Below are positions 1 through 64,000 of a DNA stretch of 64,000 nt, one piece after another (the first letter of the stretch is position 1; every line of letters starts with the position of its first letter). The notes beneath the pieces are model-generated. The model saw only the letters and a list, made by a program, of their open reading frames with translations. It had not been told where the DNA came from and searched no databases. Both the position numbers and the translations under genes were made by a program. This DNA is from Salinigranum marinum (GTDB taxonomy: Archaea > Halobacteriota > Halobacteria > Halobacteriales > Haloferacaceae), in assembly GCF_024228675.1 (NCBI RefSeq), contig NZ_CP100461.1, positions 3,159,398 through 3,223,397 on the forward strand, read 5' to 3'.

Positions 1-1
1 C

Positions 2-943
2 CGGATCGCCTTCGACGGCCGCGACGTCGCGGCGGTTCCGCCCGAAGCGCGCGGCGTCGGTGTCGTCTTCCAGAACTACGCGCTCTTTCCGCACATGACC
101 GTCGCCGAGAATGTCGCCTACGGGCTCCGGTTTTCGGACCCGCCCGGCGGCGTCTCGTGCGACGAGCGCGTCGACGACCTGCTCGCGCTCGTCGACCTCT
201 CGGGGTTCGGCGACCGCGACCCCACGGAGCTGTCGGGCGGCCAGCAACAGCGCGTGGCGCTCGCTCGGGCACTCGCACCCGGGCCGCGGGTCCTCCTCCT
301 CGACGAGCCGATGAGCGCGCTCGACGCGCAGTTGCGCGAACGCCTGCGTGGGCAGGTCCGGGCGATCCAGCGCGAACTCGGGGTCACGACGCTGTACGTC
401 ACCCACGACCAGGAGGAGGCGCTCGCGGTCTCCGACCGCGTCGCGGTGCTGAACGGCGGCCGGGTCGAACAGGTCGGCGCTCCACGGGAGATCTACCGAC
501 GGCCGGCGACGCCGTTCGTCGCGTCGTTCGTCGGCGACAACAACCTGTTCGAGGGTCGCGTCGTCGGAGACGGGACCGAGACGGGACGGATCACCGTCGA
601 GGTCGCCGGCCGGGAGTTCCGGGTCACCGCCGACGATCCGTCCCCGCGCGTCGGCTCCGAGGTGACGTTCGCCGTCCGCCCCGAAGGACTGCGCGTGCGC
701 TCGCCATCGACCGAGGGAGACAAAGAACGCGAGGGTGGAGCCGATGAGAACCGGCTCCGAGCCCGGATCGAGCGGTCTGAGTTCCTCGGCGAGACGACCC
801 GGGTGTGGCTCGACTGGAAGGGACGGGAACTCACCGTACGGACAGTCGATCCGCTCGACGGCGCGGTGACGGTGGGCTTCGACCCGGCGGACGCCCGGGT
901 CGTCGGCGTCGAGGGCGAACGGGAAGCGAGCGGGAACGACTGA
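2..943 (+). CDS. ABC transporter ATP-binding protein, 5'-partial (TOBE-containing importer ATPase)
   Basis: The reading frame is open from the window edge, so the start and Walker A lie upstream. The visible part begins before the Q-loop (VVFQNYALFPHMTV), then has the ABC signature LSGGQQQRVALARAL, Walker B VLLLDEPMSALD and the H-loop YVTHDQEEAL. The last third (from about FVGDNNLFEG) is a C-terminal TOBE-type substrate/regulatory domain. This arrangement is typical of importers for iron(III), polyamines, thiamine or sulfate/molybdate; the substrate cannot be told from the ATPase. It energises a membrane permease on the cytoplasmic side. The permease and binding protein are presumably upstream, outside the window. 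The gene ends 25 bp from the convergent methyltransferase. Confidence 0.9.
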   Translation, partial: RIAFDGRDVAAVPPEARGVGVVFQNYALFPHMTVAENVAYGLRFSDPPGGVSCDERVDDLLALVDLSGFGDRDPTELSGGQQQRVALARALAPGPRVLLLDEPMSALDAQLRERLRGQVRAIQRELGVTTLYVTHDQEEALAVSDRVAVLNGGRVEQVGAPREIYRRPATPFVASFVGDNNLFEGRVVGDGTETGRITVEVAGREFRVTADDPSPRVGSEVTFAVRPEGLRVRSPSTEGDKEREGGADENRLRARIERSEFLGETTRVWLDWKGRELTVRTVDPLDGAVTVGFDPADARVVGVEGEREASGND

Positions 944-967
944 GCGCGTCGGTGGCGGGGCGACGCG

Positions 968-1648
968 TCAGGGAGCGACGCCGACCGTCAGGAGGGTGCC
1001 GAGCTCGCGGTAGCGCTCGACCATCGCCTCGCGCGTCTCGAACTCCTCGGTCGGGAACGCCTCGGCGGGCGGGATCTCGATCTCGGTGTCCGGAACATTG
1101 TCCTGTTCGGCGACGTACAGCCCCGCCTCGCGAAAGCCCGCGCGGTACTCGTCGGCCGACCAGCGCGTCATCGGGACCGAGATGCGCTCTTGCCACTCGT
1201 GGGAGTGGACGTTCTCCTCGTAGAAGTTGACGGCGCAGTAGAACGTCCCGCCGGGCCGGAGCACGCGGGCGAGTTCCTCGAGCGTGTGGACCGGGTCGGG
1301 TGCGTAGTAGAACGCCTCCATCGAGAAGCAGTGGTCGAACGCGTCGTCGGCGAAGGGGAGTTCGTCGAAGTCGCCGACGACGAACTCCACCATGGGGTCG
1401 TCGGTGTACTCGCGGGCGTTTTCGACCATGGCGGGCGCGCCGTCGAGTCCCACCGCGCGCCCCGCGCCGCCGGCTTCGCGCAGGGCACGGGCGGCGTAGC
1501 CGCTCCCGGAGCCGAGATCGAGGACGGCGTCGCCCGACTCGACCGGCATCCGCGCGAGGACGTGTTTGGCGGTGTGCCAGTGGCGCTGCTCCATCCCGCG
1601 GTCGCGACCGTCGGCGGCCCAGGCGTCGAACTCGTCACGGACGCTCAT
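968..1648 (-). CDS. Class I SAM-dependent methyltransferase
   Basis: A 226-residue protein with the Methyltransf_11-type Rossmann core. Motif I is VLDLGSGSGYAARAL (SAM-binding glycine loop), followed by an acidic residue after GRAVGLDGAP that would bind the ribose, then VGDFDELPFADDAFDHCFSM (motif II region) and LARVLRPGGTFYCAVNF (motif III). It resembles the small-molecule or quinone methyltransferases of the UbiE/COQ5 type, but the substrate cannot be assigned. Start is the ATG whose complement is at 1646-1648. It is convergent with the ABC ATPase and divergent from the ASST-like gene, so it is probably a single-gene transcription unit. Confidence 0.85.
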   Translation of the reverse strand: MSVRDEFDAWAADGRDRGMEQRHWHTAKHVLARMPVESGDAVLDLGSGSGYAARALREAGGAGRAVGLDGAPAMVENAREYTDDPMVEFVVGDFDELPFADDAFDHCFSMEAFYYAPDPVHTLEELARVLRPGGTFYCAVNFYEENVHSHEWQERISVPMTRWSADEYRAGFREAGLYVAEQDNVPDTEIEIPPAEAFPTEEFETREAMVERYRELGTLLTVGVAP

Positions 1649-1759
1649 ACCGGGAGGTGTCGGTCCGGGAGCAAAACCCGTTCGACATCGAACGATGGGT
1701 GAATTATCGGGAACCCAACGGCTGCGAAGCTATTTCGATCTGTCTGTCGTTCGAACGCT

Positions 1760-3136
1760 ATGCCCTCCGATCGCCCCGACGACGAGTCGTCCCCGTCTTC
1801 GTCGTCCGGTTCGTCGTCCTTCCTGTCGATCCGAGGCGGAACCGCCCTCGCAGTCGCGTCCGTCGGACTGTTCGTCCTCTCGCTCGTCGCCGGGATGGCG
1901 CTCGCGCCGTCGGTCGAATCCGCGGGACCCGCGGGGGCCGACCCCGCCTCGGCCACGGAACTTGGAACCGACCCCAACGTGACGTTCGTCGGGGTCCAGG
2001 GCGACCCGAACGGGCGCGTCGTCGCCCTCGACGCCGGCGGAACCGTCGTCTGGGAGAGCGAGCCGTCGCTGTCGTACCACGACGTGTCGGTGCTCCCGAA
2101 CGGGACGCTCCTCGCGTCGTACATCCAAGAGGGGCGCGAGCAGTGCGGGCCGTACGAGCCCCCCTGCGCGCGGACGGGCTTCCGGCTGATCGAGATGCGC
2201 CCGAACGCCGTCGGCGACGCGCGCGAGGAGATCCGTCTCGAGTGGTCGTACCCCGTCCGGACGGCACAGGCGAGCGAAGTTCACGACACGGAGCGGTTGC
2301 CGAGCGGTGAGTACGTCGTCGCAGACATGGAGTACGAGAGCATCTTCACGGTCGATCCGGAGACGGGAGCGCGGACGTGGGTCTGGAACGCCAGCAGCCA
2401 CTACGACCCGCCGCCGGATCCCACGCGGGGAGACTGGCTCCACATCAACGACGTCGATTTCATCGGTGAGGACCGCTTCCTCGTGTCGGTTCGCAACGCC
2501 GATCAGGTGCTTATCATCGAGCGTGGAGACGGCGAGCGGGGCGGCCAGGTCGTGGAGGTGATCAACGAGCAGCGCGACACCGACCTCCTCAGAAAGCAGC
2601 ACAACCCGCAGTGGCTCGGTCCGGGAGCGGTGCTCGTCGCCGACTCGGAGAACGACCGGGTCGTCGAGTTGCACGAAATCGACGGGGAGTGGCAGGTCGT
2701 CTGGGAGGTAAAGTCCGCCGGCGGCATCCCCTTCGACTGGCCGCGTGACGCCGACCGACTGGCGAACGGCAACACGCTCGTCACCGACAGCCGGAACAAC
2801 CGCGTCGTCGAACTGAACGAGTCCGGTGGTGTCGTCTGGAGCGCGTCGGTGAGCGGCCTCCCGTACGAAGCCGACCGGGGCCGCGACGAGTATCCCGCCG
2901 GCCCGCCGTACGCCGGCGGGGGAACGGACGGCGCGAACAGCTCGAACGAGGCGACGGCCGGCCCGACCTCGATCGGTAAGTCGGCGGTCAGACTACCGGT
3001 GTTCCACTACGCGCTGTCGAGCCTCCGGCACGTCGCGCCGGTGCCGCACTGGGTCTCCCAGTGGCACGTCCTGACGCTCGTTCTCGCGGCCGTCGGGGTG
3101 GTGGTGGGGATAGGATGGAACCGGTGGGCGGGGTAA
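1760..3136 (+). CDS. Membrane-anchored arylsulfotransferase-like beta-propeller protein
   Basis: A 458-residue protein with a hydrophobic segment near residues 30-47 (LAVASVGLFVLSLVAGMALA) and another at about 432-450 (VLTLVLAAVGVVVGIGW), flanking an extracytoplasmic domain. The middle has repeated propeller blades such as HDTERLPSGEYVVADMEYES, LHINDVDFIGEDRFLVSVRN and DADRLANGNTLVTDSRNNRV. These are typical of the ASST / arylsulfotransferase family (PF05935/PF14269) found in haloarchaea. Real sulfotransferase activity is unproven, since the family also includes non-catalytic propellers. The linker near residues 380-410 is Gly/Ser/Asn rich. The nearby repeat array (3173-3278) follows its stop. 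Confidence 0.75.
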   Translation: MPSDRPDDESSPSSSSGSSSFLSIRGGTALAVASVGLFVLSLVAGMALAPSVESAGPAGADPASATELGTDPNVTFVGVQGDPNGRVVALDAGGTVVWESEPSLSYHDVSVLPNGTLLASYIQEGREQCGPYEPPCARTGFRLIEMRPNAVGDAREEIRLEWSYPVRTAQASEVHDTERLPSGEYVVADMEYESIFTVDPETGARTWVWNASSHYDPPPDPTRGDWLHINDVDFIGEDRFLVSVRNADQVLIIERGDGERGGQVVEVINEQRDTDLLRKQHNPQWLGPGAVLVADSENDRVVELHEIDGEWQVVWEVKSAGGIPFDWPRDADRLANGNTLVTDSRNNRVVELNESGGVVWSASVSGLPYEADRGRDEYPAGPPYAGGGTDGANSSNEATAGPTSIGKSAVRLPVFHYALSSLRHVAPVPHWVSQWHVLTLVLAAVGVVVGIGWNRWAG

Positions 3137-3172
3137 CGACGAGGACGACGGTCGGGCCGCGTCGCACTCGAC

Positions 3173-3278
3173 GGACGAGACGGTTGAAGCCGAAGCGACC
3201 GAACGGCGGACGAGTCGGTTGAACCGCGACGCGACCGAACGGCGGACGAGACGGTTGAAGCCGAAGCGACCGAACGGC
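3173..3278. repeat. Three tandem copies of a 35-36 bp unit
   Basis: Units at 3173-3207, 3208-3243 and 3244-3278. Each starts GGACGAG.CGGTTGAA and ends GCGACCGAACGGC. Copies 1 and 3 are nearly identical and the middle one diverges at several positions. The units are contiguous with no spacers, so this is a minisatellite and not a CRISPR array. It lies between the ASST-like gene and the DUF2391-like gene; no coding role is seen. Confidence 0.9.
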
Positions 3279-3338
3279 GGAGCCGATCGGACGTGAAAAC
3301 ACGGGAACGTTGAAAGGGAGGTACCGCCTCCGACACGT

Positions 3339-3803
3339 ATGGTCGGGAAGAACAGACGGTTCGCGGTCGCGGACACCGCCCAGCAGGTCGTCGGTGGCTT
3401 CCTCCTCGCCGGCCCGTTCGTCGTCACCGAGGAGGTGTGGGTGCTCGCGCGGAGCATGTCCGCGGTGCAGGGACTGTTCACCTTCCTGATCGTCCTCGGG
3501 ATCGGCTACGGGGCCCTGTACAAGGCTGACGACCGCGACCCCGACCGCGAGGTCGACATCGCCGGCGTCCCCGTCCGCTTCGTCTCGCTCATCTCCGTCG
3601 CGTACCTCTCGGTGTTCATCCTCGCCCTCGCGTTCGACGCCCCCGGGACGTTCCTCGCGGACATCGCCGAGGCGGACCCGACGTCGACCACCGTCCTCGG
3701 GGTGACAGTGAGTGTGGCCGTTCTCGGGGTGACGCTGAAGGCGACGAGCGTCGGCGCGGTGTTCAGCGTCATCGGTGCGGCGACGGCCGACTCGCTGTTC
3801 TGA
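3339..3803 (+). CDS. Small integral membrane protein, DUF2391-like
   Basis: A 154-residue protein with four to five hydrophobic segments: VVGGFLLAGPFVVTEEVWVL, LFTFLIVLGIGYGALY, FVSLISVAYLSVFILALAF, a segment around VLGVTVSVAVLGVTL, and a C-terminal AVFSVIGAATADSLF. The pattern matches the DUF2391 family of putative integral membrane proteins; no biochemical role is known to me. Start ATG at 3339 is preceded by a GGAGGT tract at 3317-3322 and a possible TATA (GTTGAAA near 3309). It stands alone, downstream of a repeat array. Confidence 0.75.
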   Translation: MVGKNRRFAVADTAQQVVGGFLLAGPFVVTEEVWVLARSMSAVQGLFTFLIVLGIGYGALYKADDRDPDREVDIAGVPVRFVSLISVAYLSVFILALAFDAPGTFLADIAEADPTSTTVLGVTVSVAVLGVTLKATSVGAVFSVIGAATADSLF

Positions 3804-3913
3804 GACGCGGCGGTGACACCGTCGCCCGGTCCGGGGGGCGATCCGTGTGCGGTGCGGTAGCGTGAGCCGTCGGGAGCCCGCAGTCTTAAGTCCGTCCAGT
3901 CGGTCCATCGCGT

Positions 3914-4498
3914 ATGGATTACACCCTCGCCATCGAGAACGCCCCCGAGACGGTACCGGGCGGCACGGGACTGTTGCTCCTCCATCCGAGCATCGGCGAG
4001 ACGGACCGGATCGACACCGACTTTCTGAAGACCGACACCGATCACTTCCTCGTCGTCTCGACCCGCACCACGGCCAGGGAGGTCGAACAGAAGCTCGAAC
4101 ACTACGACGTCGACGAGTCCCGGGCGGTCATTCTCGACTCCATCTCGGTCGAGCGCGGCTACTCGCGCCGGCGCACCGACCACATCCACTACGTCCGCTC
4201 GCCGGACGACCTGGCAGGGATCGTCGAACAGGTCCGCGGCTTCCTCGAAACCCACGACGGGAAGCTCCGGGTGAGCGTCGACTCGGTCACCGAGATGGCC
4301 TACTACGCCGACGTCGACCAGGCGTACGCGGCGACAGAAGAACTGCTCGAACTGCTGGCGGAACACGGCGCAGTCGGGCTCTTCCACCTCTCGAAAGAGG
4401 TCCACGACGACGAGACGCTCGAACGCTTCCGCGGGCTGTTCGACGGCGTCATCGACCTCGGCGTCGAGGGAGACGTCAGCTACGACGACGGGTCGTAA
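3914..4498 (+). CDS. RecA/KaiC-like haloarchaeal protein lacking a P-loop
   Basis: A 194-residue cytoplasmic protein. The opening stretch around LLLLHPSIGETDRIDTDFLK and the core strands FLVVSTRTTAREVEQKL, AVILDSISVERGYSRR and LRVSVDSVTEMAYYADVDQ resemble the KaiC/RecA-superfamily fold as seen in haloarchaeal DUF835/DUF7504-like proteins. No intact GxxGxGKT motif is visible, so ATP binding is doubtful. A TATA-like CTTAAG at 3885-3890 lies 24-29 nt before the ATG, implying a leaderless or nearly leaderless transcript. Its stop is one base from the stop of the convergent gene at 4500. Family placement is by fold impression only. Confidence 0.65.
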   Translation: MDYTLAIENAPETVPGGTGLLLLHPSIGETDRIDTDFLKTDTDHFLVVSTRTTAREVEQKLEHYDVDESRAVILDSISVERGYSRRRTDHIHYVRSPDDLAGIVEQVRGFLETHDGKLRVSVDSVTEMAYYADVDQAYAATEELLELLAEHGAVGLFHLSKEVHDDETLERFRGLFDGVIDLGVEGDVSYDDGS

Positions 4499-4499
4499 G

Positions 4500-5291
4500 C
4501 TAGGCGTCGTTCAACTGCTCGAACGTCTTTTCCGCCCATCTGACCGCGTAGTCCGCGCCGTACTCGCGGTAGGCAGTCGTGTCGAGCGCCCCGAAGGGAG
4601 CCGGGAGGTCAAGCCCGTGTTTCACCGCCGAGCAGGCGTACTCGGTCGCGGCCGCAAAGGAGGTCTTCCCGCGGGCGACCTCGCTCGCGAGGTCGGTGAG
4701 CCGCCCCGCCAACCGGTCGCCGGCGTCGTCCCACGTGTCGAAGAGCCCGGGGTAGTCGTCCGCCCAGTCGGCGAACACCTCACGAGTGTGGAGTCCCACC
4801 CACGCGTCGAACAGCGCCGCGGCGACCTGGTAGGTGTCGACCGGCCCCGAGTCGACCGCCCGGTCGAGGTCGGGGTAGCGGTCGCCGAAGAAGGGGAAGA
4901 AGCTCTCGGGCACGTCGAGCGAGAGCTGGACGAACGCCTCCGCGAGGAGGAATTCGAGGAACGCCTCGGGCGTGCCGCGGGCGCGGAACTTCACGAGCAC
5001 GGTCGGGGGAACGGTCTGTCGCGTCCAGAGGACGGTGCCGTCGCTGGGGAGTCCGATAGTGAAGTCCGACCCAGCGTAGCGGACGAGCGCCGCGGGCGCG
5101 TCGTCGGGGAGCCACTCCTGAGGGTACGTCGCGGGGTCGAGCGCGTCGGCGAGGAGGCCGAGGTCCTCGGCGACGGCGGGTGGAAGCGTCTCGAAGTCGC
5201 GCCCGACGTCCAACACGAGCGCGTCGGGTGCGTACGCGTCGTGGACCGCCGCGGCCTCGCCCGTGAGTGACCGTCGCTCGAAGGTCGGCAT
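4500..5291 (-). CDS. Conserved haloarchaeal protein of unknown function
   Basis: A 263-residue soluble protein, acidic and rich in aromatic residues (for example FYP-type surfaces in SFFPFFGDRYPDLDRAV and WAEKTFEQLNDA at the C-terminus). No signal peptide, membrane segment, cysteine cluster or nucleotide-binding motif is visible. It looks globular throughout and has the codon use of its neighbours, so it is very likely a real gene. It is convergent with the RecA-like gene and ends 5 bp upstream of the tiny membrane-protein gene's stop region at 5297. I do not recognise the family. Confidence 0.7.
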   Translation of the reverse strand: MPTFERRSLTGEAAAVHDAYAPDALVLDVGRDFETLPPAVAEDLGLLADALDPATYPQEWLPDDAPAALVRYAGSDFTIGLPSDGTVLWTRQTVPPTVLVKFRARGTPEAFLEFLLAEAFVQLSLDVPESFFPFFGDRYPDLDRAVDSGPVDTYQVAAALFDAWVGLHTREVFADWADDYPGLFDTWDDAGDRLAGRLTDLASEVARGKTSFAAATEYACSAVKHGLDLPAPFGALDTTAYREYGADYAVRWAEKTFEQLNDA

Positions 5292-5296
5292 CGGTC

Positions 5297-5386
5297 CTAG
5301 CCGAACGCCGCGACGGCGATGAGAAGCAGTACCAACACGACCGAGAGGCCGACTGTCCCGAGCACGATCTTCGTCGCTTGACTCAT
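5297..5386 (-). CDS. 29-residue single-span membrane peptide
   Basis: A short gene encoding MSQATKIVLGTVGLSVVLVL followed by LLIAVAAFG. Almost the whole product is one hydrophobic helix. On the minus strand a TATA-like CTTTAAG (complement of 5411-5417) lies 25-31 nt before the ATG (5384-5386), the spacing expected for a leaderless haloarchaeal transcript. It is 5 bp from the start of the upstream-oriented gene at 4500-5291, so the two could be co-transcribed. The function is unknown. The promoter placement and clean hydrophobic profile are the main reasons to call it. Confidence 0.6.
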   Translation of the reverse strand: MSQATKIVLGTVGLSVVLVLLLIAVAAFG

Positions 5387-5613
5387 GTCCTCACGGTCTG
5401 GGGCCGGTCGCTTAAAGGCTTCAATTCCGGTCGCCTCGAACGGCGGGGGGCGGGAACGATCGAACTCGACGGCGGCCGGGTCGGCAGCGACGGCCGGGTC
5501 GGCAACGATCGAACCCGACGGCGGCCGGGTCGGCAACGTCGACACGGCGCGTCCGCCGAACGGGGCTCGGGGCCGACAGAGCCCGGTCGTCCACTGACTG
5601 TCCCGTACGGAGT

Positions 5614-5635
5614 ACCCCTTCGTTTCGACTGGAAC
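5614..5635 (-). other. ORB-like origin recognition box
   Basis: Reverse complement of GTTCCAGTCGAAACGAAGGG followed by GT. It matches the ORBs of the main origin at 20 of 22 or more positions and keeps the terminal G-run. Inverted relative to the copy at 5711. Confidence 0.75.
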
Positions 5636-5675
5636 GAAGCCGTGATCCCGGTTCGAAAACGACCGAGAGGGAGCA

Positions 5676-5698
5676 GTTTCGACCCGAAACGAAGGGGT
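5676..5698 (+). other. Degenerate ORB-like sequence
   Basis: GTTTCGACCCGAAAC followed by GAAGGGGT. The right half with the G-run is intact and the left half is altered and one base longer. Confidence 0.5.
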
Positions 5699-5710
5699 TG
5701 CATGGAGCAA

Positions 5711-5732
5711 GTTCCAGTCGAAACGAAGGGGT
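5711..5732 (+). other. ORB-like origin recognition box
   Basis: GTTCCAGTCGAAACGAAGGG followed by GT, an intact ORB in plus orientation, 75 bp from its inverted partner at 5614 and just beyond the 3' end of oapC. Confidence 0.75.
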
Positions 5733-5786
5733 ATGGGGGAACGGAGCGGTGGCCAGGACGCGTTCGGAACGGTGGAGATCAGCGGG

Positions 5787-6539
5787 TCACTCGCCGTCGC
5801 GGTCGCCCCACGAGTCGGGGACCTCGATGACGTACCGACCGTCCTCCTGGAGGGAGATGATGTACTCCTGTCTGTCGTACAGTTCCATCAGATTGAGTTC
5901 GTACTGCCCGGGGCTGACGATCTTGATGCTCTCGAACTGGCTGTTGAGTTCCTCGCGGAGTTCGTCGAGGCCGGGACGGTCGTCGCTCTGGGGCTCGATG
6001 ACCCGTCCGTCGACGTCGTCGGTGGGGGGAGTGGACCGGTCCGTCGCGGCGTCCGCGAGTTCGTCGGGGCTGACCATGTCCGTCCGCGCGCTCGCCTGCG
6101 CGTTGTCCTCTGCGGGGGGGCGTCCGTCCGTGGGGGTGTCGGTCCGCCGTTCGACGTCCGTGTCCGCGTCGGTGCCGTCGGCGGGCGGCGTCGTCGACGA
6201 GGACGGGGCAGACGACCCCGTGCTGGCCTCTGAGTCCGCCGTCGGTCGCTGTCGAGCGGAGGTCGGCGACGCGGACGCGGGGTCAGGGTCGGGATGGGGG
6301 CCGGGGTCTGAGGACGACCGCTCGGGTGGGTTCGAAGCCGTCGACGGAGGAGCGGGGTCGGACCCGCTCTGGTCGTCGGCGGGTGGGGTCGCGTCGTCGG
6401 GTTCGGTGGCGTCTCCGGTGGCCGTCGCCGACGAGGGCTGAAACTGGAACTTGTTGCCGCCACAGTCGGGACAGCCTGAGAGCATCTCCTTCGAGCCGTC
6501 GGCGAACACCCGTTCGCAGTTGGTACACTGGTGGGGCAT
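5787..6539 (-). CDS. oapC: OapC/ArvC-family zinc-ribbon protein
   Basis: A 250-residue protein. The N-terminus (residues about 4-27) is a zinc ribbon with paired cysteines, CTNCERVF and CPDCGGNKF. Residues about 35-190 are low-complexity, rich in Asp, Pro, Ser and Thr, and presumably disordered. A small conserved C-terminal domain follows (QYELNLMELYDRQEYIISLQ). This architecture is that of origin-associated protein OapC of haloarchaea. It is the last gene of the oapA-oapB-oapC operon (5-bp gap to oapB), reading away from the origin. Its biochemical role is unknown; context suggests a link to origin function or chromosome maintenance. Confidence 0.85.
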   Translation of the reverse strand: MPHQCTNCERVFADGSKEMLSGCPDCGGNKFQFQPSSATATGDATEPDDATPPADDQSGSDPAPPSTASNPPERSSSDPGPHPDPDPASASPTSARQRPTADSEASTGSSAPSSSTTPPADGTDADTDVERRTDTPTDGRPPAEDNAQASARTDMVSPDELADAATDRSTPPTDDVDGRVIEPQSDDRPGLDELREELNSQFESIKIVSPGQYELNLMELYDRQEYIISLQEDGRYVIEVPDSWGDRDGE

Positions 6540-6544
6540 CGGCG

Positions 6545-6943
6545 TTACTTCCGCGAGACGAGCGCGCTGATGAAGTCCTCGTCCTTGTGGAGCGTCTTGA
6601 TCTGGTTGGCCGGACCGATGACGGTGAGCTTCTTCGGGGAGTCCCGGCCGATGAGTTTCCCGAAGAAGCCGCTCCCGCCGCCTCCCGTCGTGGGGTAGGT
6701 CTCGATCTCGATGCCGTTGAACTCGTCGGGGCTGATCTCGGTCATCGTCACCTCGATGAGCTTCGACTCCTCCTCGGGGGAGAGCCCCTCCTCGAGGATG
6801 ACGATGTTGCCGTCGCGGACGCCGTCGAGGATGAGCCGGATCTTCTCCATCGACCGCAGTTTCTCCATGCGGGCCCCGCTGATGAGGTCGATCTGGACGC
6901 CGTCGGGGGCTTCCGGTTCGGGTTCGGGGGTCGCTTCAGGCAT
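6545..6943 (-). CDS. oapB: OapB/ArvB-family protein (DUF2073)
   Basis: A 132-residue protein of the DUF2073 type. After a short acidic tail come the conserved stretch GVQIDLISGARMEKLRSMEK, ILDGVRDGNIVILEEGLSPE and VIGPANQIKTLHKDEDFISA near the end. No membrane segment or metal site is seen. It lies between oapA and oapC with gaps of 6 and 5 bp, so the three are surely one transcript. The same gene trio next to orc1 at the main origin is known in Haloferax and relatives, from which the name origin-associated protein comes. Confidence 0.85.
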   Translation of the reverse strand: MPEATPEPEPEAPDGVQIDLISGARMEKLRSMEKIRLILDGVRDGNIVILEEGLSPEEESKLIEVTMTEISPDEFNGIEIETYPTTGGGGSGFFGKLIGRDSPKKLTVIGPANQIKTLHKDEDFISALVSRK

Positions 6944-6949
6944 CCTGGC

Positions 6950-7591
6950 TCACCCGAAGTACTCCGCGATCTTCTCGTACACTTCGTCCATGTTCTCGCC
7001 TTCGAGCGCCGAGAGGGGGACGGTCTCGTGTTGTGGGTAGGCGCTCGCGATGCGCTGGACGTTCGACTCGTCGAGGTCGATCTTGTTCGCGAAAATGAGG
7101 ACTGGAAGGTCCTGGCTCTCGATGATGCCGATGAGCATCGTGTTCACCTGCGTGAACGGATCCTGCGTGGAGTCCAGAACGTAGATGACGCCGTCGACGT
7201 CCTCGCGGAGCCAGTGCATGGCCTCGGCGACGCCTTCGGTCGCCTCCCGGGAGCGCCGGACGGCGTCTTCCTTCTCCATGTCGTGCTCGATGAACTCCTT
7301 GTAGTCGACTTTCGTCGTCACTCCCGGCGTGTCGACGATGTCGATCGTGACGGTCTTGCCGTTGCGTTCGATCTCGACGTTCTCCTTTCGACGGGCACGG
7401 CGGGTCTCGTGCGGGATGTGGCTCTCGGGCCCGACCGCGTCACCCGTCCAGTCGCGTGCGATTCGGTTCGCGAGCGTCGTCTTCCCGGCGTTGGGGGGTC
7501 CGTAGATACCGATCCGCTTGGGTTCGGCGTCGACGAACAGCCGATCGACCACGCGCGATATGCTGTCTCTGAGGTCTGTAAGCAGTCCCAT
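6950..7591 (-). CDS. oapA: Era-like GTPase OapA
   Basis: A 213-residue GTPase. G1 is YGPPNAGKTTLANRIA, the switch/G3 region has IDIVDTPGV, and G4 is FANKIDLDES. An N-terminal helix LLTDLRDSISRVVDRLFVDA precedes the G domain. No KH domain is present, so it is shorter than bacterial Era. The start is supported by a Shine-Dalgarno-like GGAGG 6 nt ahead of the ATG on the minus strand (complement in 7591-7605), unusual in a genome where leaderless starts dominate. A TATA-like TTAAG occurs near 7659-7664. It is the first gene of the oap operon and borders the origin. Confidence 0.9.
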   Translation of the reverse strand: MGLLTDLRDSISRVVDRLFVDAEPKRIGIYGPPNAGKTTLANRIARDWTGDAVGPESHIPHETRRARRKENVEIERNGKTVTIDIVDTPGVTTKVDYKEFIEHDMEKEDAVRRSREATEGVAEAMHWLREDVDGVIYVLDSTQDPFTQVNTMLIGIIESQDLPVLIFANKIDLDESNVQRIASAYPQHETVPLSALEGENMDEVYEKIAEYFG

Positions 7592-7606
7592 CCTGGCCTC
7601 CTACAC

Positions 7607-7625
7607 CCTCTGTCTGCCACAGAGG
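7607..7625 (-). promoter_or_regulatory. Hairpin in the oapA leader
   Basis: CCTCTGT and ACAGAGG form a perfect 7-bp stem with a 5-nt loop, about 16 nt before the oapA start codon and just ahead of its Shine-Dalgarno. An upstream CUCCU in the same leader could instead pair with AGGAG of the Shine-Dalgarno. Confidence 0.4.
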
Positions 7626-7903
7626 AGCGTATGCGGTTACAACATATTCGACTCCACTTAACTCTGCGTCAGACGTGCGTCATCGGCCGTCAGGGGAGCG
7701 TACGGGTCGATTCTGTTCGAAGCGCGTTCGTCACTCTCCGACGAGCGCGTGTCGGTCCACCGGTGGGCGAAGGCCGGTCCGACACGCGAGGAGTGGTGGG
7801 TTCGTTCCCACGAGTAGTGTCGGTGCCAGGTGGGTGCCGATTCCCCACACCGCCCCTTGGTCCGAGCCCACTGGGGTCCAGCCGGGGCGTCGTCCCACCC
7901 CCC

Positions 7904-7925
7904 ACCCCTTCGTTTCCACTGGAAC
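7904..7925 (-). other. Origin recognition box (left, inverted)
   Basis: ACCCCTTCGTTTCCACTGGA followed by AC, the exact reverse complement of the ORB form found inside the PolD gene at 11789. Orc1 winged-helix/AAA+ binding site by analogy with characterised haloarchaeal ORBs. Confidence 0.88.
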
Positions 7926-7970
7926 ACGACCGAGAGACACCCCACGGGACCGGTAGTCGACCGCAGTCGT

Positions 7971-8060
7971 GACTAGATACCTAGATACACTGTACGAAAA
8001 AATATGATGGTGTAGCAGTACGGGTATTGTTTTACATTATTTTATTTAAGCGTTTCCATT
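7971..8060. other. AT-rich putative DNA unwinding element
   Basis: The longest AT-rich stretch near the origin, with runs such as GAAAAAATATGATGG and TTTTACATTATTTTATTTAA, in a GC-rich genome. It includes a tandem CTAGATAC duplication (7973-7988) and is centred between the two inverted ORBs, as expected of a melting site. Confidence 0.8.
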
Positions 8061-8095
8061 CGAGAAAGGCCCCTCCCCCACCCCCTTCGGCTCTC

Positions 8096-8117
8096 GTTCC
8101 AGTAGAAACGAAGGGGT
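8096..8117 (+). other. Origin recognition box (right)
   Basis: GTTCCAGTAGAAACGAAGGG followed by GT. It is inverted with respect to the box at 7904-7925, and the G-runs point outward from the AT-rich core. Confidence 0.88.
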
Positions 8118-8334
8118 GGGGGGGTCGGGTTCGTGGCTGGGAGGGTCGGGTTCGCGACTCGCTTCTCGAGCCCGTCGGCTTCACCGTCGACTCTGGCAAC
8201 CAGTCGGTCGTCGGTGATTCTCCGTCCGCCGACGGATCGGAACCGTCACTCCCCTCCGAACGACCGGGGTGGCGGCTCCGGCTCCGTGCCTGCCGGACCG
8301 GTCCTCGCGGGAATCTGACTGGGGAGAAACAATC

Positions 8335-8342
8335 TTTTTATA
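8335..8342 (+). promoter_or_regulatory. TATA box, probable orc1 promoter
   Basis: TTTTTATA is the strongest TATA match upstream of orc1. It predicts transcription from about 8366 and hence a leader of roughly 115 nt that includes the ORB at 8454. Confidence 0.55.
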
Positions 8343-8453
8343 CCTCCTCTTCATCTGTTTCGTCTGCATCATCTGGACGCTCCTCACAGTCAAGGGATCA
8401 CAAAAACGCCCGTACACGCCGTATCCCGGGCATTGATTCCGCGTGAGGGGATA

Positions 8454-8475
8454 TCTCCAGTTGAAACGGTGGGGT
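8454..8475 (+). other. ORB-like box at the orc1 start
   Basis: TCTCCAGTTGAAACGGTGGG followed by GT. It matches the ORB with few substitutions and ends 7 bp before the orc1 ATG, a position suited to autoregulation. Confidence 0.65.
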
Positions 8476-8482
8476 CAACCAA

Positions 8483-10057
8483 ATGGACGAGGACGATACA
8501 CACGTGGCCGGCGACCACACTGGCGAACGCGAGAGCGACCCGGTCGGCTCGACGGCCGACGGCGATGCTGACGCGATGGCTTCGGGGGACGATCTCACGA
8601 CGGGCGTCGACCACGACCCGGAACCGGCGACCGACCTCGACCTCGACGAGGTCGTCCTCGAGGACACGGGCGAGAGCACGGGGCTGTTCGACGACCTCCT
8701 CTCCGGCGAGCCGATATTCGAGAACAAGGAAGTCCTCCGACCGTCGTACACCCCGCACGAACTCCCGCACCGGACCGAACAGATCAATCAGATGGCGACC
8801 ATCCTCGTCTCCGCCCTCCGCGGGGAGACCCCCTCGAACATCCTGATCTACGGGAAGACCGGGACCGGAAAGACGGCCAGCGCGAAGTACGTCTCACAGG
8901 AACTGGAGTCGACCTCACAGAAGTACGACGTTCCGTGTGAGGTGGAGTACATCAACTGCGAGGTGACCGACACCCAGTACCGCGTGCTGGCCCAGCTCGC
9001 CAACAAGTTCATCGAGAAGAACGAGGCCGTCATCGACGCGCGACTCGACCGACTCCGCGACGTCCGCACGCGCGTGACCGACGATCCGGGGGCGCTCGCC
9101 GGGACCGAGTTCGACTCCGTCGCGGCGCTGGACGACCGGATCGAGTCGCTCGAAGCCGACCGCGAGGAGATCGAGACCGTCCCGATGACGGGGTGGCCCA
9201 CGGACCGGGTGTACTCGACGTTCTTCGACGCCGTCGACTACCACGAGCGGGTCGTGGTCATCATGCTCGACGAGATCGACAAACTCGTCGAGAAGAGCGG
9301 CGACGACACCCTCTACAACCTCTCGCGGATGAACTCCGAACTCACGAACTCGCGGATCTCCATCATGGGTATCTCGAACGACCTGAAGTTCACCGACTTC
9401 CTCGATCCCCGGGTAAAGTCCTCGCTGGGCGAGGAAGAGATCGTCTTCCCGCCGTACGACGCCACGCAGCTCCGCGACATCCTCCAGCACCGCGCGGACG
9501 TCGCGTTCAAAGCCGGCGCGCTGACCGAAGACGTCATTCCGCTCTGTGCGGCGTTCGCCGCCCAGGAACACGGCGACGCCCGCCGTGCGCTCGACCTGCT
9601 CCGGACCGCGGGCGAACTCGCCGAACGGGGGCAGGCTGACACGGTCGAAGAACAGCACGTCCGCCAGGCGCAGGACAAGATCGAACTCGACCGCGTCGTC
9701 GAGGTCGTTCGGACGCTCCCGACGCAGTCGAAGATCGTCCTCTTCGCGACGATCCTCCTCGAGAAGAACGGGGTCCGAAACATCAACACCGGCGAGGTGT
9801 TCAACATCTACAAGCACCTCTGCGAGGAGATCGACGCCGACATCCTGACCCAGCGACGGGTCACGGATCTGATCTCCGAACTCGACATGCTCGGCATCGC
9901 CAACGCCGTCGTCGTCTCCAAGGGGCGCTACGGCCGCACGAAGGAGATCTCGATCTCGGTCCCCATCGACGAGACCGAAGCGGTGTTGCTCTCGGACTCC
10001 CGGCTCAGCGACATCGAGAACGCACAGCCGTTCGTCCAGGCACGGTTCGACAACTGA
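8483..10057 (+). CDS. orc1: Orc1/Cdc6 replication initiator
   Basis: A 524-residue AAA+ origin-binding protein. A long acidic N-terminal extension (about 75 residues) precedes the AAA+ domain: Walker A GKTGTGKT at residues 124-131, Walker B VVIMLDEIDKLVEKS with D263/E264, and sensor 1 around SIMGISNDLKFTDFL. The C-terminal third is the winged-helix DNA-binding domain (VLFATILLEKNGVRNINTGE and SELDMLGIANAVVVSKGRYG). It recognises ORBs and loads the MCM helicase. It lies directly beside the ORB cluster, so it is the cognate initiator of this origin. An ORB-like box abuts its start, suggesting autoregulation. The ATG at 8483 gives the full conserved core. Confidence 0.96.
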   Translation: MDEDDTHVAGDHTGERESDPVGSTADGDADAMASGDDLTTGVDHDPEPATDLDLDEVVLEDTGESTGLFDDLLSGEPIFENKEVLRPSYTPHELPHRTEQINQMATILVSALRGETPSNILIYGKTGTGKTASAKYVSQELESTSQKYDVPCEVEYINCEVTDTQYRVLAQLANKFIEKNEAVIDARLDRLRDVRTRVTDDPGALAGTEFDSVAALDDRIESLEADREEIETVPMTGWPTDRVYSTFFDAVDYHERVVVIMLDEIDKLVEKSGDDTLYNLSRMNSELTNSRISIMGISNDLKFTDFLDPRVKSSLGEEEIVFPPYDATQLRDILQHRADVAFKAGALTEDVIPLCAAFAAQEHGDARRALDLLRTAGELAERGQADTVEEQHVRQAQDKIELDRVVEVVRTLPTQSKIVLFATILLEKNGVRNINTGEVFNIYKHLCEEIDADILTQRRVTDLISELDMLGIANAVVVSKGRYGRTKEISISVPIDETEAVLLSDSRLSDIENAQPFVQARFDN

Positions 10058-10134
10058 GCTCCCGGCTTCGACGCTCACGACCCAGTAGCCCCGGCTCTCG
10101 ATCGGCACGTCGTGATCCGCAGGACTCCCGCCGG

Positions 10135-11241
10135 CTACCCCGTCGCCACGGCCTCACCCGGCGCGAGCCCGGTTCCACCTGAAACACGCGGCGAGGCGGA
10201 CGCCGCTGGGCGATCCGCCGTCACGGGTGCGCTCGCGTTCGCGCCGTCGGCCGGTGCCAAAGCTGCCTGGACCACTCCTGCCGTTCCGGTCACGTTCGAC
10301 CCCGCTCCGACGGCGTGACGTGAGGACGTGGCGAGCACGGTCGACTCGCGGCCCTGCACGACGTCGGCGAGCCCGAGCCGGACCCAGCCGAGGTAGGGGA
10401 TCCGGAGCCGCGCGATGCCCGTGATCCAGGACGACCTGACCGGGCTGGCGATCCCCGACGCCTGATCGTACCGCCCATTCGCGTCGCCCTTCGTGATGAA
10501 ACCGGCGTGCGGCGCGGGACAGTTGAGGAGCTCGCGACAGCTCTCGGCCGACACGTACTCCGGATCGGCCCTGTCGTACCAGTTCTCCCCCGATTCGACG
10601 TAGAACTGTGCCCGATGGATGATCGGGGGGCCGCCCTGTCCGGGGTCGTCGTAGACGACGACGGAGCCCTCGCCACCGAAGCTCCGGTAGCCGGCCTCGG
10701 CCCCGTTCTCGGCGGTGACGACGCCCGTCGATCCGTACGCCACGTCCGGAGTGTACCGCCCGGGTTCGGTGATGAAGACGAGATCACCCTTGTGCATGTG
10801 CGGTTCCATGCTCCCGGACTCGACGGCAACCATCGGCGGCCAGACCCCGCTGACGCCGAACAACAACAGCCCCACGAGGAGGACCGCACCGGCGCTGGTC
10901 GCGACCTCTCGCAGGAAGAACAGCGGGCCGCTCTCGGCGGTCCACAGCCGACGGGCGAACGACTCGTCGCTCCGGCCGGGGACCGGGTCCGGCGGCTGGC
11001 TTCCGGTACCGCCGCTCTCCCGTGTCGCCGTCGAGGGGTCGTTCTCGTCGCCGGCGGCGGAACCGTTCGCCCCGGACGCCTCCATCCCCCCCTGTCGGTC
11101 GCTCTCGTCGGTCGGGGGATGCGACGGCGCCGACTCGCGAGCGTCCGGGTCGGTCGGCGGGGTGGACGAGGATGTGGAGGAAGCGTCGTTCGCCGGCGTC
11201 TCGTCGTCCGGCGAGGGCCGACGGCCCTCATCGGCGGTCAT
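10135..11241 (-). CDS. sec11: Signal peptidase I (archaeal Sec11 type)
   Basis: A membrane serine peptidase that removes Sec/Tat signal peptides at the outer face of the membrane. From the ATG at 11239-11241 the product is 368 residues. Residues 1-100 are disordered and rich in Asp, Ser, Pro. A transmembrane helix follows (about 114-135, AGAVLLVGLLLFGVSGVWPP), then the catalytic serine S144 in VESGSMEPHMHKGD, H209 in PPIIHRAQF replacing the bacterial lysine, and an aspartate (D253) in FITKGDANGRYDQ. A second hydrophobic segment sits near IPYLGWVRLGLADVV. The reading frame stays open upstream, but the ATG chosen has a TATA-like CTTGAAAC about 25-32 nt ahead. Its place between orc1 and the PolD small subunit is conserved in Haloferax. 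Confidence 0.9.
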   Translation of the reverse strand: MTADEGRRPSPDDETPANDASSTSSSTPPTDPDARESAPSHPPTDESDRQGGMEASGANGSAAGDENDPSTATRESGGTGSQPPDPVPGRSDESFARRLWTAESGPLFFLREVATSAGAVLLVGLLLFGVSGVWPPMVAVESGSMEPHMHKGDLVFITEPGRYTPDVAYGSTGVVTAENGAEAGYRSFGGEGSVVVYDDPGQGGPPIIHRAQFYVESGENWYDRADPEYVSAESCRELLNCPAPHAGFITKGDANGRYDQASGIASPVRSSWITGIARLRIPYLGWVRLGLADVVQGRESTVLATSSRHAVGAGSNVTGTAGVVQAALAPADGANASAPVTADRPAASASPRVSGGTGLAPGEAVATG

Positions 11242-11455
11242 CACTTCCGGTACCGCCGCCCCGGGTTTCAAGCTTCTGGGTTGCCAGCCGTGCGGCCTGT
11301 CGACCGTCCGTCTCCTCCGCGCTGGGCGTGTGCGATCCCCCGACGGGTCGAATTCGACCGTCGGTGTCGACACGACTGGCCCGATGCTCGCCCTGTGGCG
11401 TGCGGCGGGACGACGTGTCCGGCACGCTTTTCTCGCGGCCTCACCACCTGCAGGT

Positions 11456-13045
11456 GTGCCGCTGGAGACGACGACGCGCATCGTCCGGGAACTCGCCCGA
11501 CACGGCTACAACGCCGAGCGGGAGGCGGTGACGCTCATCGCGAGCGCGGACGATCCCACTCGGGCCCTCTCGGCGGCGGTCGAGCTGGCACCCGACGGCG
11601 CGCTCCGGATCACGACCGAACACGTCCGGTCGGCGCTCGACGCCGACACCCAACCGGTCGCCGACCCGCCGGGCGTCGACGGCGGGGACGGCGAAAGCGG
11701 CGGAAGCGGGGGCAAAAGTGTCGCCACCGCAGACCCCTCCGTTTCGGGTGGAACTCCCCACTCACCTTCGGGTGATTCGGTGGGTCGTGTTCCAGTGGAA
11801 ACGAAGGGGTCGGAAGGCGGCCGGAGCGCCGATCCGAGCCGCCGGTCGATCACCGTCGAGGGCGACATCACGGGGCAGTCGACCGGGACGGGGGCGTACG
11901 ACGACTTCGTGAACGTCTTCCGCGACCGGTACGAGCGCCTCTCGAAACAGCTCCGCGGGCGGGTGAACCACCGCCCGGCGTCGGCCATCCAGGACATGCC
12001 AGGACGGAGCGACGCGGAGATGATCGGGCTGGTGAACGACGTGCGGTCGACCGCGTCGGGCCACTGGCTCGTCGAACTGGAGGACACGACCGGTGTTTTC
12101 CCCTGTCTCGTGATGAAAGACAAGGAGATCGCCGCGTCGGTCGAGGAACTCCTCTTGGATGAGTGCATCGCGGTGTCGGGGACGCTTTCGGGCGACGCCG
12201 GGATCCTGTTCGTCGACGACCTCTACTTCCCGGACGTCCCTCGCACCTACAGGCCGTCGACCGCCGACCGACACGTCCAGGCGGCGCTCATCTCCGACGT
12301 CCACGTCGGGAGCCAAGAGTTCGTCGCCGACGCGTGGTCGGCGTTCGCCGACTGGCTCCACACCGAGGAGGCCGCACACGTGGAGTACCTGCTGATCGCC
12401 GGCGACATGGTCGAGGGCGTCGGCGTCTACCCCAACCAGGACGAGGAACTGGACGTCATCGACATCTACGAGCAGTACGAGACGTTCGCGGAGTACCTGA
12501 AGGAGGTGCCGGGCGACATGGAGATCGTGATGATCCCGGGCAACCACGACGCCGTTCGGCTGGCGGAGCCACAGCCGGGCTTCGACGAGGAACTCCGCGA
12601 GATCATGTCGGCGCACGACGCCCGCATCACGGGGAACCCCTCCACCGTGACGATCGAGGGCGTCTCGGTGTTGATGTACCACGGCGTCTCGCTCGACGAG
12701 GTCATCGCCGAACTCCCCGAGGAGAAGGCGAGCTACGACGACCCCCACCGGGCGATGTACCAGCTGTTGAAAAAGCGTCACGTCGCCCCGCAGTTCGGCG
12801 GACGGAACCGGCTCGCGCCGGAGGAGAAAGACTACCTCACCATCGACTCCGTGCCCGACATCTTCCACACGGGCCACGTCCACAAGCTGGGGTACGGCAA
12901 GTACCACAACGTCCTCGCGGTGAACTCCGGGTGCTGGCAGGCGCAGACCGCCTTCCAGAAGTCCGTCAACATCGATCCCGACGTGGGCTTCGCTCCCATC
13001 GTCGACCTCGACACGCTGAACCTGACGCTCCGGAAGTTCACCTGA
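11456..13045 (+). CDS. polD1: DNA polymerase D small subunit DP1
   Basis: The exonuclease/structural subunit of the archaeal replicative polymerase PolD. Start is a GTG at 11456 (VPLETTTRIVRELARHGYNA), where similarity to the family begins; upstream open frame is non-homologous. 529 residues: an N-terminal helical domain (about 1-75), a Gly/Ser/Asp linker (about 76-130), an OB fold (HWLVELEDTTGVFPCLV), then the calcineurin-like 3'-5' exonuclease with ALISDVHVGSQEF, LLIAGDMVEGVG, MIPGNHDAVRLAEPQP, MYHGVS and FHTGHVHKLGYG. All metal-binding motifs are intact. The linker-coding DNA contains an inverted pair of ORBs. It is divergent from the signal peptidase gene. Confidence 0.95.
   Translation: MPLETTTRIVRELARHGYNAEREAVTLIASADDPTRALSAAVELAPDGALRITTEHVRSALDADTQPVADPPGVDGGDGESGGSGGKSVATADPSVSGGTPHSPSGDSVGRVPVETKGSEGGRSADPSRRSITVEGDITGQSTGTGAYDDFVNVFRDRYERLSKQLRGRVNHRPASAIQDMPGRSDAEMIGLVNDVRSTASGHWLVELEDTTGVFPCLVMKDKEIAASVEELLLDECIAVSGTLSGDAGILFVDDLYFPDVPRTYRPSTADRHVQAALISDVHVGSQEFVADAWSAFADWLHTEEAAHVEYLLIAGDMVEGVGVYPNQDEELDVIDIYEQYETFAEYLKEVPGDMEIVMIPGNHDAVRLAEPQPGFDEELREIMSAHDARITGNPSTVTIEGVSVLMYHGVSLDEVIAELPEEKASYDDPHRAMYQLLKKRHVAPQFGGRNRLAPEEKDYLTIDSVPDIFHTGHVHKLGYGKYHNVLAVNSGCWQAQTAFQKSVNIDPDVGFAPIVDLDTLNLTLRKFT
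11733..11754 (-). other. ORB-like box inside the PolD small-subunit gene
   Basis: ACCCCTCCGTTTCGGGTGGA followed by AC. It is inverted relative to the box at 11789 and encodes linker residues about 93-99. Confidence 0.65.
11789..11810 (+). other. Perfect ORB inside the PolD small-subunit gene
   Basis: GTTCCAGTGGAAACGAAGGG followed by GT, identical (as reverse complement) to the ORB at 7904-7925. In frame it reads VPVETKG (residues 112-118 of DP1). Confidence 0.8.
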
Positions 13046-13090
13046 GCGGCGGTGGACGCGGTCCGGACCGGATCCGGGTTCGGTCCCCTG

Positions 13091-13528
13091 TCACTCCCGT
13101 CGTTTCGGGTCGAGCCGGTACTTCACCGTCCGTTGCCCGTCGAAACTCGGCCCGGTCCCGTCGTGGCCGAACCCGGCGCTCTCGACCGCCGAGCGGAGCG
13201 CATCGTCGTCGGCCCCGACGAACAGTTCGACGGTCATCCGCTCGTTGGTGGCGAACCGAACGGGCTCACCGAGGAGCCGTTCGCATGCGTCCGTGGTGCC
13301 ACCGAGCTGCGTCACGTACACCGTGTCCTCGCGGGCGTCGAAGCTGACGAACCCGAGGATGCTCTCTCCGTCTTCGGTCTCGACGTCGGCGTTCGGCCCT
13401 GGCTCGTCGCGCCGGACGGCCACGCGAACCGTCCGGTCGTGGACGACGTTGCGCATCACGTCCGCCGGCGCGTCGACGATGGCGGCCAGGTCGTCGGCGT
13501 CTGCCTCGACGGCGTCGCGGACCTCCAT
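13091..13528 (-). CDS. Conserved protein, possibly GNAT-fold
   Basis: A 145-residue soluble protein from the ATG at 13526-13528 (MEVRDAVEADADDLAAIVDA). The order of elements (helical N-terminus, strand ILGFVSFDAREDTVYVTQLG, and a C-terminal LRSAVESAGFGHDGTGPSFD) resembles a GNAT acetyltransferase. The acetyl-CoA-binding R/Q-x-x-G-x-G/A loop is not clear, so the enzymatic call is weak. It is convergent with the PolD small subunit (46-bp gap) and sits between it and aspartate kinase, a neighbourhood conserved around haloarchaeal oriC1. Confidence 0.6.
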   Translation of the reverse strand: MEVRDAVEADADDLAAIVDAPADVMRNVVHDRTVRVAVRRDEPGPNADVETEDGESILGFVSFDAREDTVYVTQLGGTTDACERLLGEPVRFATNERMTVELFVGADDDALRSAVESAGFGHDGTGPSFDGQRTVKYRLDPKRRE

Positions 13529-13755
13529 ACCCCCACATTCCGCCCGCGCCGATATAAACCTCCGTCGGCGACGGCGGTAGACCGTGTCCCTTCCCGCGAC
13601 CGACGGACGGCGGTCGTTTGCGACCCTGTTTCCGCCCGCCACCGCGGCCGTGGCATGGAAGTGGACACAGTTATACCGAACCCTGTGTTAGACGCCGCCA
13701 TGTCTGATAACCGCGTCTCTCCCGGGCCGTCGCGGCGACCGGCGGAGGGTCGGCC

Positions 13756-14940
13756 GTGCGTGTAGTTGCGAAGTTCGGGGGGACCTCTCTCGGCAGCGGC
13801 GATCGGATCAACAGAGCGGCCGACTCGGTCGCCGCCGCCGTCGAACAGGGCCATGAGATCGCCGTCGTCGCCAGCGCGATGGGATCGACGACGGACGAAC
13901 TCCTCGACGAGATCAAGTTCGAGGCCGACGACCGCGACCGCGCCGAGATCGTCTCGATGGGCGAGCGGACCTCCGTCCGGATGCTGAAGGCCGCGCTTTC
14001 CTCCCGTGGTGTCGAAGCGAAGTTCCTCGAACCGGGGAGCGACGAGTGGCCCGTCATCACCGACGAGTACGGTGAGGTCGACGTCGAGGCGACGACCGAG
14101 CGCGCGGGGAAACTCGCGGCCGAACTCGACGAGGTCGTCCCGGTCATCACGGGCTTTCTCGCACAGACGATCGACGGCACCGTCACCACCCTGGGACGCG
14201 GCGGCTCCGACACCACCGCGGTGATGATGGGCAAGTATATGGACGCCGACGAGGTCGTCATCGTCACCGACGTCGAGGGCGTCATGACGGGTGACCCCCA
14301 CGTCGTCGAAGGGGCCCGCAACGTCGGCCGCATCACGGTCGACGAACTCCGGAACCTCTCGTTCCGCGGTGCCGAGGTCGTCGCTCCCTCCGCGCTCTCG
14401 TACAAGGGGGTCGGGCTCAACGTGCGCGTCGTCCACTACCAGCACGGCGACCTTCTCACCGGGGGGACGCTCATCGAAGGGGAGTTCGAGAACCTCATCG
14501 ACATGGAGGACAACCCGCTGTCGTGCATCACCGTCGCCGGGCGTGCCATCCGCAATCGCCCCGGCATCCTCTCGGAACTCGCCCAGGCGCTGCGGTCGGC
14601 CGACGTCAACATCGACTCCGTCGCCAGCGGCATGGACTCGATCACCTTCTACGTCGGCGAGGACGACGCCGAACTCGCCGAGACCGTCCTCCACGAGCGG
14701 GTCGTCTCCGACGAGACGCTCTCGTCGGTGACGGTCGAAGACGACATCGCCGTCGTCCGCGTCACGGGCGGGGAACTCCCCAACCGGCCGGGCATCATCC
14801 TCGAGATCGTCCAGCCCATCGCCGAGGCCGGTATCAACATCCACGACGTCATCACGAGCGCGACGTCGGTCGCCATCTTCGTCGCCTGGGGCGACCGCGA
14901 GGAGACGCTCCGTATCATTCAAGAAGAGTTCCAGGGCTGA
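13756..14940 (+). CDS. lysC: Aspartate kinase
   Basis: Phosphorylates L-aspartate in the first step to lysine, threonine, methionine and homoserine. 394 residues. It starts at a GTG (MRVVAKFGGTSLGS), the signature of the amino-acid kinase fold. Active-site regions are VSMGERTSVRML, LGRGGSDTTAVMMGKYM and VTDVEGVMTGDP. Two C-terminal ACT domains (from VAGRAIRNRPGILSELAQAL and VTGGELPNRPGIILEIVQPI) would bind an allosteric end-product amino acid. Full family length. Upstream, the start has no good Shine-Dalgarno; a TATA-like tract (AGTTATACC at about 13669-13677) is farther away than usual. Confidence 0.93.
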   Translation: MRVVAKFGGTSLGSGDRINRAADSVAAAVEQGHEIAVVASAMGSTTDELLDEIKFEADDRDRAEIVSMGERTSVRMLKAALSSRGVEAKFLEPGSDEWPVITDEYGEVDVEATTERAGKLAAELDEVVPVITGFLAQTIDGTVTTLGRGGSDTTAVMMGKYMDADEVVIVTDVEGVMTGDPHVVEGARNVGRITVDELRNLSFRGAEVVAPSALSYKGVGLNVRVVHYQHGDLLTGGTLIEGEFENLIDMEDNPLSCITVAGRAIRNRPGILSELAQALRSADVNIDSVASGMDSITFYVGEDDAELAETVLHERVVSDETLSSVTVEDDIAVVRVTGGELPNRPGIILEIVQPIAEAGINIHDVITSATSVAIFVAWGDREETLRIIQEEFQG

Positions 14941-14987
14941 GCCACGCGCTCTCGTTTTCCGTTCCCCCTGTTTTCCCGTTTTACTCG

Positions 14988-15647
14988 CTACCGCCCCTCG
15001 TACAGCCGCTGCCCCAGTCTTTCCGGGAGGCCCGCCGCGTCGATCGCCTCGGCGACCCGGTCGACGTCGTACGGCACCCGGTGTTCGTCGACCTCGCGGG
15101 CATCGAGGTCCACCACCGCGTAGGCCGCATCGGGGTCGCCGTCGCGCGGTTGGCCGACGCTCCCGGGATTCACGACGATCCCCTCGGCGAACACCGCGTG
15201 GTGCTGGACGTGCGTGTGGCCCATCACGAGGAGTTCCTCGCCGTCGAGCAGTCCGGGGGCGAAGTCGGCGGGGTAGGTGTAGCGGTCGGGGTCGTCCGGA
15301 TGGCCGTGGACGATCTTTACCCGTCCGTCGAGGAGCGTGCGCTCGTCCGGCAGCGCCGCCAGCCACGCCAGCGCGTCGTCCGCGAGATGGTCGCGAGCGT
15401 AGGCGACGCCCGCCTGAGCCATGCTGTTGAAGCCGAAGGAACTGTCGGAGGCGACCGCCCGGTCGTGGTTCCCCATCACCGTGGGGATCTCCCGGTCTCG
15501 GACCGCCGCGACGCAGTCGGCGGGCCAGGGGTTGTAGCCGACGACGTCGCCGGCACAGACGAGGCTGTCGACCGCGGGCATGTCGGCGAGGACGGCGTCG
15601 AGCGCGACCCGATTCCCGTGGAGGTCGGAGATCACTCCGAGGCGCAT
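14988..15647 (-). CDS. Calcineurin-like phosphoesterase (YfcE/MJ0936 type)
   Basis: A 219-residue metallophosphoesterase with every motif of the class: MRLGVISDLHGNRVALDAVL (D-x-H), VCAGDVVGYNP (GD), TVMGNHDRAV (GNHD), KIVHGHPDD, and VMGHTHVQHHAVF (GHTH). The GxxVNPGSVGQPRDGD signature near residues 165-185 is typical of the YfcE/MJ0936 group. It is a small stand-alone cytosolic enzyme that hydrolyses phosphodiesters with two metal ions; the natural substrate is unknown. It is convergent with aspartate kinase. The ATG start is preceded on its strand by a TATA-like AACTAAACG about 25 nt away. Confidence 0.88.
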   Translation of the reverse strand: MRLGVISDLHGNRVALDAVLADMPAVDSLVCAGDVVGYNPWPADCVAAVRDREIPTVMGNHDRAVASDSSFGFNSMAQAGVAYARDHLADDALAWLAALPDERTLLDGRVKIVHGHPDDPDRYTYPADFAPGLLDGEELLVMGHTHVQHHAVFAEGIVVNPGSVGQPRDGDPDAAYAVVDLDAREVDEHRVPYDVDRVAEAIDAAGLPERLGQRLYEGR

Positions 15648-15763
15648 ACTCGGATTAGACGCGTGGCGCGTTTAGTTCCTCTCCCAGCCCGTGTCGTTGC
15701 CGGCGTCCCCTCCGGTCGCGGCTCCGTTCATCTCGCTGCCGGGCCGTCGACTCCGCGGTCGAC

Positions 15764-16339
15764 TCAGTCGCCGTTCTCGATCGCGGTCTCGACGCCGTCG
15801 GCCGTCACGCGCGCGGCGGCCGCACAGACGGGGTGTTCGAAGTCGAGGTCGTACGCCTCGCTCGCGGCTTCGGCGGCGGTCTCGGCCGCGAATTCGAACG
15901 CCATCGGTCGGTCCTCCTCGTAGGTCGCGACGAGCGTCGGCTCGGTCACCGCCTCGACGAGGAGCGCGTCGCGGCGGACGGTCCCGACGAACGCCTCCTC
16001 GTCGGTGACGACGCCGGCGATCCGCGGCGTGTCGTAGTCGTCCTTCTCGAAGTCGAGCGCGAGCAGCGCGAGCGCGAGCGCGTCGCGCGACGGGTAGCCG
16101 AGGTCGACCTTCTCCGCCACCGGATCGACGTGCGAGCCGTTGCCGACGACGACGCCTTCGCCGGCCGCCCGGAGGCAGTTGTACGAGACGTAGGGGTTGT
16201 CCGTCGCCTCGGCGTCGGCCGTGGGGCCGACGGTCAGCGTTCCCTCGCGGTCGACGACGCGACGGTTCGGGAACGACCGCGAGGAGACGCGGTACGCGCC
16301 CAGGCCGGGCCCGACGACGACGAATCTACCGATGTACAT
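15764..16339 (-). CDS. purO: IMP cyclohydrolase, archaeal PurO type
   Basis: Catalyses closure of FAICAR to IMP, the last step of de novo purine synthesis. In archaea the PurO family does this instead of bacterial PurH. 191 residues starting [20 protein letters not shown], followed by SFPNRRVV and [20 protein letters not shown], both typical of the family. A single NTN-hydrolase-like fold fills the length, and full family size is reached. It is a single gene upstream (in transcription sense) of no obvious partner; tRNA-Gln is encoded on the other side. Confidence 0.9.
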
Positions 16340-16518
16340 GCACGACAGTGGCCATCTCTGGATGAAGTAGGTGACGATCTATGCACGTTCTTTCGTCGGC
16401 GAGCGGTGGCGGTGCACCGTCTGTGGCGCGCGTCGGTTCGGTCCGACTCGTCCGAATCGACCCCACGACCGGGATGAAGCGACAGCGTTTTGTTTCGGTG
16501 TCTCGTCGCTTCGCGTAC

Positions 16519-16591
16519 AGTCCCATGGGGTAGTGGCCAATCCTGTTGCCTTCTGGGGGCAACGACCCAGGTTCGAATCCTGGTGGGACTA
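16519..16591 (+). tRNA. tRNA-Gln (anticodon CTG)
   Basis: 73 nt forming a full cloverleaf. The 7-bp acceptor is AGTCCCA/TGGGACT with discriminator A. The anticodon stem TTGCC/GGCAA encloses the loop TTCTGGG with anticodon CTG at 16553-16555. The T arm is CCAGG-TTCGAAT-CCTGG. No intron is visible and CCA is not encoded. It reads CAG codons. Confidence 0.93.
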
Positions 16592-16742
16592 CATTTTCCG
16601 GCGTTCTAATCTTCACAGACGCGAGCACCGCGCGATGATGCGGGTCACGTGGTCCTGAACGGACGACTGAGACACGGATCAGAACGCCGGATCCACGGTA
16701 ACGCGTCGCGTTCCGACGTATCGCGCGGGTTCGACGATCGAC

Positions 16743-16922
16743 TCAGATCACCGACGGCTCGGTCTCGTCGTCGTCGAAGCCCGCCTCGTCGATGATCGCG
16801 TGGAGGTTCTCGTAGGGGACGAACGCCACCTTCCCCTCGTCGTCGTAGAGGTCCACGCCGTGGTCGGTTCGCTCGTAGCGTTCACACTCGAGTTGCCCTT
16901 CGGGGAACAGGACGCGGAACAT
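16743..16922 (-). CDS. Small conserved acidic protein
   Basis: A 59-residue protein, MFRVLFPEGQLECERYERTD and on to a C-terminal IIDEAGFDDDETEPSVI. The ATG is at 16920-16922; the frame remains open far upstream but only this segment has protein-like composition. It looks like a short beta-rich domain (LYDDEGKVAFVPYENLHAI) followed by an acidic tail. No function is recognised. It precedes nothing co-directional; the ABC-2 permease gene on the same strand ends 99 bp upstream. Confidence 0.6.
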   Translation of the reverse strand: MFRVLFPEGQLECERYERTDHGVDLYDDEGKVAFVPYENLHAIIDEAGFDDDETEPSVI

Positions 16923-17020
16923 ATCGACACGTTGGCCGCCCGAGGATTTGAGCGTTCCTGCCCTCAGCGTGGGGCCGGGACGTGCCGGGGACGGGACGCC
17001 GACGCCGGAGTCGGGCGCGT

Positions 17021-17944
17021 TCAGAGGTCCCGATCCCGGAAGCTCCAGTAGCCCAACAGCGGGGGGACGACGATCCACGCGAGCAGGACGGCGAAGATGA
17101 ACGAGCCGGTGAGATACACCGGGAGCGACTCCTGAAGGACGGGAGCCGCCTGCGCCTGTGCGAAAAAGCCCTCCTTGACGAGCCGCGCCTGGACGGGATC
17201 GCCGAAGTACACCTCCGCGACGAGCGTCTCGTACGCCCGGAGGGGGTTGAGGTACTTCACGAACAGACGGAGCTTGACGGTCAGGGCGTTCGAGAGCGGC
17301 TCCATCCCCGGCACGCGCTTTGCGATCTCCGTGAGCAGTTGGGGGAAACCGCGAGCGACGAACGACCAGAGGAGCGCGAAGAGGAAGTACAGCCCCAGCG
17401 TTCCCAGCGTGGCCTGCCGCCCCGAGTCGGCGGACGCGGAGACACCGACGCCGATGGAGACGAACGCCACCGCGAGCAGGGCGGTCAGCGCGACCTGCGG
17501 GAAGAAGTGTTCCGGGACGATCCGGGTTCCCGTGGCCAAGAGGGCGACGAGCGCGATGAGGAAGCCGACGAGCGCCGGGATGACGACCACGGCGCTCCGG
17601 CCGGCGATCTTCCCCGTGACGACGTCGCGGCGGTCGTGCGGGAGCGACAACAGGAGCTTCAGCGTGCCCGATTCGCGCTCGTCGACGACCGCCCCGTACG
17701 AGGTGATGAGCGCGATGAACGCGAGCGCGAAGGCGAGAAAGCCGGTGTACGAGAAGGAGAGAAAGCCCGAGGCGAAGAGGCCGAATAGCGCGTCGGAACT
17801 CGCGTCCGAGCCGGTGGCGACGTAGGCGTAAAACAGCGTGGTAGTCCCACCGAAAAAGAGGAGGAAAAACGCCGACAGACCCCAGAGCCACCGCGAACGG
17901 ATCGCGTCCTCGAAGTCCTTCTGGGCGACGGCCTGCCAGCTCAT
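17021..17944 (-). CDS. ABC-2 type exporter permease
   Basis: A 307-residue permease with six hydrophobic helices: a first one after the N-terminal amphipathic region (WLWGLSAFFLLFFGGTTTLF), FTGFLAFALAFIALITSYG-like, VVIPALVGFLIALVALLATG, LTALLAVAFVSIGVGVSA, TLGLYFLFALLWSFVARGF and FIFAVLLAWIVVPPLLGYW. The ISYGAVVDERESGTLKLLLS-like motif with YGAVVDERESGTLKLLL is diagnostic of NosY/ABC-2 permeases. It overlaps the upstream ATPase gene by 4 nt (ATGA), so both are translationally coupled. The substrate is unknown. Confidence 0.87.
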   Translation of the reverse strand: MSWQAVAQKDFEDAIRSRWLWGLSAFFLLFFGGTTTLFYAYVATGSDASSDALFGLFASGFLSFSYTGFLAFALAFIALITSYGAVVDERESGTLKLLLSLPHDRRDVVTGKIAGRSAVVVIPALVGFLIALVALLATGTRIVPEHFFPQVALTALLAVAFVSIGVGVSASADSGRQATLGTLGLYFLFALLWSFVARGFPQLLTEIAKRVPGMEPLSNALTVKLRLFVKYLNPLRAYETLVAEVYFGDPVQARLVKEGFFAQAQAAPVLQESLPVYLTGSFIFAVLLAWIVVPPLLGYWSFRDRDL

Positions 17945-18924
17945 GTGCGCACCTCCGTGTCCGTGTCGGCCTCCTCGGCCACCGACTCGCCGTCGGCCGC
18001 GTCGACCGCCGCGGGCGACTCGGCCGCGTCGGTGTACGTGAGGAAGAGATCTTCGAGCGAGGCCTCCTCGGTCTTGAAGTCGTCGACGGTGACTCCCGAC
18101 GATTCGAGCGCGCCGATGACGCGCGTCTTCGCGTCGCTCGTACAGGAGACGGTGAGCGTCGTCCCGTCCAGTCCGGCGTCGGTCACGCCGTCGAGGCCGC
18201 GGACCGTCTCGACGGAGCCGTCGAGGTCGCCGGCGACGCTGACCACGAGGCGGGTGTCGCCGCCCCGGGCGTCACGGAGCCCCTCGATGCTGTCCTGGGC
18301 GACGAGCTCGCCCTCGCGCAGGATGCCGACGCGGTCACAGACGGCCTCGACCTGCCCGAGGACGTGACTGGAGAAGAAGACGGTCGTCCCGCGGTCGGCT
18401 TCGGCGCGGACGATGTCGCGCATCTCCTTCGCGCCGGCGGGGTCGAGCCCCGACGAGGGTTCGTCGAGGACGAGCAGGTCCGGATCGCCAACCAGCGCCA
18501 TCCCGAGGACGAGTCGCTGGCGCATCCCCTTCGAGTACTCGTCGGCCCGGCGGTCGGCGGCGTCGGCGATGCCGACCCGTTCGAGCACCGAGTCGGGATC
18601 GATCGAGACGCCCTTCGACCGGGCGGCGAACTCGACGTGTTTCCGCCCGGTGAGGCGGGTGTACACGTCGTATCCTTCGGGGAGGACGCCCGTCCGCTCG
18701 CGGACGGCGACACTGTCCGCCTGGGCGTCCATGCCGAGGACCTGGAGACGCCCGCTGGAGGGCCTGACGAAGTCCAAGAGCATATTGATCGTCGTCGACT
18801 TACCCGCGCCGTTGGGACCGAGGAAACCGTACACCTCGCCCTCCTCGACGCGGAGCGAGAGGTCGCGAACGGCAGTGACGTTGCCGAAGCGTTTGGTCAC
18901 CCCGTCGAGTTCGATGGCGGCCAT
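17941..18924 (-). CDS. ABC-2 type exporter ATP-binding protein
   Basis: A 327-residue ATPase beginning MAAIELDGVTKRFGNVTAVR. Walker A is GPNGAGKST, the signature is EYSKGMRQRLVLGMALVG, Walker B is LLVLDEPSSGLDPAG, and the switch region is TTVFFSSHVLGQVEAVCDR. The C-terminal extension (about 225-327) is the DUF4162-like tail common in drug/lipid exporter ATPases. It ends in an acidic stretch. The chosen ATG at 18922-18924 is where family similarity starts; a GTG 21 nt upstream is an alternative. It pairs with the permease at 17021-17944. Confidence 0.9.
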   Translation of the reverse strand: MAAIELDGVTKRFGNVTAVRDLSLRVEEGEVYGFLGPNGAGKSTTINMLLDFVRPSSGRLQVLGMDAQADSVAVRERTGVLPEGYDVYTRLTGRKHVEFAARSKGVSIDPDSVLERVGIADAADRRADEYSKGMRQRLVLGMALVGDPDLLVLDEPSSGLDPAGAKEMRDIVRAEADRGTTVFFSSHVLGQVEAVCDRVGILREGELVAQDSIEGLRDARGGDTRLVVSVAGDLDGSVETVRGLDGVTDAGLDGTTLTVSCTSDAKTRVIGALESSGVTVDDFKTEEASLEDLFLTYTDAAESPAAVDAADGESVAEEADTDTEVRT

Positions 18925-19008
18925 GACGGGGCCTTGTCGCACCACGGAATAAAGGGTTTAGGTCCCGGTATCAACGCTGACCTTCACGTGCGGCTGAACG
19001 CGCCGGGG

Positions 19009-19305
19009 TCACACCTCGTCGTCGGGGTCGTGTCGGTCGCGCATTCGGTCGGCCTCGCCGGCGTACCGCTCGCGGTCGGCCGCGTCGACGGCGCTCAGCG
19101 CGTCGGAGTCGACGTCGACGGCGGCGGTGACGCGGCTCCCCTGCTGGTGCATCACCGTCGCGGATCGTTCCTTCCGCACGGCCCGCGCGCCGTCCGGCGT
19201 CGCGTAGACCAGCGTGATCAGGTTCCGGTCGTCGTACGATCGCTCGACCAGCCAGGCACGGACGCTCTCGGTTCCTTCGGCGGACGCGTCGTCGGCGTCG
19301 GTCAT
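19009..19305 (-). CDS. Small haloarchaeal protein of unknown function
   Basis: A 98-residue acidic protein, start MTDADDASAEGTESVRAWLV at 19303-19305. The middle (YDDRNLITLVYATPDGARAV) suggests an alpha/beta fold, and the tail is charged. Cysteines and membrane segments are absent. Codon composition is like the neighbours. It is divergent from the winged-helix gene at 19489 and shares its intergenic promoter region. No family recognised. Confidence 0.6.
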   Translation of the reverse strand: MTDADDASAEGTESVRAWLVERSYDDRNLITLVYATPDGARAVRKERSATVMHQQGSRVTAAVDVDSDALSAVDAADRERYAGEADRMRDRHDPDDEV

Positions 19306-19488
19306 ACGTCCGCCTCGTGGCGGCGGGCATATACCGCCTGTCATGTGCGACCGCAGCCGCGCTCGTCGTTGTCGTCGTGACCGACCATCCGGGGTGTGTC
19401 CCCGCCGGGACGGCACCTGTCAACCGGAAAGATATACCGACATACTTTGGCTGGTAATTAATACGGAGGCCGTTCATATGTCGTGACG

Positions 19489-19992
19489 ATGGGGGATAGA
19501 TGCAACCAGGGGGACCACGGAGACGTATTGACAAACCGCCGACGGCAGCTGGTGCTCAGCCAACTGCAATCACACGAGTCGATGACGCTTCGCGACCTCG
19601 CCGAGCAGATCGCCGTCACCGACCAGCAGACCGAGATCGAAGCACTCAGCCAGGAGGCCGTCGAGGAGATCGAAGTCGCGCTTCACCACGTGCACGCGCC
19701 GAAACTCGCGGACGCGGGCTACGTCGACTACGACGCCCGGCGACGGCTCGTGGGACTGACGGACGAGGGTCGGCAACTCGGGGTGGAGACCGAATGCGAC
19801 GACCGGATCGAGTCGTCGGAGAGCGTCACGGTCGACCTGTGTCTCGACACCATCTCCGACCTCCACGAGATGATTCGGAGTCACGACCGGCTGTCCGTCC
19901 GGATGAGCTACGACGAGATCATCGGGACGCTTCTCACGGAGGTCGACGCGAGCGAGGACAGACCGGTCGAAGACGAAGAGGAAGCCCGGTAG
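19489..19992 (+). CDS. Winged-helix regulator, DUF7344-like
   Basis: A 167-residue protein. The first 90 residues form a winged helix: RRRQLVLSQLQSHESMTLRD, LAEQIAVTDQQ and LHHVHAPKLADAGYVDYDAR, ending in LVGLTDEGRQLG. This is the haloarchaeal DUF7344 pattern, seen in small transcription-regulator-like proteins. The C-terminal half is acidic with no known motif. The ATG at 19489 is preceded by TAATTAATA (19455-19463), a TATA box 26-34 nt away, so the transcript is probably nearly leaderless. The regulated genes are unknown. Confidence 0.75.
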   Translation: MGDRCNQGDHGDVLTNRRRQLVLSQLQSHESMTLRDLAEQIAVTDQQTEIEALSQEAVEEIEVALHHVHAPKLADAGYVDYDARRRLVGLTDEGRQLGVETECDDRIESSESVTVDLCLDTISDLHEMIRSHDRLSVRMSYDEIIGTLLTEVDASEDRPVEDEEEAR

Positions 19993-20127
19993 TCCAGTCG
20001 TCCGGCAGGACGCCCGTTCTCGTCCTTCGGCCCGCAGTCGTCCAGAGTGGCGGCCACGTCCGCGTAGCGACGCCCACGTCCACCGCGCTCGCGCCCGCCG
20101 GTGGACGCGAAGCCTCAAGCCGCTCGG

Positions 20128-21879
20128 ATGGCTAGCGCGGCCGTGGAACCGAACGAGGTCCGCGCACGCGCCGGCGACCTCCCGCGGAGCCCCGGCGTGT
20201 ATCAGTTCGTCGCGGGTGAGGCCACGCTGTACGTCGGGAAGGCGGTCGACCTCCGCAGCCGTGTCCGGTCGTACGCCGATCCCCGCGGGGAGCGGATCCG
20301 CCGGATGGTCGCCGCCGCCGAAACGGTCGACGTCGCCGTGACCGACACGGAGACGCAGGCCCTCCTGTTGGAGGCGAACCTGATCAAGCGGCACCAGCCG
20401 CGGTACAACGTCCGACTGAAGGACGACAAGTCCTACCCGCTGGTGCAGTTGACCGACCACTCCGTCCCGCGCATCGAGGTGACGCGTGACCCCGAACCGG
20501 GAGCGACGGTGTTCGGCCCCTTTACCGACAAGGGTCGGGTCGAAACAGTAGTAAAAGCGCTCCGGGAGACGTACGGCCTGCGGGGCTGTTCCGACCACAA
20601 GTACGCCGGCCGCGACCGGCCCTGTCTCGACTACGAGATGGGGCTCTGCTCGGCCCCCTGTACGGGCGAGATCGGAGAGGAGAGCTACCGCGACGACGTC
20701 GCGGCGGCCGTCCGGTTCTTCGAGGGCGAGACGGGCGTGCTCGCCGACCCGCTCTCGCGGGAGATGGAGGCGGCGGCGCAGGCCCAGGAGTTCGAGCGCG
20801 CGGCGAATCTCAGGGACCGACTGTCGGTGGTCGAAGCCTTCCACGGCGGCGGCGAGGAGGCCGTCAGCAGCCGTGGCGACGAGCGGACCGTGGACGTCCT
20901 CGGCGCGGCGATCGAGGGCGACGCCGCGACCGTCGCGCGCCTCCACGCCGAGCGGGGGCAGCTCGTCGACCGCTCCCGGCACCGCCTCGACGCGCCCGAC
21001 GGGCGCGACGCGGCCGTCGCGGCGCTGTTGAGCGCGTTCCTCCCGCAGTACTACGCCGAGCGCGACCTCCCCGACGCGGTGTTGCTCTCGGAACGGCCCG
21101 ACGACGAGGACGTGGTCGCCTGGCTCGAAGCCGAGGGCGTCGCCGTCCGCGTGCCGGGGACGGGGCGAGAGGCGAAACTCGTCGAACTCGCGCTGAAGAA
21201 CGCCCGCCGGAGCGACGGCCGGACGGACGGCGTGGGCGCGCTCGCCGAGGCGCTCTCGATCCCCCGCCCCGAACGGATCGAGGGGTTCGACGTGAGCCAC
21301 GCCCAGGGCCGGGCCGTCGTGGGAAGCGACGTCTGTTTCGTCGGCGGCGACGCCGACACCGCGGCCTACCGCCGAAAGAAGCTCACCGAGGGGAACGACG
21401 ACTACCTGCACATGCGCGAGCTGATCGGCTGGCGGGCCGAGCGCGCGGTCGAGGCCCGCGACGACCGCCCCGACCCGGATCTCCTCCTCGTCGACGGCGG
21501 CCGCGGCCAACTCGACGCCGCCCGCGCCGCGCTCGACGCGGTCGGCTGGGACGTCCCGGTCGTCGCGCTGGCGAAAGAAGAGGAGGTCGTCGTCACCCCT
21601 ACCCGCAGACACGACTGGCCGTCGACCGATCCGAGCCTGCACCTGCTCCAGCGGGTCCGCGACGAGGCCCACCGCTTCGCCGTGCAGTACCACCAGACGC
21701 TCCGCGACGATGTCTCGACGGTGCTGGACGAGGTGCCCGGCGTCGGTCCCGAGACGCGGACGAAACTGCTCCGGCGGTTCGGGAGCGTCGACGCGATCCG
21801 GGCGGCCTCCCTCGACGATCTGACCGACGTGCCCGGCGTGGGTGAGAAGACGGCGCGGACGCTCACGGAGCGGCTGTAG
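20128..21879 (+). CDS. uvrC: Excinuclease ABC subunit C
   Basis: The dual-incision nuclease of nucleotide excision repair, acting with UvrA and UvrB (not in the window). 583 residues. The N-terminal GIY-YIG domain has [20 protein letters not shown], followed by the cysteine-bearing region [17 protein letters not shown]-type and [12 protein letters not shown] domain ([18 protein letters not shown]) follows. The RNase-H-like 5' nuclease has [20 protein letters not shown] and [20 protein letters not shown]. The C-terminus has two helix-hairpin-helix motifs ([20 protein letters not shown] and [14 protein letters not shown]). The start is uncertain (GTG at 20101 or ATG at 20128). Haloarchaea acquired the bacterial UvrABC system. 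Confidence 0.93.
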
Positions 21880-21912
21880 CCGTCTCGGCCGTCCCCGACG
21901 GCACCGAGCGCT

Positions 21913-22857
21913 CTACGACACCCCGGGATCCAGCCGTTCCGGCCCGGAGAACAGCCACGTCGCCGCCACGAGCCAGGGAACTACCACGACGAGGCCGGTG
22001 ACGGTCGGGCCGAAAAGCAGCGGCGGCGACGGTCGGGAGAGGAGGGCGCCGACCCCGCCAACGGCGTTGATCGCGCCATGGCCGAGCGCCGCGGGCCACA
22101 CACTGCCCGACCGGAGCGTCACCCACGCGAGGAACGTCCCCGTCGCGACCGTCATCGGAACCATTGCGAGCATCCCCGTCCACGGCGCGCCCGGGTAGCC
22201 GAACCCGTAGTTGTAGCCCATGGCGAGGATCGGCCAGTGCCAGACGCCCCAGACGACGCCGACGCTGCCGACGGCCACGCGCGGCCCGAGCGGGAGGAGC
22301 TTCGGGAGGAGGTAGCCGCGCCAGCCGAACTCCTCGCCGACGGCGAACAGGGTGTTGATCGCGGGGCCGACGGTGAGCGCCGCACCGACCTGGACGGCGA
22401 CGACGAGTTCGGGCGTCAGTGGGGCCTCGGGCGGGAGAAGGTCTCTGACCGTCGCGAGCGTCGGGTCGAACTGCGCGGGGAACAGGATAAAAAAGAGGCC
22501 GACCCCGCAGATCGTGAGCACGGCGGGCGCGAGCCACGCGAGGAGGTACGACCGTATCGCGGCCGGGAGATTCGGGCGGAGGAGGCGTCGGGCACCGTCG
22601 AACCCCTCGTCGGTCAGCAGGCGCGTGAGCGCGTGCGCGACGGCGGGCGCGAACATGTAGCCGGTGGCGAGGAGGGCGGTCGCGAGGCTGAAGCCGGCGA
22701 CGAGCGGCGGACTGTCGCGGAGCCCACCCGTGGCCGCGATGACGCCGCCGACGGTCCACGCGATGCCGAACGCGAGCGCGAGGAACACGACGACGCGACG
22801 ACGTTCGAGGGAGGTAGGGCGGGCCAGCGGGCGTGCGTCTGTAGAGGACGCGGGCAT
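21913..22857 (-). CDS. CPBP-family intramembrane glutamic protease
   Basis: A 314-residue polytopic protein with about eight hydrophobic segments. The active-site motif FAVGEEFGWRGYLLPKLLPL carries the paired glutamates and arginine of the CAAX-protease/bacteriocin-processing (Abi, CPBP) family. The second motif is VGVVWGVWHWPILAMGYN and the third lies near TFLAWVTLRSGSVWPAALGHG with its histidine. All catalytic positions look intact. The family includes CAAX prenyl proteases and membrane-protein maturases; the target here is unknown. It is convergent with uvrC (33-bp gap). Confidence 0.87.
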   Translation of the reverse strand: MPASSTDARPLARPTSLERRRVVVFLALAFGIAWTVGGVIAATGGLRDSPPLVAGFSLATALLATGYMFAPAVAHALTRLLTDEGFDGARRLLRPNLPAAIRSYLLAWLAPAVLTICGVGLFFILFPAQFDPTLATVRDLLPPEAPLTPELVVAVQVGAALTVGPAINTLFAVGEEFGWRGYLLPKLLPLGPRVAVGSVGVVWGVWHWPILAMGYNYGFGYPGAPWTGMLAMVPMTVATGTFLAWVTLRSGSVWPAALGHGAINAVGGVGALLSRPSPPLLFGPTVTGLVVVVPWLVAATWLFSGPERLDPGVS

Positions 22858-23566
22858 GCGCGGTGCTACACCCGTCCATTACGTAGTGGTTCGTGTCGTA
22901 CACCGAGACGGTCGATGACAGGGACCCTGCCGGAACTCGGCGAACGGGGACGGATCGCGGCTGAATACACGCTCCAGTATCAGTATGAGCTTCAGGACCG
23001 ATCATCCGTCGCGGTTGCAGCAGCGCGTATCAGTCAACCTTACAGCGGCGCATCAGTCGATCCGGCTCGACGGAGACGTGCAGCCGCCAGAGCGGGTATG
23101 CCACGTCCTCCCCAGCCGATTCACTCGTTCACTTCGTTCACTCGCTCATCCCTCGCGCGCGAGTCGCGGACCGACGTCCGCGACGTCACGCGCCACCGCA
23201 CCGCGGTCGGCGCGCGACGACCGAGCAGCGCGGGACACGGAGCGTCCCGCTGGCCGGACGGGGCGGGTTCGGCCGCCCCGTAGACGACCGCGGGGAGCGA
23301 GTGAACGTGCGAGGGACGACTGAACGAGTGAGTTGAGCGAACGAGTGAAACGGAGTCGGTTGGTGAGGCGGTGGCGTCATCACCCTGGTGACCGCTCTCG
23401 ACACCGTCCGCTCTCGGACACGAAGGTGAATACTCGCCACACCCGTTCGTAGACACCCAACCGGTACACCGTCCTCCGGTACGAGTCCGACTACCGAACG
23501 GAACGTCCCGCTGAACCGCCGATCGCCCCGGGAACTGTCGGTCGCGGCGGCACCGGCGTCGTCGGT
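22858..23566. other. 709-bp gene-free region
   Basis: No credible gene. The central 276 bp (23100-23375) is the structured repeat element listed separately. Outside it I see only short low-complexity motifs such as GAGTGAACGAG in both orientations. Confidence 0.6.
23100..23375 (-). repeat. Structured non-coding repeat element, copy 1
   Basis: On the minus strand it opens with GCCACCGCCTCACCAACCGA and closes with ATCGGCTGGGGAGGACGTGG, which are inverted copies of each other. Inside are blocks shared with copy 2 at 31681-31907 (GGTGCGGTGGCGCG, CGCGCGAGGGATGAG, CCCTCGCACG, GGCGGCCG), separated by hairpins: GCGGGAC/GTCCCGC, GTCGCGGAC/GTCCGCGAC and CGGGGCGG/CCGCCCCG. No transposase or protein is encoded. 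Either a structured RNA or a non-autonomous mobile element. Confidence 0.75.
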
Positions 23567-24490
23567 TCAGAGGTCGGCCGTGGTCTTCTCGTACTGCGTC
23601 GAGAGCTTCTCGGAGGCCTCTTCGAGAAGTCCCTCCTCGTACTCGTCGAGGTCCCACTCGACGACCTCCTCGACGCCCTCGGAGCCGAGCTTCACGGGGA
23701 CGCCGAACGCGGTGTCCTCCTGGCCGAACTCGCCGTCGAGTTTGATCGAGCCGGGGAGCACCGCACCGGTGTCCCGGAGGACCGCCTCGGTCATGTGAGC
23801 GACGCCCGTCGCCGGTCCCCACTCCGTCGCACCCTTGCGGGAGATGACGTCCATCGCCGACTCCTGGAGGTCCGAGAGGATCTCCTCTTTCTCATCGTCG
23901 GTGAACGACGGATCCGCGCCGTCGACGCGGACCTTCGAGAAGACGGGCACCTGCGCGTCGCCGTGTTCACCCAGGATCGTCGCCTCGACGTTCTTCACGG
24001 GGACGTCGAAGCGCTCGGCGAGGACGTAGCGGAACCGCGCGGAGTCGAGCCGGCCGCCGAAACCGATCACCTTCTCGCGGGCGCGGTCGCCGACCTCGTA
24101 CAGGTGGCGGTTGAGCAGGTCGACGGGGTTCGACGTCGTGATGGAGACGAAGTCGTCGTTGTACTCGGCGAGCGAGTCGTGGATGTCCTGCATGATGGGC
24201 GCGTTGTCGCCCGCGAGGTCGATCCGCGTCTGGCCCTCCTTGCGCGGGATGCCCGCCGTGATGACGACGACGTCCGACCCCTCGGTGGCCTCGTAGCCGC
24301 CCTGGACGACCCGCGTGTTCGAGTCGTAGGCGATGCCGTGGTTCGTGTCGGCCGCCTGGCCGACCGTCTTGTCCTCCATCTTCGGGATGTCGACGAGGAC
24401 GAGCTCGTCACAGATGTCCCGAAGCGCGATGTTGTACCCGGCTGCGGCACCGACTGTCCCGGCGGCACCGACCACGCTCACTTTCGTCAT
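23567..24490 (-). CDS. mdh: Malate dehydrogenase
   Basis: NAD(P)-dependent L-malate/oxaloacetate interconversion in the citric acid cycle, of the LDH-like tetrameric group known from halophilic archaea. 307 residues. The Rossmann loop is [17 protein letters not shown], with an acidic residue after [10 protein letters not shown] (NAD preference). Substrate residues: [34 protein letters not shown] and the catalytic histidine in [15 protein letters not shown]. Full family length. The start ATG is preceded on the minus strand by GTTTAATC (complement of 24517-24524) 27-34 nt away, indicating a leaderless transcript. Confidence 0.94.
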
Positions 24491-24627
24491 ACCAGTTTCA
24501 CACGCGAACGGATTCCGATTAAACGCTTCGGAACCGCCGACGCGACCCGCCGACTATGGGGCCGAGAGCCGGCGTCTCCGGCGACCGGCCCGGTGGGTTT
24601 TTCGACCCGACTCTCCTGCGTGGAGGT

Positions 24628-25281
24628 ATGAGCGATTTCGACAAGGAGGCGGAGCGAGAGAAGCTCCGCGAGAAGTACGAGCACGACCGGGAGAAGCGCA
24701 AGGAGACAGAGCGGATGAGTCAGCTCCTCCTCCAGGGGGCGACGATGACGAACCGCCACTGCGACACCTGCGGCGATCCCCTGTTCAGATACCAGGGTCA
24801 GGAGTTCTGCGCGACGTGCGAAGGCCGGGCGCAGGAAGCCAGCGCCGCGGCCGCCGAGGCCGACGAACCCGCGACGGACGTCCCCGGCGACTCCGGGGCG
24901 ACGGCCGGGGTGAACGGTGCGGACGCGCCGGTCGACGCGGCCGAACCGGCCGACTCGGGGCCCGAGCCGACGGGCGACGACGCGGAGGCGATCGCAGAAC
25001 CGGGGACCCCGCCCGCGGCGATCGACGGCGAGGCGGCGACCGGCGGCCGCGCGACGGACGCCGCCGTCGAGCCGGGTGTGTCGACGTCCGAGCCGCCGGC
25101 GTCGACCACACGGACCGGAACCGAGCCGGACCTCCAGGCGGCGCGCGCGTCGCTCGTCCGGACGATCACACACCACACCCAGCGGGCGGAGGCAGTCGAG
25201 GACCCACGCCGGGTGACCGACCACCTCACCGCGGTCCGCGAGGCGGCCGAGGCCCTCGCGGCGCTCGACGGGCGGCGATGA
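24628..25281 (+). CDS. Sjogren/scleroderma autoantigen 1 (p27)-family zinc-ribbon protein
   Basis: A 217-residue protein beginning MSDFDKEAEREKLREKYEHD, a charged helix with coiled-coil character. Residues about 48-71 form the zinc ribbon CDTCGDPLFRYQGQEFCATC, the hallmark of the autoantigen p27 (SSSCA1) family in archaea. The rest is an Ala/Asp/Pro-rich disordered tail ending in a helical segment (ARASLVRTITHHTQRAEAVE). The start is the ATG at 24628 with GGAGGT immediately upstream; the longer open frame has no support. No role known. It is convergent with hef. Confidence 0.85.
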   Translation: MSDFDKEAEREKLREKYEHDREKRKETERMSQLLLQGATMTNRHCDTCGDPLFRYQGQEFCATCEGRAQEASAAAAEADEPATDVPGDSGATAGVNGADAPVDAAEPADSGPEPTGDDAEAIAEPGTPPAAIDGEAATGGRATDAAVEPGVSTSEPPASTTRTGTEPDLQAARASLVRTITHHTQRAEAVEDPRRVTDHLTAVREAAEALAALDGRR

Positions 25282-25416
25282 CGCGAGTATTCCCCTCGAC
25301 GGCTCCGAGCAGCCCGACGCCACGACACGATCGGTGACCGGTCCCGCGAGGTCCGTCGCCCAGCGCGCCGCCGACCCCGCGGTCCGTAGCGCGTCGGTGC
25401 CCGTGACCGTCGTCTC

Positions 25417-27966
25417 TTACTCGCTCTCGTCGAACGCGTAGTCGCTCCCGACCACCTCACGGATGCGCGCGGCCGTCTTCGCGCCGACGCCGCGCACCTC
25501 CTGTAACTCCTCCTCGGTGGCGGTCATCACCGCCTCGACGCTCCCCAGTGCCGAGAGGAGCGACTGCGCGGTGACGGGCCCGACGTCGGCGATGGCGCTC
25601 ACGACGTACTCCTGCTGTTCGTCGAGCGTCTTCGCGCTCTTCTCGCCGTGGACGCTCACGGCCCGGTCCCGCTGGGTCTGCTCGCGCGTCGCGATCGTCG
25701 CCAGGAGCTCCGTTGTATCGCTCTCGTCGCGGGTGTGGAGGACGCTCACGCCGAAGTCGACGGCCAGCGAGGCGAGCGCGCCGCGGATCGCGCCGGGGTG
25801 GATGTTCCGTTCCTCGTACAGTCCGTCGCCCTCGATCACGACGACCGGCCGTGCGTAGTGCCGCGAGGCGTCGCGGGCCTGCTCGAACAGCGACCGATCC
25901 CCCCCGGTGAGCGTGTCGAGGAAGTCCGCGACGGTCTTCCGCTCGACGACGACCCGGTCCGAGAGGACGTAGTCGCCGACGGCGAGCGTCTCGAGCCTGG
26001 TTCGGACCCCCTCGCGCGTCGAGAGGTCGCGGGCGATCGTCGAGTCGAGTTCCCGCTGGTCGACGACGACCTCGACCTCCTCTTCGTCCCCGTCTTCGGC
26101 TTCGGCTTCTCCCTCGGCGTCACCCGCGGTGGCGACGACGCCCGCTTCGTCCTCGTTCTCGCCTTCGTCTCCGTCTCCGGGACCGGGATCAGCTTCAGCC
26201 TCGGGGTCGTCGTCGAGTTCGGCTGGGGTCGCCCCGAACTCCGTGAGCGACGAGTCCTTGGCGCGCTCGCCGCCGTTGGTGGCCGCGGTCCCCGCTCCGG
26301 TCGCCGTCGTCTCCGCGTCGGCCCCGCCGGTCTCGTCGGTCCCGGGATCCCCGGCGTCGTTTCCTGACGTTCCGCCGTCGTCGAACTCGTCGAGGCTCGT
26401 CTCCTCTAGCTCGCGTTCGAGTTCGGCCGCGACGCCCTTCAGGTCGCGGAGTTCGTCCTCCATCTCGCGTTCGCGTCGTCGCGAGATCCAGAAGAACGCC
26501 TCGTCGCGGGTATCCTCCGCCAACAACACGACGACGCGGCCCTCGGCCTGCCTGCCCGTCCGACCCTTGCGCTGGATCGACCGGATCGCCGTGGGGACGG
26601 GCTCGAAGAAGAGCACGAGGTCGACCTCGGGGACGTCGAGGCCCTCCTCGGCGACCGAGGTCGAGACGAGCACCTCGAACTCGCCGGCGCGGAACTCGTC
26701 GAGCGTCTCCTGTTGTTCGGTCTGGGTCATCCCCTCCGACCCCTCCGTATCCGACTGGCCGACGAACTTCCGGACGTGGAACGACTCGGCCAGGAAGTCG
26801 ACGAGCGCCTCCGCCGTGTCGCGCGACTCGGTGAAGACGATGACGCGCTCGCCGCCCCCGATTCCAAGCGTTTCGGCCAGCAGGATGCGCGTCTGCGAGA
26901 ACTTCGGGTGGATGCCGTCGTACGACTCGACCTGTCGCATCGCCTTTCGGACCTTGGGCTCGGCGACGAGGCGCTGGCTCGCTTTCGACGCGCCCGACGA
27001 CCGCGCGGCGTTGCGCTGGCGCTCGAAGTACCGCCGGACGGATTCGACGGACTGAGTCTCGACGAGTTCGACCGCTCGGCGGAGCTTCATCACCTCCGCG
27101 TGGATCGACATGCCCTGGTAGCCCTCCGACTTCCCGGCGTTGATCAGCCGTTGCAGCTCGGCGCGCATCCCGTTGAGCTCCTTCTGGGACAGATCGGGCG
27201 AGCGCTTGTTCGTCACGCCCATCTCCGTCAGCTTCTCGAGCCGGTCGGCGATGACGTCGTTGAGCGCGTCGCGGATCTCGAGCACCTGCTCGGGCAGTTC
27301 GATCCGGTTCCACTCGACCTCCGTGTCGTGGGTGTACTCGGCGACGTCGGCGTCCTCGTCGGTCATGACCTCGACGTTCGCGAGGCCGAGGTTCTCGCAG
27401 ACGGTGACGATGGCCTCCTCGTCGCCGCCGGGAGAGGCGGACATGCCGGTGACCAGCGGGTCGGACGCGTCGGCGTGGTAGCGCTCGGCGATGTACACGT
27501 AGGAGTAGTCGCCGGTCGCGCGGTGGCACTCGTCGAACGTGAGATGCGTCACTCCCGAGAGCGAGATCCGGTTGCCGATGAGGTCGTTCTCGACGACCTG
27601 CGGCGTCGCGATCACGACACGCGCGTCGTCCCACAGCGCGGCGCGGTCGTCGGGGCGGACCTCCCCGGTGAAGACGACGATCTCGTCGTCGGGGATCGAC
27701 AGCGCCTCGCGATAAAACTCCGCGTGCTGTTGGACGAGCGGCTTCGTCGGGGCCAACATGAGCGAGGTACCCCCTCGCTCGTGTAACCGCTCGGCCGTCA
27801 CGAGCAGCGAGACGGTCGTCTTCCCCAGCCCCGTCGGGAGACAGACGAGCGTGTGTGCGTCCCGTGCCGCGCTCGCGAGCCGGAGCTGGTAGCGACGGCG
27901 CTCGATGAACGCCGGCGAGAGCAACGGGTGGTCGACGAACGCGTCGTTCTCGGGCGTGGCCGCCAT
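25417..27966 (-). CDS. hef: Hef: XPF-type helicase-nuclease
   Basis: Processes stalled replication forks and crosslinks; homologue of FANCM and Mph1/XPF. 849 residues. The N-terminal SF2 helicase has VCLPTGLGKTTVSLLVTAER (Walker A), TFDECHRATGDYSYVYIAER (DECH), SAT replaced by TGMSASPGGDE, and motif VI RSIQRKGRTGRQAEGRVVVL. A long acidic, Ala/Gly-rich linker (about 530-640) is followed by the XPF nuclease core VVVDQRELDSTIARDLSTRE, DYVLSDRVVVERKTVADFLD (ERKxxxD) and tandem HhH motifs (SAIADVGPVTAQSLLSALGS and QEVRGVGAKTAARIREVVGS). The linker contains SLTEFG, a PCNA-binding-like peptide. A TATA-like TTAAGC near 27992-27997 precedes the ATG. Confidence 0.94.
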   Translation of the reverse strand: MAATPENDAFVDHPLLSPAFIERRRYQLRLASAARDAHTLVCLPTGLGKTTVSLLVTAERLHERGGTSLMLAPTKPLVQQHAEFYREALSIPDDEIVVFTGEVRPDDRAALWDDARVVIATPQVVENDLIGNRISLSGVTHLTFDECHRATGDYSYVYIAERYHADASDPLVTGMSASPGGDEEAIVTVCENLGLANVEVMTDEDADVAEYTHDTEVEWNRIELPEQVLEIRDALNDVIADRLEKLTEMGVTNKRSPDLSQKELNGMRAELQRLINAGKSEGYQGMSIHAEVMKLRRAVELVETQSVESVRRYFERQRNAARSSGASKASQRLVAEPKVRKAMRQVESYDGIHPKFSQTRILLAETLGIGGGERVIVFTESRDTAEALVDFLAESFHVRKFVGQSDTEGSEGMTQTEQQETLDEFRAGEFEVLVSTSVAEEGLDVPEVDLVLFFEPVPTAIRSIQRKGRTGRQAEGRVVVLLAEDTRDEAFFWISRRREREMEDELRDLKGVAAELERELEETSLDEFDDGGTSGNDAGDPGTDETGGADAETTATGAGTAATNGGERAKDSSLTEFGATPAELDDDPEAEADPGPGDGDEGENEDEAGVVATAGDAEGEAEAEDGDEEEVEVVVDQRELDSTIARDLSTREGVRTRLETLAVGDYVLSDRVVVERKTVADFLDTLTGGDRSLFEQARDASRHYARPVVVIEGDGLYEERNIHPGAIRGALASLAVDFGVSVLHTRDESDTTELLATIATREQTQRDRAVSVHGEKSAKTLDEQQEYVVSAIADVGPVTAQSLLSALGSVEAVMTATEEELQEVRGVGAKTAARIREVVGSDYAFDESE

Positions 27967-28071
27967 CGCTCACGCTTGGACGTCGCTCGGGTTAAGCGTT
28001 GGCGAACCGCGGTGAAAGTGAAACGGGGAGCGGCGACGCCGGTAGCCGACAGGGGGCGAACGGTGGCTGGT

Positions 28072-28200
28072 TCACGTCGCGTCGCGCGTCGAACGACCCG
28101 ACGTCGACGGTTCGTCCGCGTCGAGCGCCGCCTCGGGGACCGAACAGCCGACGAGGGCGGCCCACTCGGCGACCCGGGACGGACGTGTGCGTGGAGTCAT
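28072..28200 (-). CDS. Possible 42-residue protein
   Basis: Short ORF MTPRTRPSRVAEWAALVGCS to a C-terminal SGRSTRDAT, read from the ATG at 28198-28200. The centre (VAEWAALVGCSVPEAALD) has a helical, protein-like look, while the ends are low complexity. A TATA-like TATATGTTCC lies about 28-37 nt before the start on the minus strand. No family recognised; could be a non-coding stretch. Confidence 0.35.
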   Translation of the reverse strand: MTPRTRPSRVAEWAALVGCSVPEAALDADEPSTSGRSTRDAT

Positions 28201-28319
28201 GACGAACGCCTCGAACGGAGTATCTCGAACGGAACATATAACGGTTGTGTCCAGTCTCGATCGTCGGGAACGGAACGGCCGACGGACGGTGCCGAGACGG
28301 GACTGGGACGGCTCGCGGC

Positions 28320-29384
28320 TCACCAGACGCCCTGGACGCGGTCCATCCAGGTGACGACGACGACGTGCGGGAGGGTGAGTACGGCGATGCCGACGAGGTA
28401 CAGCGCGAGGAGGCCGTCGGGGTCGTCCGCGAGCGCCCCGAGCGACTCCGCCCCGGGCACCACGAGGGCGAGGCCGACGAAGCCGAGGAGCGAGACGGCG
28501 GTCAGCGGCGCGGCGTCGCGGGCGAAGCGTCCGAGCGCGTCCGCCGCGTCGCCCGCGGTGAGCGCCTCGCGCGACCCCGGATCGACGAGCAGGAGGCGGG
28601 CGATGTGCCGGAGCGCGTGCCAGAGGGTGAAGTACAGCCCGACCGCGAGCACCGGCGGGAGGACGGCGAAGAAGACCCACAGCAGCGCGAGTTCGCCCAC
28701 GTCGACGGCCCAGGGGTGGCGTGCCGCCCCACCCCGAACGCGCCACGCGCCGACGCCGACGCCGACGAGCGTGAGCGCGAGGAGACCGCCGCCGGCGACG
28801 AGTCGCGCTGTCGGGGTGAAGAATGGGTCGAGCGCCGCGACGGGACCGCCGAACAGCGCGACGAACGCGCTCGCGACCCGTCGGTACTCGGCCGGGTGGA
28901 AGGCGAGCGGGGCGACCATCGGGAGCCCGCCGCGGACGACGAGCGCGAGGCCGCGTTCGGCCCGGGTGGAGAGGTGCTCGGCGTCGACGAACGCCAACAG
29001 CGCGTAGACGTCGCCCTGTCCCCAGTGGGCCCAGGTGAGGAGGATGAAAAACACCGCGGCCGAGACGGGGTCGAGGAACCACCACGCGAGATAGCCCCCG
29101 CCGGCGACTAGGTAGAGCAGGCCGACGCCGATCATCGACCGCCAGCGGCCGGTCCCGGCGGTTCGGGCGGGCGCGAGGTGGTCGACGGCACCGTGCGGCA
29201 GGCCGAAGACGAGGACGCTCGCGACGAATGGCGCGTAGACGGCCGCGCGGGGGAGGACGGCCACGAGCGGGGCGAGGACGGCCGCAGCGCCCAGGGCGAC
29301 CCACGAGGGGCGGACGACCGCCGCCGAGAGGGTCCGTCGGACGCCGGCTGGCAACGGCTCCGACACCACGGCGCGGGAGCTCAC
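28320..29384 (-). CDS. brp: Brp/Blh beta-carotene 15,15'-dioxygenase
   Basis: Membrane-embedded iron enzyme that splits beta-carotene into two retinal molecules for opsin. 354 residues with some eight to nine hydrophobic helices. Family histidines are visible in VLVFGLPHGAVDHLAP, FFILLTWAHWGQGDVY and LYFTLWHALRHIARLLLVDP, where they would bind the iron. The start is a GTG (29382-29384), 2 bp beyond the stop of the lycopene cyclase gene, so the two form an operon. It stands divergently near bop, a classical arrangement for haloarchaeal rhodopsin biogenesis. Confidence 0.92.
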   Translation of the reverse strand: MSSRAVVSEPLPAGVRRTLSAAVVRPSWVALGAAAVLAPLVAVLPRAAVYAPFVASVLVFGLPHGAVDHLAPARTAGTGRWRSMIGVGLLYLVAGGGYLAWWFLDPVSAAVFFILLTWAHWGQGDVYALLAFVDAEHLSTRAERGLALVVRGGLPMVAPLAFHPAEYRRVASAFVALFGGPVAALDPFFTPTARLVAGGGLLALTLVGVGVGAWRVRGGAARHPWAVDVGELALLWVFFAVLPPVLAVGLYFTLWHALRHIARLLLVDPGSREALTAGDAADALGRFARDAAPLTAVSLLGFVGLALVVPGAESLGALADDPDGLLALYLVGIAVLTLPHVVVVTWMDRVQGVW

Positions 29385-29386
29385 GG

Positions 29387-30220
29387 TCAGCGGCCCCGCT
29401 CGATCGTCCGGGCGTTCTCACGGGGCGTCGCGCCGGCCGGGTCGTCGCCGGTGACGACCGGGGTGCGGTCGGTGCCACCGGCGTCGTCGTCGAGCGTCAG
29501 CCGCCCCCACCGGTGCATCACCCACTCGAACAGCACCAGCCCCTGGACGACGAGGAGGTTCGTCACGAGGAAGAACGTGGCCTCTTCGAGCGGGAGGCCG
29601 AGGATGTCGATCCCCACGGTGAACGTCTCGGAGATGGTCCACACTCCGAGGCCGATGGCGACCCGATCGGCGAACCAGAGGTAGAGCGTCGGAATCGCGA
29701 CCGCGACCGGCCACTCCCGACGCTGTCGGAGGAGGTAGCCGCCGCCGACGCCCCACTGGAGCGCCAACAGCGGACCGGCCCACACGAGGATCGCACCGAT
29801 GTAGTAGCCGGCGGTCGTCGAGAGGAGCGCCGCGCCGGCGACGCTCAGCGCGAGGAAGCCGACGGCCCCGACCAGCCGCGGCGAGAGCCGGGTGTCGCCC
29901 GGCTCGAAGGCGGACGAAAAGCCCATGACGTAGAGGAACAGCCCCGAGAGGACGGGCTGGAGGACGAAGAAGAGGTACTCCTCGACGGGTGCCGCGCCGA
30001 TGCGGGCGACGACGGTCCCCTCGCCGTACCACCAGACGCCCCGTTCGATGAGGAAGTTGTCCCACGGGGTCGTGTAGACGAGCGCGAGCAGCGTGATCCC
30101 GACGAGTCCGGTGAGCGCGACGCGGCGACGGCCGGACGGGAGCGTCGGCGCCGCCAGGACGAGCACCACGAGCGGCGGGAGGACGAACACCAGGTGGAAC
30201 CCCAGGTAGGTGAGCGTCAT
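29387..30220 (-). CDS. crtY: Lycopene beta-cyclase (fused CrtYc/CrtYd type)
   Basis: Cyclises lycopene to beta-carotene, the precursor of retinal. 277 residues from the ATG at 30218-30220. Two homologous halves of three to four helices each; each half carries the conserved acidic signatures: TTPWDNFLIERGVWWYGEGT and PVEEYLFFVLQPVLSGLFLY in the first, PLEEATFFLVTNLLVVQGLV in the second. Membrane enzyme. First gene of the crtY-brp operon. A TATA-like CTTAATCCC (complement of about 30295-30303) lies 75-84 nt upstream, giving a leader of about 50 nt. Confidence 0.9.
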   Translation of the reverse strand: MTLTYLGFHLVFVLPPLVVLVLAAPTLPSGRRRVALTGLVGITLLALVYTTPWDNFLIERGVWWYGEGTVVARIGAAPVEEYLFFVLQPVLSGLFLYVMGFSSAFEPGDTRLSPRLVGAVGFLALSVAGAALLSTTAGYYIGAILVWAGPLLALQWGVGGGYLLRQRREWPVAVAIPTLYLWFADRVAIGLGVWTISETFTVGIDILGLPLEEATFFLVTNLLVVQGLVLFEWVMHRWGRLTLDDDAGGTDRTPVVTGDDPAGATPRENARTIERGR

Positions 30221-30404
30221 CGCTTCGTCCACGTCGTGTCCGTCGGGGCCGGACGGGCGGTCGTCGTCACGGGCGACAGGAAGGATCCGAACGGGATTAA
30301 GGCCACGGCCGATCCGGCCATCCGAGTGGTCATGTACTTCAACTTTTTGGCCGGTACGGAGTTCGACTCGGGAGATCTCAACATTTTTCGGACAGTCTGC
30401 CATC

Positions 30405-30413
30405 AAATATAAG
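30405..30413 (+). promoter_or_regulatory. TATA box of bop
   Basis: AAATATAAG, 29-37 nt ahead of the bop ATG, in the 221-bp divergent region between crtY and bop. It predicts a very short leader, as known for bop of Halobacterium. Confidence 0.7.
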
Positions 30414-30441
30414 TCGCGAAACTCCCTAGCCCCGTTTGGGT

Positions 30442-31182
30442 ATGGTAACTCCAGGTGCAGGTATCGAATCGATATCGCTGTGGATCGGCACGATCGGGAT
30501 GACCCTCGGCACCCTGTATTTCGTCGCACAGGGATGGTCCGTGCGTGACCCCGACCAGCAAGAGTACTACATCATCACCATCTTCATCCCCGCCATCGCC
30601 GCGGCGTCTTACTTCGCGATGGCGACAGGGTTCGGCCTCATCGAGGTGTCAGTCCAAGGGCTCGGGACGCTCGACATCTACTGGGCCCGCTACGCGGACT
30701 GGCTGTTCACCACGCCCCTGTTGCTGCTCGACTTGGCGCTGTTGGCAGGGGCCGATCGGAACACGATCTACACCCTCATCGGGCTCGACGTGTTCATGAT
30801 CGTGACGGGGCTCGTGGGCGCACTGGCCACCGAGGGACAGCTGTTCCGCATCCTCTGGTGGGCGATCAGCACCGGTGCGCTGCTCGTCCTGCTGTACTTC
30901 CTGCTCGGCTCGCTGTCGGAGCAGGCCAGCAGGCAGTCCGGCGAGGTGGGTGCGCTGTTCAGTCGGTTGCGGAACCTGATACTCGTCCTCTGGTCCGCGT
31001 ATCCGGTGGTCTGGATCCTCGGTACCGAGGGCGGCTTCGCGATCATCCCGCTCGGCATCGAGACGGCGGCGTTCATGGTGCTCGACCTCTCGGCGAAGGT
31101 CGGCTTCGGCATCATCCTGCTGCAGAGTCGCGACGTGCTCAGCGCGGCGAAGCCGTCGGGCACTTCGGCGACGGCGGACTGA
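30442..31182 (+). CDS. bop: Bacteriorhodopsin (light-driven outward proton pump)
   Basis: A 246-residue seven-helix retinal protein. Helix C reads [20 protein letters not shown], with R82, D85, W86, T89 and D96 of bacteriorhodopsin numbering all present, which identifies a proton pump and not a halo- or sensory rhodopsin. Helix G has [16 protein letters not shown] with D212 and the retinal-binding K216. The release-group glutamates lie in [18 protein letters not shown] (E194, E204 equivalents). The ATG at 30442 gives an N-terminus [16 protein letters not shown]; a TTG 6 nt upstream is less likely. It follows a good TATA box and ends 41 bp before a T8 tract. Retinal would come from the adjacent crtY-brp operon. 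Confidence 0.96.
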
Positions 31183-31222
31183 ACCGGCCCCCGTCGCGGA
31201 GACGGAAACGAGACAGCCGCGG

Positions 31223-31230
31223 TTTTTTTT
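31223..31230 (+). terminator. T-rich terminator after bop
   Basis: An uninterrupted T8 run 41 bp beyond the bop stop in otherwise GC-rich DNA, the usual archaeal intrinsic terminator. It lies between convergent bop and the ferredoxin gene. Confidence 0.65.
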
Positions 31231-31274
31231 GACGCGTCACCGGTCAGGAGCGACGCGGCCACCGATCCGCCGCC

Positions 31275-31517
31275 TCAGACGATCTGCTCGCCGTCGTCGT
31301 CGTACAGTTTGATCGCGTCGACGGGGCAGACCCGCGCGGCGAACTCCGCTTCGAACTCGGCGTCCTCGGGGACCTCGCGCACGAAGAGGTCCTCCTCGCG
31401 CTCTTCCCCCTCGACGAGGTCGGCCTTGCCGGCGTCGAGGTTCTTCTCGAAGCCGTCCCACTCGTCGACGCACTGGAACATCCCGATACAGGTGTCGCGG
31501 TCGTACTCGATGTGCAT
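31275..31517 (-). CDS. fer: Small ferredoxin with three cluster cysteines
   Basis: An 80-residue electron carrier from the ATG at 31515-31517. Cysteines are C10 and C16 (DTCIGMFQC) and C64 in RVCPVDAIKLYDDDGEQIV. In 4Fe-4S ferredoxins of this class a fourth ligand (Cys or Asp) sits in the middle of the first motif; here it is Met13. A three-ligand [3Fe-4S] cluster is therefore the likelier cofactor. The acidic surface (LVEGEEREEDLFVREVPEDA) fits a halophilic ferredoxin. Convergent with bop; redox partners unknown. Confidence 0.85.
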   Translation of the reverse strand: MHIEYDRDTCIGMFQCVDEWDGFEKNLDAGKADLVEGEEREEDLFVREVPEDAEFEAEFAARVCPVDAIKLYDDDGEQIV

Positions 31518-31680
31518 GCGTGAGTCGAAGCGGGGGGAGGGTAAAGACGTGGCGCCCGTCCTCGGGAGTCGACACTGTGAGGGGGCGACGACGTGCCGGC
31601 CGCACGGTTCGTGAACGGACGTGCGTGGCGACGGGCCGTGACCGAGACCGAACGCGGTGGAGCAGGCAGGGCGACGAGAG

Positions 31681-31907
31681 ACCGCACCCTCCCCAACCAG
31701 TGGCTCGCGGTCGGAGCCGCGAGCAGGCCCCTCGCACGCATCGGTCGCGGCCGGGCGGCCGCGACAGCGCGCGCCTCCCGTGTCACGACACGATGGCACG
31801 GGTGCGGTGGCGCGGTCGGCGCGCCTCCGTGCGCGCCGACGCGCGAGGGATGAGGGCACGACCGAACGGAGTGACGGAGTGCCCGGATCGGCTGGGGAGG
31901 GCGTGGC
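31681..31907 (+). repeat. Structured non-coding repeat element, copy 2
   Basis: Same family as 23100-23375 but in plus orientation and 49 bp shorter. Ends: ACCGCACCCTCCCCAACCAG and ATCGGCTGGGGAGGGCGTGG, inverted. Hairpins: GCTCGCGG/CCGCGAGC, TCGCGGCC/GGCCGCGA, CCCGTG/CACGGG, GTCGGCGCGC/GCGCGCCGAC (perfect 10 bp) and GGGCAC/GTGCCC. Core blocks GGTGCGGTGGCGCG and CGCGCGAGGGATGAG are shared with copy 1; most stem sequences are not. Confidence 0.75.
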
Positions 31908-31925
31908 GTCTCACTGCCCTGGCGA

Positions 31926-32040
31926 CTGTCTCGTCCCGATCACCAGCCGTTCGCCGACGAGTAATCGACTGTCTCGTCTCGACATCAGCCGTTCGCCGAC
32001 GAGTAACCGGCTGTCTCGTCCCGACCACCGACGGCTCGTC
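31926..32040. repeat. Direct repeats of 42-43 bp
   Basis: CTGTCTCGT recurs at 31926, 31969 and 32011, followed each time by CCCGA or CTCGA, and the first two units continue with CAGCCGTTCGCCGACGAGTA. About two and a half contiguous units; no spacers. Confidence 0.8.
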
Positions 32041-32213
32041 GACGGATCATCGCACTGCCAGCCGATCGCCGTCGGACCGCTTCGTCTTCGACTGGACGCC
32101 ACCCACCAGGTGCCGGCGCGTCTCTCGGTCGATCTGTGGGTCGTAGACCCACCGGAACGCCCGCCTCTCGCAACCCGAAACCTAAAACCGAGGACGGACC
32201 CAAGCGGTGGTAG

Positions 32214-34691
32214 ATGAACCCCGCCGACGTCCCCGGTCTGCCCGAGGGAGTCGCCTCGCACCTCCACGAGGAGGGGATCGAGGAGCTGTACCCGCCCCAG
32301 GCCGCGGCGGTCGACGCGGGCGTCACCACGGGCGAGAGCGTCGTCGCCGCGGTCCCGACGGCGTCGGGCAAGACGCTCGTCGCCGAACTCGCGATGCTCT
32401 CGTCGGTCGCCCGCGGTGGCAAAGCCCTCTACATCGTCCCCCTGCGCGCGCTCGCGACGGAGAAGAAGACGGAGTTCGAGCGCTGGGAGGCGCTGGGGTT
32501 CGACGTGGGCGTCTCCACCGGAAACTACGACTCCAGCGGCGAGTGGCTCGCCTCCCGCGACATTATCGTCGCCACCTCGGAGAAGGTCGACTCCCTGGTC
32601 CGGAACGACGCGCCGTGGGTCGACCAGCTCACCTGCGTCGTCGCCGACGAGGTCCACCTCGTCGACGACCGGAACCGGGGGCCCACACTGGAGGTGACGC
32701 TCGCGAAGCTCCGCCGGATCAACCCCGACCTCCAGGTCGTCGCCCTCTCCGCCACGGTCGGCAACGCCGACGAGATCGCCGACTGGCTCGACGCGGGCCT
32801 CGTCGACTCCGACTGGCGGCCGATCGATCTCCGGACCGGGGTCCACTACGGCAACGCGATCACGTTCGACGACGGCTCCCAGCGGGAGGTCGAAGTCGGG
32901 GGGAAGCGGCAGACGCCGGCGCTCGTCGGCGACACGCTCGACGAGGGCGGTTCGACGCTGGTGTTCGTCAACTCCCGGCGGAACGCCGAGGCGGCGGCGA
33001 AACGGCTGTGCGAGGTCACGGCGAAGCGGCTCACCGACGGGGAGCGAGCGGACCTGCGGGAGCTCGCCGACGAGATCGAGGGCGTCTCCGGCACCGAGAC
33101 CTCGGCCGACCTCGCCCGCGTCGTCCGGCAGGGCGCGGCGTTTCACCACGCGGGGCTCGCCGCGGAGCACCGATCGCTCGTCGAGGACGCCTTCCGCGCG
33201 CGGCTCATCAAATGCGTCTGCGCCACGCCCACGCTGGCGGCGGGCGTCAATACTCCTTCCAGGCGGGTGATCGTCCGCGACTGGCAGCGCTACGACGGCT
33301 CGTACGGCGGGATGAAGCCGCTCGACGTGCTCGAAGTCCACCAGATGATGGGCCGGGCGGGCCGGCCCGGCCTCGACCCCTACGGCGAGGCGGTGTTGCT
33401 GGCGACGGACTACGACACCCGCGACGAACTGTTCGAGCGGTACGTCTGGGCCGACCCCGAGCCCGTCCGGTCGAAACTCGCCGCCGAGCCCGCACTCAGA
33501 ACGCACCTGCTCGCCACCGTCGCCTCGGGCTTCGCCCACACCCGCTCGGGCCTCCTGGACTTCCTCGACCGCACGCTGTACGCGACGCAGACCGACGACC
33601 CCGGTCGCCTGGAGAGGGTCGCCGACACCGTGCTCGACTACCTCGAAGCGAACGACTTCCTCACCCGCGAGCGCGACGGGGACGACGTGCGCCTGAAGGC
33701 AACGGGGCTGGGCCACACCGTCTCCAGACTCTACCTCGACCCGATGAGCGCCGCCGAGATCGTCGACGGCCTGGCGTGGGCCGACGAGCACGAGGCCGAG
33801 ATGCACCGGAAACTCGACGGGACGACAACGCGGGCGTCCGGTTCGTCGGCGGAGTCGACCGAGTCGGTCGAGTCGGATGAGTCGGCTGGGTCGGCCGAGG
33901 CCGGTGGCTTCCGACCGGCCAGTGAGATGGTCGCCGACGCTGACGGCGACACTGCCGACGACGACGGGCCCGACACGGCCGGGACGGATCGAACGTATCC
34001 GACCCCGCTCGGCCTCTACCACCTCGTCTGCCGGACGCCGGACATGTACCAGCTCTACCTGAAGTCGGGCGACCGCGAGACGTACACCGAGGAGTGTTAC
34101 GAACGCGAGGCCGAACTCTTGGGTCGAACCCCATCCGAGTACAGCGACAGCGACTTCGAGGCGTGGCTTTCTGCCCTCAAAACGGCGCGGCTGCTCGAAG
34201 ACTGGGCGAACGAGGTCGACGAGGACCGCATCACAGAGCGGTACGGCGTCGGCCCGGGCGACGTTCGCGGCAAGGTCGACACCGCCACGTGGCTCCTCGG
34301 CGCGGCCGAGCGCATCGCCGGCGACCGCGGCTTCGACGCCGTCGCCGTCCGCGAGGCGAAAAAGCGCGTCGAGTACGGGGTTCGGGACGAACTGCTCGAC
34401 CTCGCGGGGGTCAGAAACGTCGGCCGAAAGCGTGCCCGACGGCTGTACGAGGCGGGTATCGAGACGCGCGCGGACCTCCGCGAGGCCGACAAGTCGGTGG
34501 TGCTGGGGGCGCTCCGGGGCCGGCGGAAGACGGCGGAAACGATCCTCGAAAACGTCGGCCGGCAGGAGCCGTCGATGGACGCCGTCGACGCGGACGAGTC
34601 GGTGACGGCGGAGACGGCCTCGGCGACGCGGGACGACGGCCGCGGCGACGCGGGTGGGAGCGACCAGGCGAGCCTGGGTGATTTCGGGTGA
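32214..34691 (+). CDS. hel308: Hel308 ATP-dependent DNA helicase
   Basis: Superfamily 2 helicase (HelQ-type) acting 3'-5' at stalled forks. 825 residues. Q/Walker [20 protein letters not shown] and [21 protein letters not shown] box [20 protein letters not shown]; motif [19 protein letters not shown]; motif VI in [20 protein letters not shown]. Domain 4 ratchet follows and the HhH domain is near [20 protein letters not shown]. An acidic insertion (about 540-600, rich in Ser, Glu, Asp) interrupts the middle. The C-terminus ends DQASLGDFG, a PCNA-interacting box. It overlaps the downstream cgi121 gene by 4 nt. Confidence 0.95.
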
Positions 34692-35206
34692 GACTCGTCG
34701 AGGGCGTCGCACACGTCGACGACGTCGACGCGTTCGTCTCGGAACTGAACGCGATCGGCGACGACCACGGGGTGACCGTCCAGGCGTTCGACGCGCGGTA
34801 CGTCGTCTCTCGCGCTCACCTCGAACGCGCGGTCGAACTCGCCGACCGCGCCCTCGCACGCGGGACGAACGTCGCCCGCGACCGCGGCGTCGAGATCCTC
34901 CTCTACGCCGCGGGCCGCCGACAGATCGACCGCGCGCTCACACTCGGCATTTCGCCCGGCGAGCGCCCGGTCGTCGTGCTGATCGACGCGCCGCCGGATC
35001 GGGTGGCACGCGAAACGGACGGGGACGAGACCGCGGCGGCCGCAGCGGTCGCGTCGCTCCTCGACCCGGTGGAGACGCTCGGCGAGGTCGACGCGTCCCT
35101 GATCCGGGCGTACTTCGACGTCGGTGACCCGGAACTGGCGGCGGTCGAGGGTGACCTCGCCGATATCGTACTCGAACGGGTCGCGCTGCTCGACGTCGAG
35201 AAGTAG
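34688..35206 (+). CDS. cgi121: KEOPS complex subunit Cgi121
   Basis: A 172-residue regulatory subunit of KEOPS, which with Kae1, Bud32 and Pcc1 makes the universal t6A modification of tRNA; Cgi121 recruits tRNA. Family-like features: the opening beta-strand [20 protein letters not shown], the region [20 protein letters not shown], the conserved [20 protein letters not shown] and the core [10 protein letters not shown]. Start GTG overlaps the hel308 stop (GTGA), so the two are translationally coupled, an arrangement common in haloarchaea. Confidence 0.85.
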
Positions 35207-35210
35207 ACCG

Positions 35211-35250
35211 ACCCCTTCGTTTCCTCTCCATATTGTTATACATTTTATCG
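35211..35250. other. Half ORB-like sequence followed by an AT-rich tract
   Basis: ACCCCTTCGTTTC, identical to the G-run half of the oriC1 ORBs, then CTCTCCATATTGTTATACAT and TTTATC. It lies between the convergent cgi121 and ligA genes, so the T-rich part may also act as a terminator. Confidence 0.4.
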
Positions 35251-35311
35251 GTTGGCCGCTCGTCCCGACGGTCCCGTTCGGCCGTCCGGGACCGCGGTCA
35301 CGCCCGTCCAC

Positions 35312-37420
<2,109 letters not shown>

Positions 37421-37644
37421 TCACCCGTTGGTGGCACGGGGGTAAATGATCGGGGATGTGTGTCGCCCGTCGATCGGTCCCGCTCGTGACCGGGCACTCG
37501 CCCGTCGCTTCGTTTCGCTCGTCGCGTCGGCCGTGGACCGTGTGCTCCGCTCGGGCTCGGCCGCGTCCGTCCGGAGGCGTCCGTACTCCACGACACGCTG
37601 GCGTTCCGCGACGCTTATGCCCGGCGACCATGAACTGCCGGTAT

Positions 37645-38823
37645 ATGACCGAGGACTTCCTGCTCCTCAACCCCGGTCCCGTGCCGGTGACAGACGAGGT
37701 GCTCCAGTCGATGGCCGAGCCGATGGTGTCGCACCGCTCCGCCGAGTTCGAGGCGGTGTACGAGCGCGCCCAGGACGGACTCGACTACGTGTTCGAGCAC
37801 TCGTCGCTCTCCGGGGAGTCGACGACCGCCGAGGGGGGGACGTCGCTCGTCCTCAACGGCACCGCGACGATGGGGATGGAGGCGGCCATCACCAACCTCG
37901 TCGGCGAGGGTGGGGAAGTCGTCTCGCTGGTCAACGGGAAGTTCGGCCGCCGGTTCGCGCGGATCGCCGACCGCTACGCCTCCTGTACCAGGGTCGAGGC
38001 CGACTGGGGGGAGTCGATCCCGGTCGAGGCGGTCGCCGACGCGGTCACCGACGACACCGACGTCGTCACGCTGGTCCACAACGAGACTTCCACCGGACTC
38101 TTGAATCCGGGCACGGAGATCGGCGAGATCGCCCGCGAGCACGACGCCACGTTCGTCGTCGACGGAGTGACCTGTATCGGCGGCGACGAGTTCCTCATGG
38201 ACGAGTGGAACGTCGACATCGCCATCACCGACGCGCAGAAGGCGCTCGCGGCCCCGCCGGGGATTAGCGCGATGTGGGTCCGACACGGCGTCGAAGAGCG
38301 GTTTGACGGCGAGGCCGCTCCGTTCTACGAGGACCTCGACTGGCACCTCCGGAAGGAGGAGAGCCACCAGACGCCCTTTACCAGTGCCGTCCCGCTGTTC
38401 CGCGCGCTCGCGGTCGCCGTCGAGGACATCGTCGCCGAGACGATGCCGACGCGCATCCGCCGCCACCAGCGACAGGCCGCCGCGTTCCGCGCGGGGTTCG
38501 AGGCGATGGGCCTGGAACTGTTCGCGAACGCTGACGGACCCACGGAGCTTTCGAACACCGTCACGTCGGTGTCGCTCCCCGACGAGGTGTACGGCGACGA
38601 CGCCCCGGACTTCTTCGACGGCGTCGCCGAGCGCAACGTCAGCATCTCCGGCGGACAGGCACACCTCGGCGGACAGATCTTCCGCGTGTCGAACATGGGT
38701 CACCTCACGTCCGAGCAGGTGCTCCGTGGCGTCCGCACGGTCGGGGAGGCGATGGCCGACGCCGGCGTCGACGTGGAGACCGAAACCGGCGTCGAGGCGG
38801 CGCGGGCGGCGTTGGCCGAGTAA
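37645..38823 (+). CDS. Class V aminotransferase (alanine-glyoxylate / serine-pyruvate type)
   Basis: A PLP enzyme of 392 residues starting at the ATG 37645 (MTEDFLLLNPGPVPVTDEVL). Family motifs: LNPGPVPVTDEV, SHRSAEFEAVYERAQDGLDY, NGTATMGMEAAITNL, VDGVTCIGGDEF and the PLP lysine in DIAITDAQKALAAPPGIS. The C-terminal domain has VSISGGQAHLGGQIFRVSNM. This is the class V group that includes alanine-glyoxylate and serine-pyruvate aminotransferases, and in halophiles also phosphoserine-like enzymes; the substrate is not determined. An in-frame ATG 15 nt upstream is an alternative start. Confidence 0.85.
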   Translation: MTEDFLLLNPGPVPVTDEVLQSMAEPMVSHRSAEFEAVYERAQDGLDYVFEHSSLSGESTTAEGGTSLVLNGTATMGMEAAITNLVGEGGEVVSLVNGKFGRRFARIADRYASCTRVEADWGESIPVEAVADAVTDDTDVVTLVHNETSTGLLNPGTEIGEIAREHDATFVVDGVTCIGGDEFLMDEWNVDIAITDAQKALAAPPGISAMWVRHGVEERFDGEAAPFYEDLDWHLRKEESHQTPFTSAVPLFRALAVAVEDIVAETMPTRIRRHQRQAAAFRAGFEAMGLELFANADGPTELSNTVTSVSLPDEVYGDDAPDFFDGVAERNVSISGGQAHLGGQIFRVSNMGHLTSEQVLRGVRTVGEAMADAGVDVETETGVEAARAALAE

Positions 38824-38887
38824 CCGTCGAGTCGCCGCCGCCCCGGGCCCCGAAGACACTTATCGAACGCTCGGCGACCCTTCGGCG

Positions 38888-39418
38888 ATGCGCCGACCGA
38901 CCCGCCTCGTCCTCCTCGGCCTCCTCTCGCTCACGACGGCCTTCGCCCTCCCGTTCGTCGATTTCGTCACCGCCGACTGGGACCGCGACTACCGATACCG
39001 CGCTCCGACCGACGGCTTCTGCGCCGACGCCGTCGACGAGCCCCGCGCGGGGACGGCCGCCGACAGCGCCGTCGACGCCGATTTCGTCGTCGACCGGACG
39101 GCCCTCCCGACCGACGTCCGGCGACACGTCCGCCGCGCCGAGACGAACGGCTCGTACGTCGTCGAGACCGATCCAGGCGGGCCGTTCTCCTTTCCGAGCG
39201 ACTACCAGGCCCGCGGCGAGGGCTGTTACGCCGTCCGCGACACCGCCGGCGGCGACACCCGGTACCGGACGCTCGTGACGGACGCGGTCACCCACCGGGC
39301 GGATCCGTCGCAGGTTCGGGCCGTTCGGCTCGGTAGTCAGGTCGCTGCCGCCCTGGGTGGGCTCTCGCTTCTGGCCGGCGTCGGTCTCGGGATCCGCCGA
39401 CGGTGGCGACGCCGATAA
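38888..39418 (+). CDS. Membrane protein with two spans and an external domain
   Basis: A 176-residue protein: N-terminal transmembrane helix (RLVLLGLLSLTTAFALPFVD), an extracytoplasmic acidic domain with two cysteines (DGFCADAVDE and ARGEGCYAVRDT), and a C-terminal helix (AALGGLSLLAGVGLGIRRRW) ending in arginines (RWRRR). The cysteine pair could form a disulfide. Haloarchaeal-type topology; I do not recognise the family. Start ATG 38888 gives the signal-anchor at the very N-terminus; a TATA-like CACTTATC (about 38855-38862) precedes it by 26-33 nt. It follows the aminotransferase gene by 64 bp on the same strand. Confidence 0.7.
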   Translation: MRRPTRLVLLGLLSLTTAFALPFVDFVTADWDRDYRYRAPTDGFCADAVDEPRAGTAADSAVDADFVVDRTALPTDVRRHVRRAETNGSYVVETDPGGPFSFPSDYQARGEGCYAVRDTAGGDTRYRTLVTDAVTHRADPSQVRAVRLGSQVAAALGGLSLLAGVGLGIRRRWRRR

Positions 39419-39499
39419 AGTGGATCGCTCGGTCCACGCCGTGCGAAGAGTTATTGCGCCCCCCGTGGGTGTCTGTGTCTGGGTCACACGACAGCGTTC

Positions 39500-39622
39500 A
39501 TGCTGACGGCCGGCCACCCCGCGGGTACTGCGGGGACCGTCGCCGCCGTCGTGGCGGTGTACTTCCGGGACCGCGTCGCGAGCGCCGTCGGCCTCCCTCG
39601 TCGGTTCCGCCACCGCGAGTAG
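39500..39622 (+). CDS. Possible 40-residue membrane peptide
   Basis: MLTAGHPAGTAGTVAAVVAV followed by YFRDRVASAVGLPRRFRHRE. It has one weakly hydrophobic span and a basic tail. It is the only open frame of its size between the membrane protein and the convergent gene at 39648; no Shine-Dalgarno or clear TATA supports it. Confidence 0.35.
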   Translation: MLTAGHPAGTAGTVAAVVAVYFRDRVASAVGLPRRFRHRE

Positions 39623-39647
39623 CCGGGCAGGCGAGCGGCGACCGAAC

Positions 39648-40250
39648 TCAGAACGAGACGTCGGTCTCGAGATCCTCCGTCGCGTCCTCCAGCCCGTCGC
39701 GTCTGGCGTCCGACGCGAGTCGCGTCGACAGTTCTTCGTCGCTCAGGAGTTCGGCGAACTCGTCGCGGAAGCGGTGACTCGCCCGTGCGGCGGCGGTCTC
39801 GCTCTCGACGACGCGGTACGCGCGCCGCACCGCCTCGGCGTCGGCGTCGATCGCCTCGACGCACGCCTCCACGTCCGCGCCGTCGACGAACAGCCGACGG
39901 ACGGTCACGATCTCGATGTCGGTCGCGCGGTCGACGTCGGTGACCAGGTGGAGGTCCATCCGCGCCTCGAACACCTCCTGCGCCGTGATCCCGAGATCGG
40001 CGGCGATCTCGGCGTCGGTCTCGTCGTCGAAGAAGCGCCGCAGGACCGTCACGAGCGCGTCGTCGACCAGGGTCGAGCGGAAGTCGAACCGCTGGCGCAT
40101 CGTGGCGACGAGGTCCGTGAGACGCTCGTCCGTGGCTTCGTCATCCCCCCCGGCGAGCGACCCGCGCGTCTCCTCCTGTCGCTCGGTGACCGTATCGGAG
40201 CCCGTGGCGTCGATGAAGATGTCACGGAGTTCCTCGGTCTTATCGTCCAT
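39648..40250 (-). CDS. Conditioned medium-induced protein 4 family
   Basis: A 200-residue acidic protein beginning MDDKTEELRDIFIDATGSDT, a sequence I recognise from haloarchaeal proteins annotated as conditioned medium-induced protein 4. The middle has a helix-turn-helix-like arrangement: VDDALVTVLRRFFDDETDAE, IAADLGITAQEVFEARMDL, and later DGADVEACVEAIDADAEAVR. A regulatory, perhaps DNA-binding, role is plausible but unproven. Start at the ATG 40248-40250, where similarity begins; the open frame upstream is unsupported. It is divergent from bioY. Confidence 0.8.
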   Translation of the reverse strand: MDDKTEELRDIFIDATGSDTVTERQEETRGSLAGGDDEATDERLTDLVATMRQRFDFRSTLVDDALVTVLRRFFDDETDAEIAADLGITAQEVFEARMDLHLVTDVDRATDIEIVTVRRLFVDGADVEACVEAIDADAEAVRRAYRVVESETAAARASHRFRDEFAELLSDEELSTRLASDARRDGLEDATEDLETDVSF

Positions 40251-40425
40251 GGCGACCGGGCTACACCCTGCGGTGGTAAAAGCCTGCTGTCGCCACGCGT
40301 CGCTGACAGTTCGTATGGCGGTGATGTCGACAGCACGGGAACGGCCGGTGCCCACGGCAACCGCCCTCCGCCGCCCTTCGTCAACCAAACGATTAAAGCG
40401 GTTTACAGAACATCCTCGAACACAG

Positions 40426-41010
40426 ATGGCGACGAACACAGAGTCGGTCGAACTCGTCGGCGACGAGGTGGTCGGGAACGTGGCCCGCGCCGTCCTGTTC
40501 GCCGCCGCGACCGCGGCGACCGCACCCGTCGACCTCGTCCACCCGCTCGCACCGAACGTCCCGATCACCCTCCAGACGCTCTGGGTCTACCTCTCGGGGA
40601 TCGTCCTGGGGCCGCTCTGGGCCGGCTTCGCCTTCGTCCTCTACCTCCTCGCCGGCGTCGTCGGTCTCCCCGTCTTCGCCGGCGCGAACGCCGGGCTCGG
40701 CGTCGTCCTCGGCCCCACTGGGGGGTTCCTCGTCGGCTTCCCCCTGGCGGCCGCCACCATCGGGTTCGTGGCGCACGGGCGAGACGGCCTCAACCCACTG
40801 AGCGAGATCCCGGTCCCGCGACTGGCCGTCGCGCTCGTCGCCGGGAGCGCCGTCGTCTACGCGGCCGGGTCGGTCGGCTTCTCGCTCGTCCAGGGGATCG
40901 GCCTCCTGGCGAGCGTCACGGCCGTCGTGGTTCCGTTCCTGCCGGTGGCCGCGCTCAAGGCCGCCGTGACGGTCGCCATCGTCCGGAGCGACGCCATCGT
41001 CGCCCGCTGA
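40426..41010 (+). CDS. bioY: Biotin transporter S-component BioY
   Basis: The substrate-binding membrane subunit of an ECF biotin importer. 194 residues with six hydrophobic helices. Motifs of the family: VLFAAATAATAPVDLVHPLA, VPITLQTLWVYLSGIVLGPL (BioY signature), LAGVVGLPVFAGANAGLGVV and LGPTGGFLVGFPLAAATIGF. It is followed closely by the ATPase (8-bp gap) and the T-component genes, so the operon encodes a complete importer. GATTAAAG (40391-40398) is a TATA box 28-35 nt from the ATG. Transcription of such operons is usually biotin-controlled; no operator is recognised. Confidence 0.93.
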   Translation: MATNTESVELVGDEVVGNVARAVLFAAATAATAPVDLVHPLAPNVPITLQTLWVYLSGIVLGPLWAGFAFVLYLLAGVVGLPVFAGANAGLGVVLGPTGGFLVGFPLAAATIGFVAHGRDGLNPLSEIPVPRLAVALVAGSAVVYAAGSVGFSLVQGIGLLASVTAVVVPFLPVAALKAAVTVAIVRSDAIVAR

Positions 41011-41018
41011 GGTCGGTC

Positions 41019-41720
41019 GTGATCCGCACCCGGAACCTCACCCACCGGTACGGCGACAGCGTGGCCGTCGACGGCGTCTCGCTCTCCATCGACGACGGCG
41101 AGTTCCTCCTCCTCGCCGGACCGAACGGCTCGGGGAAGACCACGCTCGTCCGCCACTTCAACGGACTGCTCGAACCCGACTCGGGGATCGTGGAAGTGAA
41201 CGGCGAGGCAATCTCCGAGAACGTCGTCGCGGCGCGGACCGCGGTCGGCATGGTGTTCCAGGATCCTCGCGACGGCTTCGTCGCGGCTACCGTCGGTGCG
41301 GACGTCGCGTTCGGGCCCGAGAACCTCGGCCTCACGCACGACGAGATTGAACGCCGCGTCGACGACGCGCTCGCGGCGGTCCGTCTCCGGGAGAAGCGCG
41401 ACGCGCGGATCGAGGCGCTCTCTGGGGGCGAACGCGAACGGGTCGCCATCGCGGGCGCGCTCGCCATGGACCCCGACCACCTCGTCCTCGACGAGCCCTT
41501 TACCGGATTGGATTGGCCCGCACGGCGGGCGGTGCTGGAGCGCCTCGACGCGCTGCACGCTGCTGGCAAAAGCGTCGTCGTCGTCACGCACGACCTCCGG
41601 GACGTCGCCGCCCTGGCCGGGCGGGTCGTCGTCCTCACCCAGGGCCGGATCGCCCTCGACGCCCCGACCGACGAGATCGACCCCGACCGACTGACCGAGC
41701 GAGGGATCCGCCCGCCGTGA
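41019..41720 (+). CDS. bioM: Biotin ECF transporter ATPase BioM
   Basis: A 233-residue ATPase. Walker A is AGPNGSGKTTLVRHF, the Q-loop is AVGMVFQDPRDGFVAATVGA (typical of ECF A-subunits), the signature is ALSGGERERVAIAGALAMDP, Walker B is LVLDEPFTGLDWPARR, and the switch is VVVVTHDLRDVAAL. Start is a GTG 8 bp after the bioY stop. It energises BioY/BioN on the cytoplasmic side. Its length is compact; no regulatory extension. Confidence 0.92.
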   Translation: MIRTRNLTHRYGDSVAVDGVSLSIDDGEFLLLAGPNGSGKTTLVRHFNGLLEPDSGIVEVNGEAISENVVAARTAVGMVFQDPRDGFVAATVGADVAFGPENLGLTHDEIERRVDDALAAVRLREKRDARIEALSGGERERVAIAGALAMDPDHLVLDEPFTGLDWPARRAVLERLDALHAAGKSVVVVTHDLRDVAALAGRVVVLTQGRIALDAPTDEIDPDRLTERGIRPP

Positions 41721-41763
41721 CCCCCGTGCGACCGCCCACCTCACGCACGGTCAGGACGCGGCG

Positions 41764-42471
41764 GTGAGCCTCTCGTTCGTCGCGGGCGACTCGCTCGCCC
41801 ACCGCCTCGACCCGCGGACCAAACTCGCCGTGCAGGCGGGCTTTGCGGTCGCCGCGGTCGCCCACACGACGCCCGTCGGCTTGCTGGCGCTCTCGGGCGC
41901 GACGCTCGTCGTGCTCTTTCTCGCTGCGACGCCGGTCGCCGCGAGCCTCCGGTCGTACCGATCGTTCCTGCCGTTCCTCGTCGCCGCGCCGCTCGTTGAG
42001 GGGGCGACGCTCGGGCCGCCGTGGTTCGTCGTGAGCGACGCCACCGGTCCCGCCCTCGCCTCCTACCGGGTGGTGTTGCTGTTGCTCGTGTCGACGGCGT
42101 ACATCCGGACGACGCCCGTCCGGGAGTCCCGTGCTGCGATCCAACACCTCCTCCCGGGTCGCGTCGGCGTCCTCCTGGGCGCTGGTGTCGGTCTCGTCCT
42201 GCGGTTCCTCCCGCTGATGCGCCACGACCTCGCCACCATCCGGGCCGCGATGGCCGCACGACTCGGCGACCGCGCTCCCGTCCACGAGCGGATCCGGCTC
42301 GTCGGCGTGACCGGCCTCCGGCGGGTGTTCCTGCGCTCCGACCGCTTGGCGCTGGCGTTGCGGGCCCGCTGTTTCTCGTGGAACCCGACGCTCCCCCCGC
42401 TGTCGTTCTCCCGACGCGATTACCCCGCGCTGGGCGTGGCGGTCCTCCTGGCGCTGACCGCGCTCTTCTGA
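41764..42471 (+). CDS. bioN: Biotin ECF transporter T-component BioN
   Basis: A 235-residue membrane protein, start GTG (VSLSFVAGDSLAHRLDPRTK). About five hydrophobic helices with the typical LDPRTKLAVQAGFAVAAVAH opening of EcfT. The coupling helices carry the Arg-containing motifs RAAMAARLGDR and ALRARCFSWNP that contact the ATPases. Third gene of bioYMN, 43 bp after bioM. The module is self-contained with a dedicated T-component, so it should be a complete importer. Confidence 0.88.
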   Translation: MSLSFVAGDSLAHRLDPRTKLAVQAGFAVAAVAHTTPVGLLALSGATLVVLFLAATPVAASLRSYRSFLPFLVAAPLVEGATLGPPWFVVSDATGPALASYRVVLLLLVSTAYIRTTPVRESRAAIQHLLPGRVGVLLGAGVGLVLRFLPLMRHDLATIRAAMAARLGDRAPVHERIRLVGVTGLRRVFLRSDRLALALRARCFSWNPTLPPLSFSRRDYPALGVAVLLALTALF

Positions 42472-42546
42472 CGGCACACTCGGCACCGGCCCCGACCGTC
42501 GAAGTATTTTTCACTTTACACTCCACCGTTCTCATGGAATCCCCCG

Positions 42547-43221
42547 ATGAGCGTCATCGCCACTCTCGATGTCGCCGCCGAACATTTCGTTCTCGAAGCG
42601 GCCATCTCCGAACCCTCGGGGCTCCGCGTGCAACTCGAACGCGTGGTCCCCTCCGACGAGTGGTTCGTGCCGTACTTCTGGGTGGCCGATGGCTCCGTCG
42701 ACGCCATCGAGACTGCCCTCCGATCCGCGCCGGACATCGACTCGTTCCGCGTGTTAGACCGGATCAACGGGGAGGCGTTGCTCCGCGCGAACTGGTCGAC
42801 CGACGCGTCGCCGCTCGTCGAGACTATCCACGCCACCAGCGGAGAACTGCTCGACGCCGTCGGCACGGCCGGTGAGTGGCGGGTTCACCTCCGCTTTCCC
42901 GATCACACCGACCTGACCGAGTTCTACCGGCGGTGTCACGAACGGGGGATCCGGCTGGACTTCAAGCAGCTCCACAACCCGGGCGTCCCGACGGCGAGCG
43001 GTCTCGGTGCCGGGCTCACGGAGACCCAACGTGAGACGCTGTTGACCGCGCTGGAGCGTGGCTACTTCGACGTCCCCCGGGAAATCAATCTGGTCGAACT
43101 CGCTGCCGAGTTGGGCGTCTCGGACACAGCGGTCTCCCAGCGGCTCCGGCGCGGTATCTCCGGACTACTCGTGGCGGCGATCGAGGGAACCGAGAGCGCC
43201 GACGGGCCGTCAGCGGAGTGA
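42547..43221 (+). CDS. Bacterio-opsin activator-type HTH_10 regulator
   Basis: A 224-residue DNA-binding protein. The N-terminal domain (1-155) is the Bat-type sensor/binding domain (GLRVQLERVVPSDEWFVPYF, WRVHLRFPDHTDLTEFYRRC). The C-terminal HTH_10 domain (LTETQRETLLTALERGYFDV, LVELAAELGVSDTAVSQRLR) is the diagnostic module of haloarchaeal bacterio-opsin activator relatives. It lacks the PAS and GAF domains of true Bat. CTTTACA (42514-42520) is a TATA box 27-33 nt before the ATG, so a leaderless transcript is likely. Target genes are unknown; the biotin operon is upstream, the Fe-S reductase downstream. Confidence 0.85.
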   Translation: MSVIATLDVAAEHFVLEAAISEPSGLRVQLERVVPSDEWFVPYFWVADGSVDAIETALRSAPDIDSFRVLDRINGEALLRANWSTDASPLVETIHATSGELLDAVGTAGEWRVHLRFPDHTDLTEFYRRCHERGIRLDFKQLHNPGVPTASGLGAGLTETQRETLLTALERGYFDVPREINLVELAAELGVSDTAVSQRLRRGISGLLVAAIEGTESADGPSAE

Positions 43222-43392
43222 GTGCCGGCACGTAGTCGACGGCGTCGGCACAACGGTTAACACGACGCCGGACCCGGAATCTGGTATGCTACACTGTCGG
43301 CCACCGGCGCTCGAACGTTCGACGGTCGTCGCGTCCCGGGGTCGGTCTCGGGACCCGGCCGGACGCGGTACCGCGATCAGAGGGGCCGCGCC

Positions 43393-45504
43393 ATGACGGT
43401 CGGCGTTCTCCAGACGGTGACGCGCGAGACGTTCTGGACCATCGGTCCGGTGGGCGAGGCGGTGTTTTACTACCTCGCCGCGGTGGCGGTTCTCGTCTTC
43501 GGCTACGGCGTCTACGGGCGGTTCGCCCGCTACGCGCGCGGAACCGACGACCCGTTCGCCCGCCTCGACGACCTCTCGGGACGACTCCGCCGCGCCACGC
43601 GCATGCTCGTCTCCAACGAGGCCCAGTTCGACCGCGACCGCTACGCGGGGGTCATGCACGCGTTCATCGTCTGGGGCTTTCTCACCCTCCTCATCGGCAC
43701 CACAATCCTCGCGATCGACATCGACATCTACCGCCGTTTGACGGGGACGTCCTTCTTCGTCGGCGACTTCTACCTGTCGTACTCGCTGGTGATGGACGCG
43801 CTGGGGCTGCTGTTCGTCGTCGGCGTCGGCATGGCGATCTACCGGCGGTACCGGGTGAGAGAGGAGCGACTGTGGGGCAAACACACCGGCCTCGAGGACG
43901 ACGCCTTCGTCTGGACGCTCTTTCTCCTCGGCGTTGGGGGCTACCTCACCGAGGGACTGCGCATCGTCGGCACCGGTTTTCCCTCCTTCGAGACCGTGTC
44001 GTTCGTGGGCTACTTCGTCGCGCTCGTTCTCGACGCCGGGGGACTCTCGGCCGCGGGGGCCGAGACGCTGTACTCCTGGGCGTGGTGGTCTCACGCGATC
44101 CTGGCGCTCGCGTTCGTCGCCGCCGTCCCCTACGCGAAACCGTTCCACATGCTCTCGTCCTTTGCGAACATCGTCACGCGGGATGAACGGGCGGGTCGTC
44201 GCCTCCCCCGGGTCCCCGAACACCTCGCGCCCGACGAGATCGGCTACACCTCGGTGGCGGACTTCTCGTGGCGACAACTGCTCGACATGGACGCCTGCAC
44301 GAAGTGTGGCCGGTGTTCGTCCGTGTGTCCCGCGAAGGCTTCCGGACGCGACCTCGATCCGCGCGACGTGATCCTCGACCTGAAGACGTACCGCGAGTCG
44401 GTCGACGCGGGCGGCGAGGAGGTCGACATCGTGGCGGACGGCGGTTCGCCGGTGATCGCGGCGGAGTCGATGGAGTCGTGTATGGCCTGCATGGCCTGCA
44501 TGGACGCCTGCCCGGTCGACATCGAACACCTGACCCATTTCACGGAGATGAACCGCCGGCTCACGGAGACGGGCCAGCAACCGGAGCAGGTCCAGGAGGC
44601 GATGATGAACGTCTTCCAGAACGGCAACGCCTTCGGCGACCCCGCACGGAAGCGTCCGGCGTGGACCGAGGAGCTGGACTTCGAGGTGCCGGACGCCCGC
44701 GAGGAGTCGGTGGAGTTCCTCTGGTACGTCGGCGACTACCCCTCCTACGACGAGCGCAACCAGCGGGTCGCCCGCGCGCTCGCACGTATCCTCCACGAGG
44801 CCGGCGTCTCCTACGGCATCCTCTACGACGACGAGGCCAACGACGGCAACGACGTCCGAAGAGTGGGTGAAGAGGGGCTGTACGAGATGCTCGTCGAGGA
44901 CAACGCGAGGGCGATGGACGACTGCGACTTCGAGAAGATCGTCTGCACCGATCCCCACTCGTACAACACGTTCGAAAACGAGTACCCCGAGCTGGCGGCC
45001 GACCTCGGCGTCGACTTCGACTACCCCGTCTTCCACTACACGCAGCTGTTGCAGACGCTCGTCGACGAGGGCCGACTCGACCTCGGAACCGTCGACCGGA
45101 CGGTCACCTACCACGATCCCTGTCACCTCGGTCGGTACAACGGTGTCTTCGAGACGCCCCGCGAGGTCGTCGAAGCGACCGGCGCGGACCTCGTCGAGAT
45201 GCCACGCAACCGCGACGATTCGTTCTGTTGTGGCGGCGGCGGGGGCGGCCTCTGGATGGACCACGACGAGCACACGAAGCCGAGCGAGGAACGGCTGCGA
45301 GAGGCGACGGAGGACACCGTCCGCACGCCGGAGCAGTTCGTCGTCGCCTGTCCGATGTGCGCGACGATGTACGAGGACGGCCGTAAGACGGGCGGCTTCG
45401 AGGAACAGTTGGAGATCGTCGACGTGAGCGAACTCGTCGTCGAAGCGCTCGACGAGCGCGCGCGGGCGGGGACGGGCGGGACGACGCCGACGGCGGCGGA
45501 CTGA
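43393..45504 (+). CDS. Membrane heterodisulfide reductase-like Fe-S oxidoreductase
   Basis: A 703-residue integral membrane electron-transfer protein. The N-terminal part (about 1-270) has five to six helices like cytochrome-b/NarI-type subunits (AVFYYLAAVAVLVFGYG, MHAFIVWGFLTLLIGTTILA). It is followed by two 4Fe-4S binding sites (CTKCGRCSSVCPAKASGRD; CMACMACMDACPVDIEHL). The C-terminal half has two CCG domains: YHDPCHLGRYNG with CCGGGGGGLWM, and CPMCATMY. This is the architecture of EtfD-like or HdrDE-like proteins that pass electrons from acyl-CoA dehydrogenases/ETF to quinones. Start ATG 43393. The frame continues 171 bp beyond the upstream regulator. Confidence 0.87.
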   Translation: MTVGVLQTVTRETFWTIGPVGEAVFYYLAAVAVLVFGYGVYGRFARYARGTDDPFARLDDLSGRLRRATRMLVSNEAQFDRDRYAGVMHAFIVWGFLTLLIGTTILAIDIDIYRRLTGTSFFVGDFYLSYSLVMDALGLLFVVGVGMAIYRRYRVREERLWGKHTGLEDDAFVWTLFLLGVGGYLTEGLRIVGTGFPSFETVSFVGYFVALVLDAGGLSAAGAETLYSWAWWSHAILALAFVAAVPYAKPFHMLSSFANIVTRDERAGRRLPRVPEHLAPDEIGYTSVADFSWRQLLDMDACTKCGRCSSVCPAKASGRDLDPRDVILDLKTYRESVDAGGEEVDIVADGGSPVIAAESMESCMACMACMDACPVDIEHLTHFTEMNRRLTETGQQPEQVQEAMMNVFQNGNAFGDPARKRPAWTEELDFEVPDAREESVEFLWYVGDYPSYDERNQRVARALARILHEAGVSYGILYDDEANDGNDVRRVGEEGLYEMLVEDNARAMDDCDFEKIVCTDPHSYNTFENEYPELAADLGVDFDYPVFHYTQLLQTLVDEGRLDLGTVDRTVTYHDPCHLGRYNGVFETPREVVEATGADLVEMPRNRDDSFCCGGGGGGLWMDHDEHTKPSEERLREATEDTVRTPEQFVVACPMCATMYEDGRKTGGFEEQLEIVDVSELVVEALDERARAGTGGTTPTAAD

Positions 45505-45548
45505 ACGACGGGATACAACGCTTCCGTCCAGCGTCACGACAGGAGGAC

Positions 45549-45892
45549 ATGGAGCCCCGCATCAACCTCGTCACCCTCGGCGTCGCCGACGTCGACCGCG
45601 CGGTCGAGTTCTATCGTGAACTCGGCTTCCCCGTCGACCGCCGGGGCGACGCCGCGTTCTTCGAACTCGATGGCGCGTGGCTCTCGGTCTTCCCGCGCGA
45701 GGCGCTCGCCGCGGACGCGGGTGTCGACGCCGGCCAGACGAGATTCGACGGCGTCACGCTCGCACACAACGTCGGTTCGCGGGAGGAAGTCGACCGCGTC
45801 CTCGCCGAACTCGCCGCCGCCGGCGGCGAGGTGACCCAGCCGGGGAGAGAGACCGACTGGGGCGGCTACTCGGGCTCCGTCGCCGACGGCGA
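45549..45892 (+). pseudogene. VOC/glyoxalase gene, 3' truncated by a deletion
   Basis: Opens with Shine-Dalgarno AGGAGG (45541-45546) and MEPRINLVTLGVADVDRAVE, a typical small vicinal-oxygen-chelate protein, up to TDWGGYSGSVADGD. Normal members continue with a conserved DG-x-x-W-E tail. Here the sequence changes over at about 45876-45892 to the antisense of an alcohol dehydrogenase gene, so the last strand and a metal ligand are missing. The frame runs on to 46124 as meaningless tail (191 residues in total). Probably non-functional. Confidence 0.8.
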
Positions 45893-46103
45893 CGATTCTC
45901 CCGGTGGGCTCGTGGCCCAGAGTGTGCGGCGGGTCCGGACGGTAACCGAACCAGTCCCGGTCGCTCTGCCAGCAGTGCCAGTCGGACCGACACACGCCAC
46001 AGCCGATCACTTCGGCCACGGCCCCGTGCGGTTCGGGCTCCGGACGGTCGGCCTCCTGCACCTCTCAGGGTTCTTTGAACGCCTCGAGTACGACTGCTTG
46101 CAT
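45880..46103 (-). pseudogene. N-terminal remnant of a zinc alcohol dehydrogenase with an internal stop
   Basis: Minus-strand ATG at 46101-46103 gives MQAVVLEAFKEP, then TGA (46065-46067) as codon 13, then EVQEADRPEPEPHGAVAEVI, the zinc-ligand region CGVCRSDWHCWQSDRDWFGY and PDPPHTLGHEPTGRIVAVGD. This is the N-terminus of a medium-chain (Zn) alcohol dehydrogenase; normally 340-350 residues, only about 70 remain. The TATA-like AT run (46132-46145) in front of the ATG is preserved. Both the early stop and the loss of the catalytic and NAD domains show decay. Confidence 0.88.
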
Positions 46104-46240
46104 TGCGTTTCGTGCTTCGGCTGAAATGACAAATAATTATATTTTAGGAAAACATGTTTGTAAAGTACCGTGAGTGTCTGTCAATCGAGCAACTCGAACG
46201 AGAAGTAACGCTCGGTGGTCGGACGGGCGGGCGCGGGGGA

Positions 46241-46720
46241 TTACTCGCGCTGGTACTCCTTCTTGTAGCCGCGGAACTCCGTCCGGTGGGCCTCCTCGTC
46301 GGCGAGGATGGTCACCGCGAGGTCCTCGGTCACGGGGTCGTTCGCCTCCTCCGCGGCGTCGATGAGCGCGCGGTAGGTCGCGATGGCGTCCTCCTCGGCG
46401 TCGAGCACACCCCGGATGACCGAGAGGACGTCCGTCGAGTCCTCCGGGGGCTGCAGGGAGTGCTGTGCGGCCTCGAACTCCGCGGAGGCGGGCGGGCGCT
46501 CGTCGAGTTGCTTCAGGCGCTGGCCCAGCTGTTCGGCGTGGCCGAGTTCCTCCTGGATGTCCGTCTGGAGGGACTCCTTGATCTCCTCGGCGCGGACGCC
46601 GTCGAGGACGATCGCGTTGGTCATGTAGTTCCAGACGGTCTCGTGTTCGTCCTGGTACGCCTTGCGCAGGAGTCGGGTGACCTCTTCGGACATGGTTCGA
46701 ACTTCGCTCTCTGACGACAT
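46241..46720 (-). CDS. Ferritin-like diiron protein
   Basis: A 159-residue, all-helical protein. Helix motifs: KAYQDEHETVWNYMTNAIVL, TDIQEELGHAEQLGQRLKQL, VLDAEEDAIATYRALIDAAE and TILADEEAHRTEFRGYK. The pairs E-x-x-H (EELGH and DEEAH) and other glutamates build a ferritin/rubrerythrin-like diiron site. Most likely an oxidative-stress or iron-storage protein of the bacterioferritin/Dps superfamily. Two starts are possible: 46720 (MSSESEVRT...) or 46693 (MSEEVTRLL). Confidence 0.8.
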   Translation of the reverse strand: MSSESEVRTMSEEVTRLLRKAYQDEHETVWNYMTNAIVLDGVRAEEIKESLQTDIQEELGHAEQLGQRLKQLDERPPASAEFEAAQHSLQPPEDSTDVLSVIRGVLDAEEDAIATYRALIDAAEEANDPVTEDLAVTILADEEAHRTEFRGYKKEYQRE

Positions 46721-46836
46721 GAAGCTACGGACGCCGGCAGGGACGGGGAGTTCCGCCCGGAGGAGACGGTCACCGCTACGCAGGTCGAACTGACGCCGCC
46801 GGTGGCCTTTTGACCTTCCCTCCGGCCACTTCGACT

Positions 46837-47334
46837 ATGGATCCAGTCAACGAGTCGGATCTCGAGTGGACCGAGACTCGACGGGGCGTGACCGAGTTCC
46901 GCCGCAAGCGACTCGCCGACGCCGCCGGTGGCGAGGAGCTCGGTGCCAGCCTCTACGAACTCCCGCCGGGCGGGAAGTCGTGGCCCTACCACTACCACGC
47001 GGGCAACGAGGAGGCGATCTACGTCCTCGCCGGCGCGGGGACGCTCCGCGTCGGCGACGACGAGGACGACGAGCGCCATTCCTTACAGGCGGGCGACTAC
47101 GTGGCGCTGCCGGCCGGTCCGGAGAGCGCTCACCGGGTCGAGAACGACGGCGACGACCCGCTCCGGTTCCTCGCGCTGTCGACCATGCGCGACCCCGACG
47201 TCACCGTCTACCCCGACTCGGGGAAGATCGGCGTCTACGCGGGCTCGCCGCCGGGCGGCGACGCCGACGAACGGGTCGTCAGCGGCTACTACCCGGCCGA
47301 TGCGACGGTCGACTACTGGCTCGACGAGGAGTGA
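46837..47334 (+). CDS. Cupin-domain protein
   Basis: A 165-residue small protein with one conserved beta-barrel. The cupin motifs are YHYHAGNEEAIYVLAGAGTL (metal-binding His, His, Glu) and DYVALPAGPESAHRVENDGD (the second His). The ATG at 46837 is preceded by CCTTTTG (46806-46812), a TATA-like element about 25-30 nt away. The role is unknown; such cupins include isomerases, dioxygenases and sugar-binding proteins. Neighbour to the ferritin-like gene, with which it is divergent. Confidence 0.8.
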   Translation: MDPVNESDLEWTETRRGVTEFRRKRLADAAGGEELGASLYELPPGGKSWPYHYHAGNEEAIYVLAGAGTLRVGDDEDDERHSLQAGDYVALPAGPESAHRVENDGDDPLRFLALSTMRDPDVTVYPDSGKIGVYAGSPPGGDADERVVSGYYPADATVDYWLDEE

Positions 47335-47367
47335 CGGGCGGCCGACGCCGGGGACCCGAGGACGGCC

Positions 47368-47655
47368 TCAGAGTTCGGTGCGGACCAGTTCGAGCAGCCG
47401 CGCGGCGATCGCCTCGTCGCGCTCGGGCGCGTCCTCGAGGTACGTCGCGAGCGCGTCCGCGAGCACGCGGAGTTCGGGGGCGTCGAAGGCGGTCTCGCCC
47501 GCTTCGATCCGGAGGACGAGCGAGCGCGCGTAGCGGGGGGTCTCGTCGGCGTCGAGCGCCCGATCGACCGTCGACGTGAGGGCCGCGTGGAGGACCCACG
47601 CCTCCTCGCGCGACAGGTCGAACGACGCTGGGCGGTTGTGAGTGGGGGTGGTCAT
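47368..47655 (-). CDS. Small conserved haloarchaeal protein
   Basis: A 95-residue, highly helical protein (MTTPTHNRPASFDLSREEAW, VLHAALTSTVDRALDADETP, ATYLEDAPERDEAIAARLLE). The start is the ATG at 47653-47655; the frame remains open upstream without support. This kind of short all-alpha protein is widespread in haloarchaea and has no known function. It is convergent with the cupin gene (33-bp gap). Confidence 0.65.
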   Translation of the reverse strand: MTTPTHNRPASFDLSREEAWVLHAALTSTVDRALDADETPRYARSLVLRIEAGETAFDAPELRVLADALATYLEDAPERDEAIAARLLELVRTEL

Positions 47656-48133
47656 CTGGAGGGTGCCTCTACCCGTTTGTAGGGCGCTGAGACGTAAATG
47701 CTTGTTCGCGGGTGGCCGGGGCGACGCACACGACCGAAAGCTACTGATGACCGCACGCTTCGTTTTCGACAGCCCTGGTGGCGTCGCTCGCCGCTTGACC
47801 GATCGCACACGACGACCACCCGCGCCTTGACCACGCGGACGCTCCGCTACCGGGTCCACTGGTCGGCTTCGAAAAGAGGAACCACGAAGTGGGGGGGAGA
47901 GGGGAGTAACAACGCAGTTCCTCAGGTAGTACATGAGAAGTATCCCACATTATTGTTACGGTATCGCACGCCGACACGACGGACGACGAGCGAGCCCCCC
48001 GAACGAGCAGCCGAACTACTCGAAGGCCGCGATCCCCGGTTCCTCACCGCGATCGCCCCGAACGAGCAGCCGAACTACTCGAAGGCCGCGATCCCCGGTT
48101 CCTCACCGCGATCGCCCCGAACGAGCAGCTGAA
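47656..48133. other. 478-bp intergenic region
   Basis: Nothing gene-like is seen from 47656 to 48000. The right-hand 130 bp contain two and a half tandem copies of the 3' end of the acyl-CoA dehydrogenase gene (see next entry). Confidence 0.6.
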
Positions 48134-48154
48134 CTACTCGAAGGCCGCGATCCC
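48001..48154 (-). repeat. 59-bp tandem duplication of the acyl-CoA dehydrogenase tail
   Basis: Units at 48001-48059 and 48060-48118 are identical; a third partial unit (48119-48154) is the real gene end. Each full unit contains the complement of the stop and last codons (TTCGAGTAG), so three successive gene ends are lined up. The unit ends GATCGCCCC. Contiguous, no spacers. Confidence 0.9.
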
Positions 48155-49297
48155 GGTGAGGTCCTGCCCCAGGACGAGCGAGTGGATGTCGTGGGTACCC
48201 TCGTACGTGTAGACGGTCTCGATGTTCGCCAGGTGCCGCATCGGCGAGTAGTCGGTGGTGATCCCGTTGCCGCCGAGCATCTCCCGGGCGGTCCGTGCGA
48301 CCTCGCGCGCCATCGCGACGTTGTTCCGCTTGGCCATCGACACCTGCTGTGGCGTGAGGTCGCCGCGTTCTTTCAGTTTGGCGAGGCGGTGTGCGAGCAG
48401 CTGTGCGGTCGTGATCCGCGTCGCCATGTCGGCCAGCTTCTCCTGCTGGAGCTGAAAACGGGCGATCGGACCGCCGAACTGCTCGCGATCGAGCGCGTAC
48501 TCTCGGGCGGTCTCGAAGCAGTCGCGGGCCGCGCCGACCACCCCCCAGGCGATGCCGTACCGCGCCTGGGTCAGACAGGACAGCGGCCCTTTCATCCCCT
48601 CGACGCCGGGGAGGACGCTCTCCTCGGGGACCCAGGCGTTCGAGAGGCCGATCTCACCGGTAACGGAGGCGCGCATCGAGAGCTTGCCGTCGATCTCGTT
48701 CGTCGTGACGCCGTCGCGATCGGTCTCGACGAGGAATCCGCGGACGGGCTTCCCCTCCGAGGAGGTGTCGCGAGCCCACACCACTGCCACGTCGGCGACC
48801 GGAGCGTTCGTGATCCACGTCTTCGACCCCTGCAGGCGGTAGCCGTCGCCGTCCCGCTCCGCGCGCGTCTCCATGCTCGCCGGGTCGGAGCCGTGTTCGG
48901 GCTCCGTGAGGCCAAAACAGCCGATCGCCTCGCCACTACCGAGAGACGGGAGCCACCGCTCACGCTGTTCGTCGGAGCCGTACGCGTGGATGGGGTACAT
49001 CACGAGCGCACCCTGGACGCTCGCGGCCGAGCGGACCCCCGAATCGCCCGCTTCGAGCTCCTGCATCAGGAGGCCGTAGGCGGTCTCGCTCACGCCCGGC
49101 AGGCCGTACCCCTCCAGGTTTGGTGCGAAAAAGCCGAGGTCGCCCATCTCGGGGATGAGTTCCAGGGGAAAGGTGCCGTCCTCGAACTGTTCGCCGATAT
49201 CCGGTCGGACCTGCTCGTCGACGAACCGGCGCGCGGTGTCGCGAACCATCCGTTCCTCGTCAGCGAGGTCCCCCTCGAGGGCCACGTAGTCGAGCAT
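48134..49297 (-). CDS. Acyl-CoA dehydrogenase (glutaryl-CoA dehydrogenase-like)
   Basis: FAD enzyme that oxidises acyl-CoA esters and passes electrons to ETF. 387 residues from the ATG 49295-49297 (MLDYVALEGDLADEERMVRD). Signature motifs: FGLTEPEHGSDPASMETRA, KTWITNAPVADVAVVWARD, QARYGIAWGVVGAARDCFET and, at the C-terminus, MLGGNGITTDYSPMRHLANI with ETVYTYEGTHDIHSLVLGQD. The base glutamate in TYEGTHDIH identifies the glutaryl/short-branched class. Substrate not fixed. An EtfD-like oxidoreductase gene is 2.7 kb away on the other strand and could accept its electrons. Confidence 0.9.
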   Translation of the reverse strand: MLDYVALEGDLADEERMVRDTARRFVDEQVRPDIGEQFEDGTFPLELIPEMGDLGFFAPNLEGYGLPGVSETAYGLLMQELEAGDSGVRSAASVQGALVMYPIHAYGSDEQRERWLPSLGSGEAIGCFGLTEPEHGSDPASMETRAERDGDGYRLQGSKTWITNAPVADVAVVWARDTSSEGKPVRGFLVETDRDGVTTNEIDGKLSMRASVTGEIGLSNAWVPEESVLPGVEGMKGPLSCLTQARYGIAWGVVGAARDCFETAREYALDREQFGGPIARFQLQQEKLADMATRITTAQLLAHRLAKLKERGDLTPQQVSMAKRNNVAMAREVARTAREMLGGNGITTDYSPMRHLANIETVYTYEGTHDIHSLVLGQDLTGIAAFE

Positions 49298-49347
49298 AGA
49301 GACAGTCGGGATCCGCCGAGCAAAAGCCTTCGTGAGCCCGCGTCCGC

Positions 49348-50052
49348 TCAGTCGGCCGCCGCGGTCGGGCCGTCGCGGACGCGGCGCGCGTAGTCGACGA
49401 AGTTCTCGAACAGCTGTTTGGCCTCGCAGGCGGCGTCGTACGCCTCGGGGGTGATGCCCGAGACGACCGATTCGATCCGTTCCGTCGAGAGCTGGTCGTC
49501 CTTGCCGCGCGTGACTTCCTCGGCCGTTCCGGGGTCGTACTCGGGGTGGAACTGCACGCCCCACGCGTGGCCCGCCCGGAAGGCGTGGACGCCGTACTCG
49601 TTCTCCGCGAGCAGTTCCGCGCCGGGCGGGAGTTCGACGACGGCGTCGGAGTGCGTGGTGAAGACGGTGAACGAGTCGTCGATTCCCTCGAACAGTTCGC
49701 CGCCGCGGTGTTCGACCGTCCGGTAGCCGATCTCGTACTCGCCCATGTCCTCGACTCGTCCCCCGAGCGCCTCGGCGAGCACTTGGTGCCCGTAACAGAC
49801 GCCCAGCATCGGGAGGTTCCGGTCCGCGGCCCCTTCGACCCACCCCAGGAGCGATCGGATCCACGGCTCGTCCCAGTAGACGGAGGCGCGGGAGCCGGTG
49901 ATGACGACGCCGTCGTAGCCGTACGTCTCCGGGAGCGCCCCGTCGGTGACGTCGAACTCCGCGAGGGCGGCGTCGAGTTCGCGTCGGAAGTTGCGGCGTG
50001 TGTGTGTCGCGCCGTGAGACGCGTCCAGCAGTGCGAAGCGGGGTCTCTCCAT
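49348..50052 (-). CDS. Class I glutamine amidotransferase-like protein
   Basis: A 234-residue protein of the GATase1 type resembling GMP-synthase-associated amidotransferases. The nucleophile cysteine is in MLGVCYGHQVLAEALGG, and the histidine-glutamate pair in WGVQFHPEYDPGTAEEV. The oxyanion strand GVVITGSRASVYWDEPWIRS precedes them. All catalytic residues are present. Such stand-alone proteins act as ammonia donors or gamma-glutamyl peptidases; no partner synthase is nearby. The ATG is followed by MERPRFALLDASHGA. Confidence 0.87.
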   Translation of the reverse strand: MERPRFALLDASHGATHTRRNFRRELDAALAEFDVTDGALPETYGYDGVVITGSRASVYWDEPWIRSLLGWVEGAADRNLPMLGVCYGHQVLAEALGGRVEDMGEYEIGYRTVEHRGGELFEGIDDSFTVFTTHSDAVVELPPGAELLAENEYGVHAFRAGHAWGVQFHPEYDPGTAEEVTRGKDDQLSTERIESVVSGITPEAYDAACEAKQLFENFVDYARRVRDGPTAAAD

Positions 50053-50122
50053 CGGTTATCCGAACGCACGTGAGGGAATCACAAAGACGTTGTGTTCACA
50101 CGAGCGTTTGCCGCGCTCTCGG

Positions 50123-50899
50123 TCACGTCGACGCCGCCTCGGACTCGACGAGTCCGACCAGCCGGTCGTTGACGACTCGCGAACGCTCGACGCCGACGAG
50201 GTGGGCTACGCCCTCGAACGGGAGCCACTCGCCGCGCGGGAGGCCGTCGGCCAACCGCCGCGCGCCGTCGACGGGCCACTGTCCGTCGGCGCCCCCGTGG
50301 ACGACGAGCGTCGGCGCGGTCACCTCGTACAGCGGCGGCGGCCGGTAGTCGCTGACGGCGGCCGCCTGCGCCTCCCACACCCGTCGTGGGGCGTCCTCGG
50401 CCGCCCGCCACGAGACGATCCGGTCGACGACATCGGGGTGGGTATCGCGGAACGACGCCGAGAGGAGCGCCTCGGTCGACGACCGAAGCGCCGCCCGGTC
50501 GTCGGTAGGTGCGAACGCCTCCATCGGCGTTGTTCCGCCGAGCCCGCTGCCGAGGAGCGTGAGGCTTCGGACCCGCCCAGACCCGTGGGCGAGGTCGAGG
50601 GCGACGAGCCCGCCGAGCCCCCTGCCGACGAGATGTGCACCCCGGACGCCGGCGTCGGCGAGCACCGACTCGACGTCGGCCGCGAGGGTCGACATCGAGT
50701 ACGGCCCCGGCGGAGCGTCGGACCGCCCGACGCCGCGGTGGTCGAACACGAGTGTGTGAAACGGGCCGGCGACGGCGCGGTGTTGCCACGCCCACTGCCA
50801 CGCGCCGAACCCCACGTCGCCGACGAACGCGACCGTCTCGTCGCCCGCGCCCGCCGACTCGTAGTAGATCGAGACGTCGTCGTTGTGTGCGGTCGGCAT
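50123..50899 (-). CDS. Alpha/beta-hydrolase fold protein with altered nucleophile site
   Basis: A 258-residue protein with the usual core: ETVAFVGDVGFGAWQWAWQH, TLVFDHRGVGRSDAPPGPYS and the nucleophile elbow AHLVGRGLGGLVALDLAHGS. The expected G-x-S-x-G reads G-R-G-L-G, so the catalytic serine is a glycine. The acid (VVHGGADGQWPVDGARR) and histidine (PFEGVAHLVGVERSR) remain. The enzyme is therefore probably not an ordinary serine hydrolase; either inactive, a binding protein, or using another nucleophile. Frame and codon use are intact, so it is not a decayed pseudogene. Confidence 0.82.
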   Translation of the reverse strand: MPTAHNDDVSIYYESAGAGDETVAFVGDVGFGAWQWAWQHRAVAGPFHTLVFDHRGVGRSDAPPGPYSMSTLAADVESVLADAGVRGAHLVGRGLGGLVALDLAHGSGRVRSLTLLGSGLGGTTPMEAFAPTDDRAALRSSTEALLSASFRDTHPDVVDRIVSWRAAEDAPRRVWEAQAAAVSDYRPPPLYEVTAPTLVVHGGADGQWPVDGARRLADGLPRGEWLPFEGVAHLVGVERSRVVNDRLVGLVESEAAST

Positions 50900-51078
50900 G
50901 GGCGATCGTTCGATTCCCTGCGGTCTCTACGTTGCGGTCTGACCCCGCCGCCGCGACCGTCCCGACCGCCCGCCGCCCGCCTCGAAGGGCGAATCCGCCC
51001 ACGGTGTGGATTCTCACTGTGCTGGAACCGGTTTCGGTACTTACGCCGATGGACGGTCACGTCTCAGGTAGAAGGAAG

Positions 51079-51411
51079 ATGATGCACGACCTCCTCGGAA
51101 CCCTGTTACAGTGGGGCCCGCACCGCGGACCGCACGGACCGATGGGTCCACACGGTGGAGCCGGCACCGGAACGATGCAGTGGGGGGCGGCCGGAGGGGC
51201 CGGCTTCGGGCTCCTCTGGTGGCTCGTCCTCCTGGCGATCGCCCTCGCGCTCGTCGTCGGTGCCGTATACCTCGTGCACCGGCTCGACGCGAGCGCCACG
51301 ACCGAGCAGGACGCGGTGGACGTCCTCAGATCGCGGTACGCCAGCGGTGAGATCGACGACGAGGAGTTCGAACGGCGTCGCACGCGGCTCGACGGCGGGC
51401 CGTCGGCCTGA
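51079..51411 (+). CDS. Small SHOCT-domain membrane protein
   Basis: A 110-residue protein. The N-terminal Gly/His/Pro-rich segment (WGPHRGPHGPMGPHGGAG) is followed by one transmembrane helix (FGLLWWLVLLAIALALVVGA) and a C-terminal SHOCT motif (LRSRYASGEIDDEEFERRRT), typical of oligomerisation domains of small haloarchaeal membrane proteins. Two ATG codons in tandem (51079, 51082) follow a purine-rich GAAGGA tract; an in-frame ATG at 51049 is a further alternative. Role unknown. It is convergent with alaS. Confidence 0.8.
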   Translation: MMHDLLGTLLQWGPHRGPHGPMGPHGGAGTGTMQWGAAGGAGFGLLWWLVLLAIALALVVGAVYLVHRLDASATTEQDAVDVLRSRYASGEIDDEEFERRRTRLDGGPSA

Positions 51412-51422
51412 CCCGACCTGAT

Positions 51423-54191
51423 TCAGGCGTCGAGCACCTTGCGTAGAACCCCGGGGGCTCCGTCGAGCGCGTCGTCTAGTTTCTCGACCTGCGGGCCGCC
51501 GCCCTGTGCGAAGTCCGCCGGGCCGCCCCCGCCGCCGCCGACGCTCGCGGCGAGTTCGCCGACGACCTCGCCCGCGTTCACGCCGACGCTGTCGGGGACG
51601 CCGACGACGAACTGGGCGCTCCCGCCGGCGGCGGAGCCGAGCACGGCGACCTTCCCCTCGTCGACGAGGGCGTTCGCGGTCGCGCGGAGTTCGTCGGCGT
51701 CGCCGTCGAGCCGCTGGACGACGACCGCGGTGCCGTCGATGTCGATCTCCTCGCTCCCCGCCGCGGCGCGTGCCTCCGCGAGTTCGCGCTTGAGCCGGTC
51801 GACCGTCTTGCCGCGCGCCTTCCACTCCTCGAAGAAGCGCTCGGCCGTGTCGGGAACGTCCTGCGGGGAGACGTCGAGCACGTCGGCCGCCTCGTAAAGC
51901 GCGTCCTCGGTGCGCTGGGTGGCTTCGATGGCGGCGTCGCCCGCGGCGAAGACGATGCGCTCGACGCCGTCTTGGACGGGCTCGGTCGAGAGGATCTTGA
52001 TCGCGCCGATGTCGCCCGTCCGGCTCACGTGGGTGCCACCGCAGGCCTGGACGTCGTCGGCGACGTGGATGAGCCGGATGTTCTTCCCGGGTGGGATCCC
52101 GCCCTGATAGAGGTCGAAGCCGTGTTTCTCTTCGGCCTCGTGTCTGTCGGGCCACTCCTGTTTCACCGTCACGTTCCGCGTGACCAGCTCGTTCGCCACG
52201 CGTTCGATCTCCTTGACCTTCTCGCGCGTGATCCGCTCGTAGTGGCGGACGTCGAGGCGGGCGCGGCGGGTCCCCTTCTGTGCGCCGGCCTGGCGGACGT
52301 GCTCGCCCAGCACCTGCCGGGCGGCGAAGCCGATGACGTGCGTCGCCGTGTGGTGGCGCATCAGCCGGCGGCGGCGGTCGACGTCGAGTTGGCCGCGGAC
52401 GAACTCGCCCTTGCCCGGGTCGTCGTCGGTCCGGTGGAGGACGACGCCGTCGCGGACCTGGACGTCCTCGACCTCGACGGTGACATCTTCAGTTGAGAGC
52501 GTGCCGTGGTCCGCCGGCTGGCCCCCGCCCTCGGGGTAGAACATCGTCTGGTCGAGGACGACGTCGTAGCCCGACTCGCGCTCGAACACGTCGAGGACGA
52601 CCGCCTCGAACTCCGTCCGTTCCTGGTCCTCGTAATAGAGTTTCTCCGTCGCGGGGAGGTTCGAGAGCCGCTCGTCCGTCTCAGTGACCGCCTCCGCGTC
52701 GTCGGTGTCCTCGTGGCGCGCGGCGACGAGCGAGTAGAAGTCGTCGGGCACTTCGACACTCGCGTCGCGTTCGGCGGCGATCTCCCGGACCATGTCCGGC
52801 TGAATGCCGTGGGAGTCGTACAGCTCGATGAGCTCCCCGGTGGGGATCGGCTCGCCGCGCTCGGCGTACTCGTCTGCCAACTGTTGGACCCGTCGCGAGC
52901 CGCGTTCGAGCGTCTCGCGGTACTTGCGCTCCTCGGTGCGGACGATGTCGCGGATCGTGTCGCGGTTCGTGTAGCCGAGGCGTTCGGCCTGCATGTCGAC
53001 CAGTTCGTCGAGCGGGGCGTCCACGCCGATGGCGTCGACGAGCCGTTTCGTCCGCCGGAGGACCATCCGCGCGAGGTAGCCCGTCCCGACGTTCGAGGGG
53101 ACGATCCCGTCGCCGAACATGTACGCCAGCGCCCGGCAGTGGTCGGCGACCGCGTAGATGTCTTCGAGCGGACGCAACAGGGCGGTGAGGTCGTCCGCGT
53201 CGACGCCGAGTTCGTCGGCGACCTCCGCGCGAGCCCCCCGGAGGTCGTCGATCTCGTCGATGTCCAGATAGCCCGAAAGCTTCGCGGCGCGGTGGACGAG
53301 CTCGCGCTCCTCGTCGGTGAGTGAAAGCCCGGCGTTCCCCTTGAGAAAGTCGATCATCTCGGGGTAGACCGCCTCGTACACCGTGGGCGTCCCCTGTGAG
53401 ACCCACGTCCAGCGCTCGAGGCCGTAGCCGGTGTCGACGATGTACGTGTCCATCTTCGAGTACCGGTTGCCGTCTTTCATCTCGTACTCCCCGTCGGGGT
53501 CCTGTTCCATCGACATGAAGACGAGCGTGGCGAGCTCCGCCCCCCTGTACAGCACCTCGATCGCGGGGCCGGCGTTGCCGCCGCCGACCCACGGGTCCTC
53601 GATGTAGGTGATCTCGTCGAGGTTCGCCCCCAGCGACTCGAAGAACTCGTCGCAGTACTGCACCGTCTCGTTCTTCCAGTACACCTCGCCCTCGTAGGCG
53701 TAGTCGGCTTCGGCCTCCTCGCGCGTGTTGAACGCGTGGTGGGCCATCATCTCGAACGCCATCGTGTGCCGCCCCGTCCTGCCCACGTTGTCGATGTCCT
53801 GCATCCGGATGCAGGGCTGAGAGATACAGAGCGGGTTCGCGGGCGGCGGCGTCTGCCCCGAGGTGACGAGCGGCTGGAAGTCGTAGATCGACGCCTGCGT
53901 CAACAGCACGTCGTCACGCCAGCGATTGGCGGCGACGGGATAGGGATCGATGCGTTCGTGACCCCGTTCTTCGAAGAACGAGAGGAACACCTCGCGCATC
54001 TCCTCCAGCGTGTACTCGCGGTCGAACCCGGGGTTGTCGATGAACGAGTAGTCGTCGGCGGGCGGCTCCCCGCACGTCTCGCGGTCGGGGTCGCGCGTCC
54101 AGAAGTAGACGCCCGTCACCGGACACTGCCGCCGGTAGAAGCCTTCCTCCTCGAAGTAGTCGAGGCGGTACTCCTCTTCGAGTTCGCTCAT
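51423..54191 (-). CDS. alaS: Alanyl-tRNA synthetase
   Basis: Charges tRNA-Ala and edits mischarged Ser/Gly. 922 residues from the ATG 54189-54191 ([20 protein letters not shown]). An archaeal-type N-terminal extension with cysteine-bearing [20 protein letters not shown] precedes the class II aminoacylation core ([40 protein letters not shown]). The editing domain has [20 protein letters not shown] and the zinc-binding [20 protein letters not shown]-Ala domain at the end with a Gly-rich tract ([20 protein letters not shown]). A TATA-like GTTTTAGC (54216-54223, minus strand) is 25-32 nt upstream. Confidence 0.96.
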
Positions 54192-54336
54192 TGTCCTTCC
54201 CTTGGCCAAGGACCGGCTAAAACAGTTCCGGGAAGGCGCGCATGCGGGGGCACGCCGGCGATACGGCTTTAGTGCCGTGTCACGAACTGGAGGCGAACAC
54301 GACGCGTCCGACCGACTACCGCCCAACGGAGCACCA

Positions 54337-57300
54337 GTGTCGAACGAGACAGAGCAGTCGACGACTCACACAGCGCCACCCAGCGTCCGCCTCGTCGGAG
54401 CCGACCCGGCGGGCACCGCCGCGACGCTCATCGCCCGCGGCGTCGTCGTGACGAACGCGACGGCACGCGACGCTGACCCCGACTCCGCCCCCGACCACAA
54501 CAACGCCGATGCCGACGCCGACGTGACCGTCGACTGCCTCGTCGTCGACGCCGCGGGGCCGAGTGACTGGCCAGCGGACGCGACGGCCGACTGCGACGGC
54601 ACGGACGGGGTCCCGACGATCCTCTACGCGCCCGGTCCGGGCGTCGTTTCCGATCGACGCCGGTTCGAGGGCTACGCACGGCGCGGCGACGTGGACGCGC
54701 TCTGTGAGCAGATCCGCTGGGTCACCGGCTGCGACGGGTGGACGGGGGCTCGAACGGACCGGGAACGCGGGACCGCAGGGGGCGGCGACGGGAACGCGGA
54801 CGACGGAAACGCAGACGACGGAAACGCAGACCACGACGACGACCGGCTGGCGACGCTCCACCAGGGAACGGTGAGTCTCATCGAGGCGGCGACCGCCGCG
54901 GAGCTGTTCGAGCGGACCGTCGACATCGCGAGCCGCCTGCTCGACTTCGACAGCTGTTACATCGCCGTCGCCGAGGACGGCCTGCTGACGAAGCGGGCGG
55001 GCGTCGGCGACGTGGCCGACGACCCTCTCCCGATCGATCACGGGCTTGTCGGCGAGACGTATCGGACTGCAACGACGCACCTCGTCCGCGACACGCAGGC
55101 GGAGCCGCGGGCCGACCCGATTCGGCCGACTCACCGCTCGGGCATCGCCGTCCCGCTCGGCGGGGTGGGCGTCTTCGTCGTCATCGCGGACGAGCCGGGG
55201 GCCTTCGACGACCGCGACCGCGACCTCGCCGAGCTCCTCGTCCGGTACGCCGAGGGGACGCTGGCGCGGATCCGCTCGGCCGCCGCCATCCGGGAGCGAC
55301 GCGAACTCATCGAGAACCTCCACGAGGGGACGGCCGCGCTGGCCGTGGTCGGGACGATCCAGGCCGCCGCCGAGGTGGCCGTCGAACTCGCCGAGCGGAT
55401 CCTCTCGTTCGACATCTGCTACGTCGGCGTGCGCGAGGGCGACGTCGTCGTCCCCTACGCCGTGTCGTCAGGCGCGCCGCCCGACGCGGCCCGCCGGATG
55501 CACGTCTCAGAGGGGCTCGTCGGGAAGACCATCCGGACCGGGGAGCCACAGCTCGTCGACCGCGTCGCCGACTCGGAGAGCGAGCCGGTGCGCGACGAGT
55601 ACCGCTCGGGGATCAGCGTCCCGCTCGGCGACGCCGGGGTGTTTCAGGCGGTCTCCTGCGAGGAGCACGCCTTCGACGAGGGCGACCTCGAACTCGCCGA
55701 ACTGCTGGCGGGTCACGTCACGGAGACGTTCTCCCGGCTCCGTGCGGAGGCGGACCTCGTCGACCAGCGCGAACGGATCGCCCGGCTCCACGGCCACACC
55801 GTCCGGTTGGTCGGCTGTCACGACGTCCCGGAACTGTACGCCGAGACCGTCGAGACCGCCCGCTCGGTGCTCGGCTTCGACACCGCGTACGTCTTCGTCG
55901 CCGACGGCGATCGGCTCGTCCCGGTCGCACAGGCCACCCACGCCGACCACGACCCGATCGACGCCATCCCGCTGGACCACGGCGTCGCGGGCGAGACGTA
56001 CCGAACCGGCACCGCGCGGCTCGTCCGCGACTTCGACACCTCCGAGACCGCGGTGCCCCACCAGGCGGCGTCGGGCGGGGGGATCAGTGTTCCCCTCGGC
56101 GACGACGCCGTCTTCCAGGCGGTGTCGTGCGACCCCGACGCGTTCGGCGCAGCCGACCTCGAACTCGCCGAACTGCTCGTCTCGCACGTGACCGCGACCC
56201 GCGAGCGCCTCCGCGCCGAGGCGGAGCTCCGCGGCGAGCGCGACCGCCTCGGCGCGCTGTTCGAGAACGTCCCCGACGCCGCCGTCTCCTACGAACTGGT
56301 CGACGACGAGCCGTACGTCCGGGCGGTGAACCCGGCGTTCGAGCGCGTCTTCGGCTTCACGAGCGAGGAACTCGTCGGACGGAACCTCGACGACTACATC
56401 GTCCCGCCGGCGGGGGAGGAAGCGCGCGCCGCGACGCGGCTGAACGCCCGACTCAAAAGCGGCGAGAGCATCCGCACTGAGTGCCGCCGGTGGACGACCG
56501 ACGGGGTCCGGACGTTCATCCTGCAGGTAATCCCACTGGAACTCGGGCGGGAGAACGTCGCTGGCTACGCTATCTACACCGACATCACCGAGCGTCAGGA
56601 GCGCGAGCGGGAACTCCGCCGACAGAACGAACGCTTAGAGGAGTTCGCCAACATCGTCAGCCACGACCTCCGCAACCCGCTGTCGATCGCGACGGGCTAC
56701 CTCGACCTCGCCGCCGAGAGCGGCGACCTCGAGGCGTTCGACCGCGTCGCGGAGGCGCACGACCGCATGGGTCGGCTGATCGAGGACCTCCTGTCGCTGG
56801 CGCGCAAGGGACAGGTCGTCGGCGAGATGCGGTCCCTCGACGTCGCGACCGTCGCGACGCAGGCGTGGGCCGGCGTCGACACTGGCCGTGCGACCCTCGA
56901 ACTCCCCGAGTCGCTCCCGGCCGACGGCGACGAGGGGCGGCTGATCGAACTGTTCGAGAACCTCTTTCGGAACGCTGTGGAACACGGTTCCACAGGCAAC
57001 CCGACTGCACAGCAGTCCGGTGACATCGTCGAGCACGGCCCGACGAGCAGTCGGCCCGAGGCCGACGACGCGGCTGAGCACGGCCCGACGGGCGATCGAA
57101 CCGAGACTGACGACGACGTCGGAGCGGGGCTGACCGTCCGCGTCGAGCCGCTCGGCGAACCGGACGGCGGGATCGAGGGCTTCGCCGTCGAGGACGACGG
57201 TGCGGGCATCCCGGCCGAGCGGCGAGAGTCGATCCTCGTCCCCGGCGAGACGACGAGCGACGCCGGCATCGGCTACGGCCTCTCGATCGTCAACCGCATC

Positions 57301-57375
57301 GTCGAGGCGCACGGCTGGTCGCTGTCGGTCACCGACGGGGTCGACGGCGGCGCACGCTTCGAGATCCGGTTCTGA
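54337..57375 (+). CDS. GAF-GAF-GAF-PAS sensor histidine kinase
   Basis: A 1012-residue soluble kinase from the GTG 54337 ([20 protein letters not shown]). Domains in order: a degenerate receiver-like start (about 20-150) with no phospho-acceptor motif, three consecutive GAF domains (about 170-310, 320-470, 480-630) that are mutually similar ([60 protein letters not shown]), a PAS domain (638-760), HisKA with phospho-accepting H776 in [17 protein letters not shown], and HATPase_c ([14 protein letters not shown] and [15 protein letters not shown]). No membrane segment. It carries a variable EHG-rich insert in the ATPase domain. Ligands unknown. Confidence 0.85.
56956..57031 (+). repeat. 76-bp segment identical to one in the neighbouring kinase gene
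   Basis: Identical to 60205-60280. It encodes [20 protein letters not shown] and SGDIV, spanning the N-box and the start of the variable insert. Confidence 0.95.
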
Positions 57376-57693
57376 TCGACGGCAGGTATTTACAGCCGAG
57401 CCACGTTATGGCTCGACAGAGAGTTTGGGTCACCGACACGGGGGCGCAGTCGTGCGTTGCTGCCCCGACGCTCCGGAAGCCGATGATGCCCCTCCCGGGT
57501 GCGTCGACACCGTCGCTCCGGTGTACCGCCTCCGTCGGGACGGACCCAACGCACCACCGATGACACGTACTCGATCCAGCCGATCGCGGGCTCGCGGGGC
57601 CGCGGCAGTCGTCACCCTCCGGCGGGCGGTCGCCCCGGTCGATCCGTCCGTCGACTCCCGTTCGGAAACCGCACCGATCCGCGCGGACGAGCG
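57376..57693. other. 318-bp gap between the two histidine kinase genes
   Basis: No gene is visible. The left end has a possible TATA (GGTATTTACAG at 57386-57396); the right end is continuous open frame with the downstream kinase but with no family similarity. Confidence 0.5.
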
Positions 57694-60630
57694 ATGAGCC
57701 CGGAGTCGCCGCCCACCGCGGCGTCCGGACATACGATCCGCACGCTCCACGTCGACGACGACCCCGGCTTCGCCGAACTGACGGCCGAGTTCCTCGAACG
57801 GAACGATTCGCGCATCTCCGTCGTCACGGAACACCGCGCGAGCGACGGGCTCGACCGGCTTGCGTCGACCGACGTCGACTGCGTCGTCTCCGACTACGAC
57901 ATGCCCGGGCGGAACGGGATCGAGTTCCTCGCCGCCGTCCGCGCGGAGTTCCCCGACCTCCCCTTCATTCTCTTCACCGGGAAGGGGTCCGAGGAGGTCG
58001 CGAGCGACGCGGTGTCGGCAGGCGTGACGGACTACCTCCAGAAGGAACCCGGCACCGACCAGTACACCGTCCTCGCGAACCGGATCGTGAACGTCACGGA
58101 GAAACACCGGACCGAGGCCGACCTCGAACGCCGGACCAGACAGCACGAAGCGGTCGCGACCCTCGGTCGGCAAGCACTCGAAGCCGACGGCCTGTCCTCG
58201 CTGTTCGACGAGGCTGCCCGTCTCGTCGCCGACCGGCTCGGAACGGCGTACGCGACGGTGCTCGAAGGCGGATCGGAGACGGACCTCGTGCTCGTCGCCG
58301 GGGCCGGGTGGGACGACGACCTGCTCGGAACGGCGACGGTCGAACCCGGGATCGACTCCCCAGCGAGCCACGCGCTTGCGGGTGCCGCACCGGTCGTCGT
58401 CACCGACCTCGGGGCCGAAGAGCGGTTCGACGCGCCCGACTTCCTCGTCGACCACGGTATCGAGAGCGGGATCAGCGTCGTCGTCGGCGCGGGAGCGGAG
58501 CCGTGGGGGGTACTGGAGGCGCACGCGACGGACAGACACCAGTTCACGGAGAACGACGTCACGTTCGTCAGGAACGTTGCCAACGTCCTCGGAGCCGCGA
58601 TCGACCGACAACGCACGGAAGACCGGCTCCGAAAGAGCGAAGCGCGGTTCCGTGAGATCGCCGAACTCAGCCCCGACGGGCTCTTCAGAGCCGACACAGA
58701 CGGGACGTTCACCTACCTCTCGCCCGCGGCCGGGACGCTGCTCGGCCGGCCGGTGGACGAACTCGTCGGGGAGGGCTTTCACCAGCTGGTCGCCGAGCCG
58801 AGCTACGAGGACGCGATCGACGGGTTCGCGCGCATCCTGCGCGGCGAGGTGGTCCGCGGGCTGGCGCTCACGGTCCTCGACGACGACGGGGAGCCGTTCG
58901 ACGTCGAGGTGAGCGCCAGCCCCGTCCGACGCGACGGCGAGGTGGTGATGGTCCAGGGGATCGCTCGCGACATCACGGATCGTCGACGAGCCGAGCGCGA
59001 GCTCCAGCGGAGCCGCGAACGCTACCGGACGCTCGTCGAGAACTTCCCGAACGGGGGGGTCTTCCTCTTCGACAGCGATCTCCGCTTTACCGCCGTCGGC
59101 GGCGACGAACTCGACGGCGTCGGACTGAGCCCGGAGGCGATGGAGGGGCGGACTCCGTCGGAGCTGTTCCCGCCGGCCAACGCCGAGACGCTCGAGGCAC
59201 ACTACCGCGCCGCACTGGACGGCGAACACCGCTCGTTCGAGGACGACTGGCAGGGACGACAGTACCACGTTCAGACGATCCCGCTCCGAAACGCCGACGG
59301 AGCGGTCGTCTCCGGGATGGCCGTCGCGCAGAACATCACTGAGGATCGGGCGCACGAACGGAAGCTCCATCAGCTCCGCCAGCGGGCGCGACGGCTGACG
59401 TACACCGAGACGGTTCCCGAGACCGCCCAGGTCGCGACCGACGTCGCGAACGACGTCATCGGTGCCCCCCTGAGTGGGTTCCACGCGCTGGCCGACACCG
59501 GCGACGCGCTCGAACCGGTGGTCATGGCCGACGCCGTGGACGACGTCTTCGAGACGGTTCCGTCGTATCCTCGTGACGCGGAACCGGGCAGCTGTGCCGC
59601 GCTCGTCTGGGACGCGTTCGAGCGGGGGGAGCCGCTCCTCATCGACGACACGAGCGCGTACGAGCCGTTGACGGAGCCGACGCCGGCCGGAACCGCGCTC
59701 ATCCACCCCGTGGGAGAGCACGGGGTGTTCGTCGTCTCGGCGGCCGAACCGAACGCCTACGACGAGACGGAAAAGAGCCTCGCCGAGATCCTGACGAACT
59801 CGCTCACCGCGGCGCTGGACCGCGCCGAGCGGGAACAGCGGCTCCGCGAGCGGGAGCGACTGCTCGAACGCCAGAACGAACGCCTCGAGGAGTTCGCCTC
59901 GATCGTGAGCCACGACCTCCGCAACCCTCTGAACGTGGCCCAGGGCCGGCTTGCGCTGGTGTACGAGGACTGCGAGAGCGACCACCTCGACGCCGTGGCG
60001 ACCGCCCACGGCCGGATGGGCGCGCTGATCGACGACCTCCTCACGCTGGCGCGCGAGGGGGAGACGGCAGGCGACGCCACGGTGGTCGATCTGGCGGCGG
60101 TGGTCGAGGCGTCCTGGCGACACGTCGAGACGCCTGCCGGCACCCTCGTCTGCGACGCCGACCGACGCCTCCGGGCCAGCGAGAGCCGGCTCCAGCAACT
60201 GCTGGAGAACCTCTTTCGGAACGCTGTGGAACACGGTTCCACAGGCAACCCGACTGCACAGCAGTCCGGTGACATCGTCGGGCACGGCTCGACGAGCCCT
60301 CGCTCGCAGGCTCGCGAGGACGGCGTGGAACACGGGTCCACGAGCAGTCGGTCGGAAGCCGACGACGCCGTCGAGCACGGCTCCGTCGGTGTCACGGTGA
60401 CCGTCGGTGACCTCGACGACGGCTTCTACGTCGAGGACGACGGCCCCGGCATCCCCGACGCCGAGCGCGAGCAGGTGTTCGAGCCGGGCTACTCCACGAG
60501 CGACGCCGGAACCGGTTTCGGACTGGCGATCGTCTCGGCGGTGGTCGCCGAGCACGGCTGGGAACTCGACGTGACGACGGGCGCAGACGGAGGCGCGCGG
60601 TTCGCGATCACGGGCGTCGCACGCGAGTGA
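57694..60630 (+). CDS. Receiver-GAF-PAS-PAS-GAF histidine kinase
   Basis: A 978-residue soluble hybrid kinase from the ATG 57694. N-terminal receiver (about 14-130) with acidic pocket LHVDDDPGF, phospho-acceptor D67 in VVSDYDMPGRNG and lysine in DYLQKEPGTD; then a GAF domain (about 150-300), PAS (310-430), PAS (440-560), a GAF-like domain (570-720), HisKA with H740 in [19 protein letters not shown] and HATPase_c ([48 protein letters not shown]). Having the receiver at the N-terminus is a common haloarchaeal design. It shares the variable EHG insert with its neighbour. Confidence 0.88.
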   Translation: MSPESPPTAASGHTIRTLHVDDDPGFAELTAEFLERNDSRISVVTEHRASDGLDRLASTDVDCVVSDYDMPGRNGIEFLAAVRAEFPDLPFILFTGKGSEEVASDAVSAGVTDYLQKEPGTDQYTVLANRIVNVTEKHRTEADLERRTRQHEAVATLGRQALEADGLSSLFDEAARLVADRLGTAYATVLEGGSETDLVLVAGAGWDDDLLGTATVEPGIDSPASHALAGAAPVVVTDLGAEERFDAPDFLVDHGIESGISVVVGAGAEPWGVLEAHATDRHQFTENDVTFVRNVANVLGAAIDRQRTEDRLRKSEARFREIAELSPDGLFRADTDGTFTYLSPAAGTLLGRPVDELVGEGFHQLVAEPSYEDAIDGFARILRGEVVRGLALTVLDDDGEPFDVEVSASPVRRDGEVVMVQGIARDITDRRRAERELQRSRERYRTLVENFPNGGVFLFDSDLRFTAVGGDELDGVGLSPEAMEGRTPSELFPPANAETLEAHYRAALDGEHRSFEDDWQGRQYHVQTIPLRNADGAVVSGMAVAQNITEDRAHERKLHQLRQRARRLTYTETVPETAQVATDVANDVIGAPLSGFHALADTGDALEPVVMADAVDDVFETVPSYPRDAEPGSCAALVWDAFERGEPLLIDDTSAYEPLTEPTPAGTALIHPVGEHGVFVVSAAEPNAYDETEKSLAEILTNSLTAALDRAEREQRLRERERLLERQNERLEEFASIVSHDLRNPLNVAQGRLALVYEDCESDHLDAVATAHGRMGALIDDLLTLAREGETAGDATVVDLAAVVEASWRHVETPAGTLVCDADRRLRASESRLQQLLENLFRNAVEHGSTGNPTAQQSGDIVGHGSTSPRSQAREDGVEHGSTSSRSEADDAVEHGSVGVTVTVGDLDDGFYVEDDGPGIPDAEREQVFEPGYSTSDAGTGFGLAIVSAVVAEHGWELDVTTGADGGARFAITGVARE
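60205..60280 (+). repeat. 76-bp segment identical to one in the upstream kinase gene
   Basis: See 56956-57031. Followed here by three further EHG/HGS units (VGHGSTSPRSQAREDG, VEHGSTSSRSEADDA, VEHGSVG). Confidence 0.95.
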
Positions 60631-60720
60631 GTGTGAGCGACTGCCGACGGGCGAGCGCCACGCTCGTTACCCCGTCTGGGGCGGGCGTCTCATTACCGCT
60701 CGGCTCCCCCGTTCGAGGCA

Positions 60721-61272
60721 ATGGTCTCCAAGCCGCTCCACGTGGACTACGCCACGGTTCCGGAACTCATCGAGCTGGTCACCTACATCGTCGAGAGCAT
60801 CAGCCTCGGTTTCGACCGGTGGAACGAGCCGTACGTCCGTGGCCCGAGCCTCTACTTCGTCCTCGTCTCGGGCACCCACACCGGCGACTACGCCGACCCG
60901 CTCGGCGAGAACGTCTGGCCCGTCGAGACTTGCCGGGTCGTCACCGACGACCTCGACGCCTTGGTCGACGCGGCCGAATCGGTCGCGTTCGCGCGTGACG
61001 GGGCTGTCGTCCTCAGCGCGGACGGGACGATCCAAGAACAGATGGTCCGGATCAAGAGCCCCAACGCCGGCACGATCGACGACGACGAGGTCGAATACGC
61101 CGACTGGATGGGCACGAAACACCTCAGCGCGGTCGAGTCGTCCGTCCGCGAGGAGGTGCTCGCGGCGGTCACACTCAGCGAGGAGACCGGCCGTGTGACC
61201 GTCTTTGAGGACGGCGGGTTCATCGACTTCCAGCGCGCGGAGCTGGGCGGCCTGTGGCGGCCCTCGGAGTGA
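60721..61272 (+). CDS. dacZ: Diadenylate cyclase DacZ
   Basis: Makes the second messenger c-di-AMP from two ATP. 183 residues; a stand-alone DisA_N-type cyclase like DacZ of Haloferax volcanii. The active-site motifs are present: the strand-loop FARDGAVVLSADGTIQEQMV (DGA) and the second motif near DWMGTKHLSAVESSVREEVL, followed by AAVTLSEETGRVTVFEDG. No accessory domain, as in other haloarchaeal DacZ. A TATA-like CATTACC (60691-60697) lies 24-30 nt from the ATG. A BCCT transporter gene follows after 572 bp. Confidence 0.88.
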   Translation: MVSKPLHVDYATVPELIELVTYIVESISLGFDRWNEPYVRGPSLYFVLVSGTHTGDYADPLGENVWPVETCRVVTDDLDALVDAAESVAFARDGAVVLSADGTIQEQMVRIKSPNAGTIDDDEVEYADWMGTKHLSAVESSVREEVLAAVTLSEETGRVTVFEDGGFIDFQRAELGGLWRPSE

Positions 61273-61844
61273 GCGGCGACGGCGTCGGAGCCGTCCTCGC
61301 CCCGTCCGGCTTCCCTTCGACGGTCCGACCCCACGCCGCGACGCGGAGCCACCCGCGTCCGCTTCGGGGACGACGCGACCTCTCGGCACCGCTTCCGGAT
61401 CCGCAACGACGACCCTTCCGACCGACTGGCGTCCCTTTCGGTCCTCTGCACGTGAGCTCCGACGGGAGTCGATCGCTCGGGGGGCAGTATGTCTCACGCA
61501 GATGTGCGTTCGAGACATTACTCGTAACACTCGTTGTCGAGTTTAATACTTGTTATAGTCTACTTCAATACTTTTAGACGTTAGATTAGTACTAAATACT
61601 CCATCGGTGGACACAGCGGCTTTGTCGAGGTTTCACTACACCGACACGCCTGACGGACTCGACGAAGGGAACTATTATATGTGGTGGATGATAACACTGT
61701 ACATGTCAATTGAACGTCTAGAAGTGCCGGAAACGGCGGTCGTCCCACCCACCGCGCCGGAACGGCCGCGCCGGACGAGCGGCGGAGCGACGCCTCGACC
61801 GTCGACGGCGGATCGGGGGCGTCGGCGCGGTCGCCTCGTCGGGG
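61273..61844. other. 572-bp region between dacZ and the BCCT gene
   Basis: No gene is seen. The first half is ordinary GC-rich DNA. From 61541 to 61605 it is AT-rich (TTTAATACTTGTTATAGTC), and ACTATTATAT (61671-61680) is a TATA-like element that could serve the transporter. The leader would then be over 100 nt. Confidence 0.5.
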
Positions 61845-63605
61845 GTGAGGCCAGTGGCCGTTGACGCTGACGACGACGTCGTCGGCGAGACCTCGGAGGG
61901 ACTTCAGGTCGAACTGTTCCACCCGGACACCGAACGTAAACCCGGCGACACTAACATCCGCAAGTGGGGGTTCGACGTCCACCCGCGGGTGTTCCCGATC
62001 GCCTGCTTGATGATCGCCGTCTTCATCGCCCTCACTCTGTTTTTCAGGCCGCAGGCCGAGGCCGCCTTCGGGGCGATACAGACGACCATCTCCACGACCG
62101 CGGGCTGGTTCTACGTCCTCTCGGTGAACGTCTTCATCGTCGTCATCCTCTACTTCGCGTTCAGCAAGTACGGGAACATCCGCATCGGCGGCGTCCACGC
62201 CGAGGAGGAGTTCAGCGACTTCTCGTGGATGGCCATGCTGTTCAGCGCCGGCATGGGGATCGGGCTCATGTTCTTCAGCGTGGCGGAGCCGGTCTTACAC
62301 TTCGGCTCCGTGCCGCCGTTTTTCGGCGGCGTCGAGAGCGGCACGGCCGCGGCCAGCAGTGCCGCGATGGCGACCACCTTCTTCCACTGGGGGATCCACC
62401 CCTGGGCGATCTACGCACTCGTCGGCCTCGGGTTGGCTTTCTTCTCGTTCAACCGCGGGCTGCCGCTGACCTTCCGGTCGATCTTCTGGCCGCTGCTCGG
62501 CGAACGGATCTACGGGTGGCCGGGCCACGTCATCGACGTCCTCTCGGTCATGGCCACGCTGTTCGGCCTCTCGACCTCGCTGGGCATCGGCGTCCAGCAG
62601 GTCAACGCCGGCTTCACCGTCCTGTCGAGTCAGTTCCTTCCGGTCACGATCCCGCAGGCCGTCTGGGTGCAGGTCGCACTGATCGGACTCATCACGGCCA
62701 TCGCGACGCTGTCGGTCGCCGCCGGACTCGACGGCGGCGTCCGCCGTCTCAGCGAACTCAACCTCTATCTCATGCTCGGCGTGCTGGGCCTGATGCTGGC
62801 CGTCGGCCCCACGCTGTATCTCCTCGGGACCTTCGTGTCGAGTCTCGGCACCTACATCGGCGTGCTCCCCGAACTGGCGTTCTGGACGGAGACCCCCGGC
62901 GACGCCGGGTGGCAGAGCGGCTGGACGATCTTCTACTGGGGGTGGTGGATCTCGTGGTCGCCGTTCGTCGGCATGTTCATCGCCCGCATCTCGAAGGGTC
63001 GGACCGTCCGCGAGTTCGTGCTCGGCGTCCTCCTCCTGCCCTCACTCTTCTCGTTCTTCTGGATGTCCACCTTCGGGGGATCGGCGCTCTTCGTCGAACT
63101 GGAGACGGCCGGGACGCTGGTCGCAGCGGTCGACGCGGACGTGGCGACGGCGATGTTCGAACTGTTCTCCTTTTTCCCGCTGACGGTGTTGCTGTCGGTG
63201 CTCGGCGTCACGCTGGTGATCACGTTCTTCGTCACGTCCTCGGACTCCGGGTCGCTCGTGGTCGACCACCTGACCTCCGGCGGGAAACACGACGTCCCGG
63301 TCGTCCAGCGGGTCTTCTGGGCCGTGACCGAGGGTGCCGTCGCGGCCGTACTGTTGCTCGGTGGTGGACTGAGCGCGCTCCAGACCGCGTCGATCACCAC
63401 GGGGCTCCCCTTCGCGATCGTCCTGCTGTTGATGTGTTACACGGTCTACCTTGGGCTGAACACCGAGCACGAGATCCTAGAGTCCGACGAGTTCGCCGAG
63501 TGGATCGAACGCATCGAGGCGCAAGAGGTGGTCGTCGTCGCCGCGGACGACGACGCCGTGTCGGAGATTCAAGAGAGCGGGAGCTCGACGGTCGTCGACG
63601 ACTGA
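61845..63605 (+). CDS. BCCT-family osmolyte transporter
   Basis: A 586-residue carrier for betaine, carnitine or choline-like compounds, sodium- or proton-coupled. Twelve hydrophobic helices. Family signatures: LFSAGMGIGLMFFSVAEPVL (the GMGIG loop that binds the substrate and ion), HWGIHPWAIYALVGLG and WGWWISWSPFVGMFIARISK with the aromatic box, then LPSLFSFFWMSTFGGSAL. Short cytoplasmic tails. Starts at a GTG 61845 or 61854; the exact one is uncertain. Osmolyte uptake fits life in fluctuating salinity. Located downstream of the c-di-AMP synthase. Confidence 0.92.
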   Translation: MRPVAVDADDDVVGETSEGLQVELFHPDTERKPGDTNIRKWGFDVHPRVFPIACLMIAVFIALTLFFRPQAEAAFGAIQTTISTTAGWFYVLSVNVFIVVILYFAFSKYGNIRIGGVHAEEEFSDFSWMAMLFSAGMGIGLMFFSVAEPVLHFGSVPPFFGGVESGTAAASSAAMATTFFHWGIHPWAIYALVGLGLAFFSFNRGLPLTFRSIFWPLLGERIYGWPGHVIDVLSVMATLFGLSTSLGIGVQQVNAGFTVLSSQFLPVTIPQAVWVQVALIGLITAIATLSVAAGLDGGVRRLSELNLYLMLGVLGLMLAVGPTLYLLGTFVSSLGTYIGVLPELAFWTETPGDAGWQSGWTIFYWGWWISWSPFVGMFIARISKGRTVREFVLGVLLLPSLFSFFWMSTFGGSALFVELETAGTLVAAVDADVATAMFELFSFFPLTVLLSVLGVTLVITFFVTSSDSGSLVVDHLTSGGKHDVPVVQRVFWAVTEGAVAAVLLLGGGLSALQTASITTGLPFAIVLLLMCYTVYLGLNTEHEILESDEFAEWIERIEAQEVVVVAADDDAVSEIQESGSSTVVDD

Positions 63606-63717
63606 CCGCGAGGCCGTTTGGATGTGACGTGGACGGTGACGGATCGACACGGACCCGTGGCGCTCGCCGGGCGACCGTTCACGACGGGTCACCCCGCTTC
63701 GCCGTCGCGCGGCTCGA

Positions 63718-64000
63718 TCAGTCGTTGAGCGCGAGCGACGCGAGCAGCGCCTCTAGCTGGACCTGTTCGTTCGCCCCTTCGGCGATGCGGTAGTCGGCCT
63801 CGCCGATCCGGTCCATCAGCCGGGCGGCCTCTCTCTCCCCGAGGTCGAACTCCCACACCGACCGGTGGAGCTGGTCGATCACGTCGCCGCCGGCCATGCC
63901 GACGTCGTCGAGGAGCGTGGCGAGCCTCGCCCGCGCGGCGGGGAAGTCGCCGTCGACCGCGGCCTCGACCATCTCGCGGATCTCCTCGGGGCGCGCCGTC
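63718..64000 (-). CDS. rfcS: Replication factor C small subunit, C-terminal part
   Basis: Clamp-loader subunit; opens and loads PCNA. Only the last 93 residues are in the window ([19 protein letters not shown] at the edge, to the terminal LLASLALND). The typical collar-domain helix is [18 protein letters not shown] and the conserved [20 protein letters not shown] closes the protein. The stop is at 63718-63720. Walker A and other catalytic parts are outside the window. It is convergent with the BCCT gene. Confidence 0.85.

Follow-up and report, generated by a model that had tools for sequence, protein, structure and literature searches.

Dispersed structured elements with tandem G·A ladder hairpins in Salinigranum marinum and other Halobacteria

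REPs keep the sequence of their stem conserved and are partnered by a Y1 transposase. The elements characterised here resemble REPs and REPINs in being intergenic and palindromic and in occurring as single units or inverted doublets, but their stems are replaced and several high-copy genomes are devoid of Y1_Tnp. A RAYT/REPIN link was rejected, as no Y1_Tnp was present in five genomes carrying 16-44 copies (G001, G009, G019, G027 and G030); the number of Y1 transposases does not follow element copy number. An origin as a retroelement or group II intron derivative was also rejected, RVT_1 being found in 0 of 40 genomes. The PATEs of Haloquadratum walsbyi are dispersed, non-coding, palindromic and heterogeneous, are without inverted terminal repeats or target duplications, and are tied to the ends of IS605-type transposons (PMC3119063). 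The present family is likewise haloarchaeal, dispersed, too short to code, palindromic and without inverted repeats. No association with IS605 ends was seen at 30 TnpB loci, and neither a covarying multi-helix fold nor GA ladders have been reported for PATEs. A link to IS605/TnpB was discarded, no convincing element match having been obtained near 30 TnpB loci (best E=0.06). One genome (G019) yielded a single TnpB match yet more than 40 copies of the element. The Salinigranum genome contains 31 TnpB (Cas12f1-like TNB) matches; the small contigs C2-C4 account for about one third, and the spread of the matches over contigs C1-C4 is unlike that of the element.

Twenty-two conserved intergenic transcripts of unknown function, all from Halobacteria, have been reported from an Atacama halite community (PMC7002113). 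Some of these sRNAs may belong to the present family; the available part of that report contains no description of such a structural family. Searches of Rfam 15 at gathering and permissive thresholds returned no match over the element, the sole match in the window being a tRNA-Gln (CTG) gene (16519-16592). The family shares conserved loop motifs and covarying stems with the structured ncRNA families of Rfam 15, but its copies diverge, number in the tens per genome and share no fixed gene context. A literature search that included sequence words, and that covers part of the literature, gave no description of it, in agreement with a preliminary description in which no named family had been recognised. 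The family is apparently uncatalogued, and there is a substantial chance that this dispersed structured non-coding element constitutes a class of its own.

The window, that is, the whole 64-kb stretch of DNA analysed, is part of the 4.0-Mb main contig of the 4.9-Mb genome of Salinigranum marinum, the malate dehydrogenase of which is 95% identical to its S. salinum counterpart. The preliminary description reported two copies of an element sharing blocks of sequence in the window, and every block and hairpin that it quoted was recovered in place. On the minus strand, copy 1 starts with GCCACCGCCTCACCAACC (23358-23375) and ends with GGCTGGGGAGGACGTGGC (23100-23117). Each of the shared blocks GGTGCGGTGGCGCG, CGCGCGAGGGATGAG and ATCGGCTGGGGAGG is present once in either copy and nowhere else in the 64 kb, and the stems differ between copies (GTCGCGGAC/GTCCGCGAC at 23163-23184 versus GTCGGCGCGC/GCGCGCCGAC at 31815-31840). 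Chance falls far short of explaining the similarity of the two copies. Across the genome, 22 occurrences of the core GCGAGGGATGAG were counted against none of its reverse, while GGCGGCCG alone is not diagnostic, with 33 matches in the window. A blastn search with copy 1 detected about 40 dispersed copies in the same genome; a covariance model built from 26 aligned copies yielded 73 matches at a threshold of E<0.01 (best E 3.5e-24), and related genomes were also rich in copies.

Alignment of the 26 copies revealed a repeating unit of about 135-140 nt, half of the 276-bp element first delimited, with the consensus GCGGTG-GCGCG-[hairpin P2]-CGCGAGG-GAY-GA-[P3]-GA-RUC-GGYUGGGGAGG-n-GUGG. In DNA form the Salinigranum unit reads GCGGTG-GCGCG-hairpin-CGCGAGGGATGA-hairpin-AATCGGCTGGGGAGG-n-GTGG-nnn-CACCGCCCTGGCGACC. 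The coordinates of the units in the window and of their parts are given in Table 1. The conserved element at copy 1 is some 20-30 nt longer on each side than first delimited (about 23071-23404). The inverted ends ascribed to it are indeed present as sequences, although they are not the termini of a single element; they arise because two units stand head to head. One recognisable unit was found at 52 of 61 chromosomal loci and two at the remaining nine, all in the head-to-head (- +) order. Nine is a minimum, since degenerate second units, as at copy 2, score below threshold. Several copies in the genome (L052, L050, L008 and L057) carry an extra structured module inserted after a GAGG motif, of the form GAGG^TCTTCGTGAGC...GCTCGAAGC-stem-GCTTCGGTGG, which indicates that elements nest in one another at a preferred site.

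Table 1. Positions of the structured units and their component parts in the 64-kb window
Feature	Position	Strand	Basis
Copy 1 main unit (right half of the element first delimited)	23071..23203	-	Covariance model, 120.7 bits
Copy 1 P2, GCGCG-[variable stem GTCGCGGAC/GTCCGCGAC]-CGCGC	23154..23193	-	Fold, covariation
Copy 1 P3, GA-ladder hairpin	23118..23150	-	Ladder scan, fold, closing-pair covariation
Copy 1 conserved G-rich block GGCTGGGGAGG-AC-GTGG	23101..23117	-	Alignment, pattern search
Copy 1 Salinigranum-type 3' end ACCCGCTCTGGCGGCTG, able to pair with GCUGGGGAGG (P4)	23081..23097	-	Alignment
Copy 1 second unit, head to head	23259..23404	+	Covariance model, 68.2 bits
GA ladder inside copy 1 second unit	23321-23349	+	Ladder scan
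Copy 2 main unit	31800..31938	+	Covariance model, 114.2 bits
Copy 2 P2, GTCGGCGCGC/GCGCGCCGAC inside GCGCG/CGCGC	31810..31844	+	Fold, covariation
Copy 2 P3, GGGCAC/GTGCCC plus tandem GA, GAT/ATC closure	31849..31889	+	Sequence, fold
Copy 2 conserved block GGCTGGGGAGG-GC-GTGG	31890..31906	+	Sequence position check
Copy 2 degenerate second unit, head to head	31650..31784	-	Covariance model, 27.2 bits

The 77 comparable P2 segments in Salinigranum all differ in sequence. Their mean MFE was -28.5 kcal/mol, compared with -21.7 kcal/mol when halves were re-paired between copies (best of 100 shuffles: -22.5), and 26 double-sided changes were counted in the helix where 8.9 were expected (0/500). The sense strand folded better in 52 of 80 cases and the antisense strand in 26 (p=7e-6), with 76 G·U pairs in the sense reading against 31 in the antisense. 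Single-copy MFE z-scores were weak and are uninformative in such GC-rich DNA.

P3 is composed of Watson-Crick dinucleotides alternating with tandem G·A/A·G pairs, e.g. GC-GA-AC-[GAA]-GT-GA-GC, and accounts for the purine-rich stretch GAGCGAACGAAGTGAGCGA, which is low-complexity in appearance. In copy 1 it reads GAT-GA-GC-GA-GT-GA-AC-[GAA]-GT-GA-AC-GA-GT-GA-ATC, and ViennaRNA, blind to the alignment, draws the identical alternating ladder. The lengths of 209 distinct P3 segments from many genera (110 of them retrieved from their loci, the others read from pattern-match listings) were quantised at 23, 31, 39 and 47 nt, so that each lengthening of the ladder adds a dinucleotide and a GA step to each arm. 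For the 166 odd-length segments, 92.9% of cells were paired (WC+GU+GA) compared with 80.4% for permuted arms (0/1000), and GC, CG, AT and TA pairs all occur in the dinucleotide columns. A GNA triloop caps 75% of the well-paired copies. The flanking blocks (GAY-GA...GA-RUC) pair too, with counts of T-A 76, C-G 31, T-G 9 and C-A 1 (Fisher p=4e-19). After this closure the sense strand continues into the conserved G-rich block (GGYUGGGGAGG-n-GUGG), which is single-stranded. The ladder score was 6.78 for the sense strand, 2.99 for the antisense and 3.03 for shuffled sequence. Elsewhere in the window two-step ladders occurred at chance level, and three-step ladders were confined to copy 1.

The suggestion that conserved cores are separated by replaced but still paired stems was thus borne out on 77 P2 and 166 P3 sequences, and covariation beyond chance was significant in P2, P3, the GAY/RUC closing pair and P5, the second-domain stem considered below. 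The preliminary description had overlooked the strand-specific tandem-GA ladder of P3 as well as the optional 3' domain of other genera. The GA ladder and the excess of G·U over A·C are confined to the sense strand; selection therefore acts on a single folded strand, namely the folded sense strand. That a fold is kept while its letters change points to a function, most likely as RNA, and a functional RNA role for the family is plausible. In ssDNA, too, sheared GA pairs and the bias towards G·U over A·C would be tolerated. RNA is favoured over ssDNA as the nature of the folded strand, with data that fit both. On balance, a Halobacteria-specific family of dispersed structured elements that work as one folded strand, most probably of RNA, is the reading towards which we lean, somewhat above even probability.

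The 3' portion of the unit differs between genera. The P4 pairing (GCUGGGGAGG/CCGCCCUGGC) holds in Salinigranum, while its 3' arm is absent in other genera. A second domain continuing the unit on its 3' side, with the layout GGGNCTGAAAGGGGC-[P5]-...GACGYAAGCACCGCAG-[GA ladder]-GAGGAGCGCAGCGAG...-[P5']-GGGGCTTTC, was identified in 25 of 194 Halobacteria genomes (15 of 66 genera). Its covarying stem, P5, has a median of 12 uninterrupted pairs, with at least nine in 27 of 35 copies, against a median of two when arms were taken from different copies. The pattern of the second-domain junction gave 0 matches in the Salinigranum marinum genome, the copies of which have CACCGCCCTGGC, a shorter 3' end, in its place. 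Tandem repeats that are short and specific to the locus (period 17-50) lie directly 3' of Salinigranum copies, at 31925-32030 in the window and also at L010, L014, L006 and L022; they were found 3' of 17% of copies versus 4% upstream, an excess that was not reproduced in other genera (8 vs 6 of 100).

A strict pattern comprising the two conserved blocks around P3 matched 145 of 391 Halobacteria genomes, representing 40 of 86 genera, with a maximum of 97 copies in one genome; the reversed pattern, used as a control, gave zero matches in every genome searched with it. None of the 243 genomes sampled from the other classes of this phylum contained the strict pattern, and the family was found neither in 2.9 million viral contigs nor in a phage collection. 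A few copies reside on haloarchaeal plasmids (Halorussus, Halobaculum, Haladaptatus and Natrinema), and in the Salinigranum genome 70 of the 73 matches are on the main chromosome, a depletion from plasmids (binomial p=0.0007). As many haloarchaeal genera are without the family or have few copies, it is dispensable.

At the site of copy 1 the mdh-CPBP interval measures about 725 bp in S. marinum compared with 124-205 bp in three congeners, and at the site of copy 2 about 611 bp compared with 43 bp in one congener, S. salinum being among the congeners compared. These short intervals imply that both copies were either gained here or lost there. Target-site duplications were sought, and the intergenic flanks of the congeners proved too diverged to align. 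In another genome (G065) the copies L320 and L321 share 91.6% identity along 178 bp, and the 5' boundary is sharp. What spread in the past was a unit whose 5' end, at GCGGTG/GGCGCG, is sharp; it travelled alone or paired head to head. Such observations suit a non-autonomous mobile element, the sense strand of which would fold as ssDNA and be moved in trans by a structure-recognising transposase (HUH-like or other), the covariation then reflecting that mobility requires the fold. The high copy number, the patchy distribution, the want of orientation bias or promoter and the invariable head-to-head order of doublets would follow from it, and GNA loops and tandem GA pairs stabilise ssDNA as well as RNA. 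We nevertheless consider this account unlikely, although it deserves first place among the alternatives. No pair among the 61 units in the Salinigranum genome exceeds 82% identity (median 64%), which excludes a recent burst there; the elements are depleted from plasmids and absent from viruses, Y1 transposase counts are unrelated to copy number, and TnpB loci are without the motif.

Retention in place argues further against it. About seven of 37 sampled congener loci lie at the position of a copy in the S. marinum genome, and one more pair is common to two congeners. In orthologous Salinigranum pairs the element can be aligned but the intergenic DNA around it barely can, and in most of seven such pairs P2 is better kept than an equal number of random substitutions predicts. 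Nine genomes of another genus share an almost unchanged copy that lies 20-30 nt downstream of radB, although its adjoining nucleotides cannot be aligned; this copy stands in the sense direction directly after the stop codon in the radB-phoU locus. Beyond the element, towards phoU, the same intergenic region (L270-L285) has T-runs and another GA-ladder hairpin (CGCGCGAGCGGAGCGAGCGCG), which probably represent a transcription terminator region. Sharp-ended duplicates together with conservation in place indicate that the element spread as a unit at times and that at least some copies are selected where they stand.

The radB copy, and the almost exclusively intergenic location of copies in general, might also be explained by a cis-acting mRNA element, such as a terminator, a 3'-end former or a UTR regulator. 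Among 91 copies, with genes called by a simple composition rule, 24 were in divergent, 30 and 21 in tandem and 16 in convergent arrangement, so that all four gene arrangements occur without preference or sense bias. No promoter-like AT peak was detected at a fixed distance upstream of 122 copies, no replication-strand bias along the chromosome was evident (runs test z=0.46), and no T-run follows the 3' end of the element. The lack of orientation preference, promoter signal and run structure speaks against one simple cis-regulatory role, which we hold to be improbable; it is also the main weakness of the RNA reading. Between the two copies in the window (28320-31182) lies a cluster of carotenoid oxygenase-like (Brp/Blh), lycopene-cyclase-like and bacteriorhodopsin-like genes, named from their translations only.

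A classical MITE with terminal inverted repeats is very improbable. The inverted ends of copies 1 and 2 and of other two-unit loci had been taken to fit a non-autonomous mobile element, an interpretation that fails because most loci, 52 of the 61 on the chromosome, are single units without inverted ends. Near-identical copies are wanting in the Salinigranum genome, though some other genera have duplicates, and transposition of dsDNA does not explain strand-specific GA ladders. Identities of at most 82%, with syntenic copies conserved beside unalignable flanks, are not those of a recent MITE, and the reading was rejected on single units and divergence; loci that are under selection as single units largely refute it. 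A chance resemblance among stretches of GC-rich low-complexity DNA, for which the base composition of the genome and the weak single-copy z-scores might be cited, has a negligible probability and is refuted by the empty reversed control, the covariance-model E-values and the covariation tests.

If the favoured reading of a folded strand acting as RNA is adopted, the conserved loop, the G-rich motifs and the rigid GA ladder could form a docking platform for a host protein. Copies, spread by a putative trans-acting route, that landed in transcribed intergenic DNA and were read in the sense direction would be retained, as in the 3' UTR of radB, and might then act on the stability or processing of the carrier transcript, or as small RNAs. 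More speculatively, the high cytoplasmic K+ of haloarchaea could also allow GGYUGGGGAGG-GUGG to form a G-quadruplex of two tiers. We advance only tentatively, at rather less than even probability, a fuller proposal, in which the family would be a new and abundant archaeal class of structured RNA whose modular tandem-G·A ladders are an adaptation to a multimolar-salt cytoplasm. Each genome would contain tens of loci that evolve independently, with selection acting on many of them, and the RNA would have a protein partner; the family is possibly also a new kind of mobile element at the level of RNA or ssDNA.

Should the interpretation hold, many haloarchaeal genomes would carry tens of copies of a folded element uncatalogued until now, and the common GAGCGAACGAAGTGAGCGAG-type sequences of haloarchaeal intergenic regions would be accounted for. 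Its ladder of dinucleotide and tandem G·A steps closed by a GNA loop would represent a new type of hairpin, for which no precedent was found among RNA families. The family could then serve to examine a new RNA-protein system or a new route of transposition, for example in Salinigranum or Halorussus.
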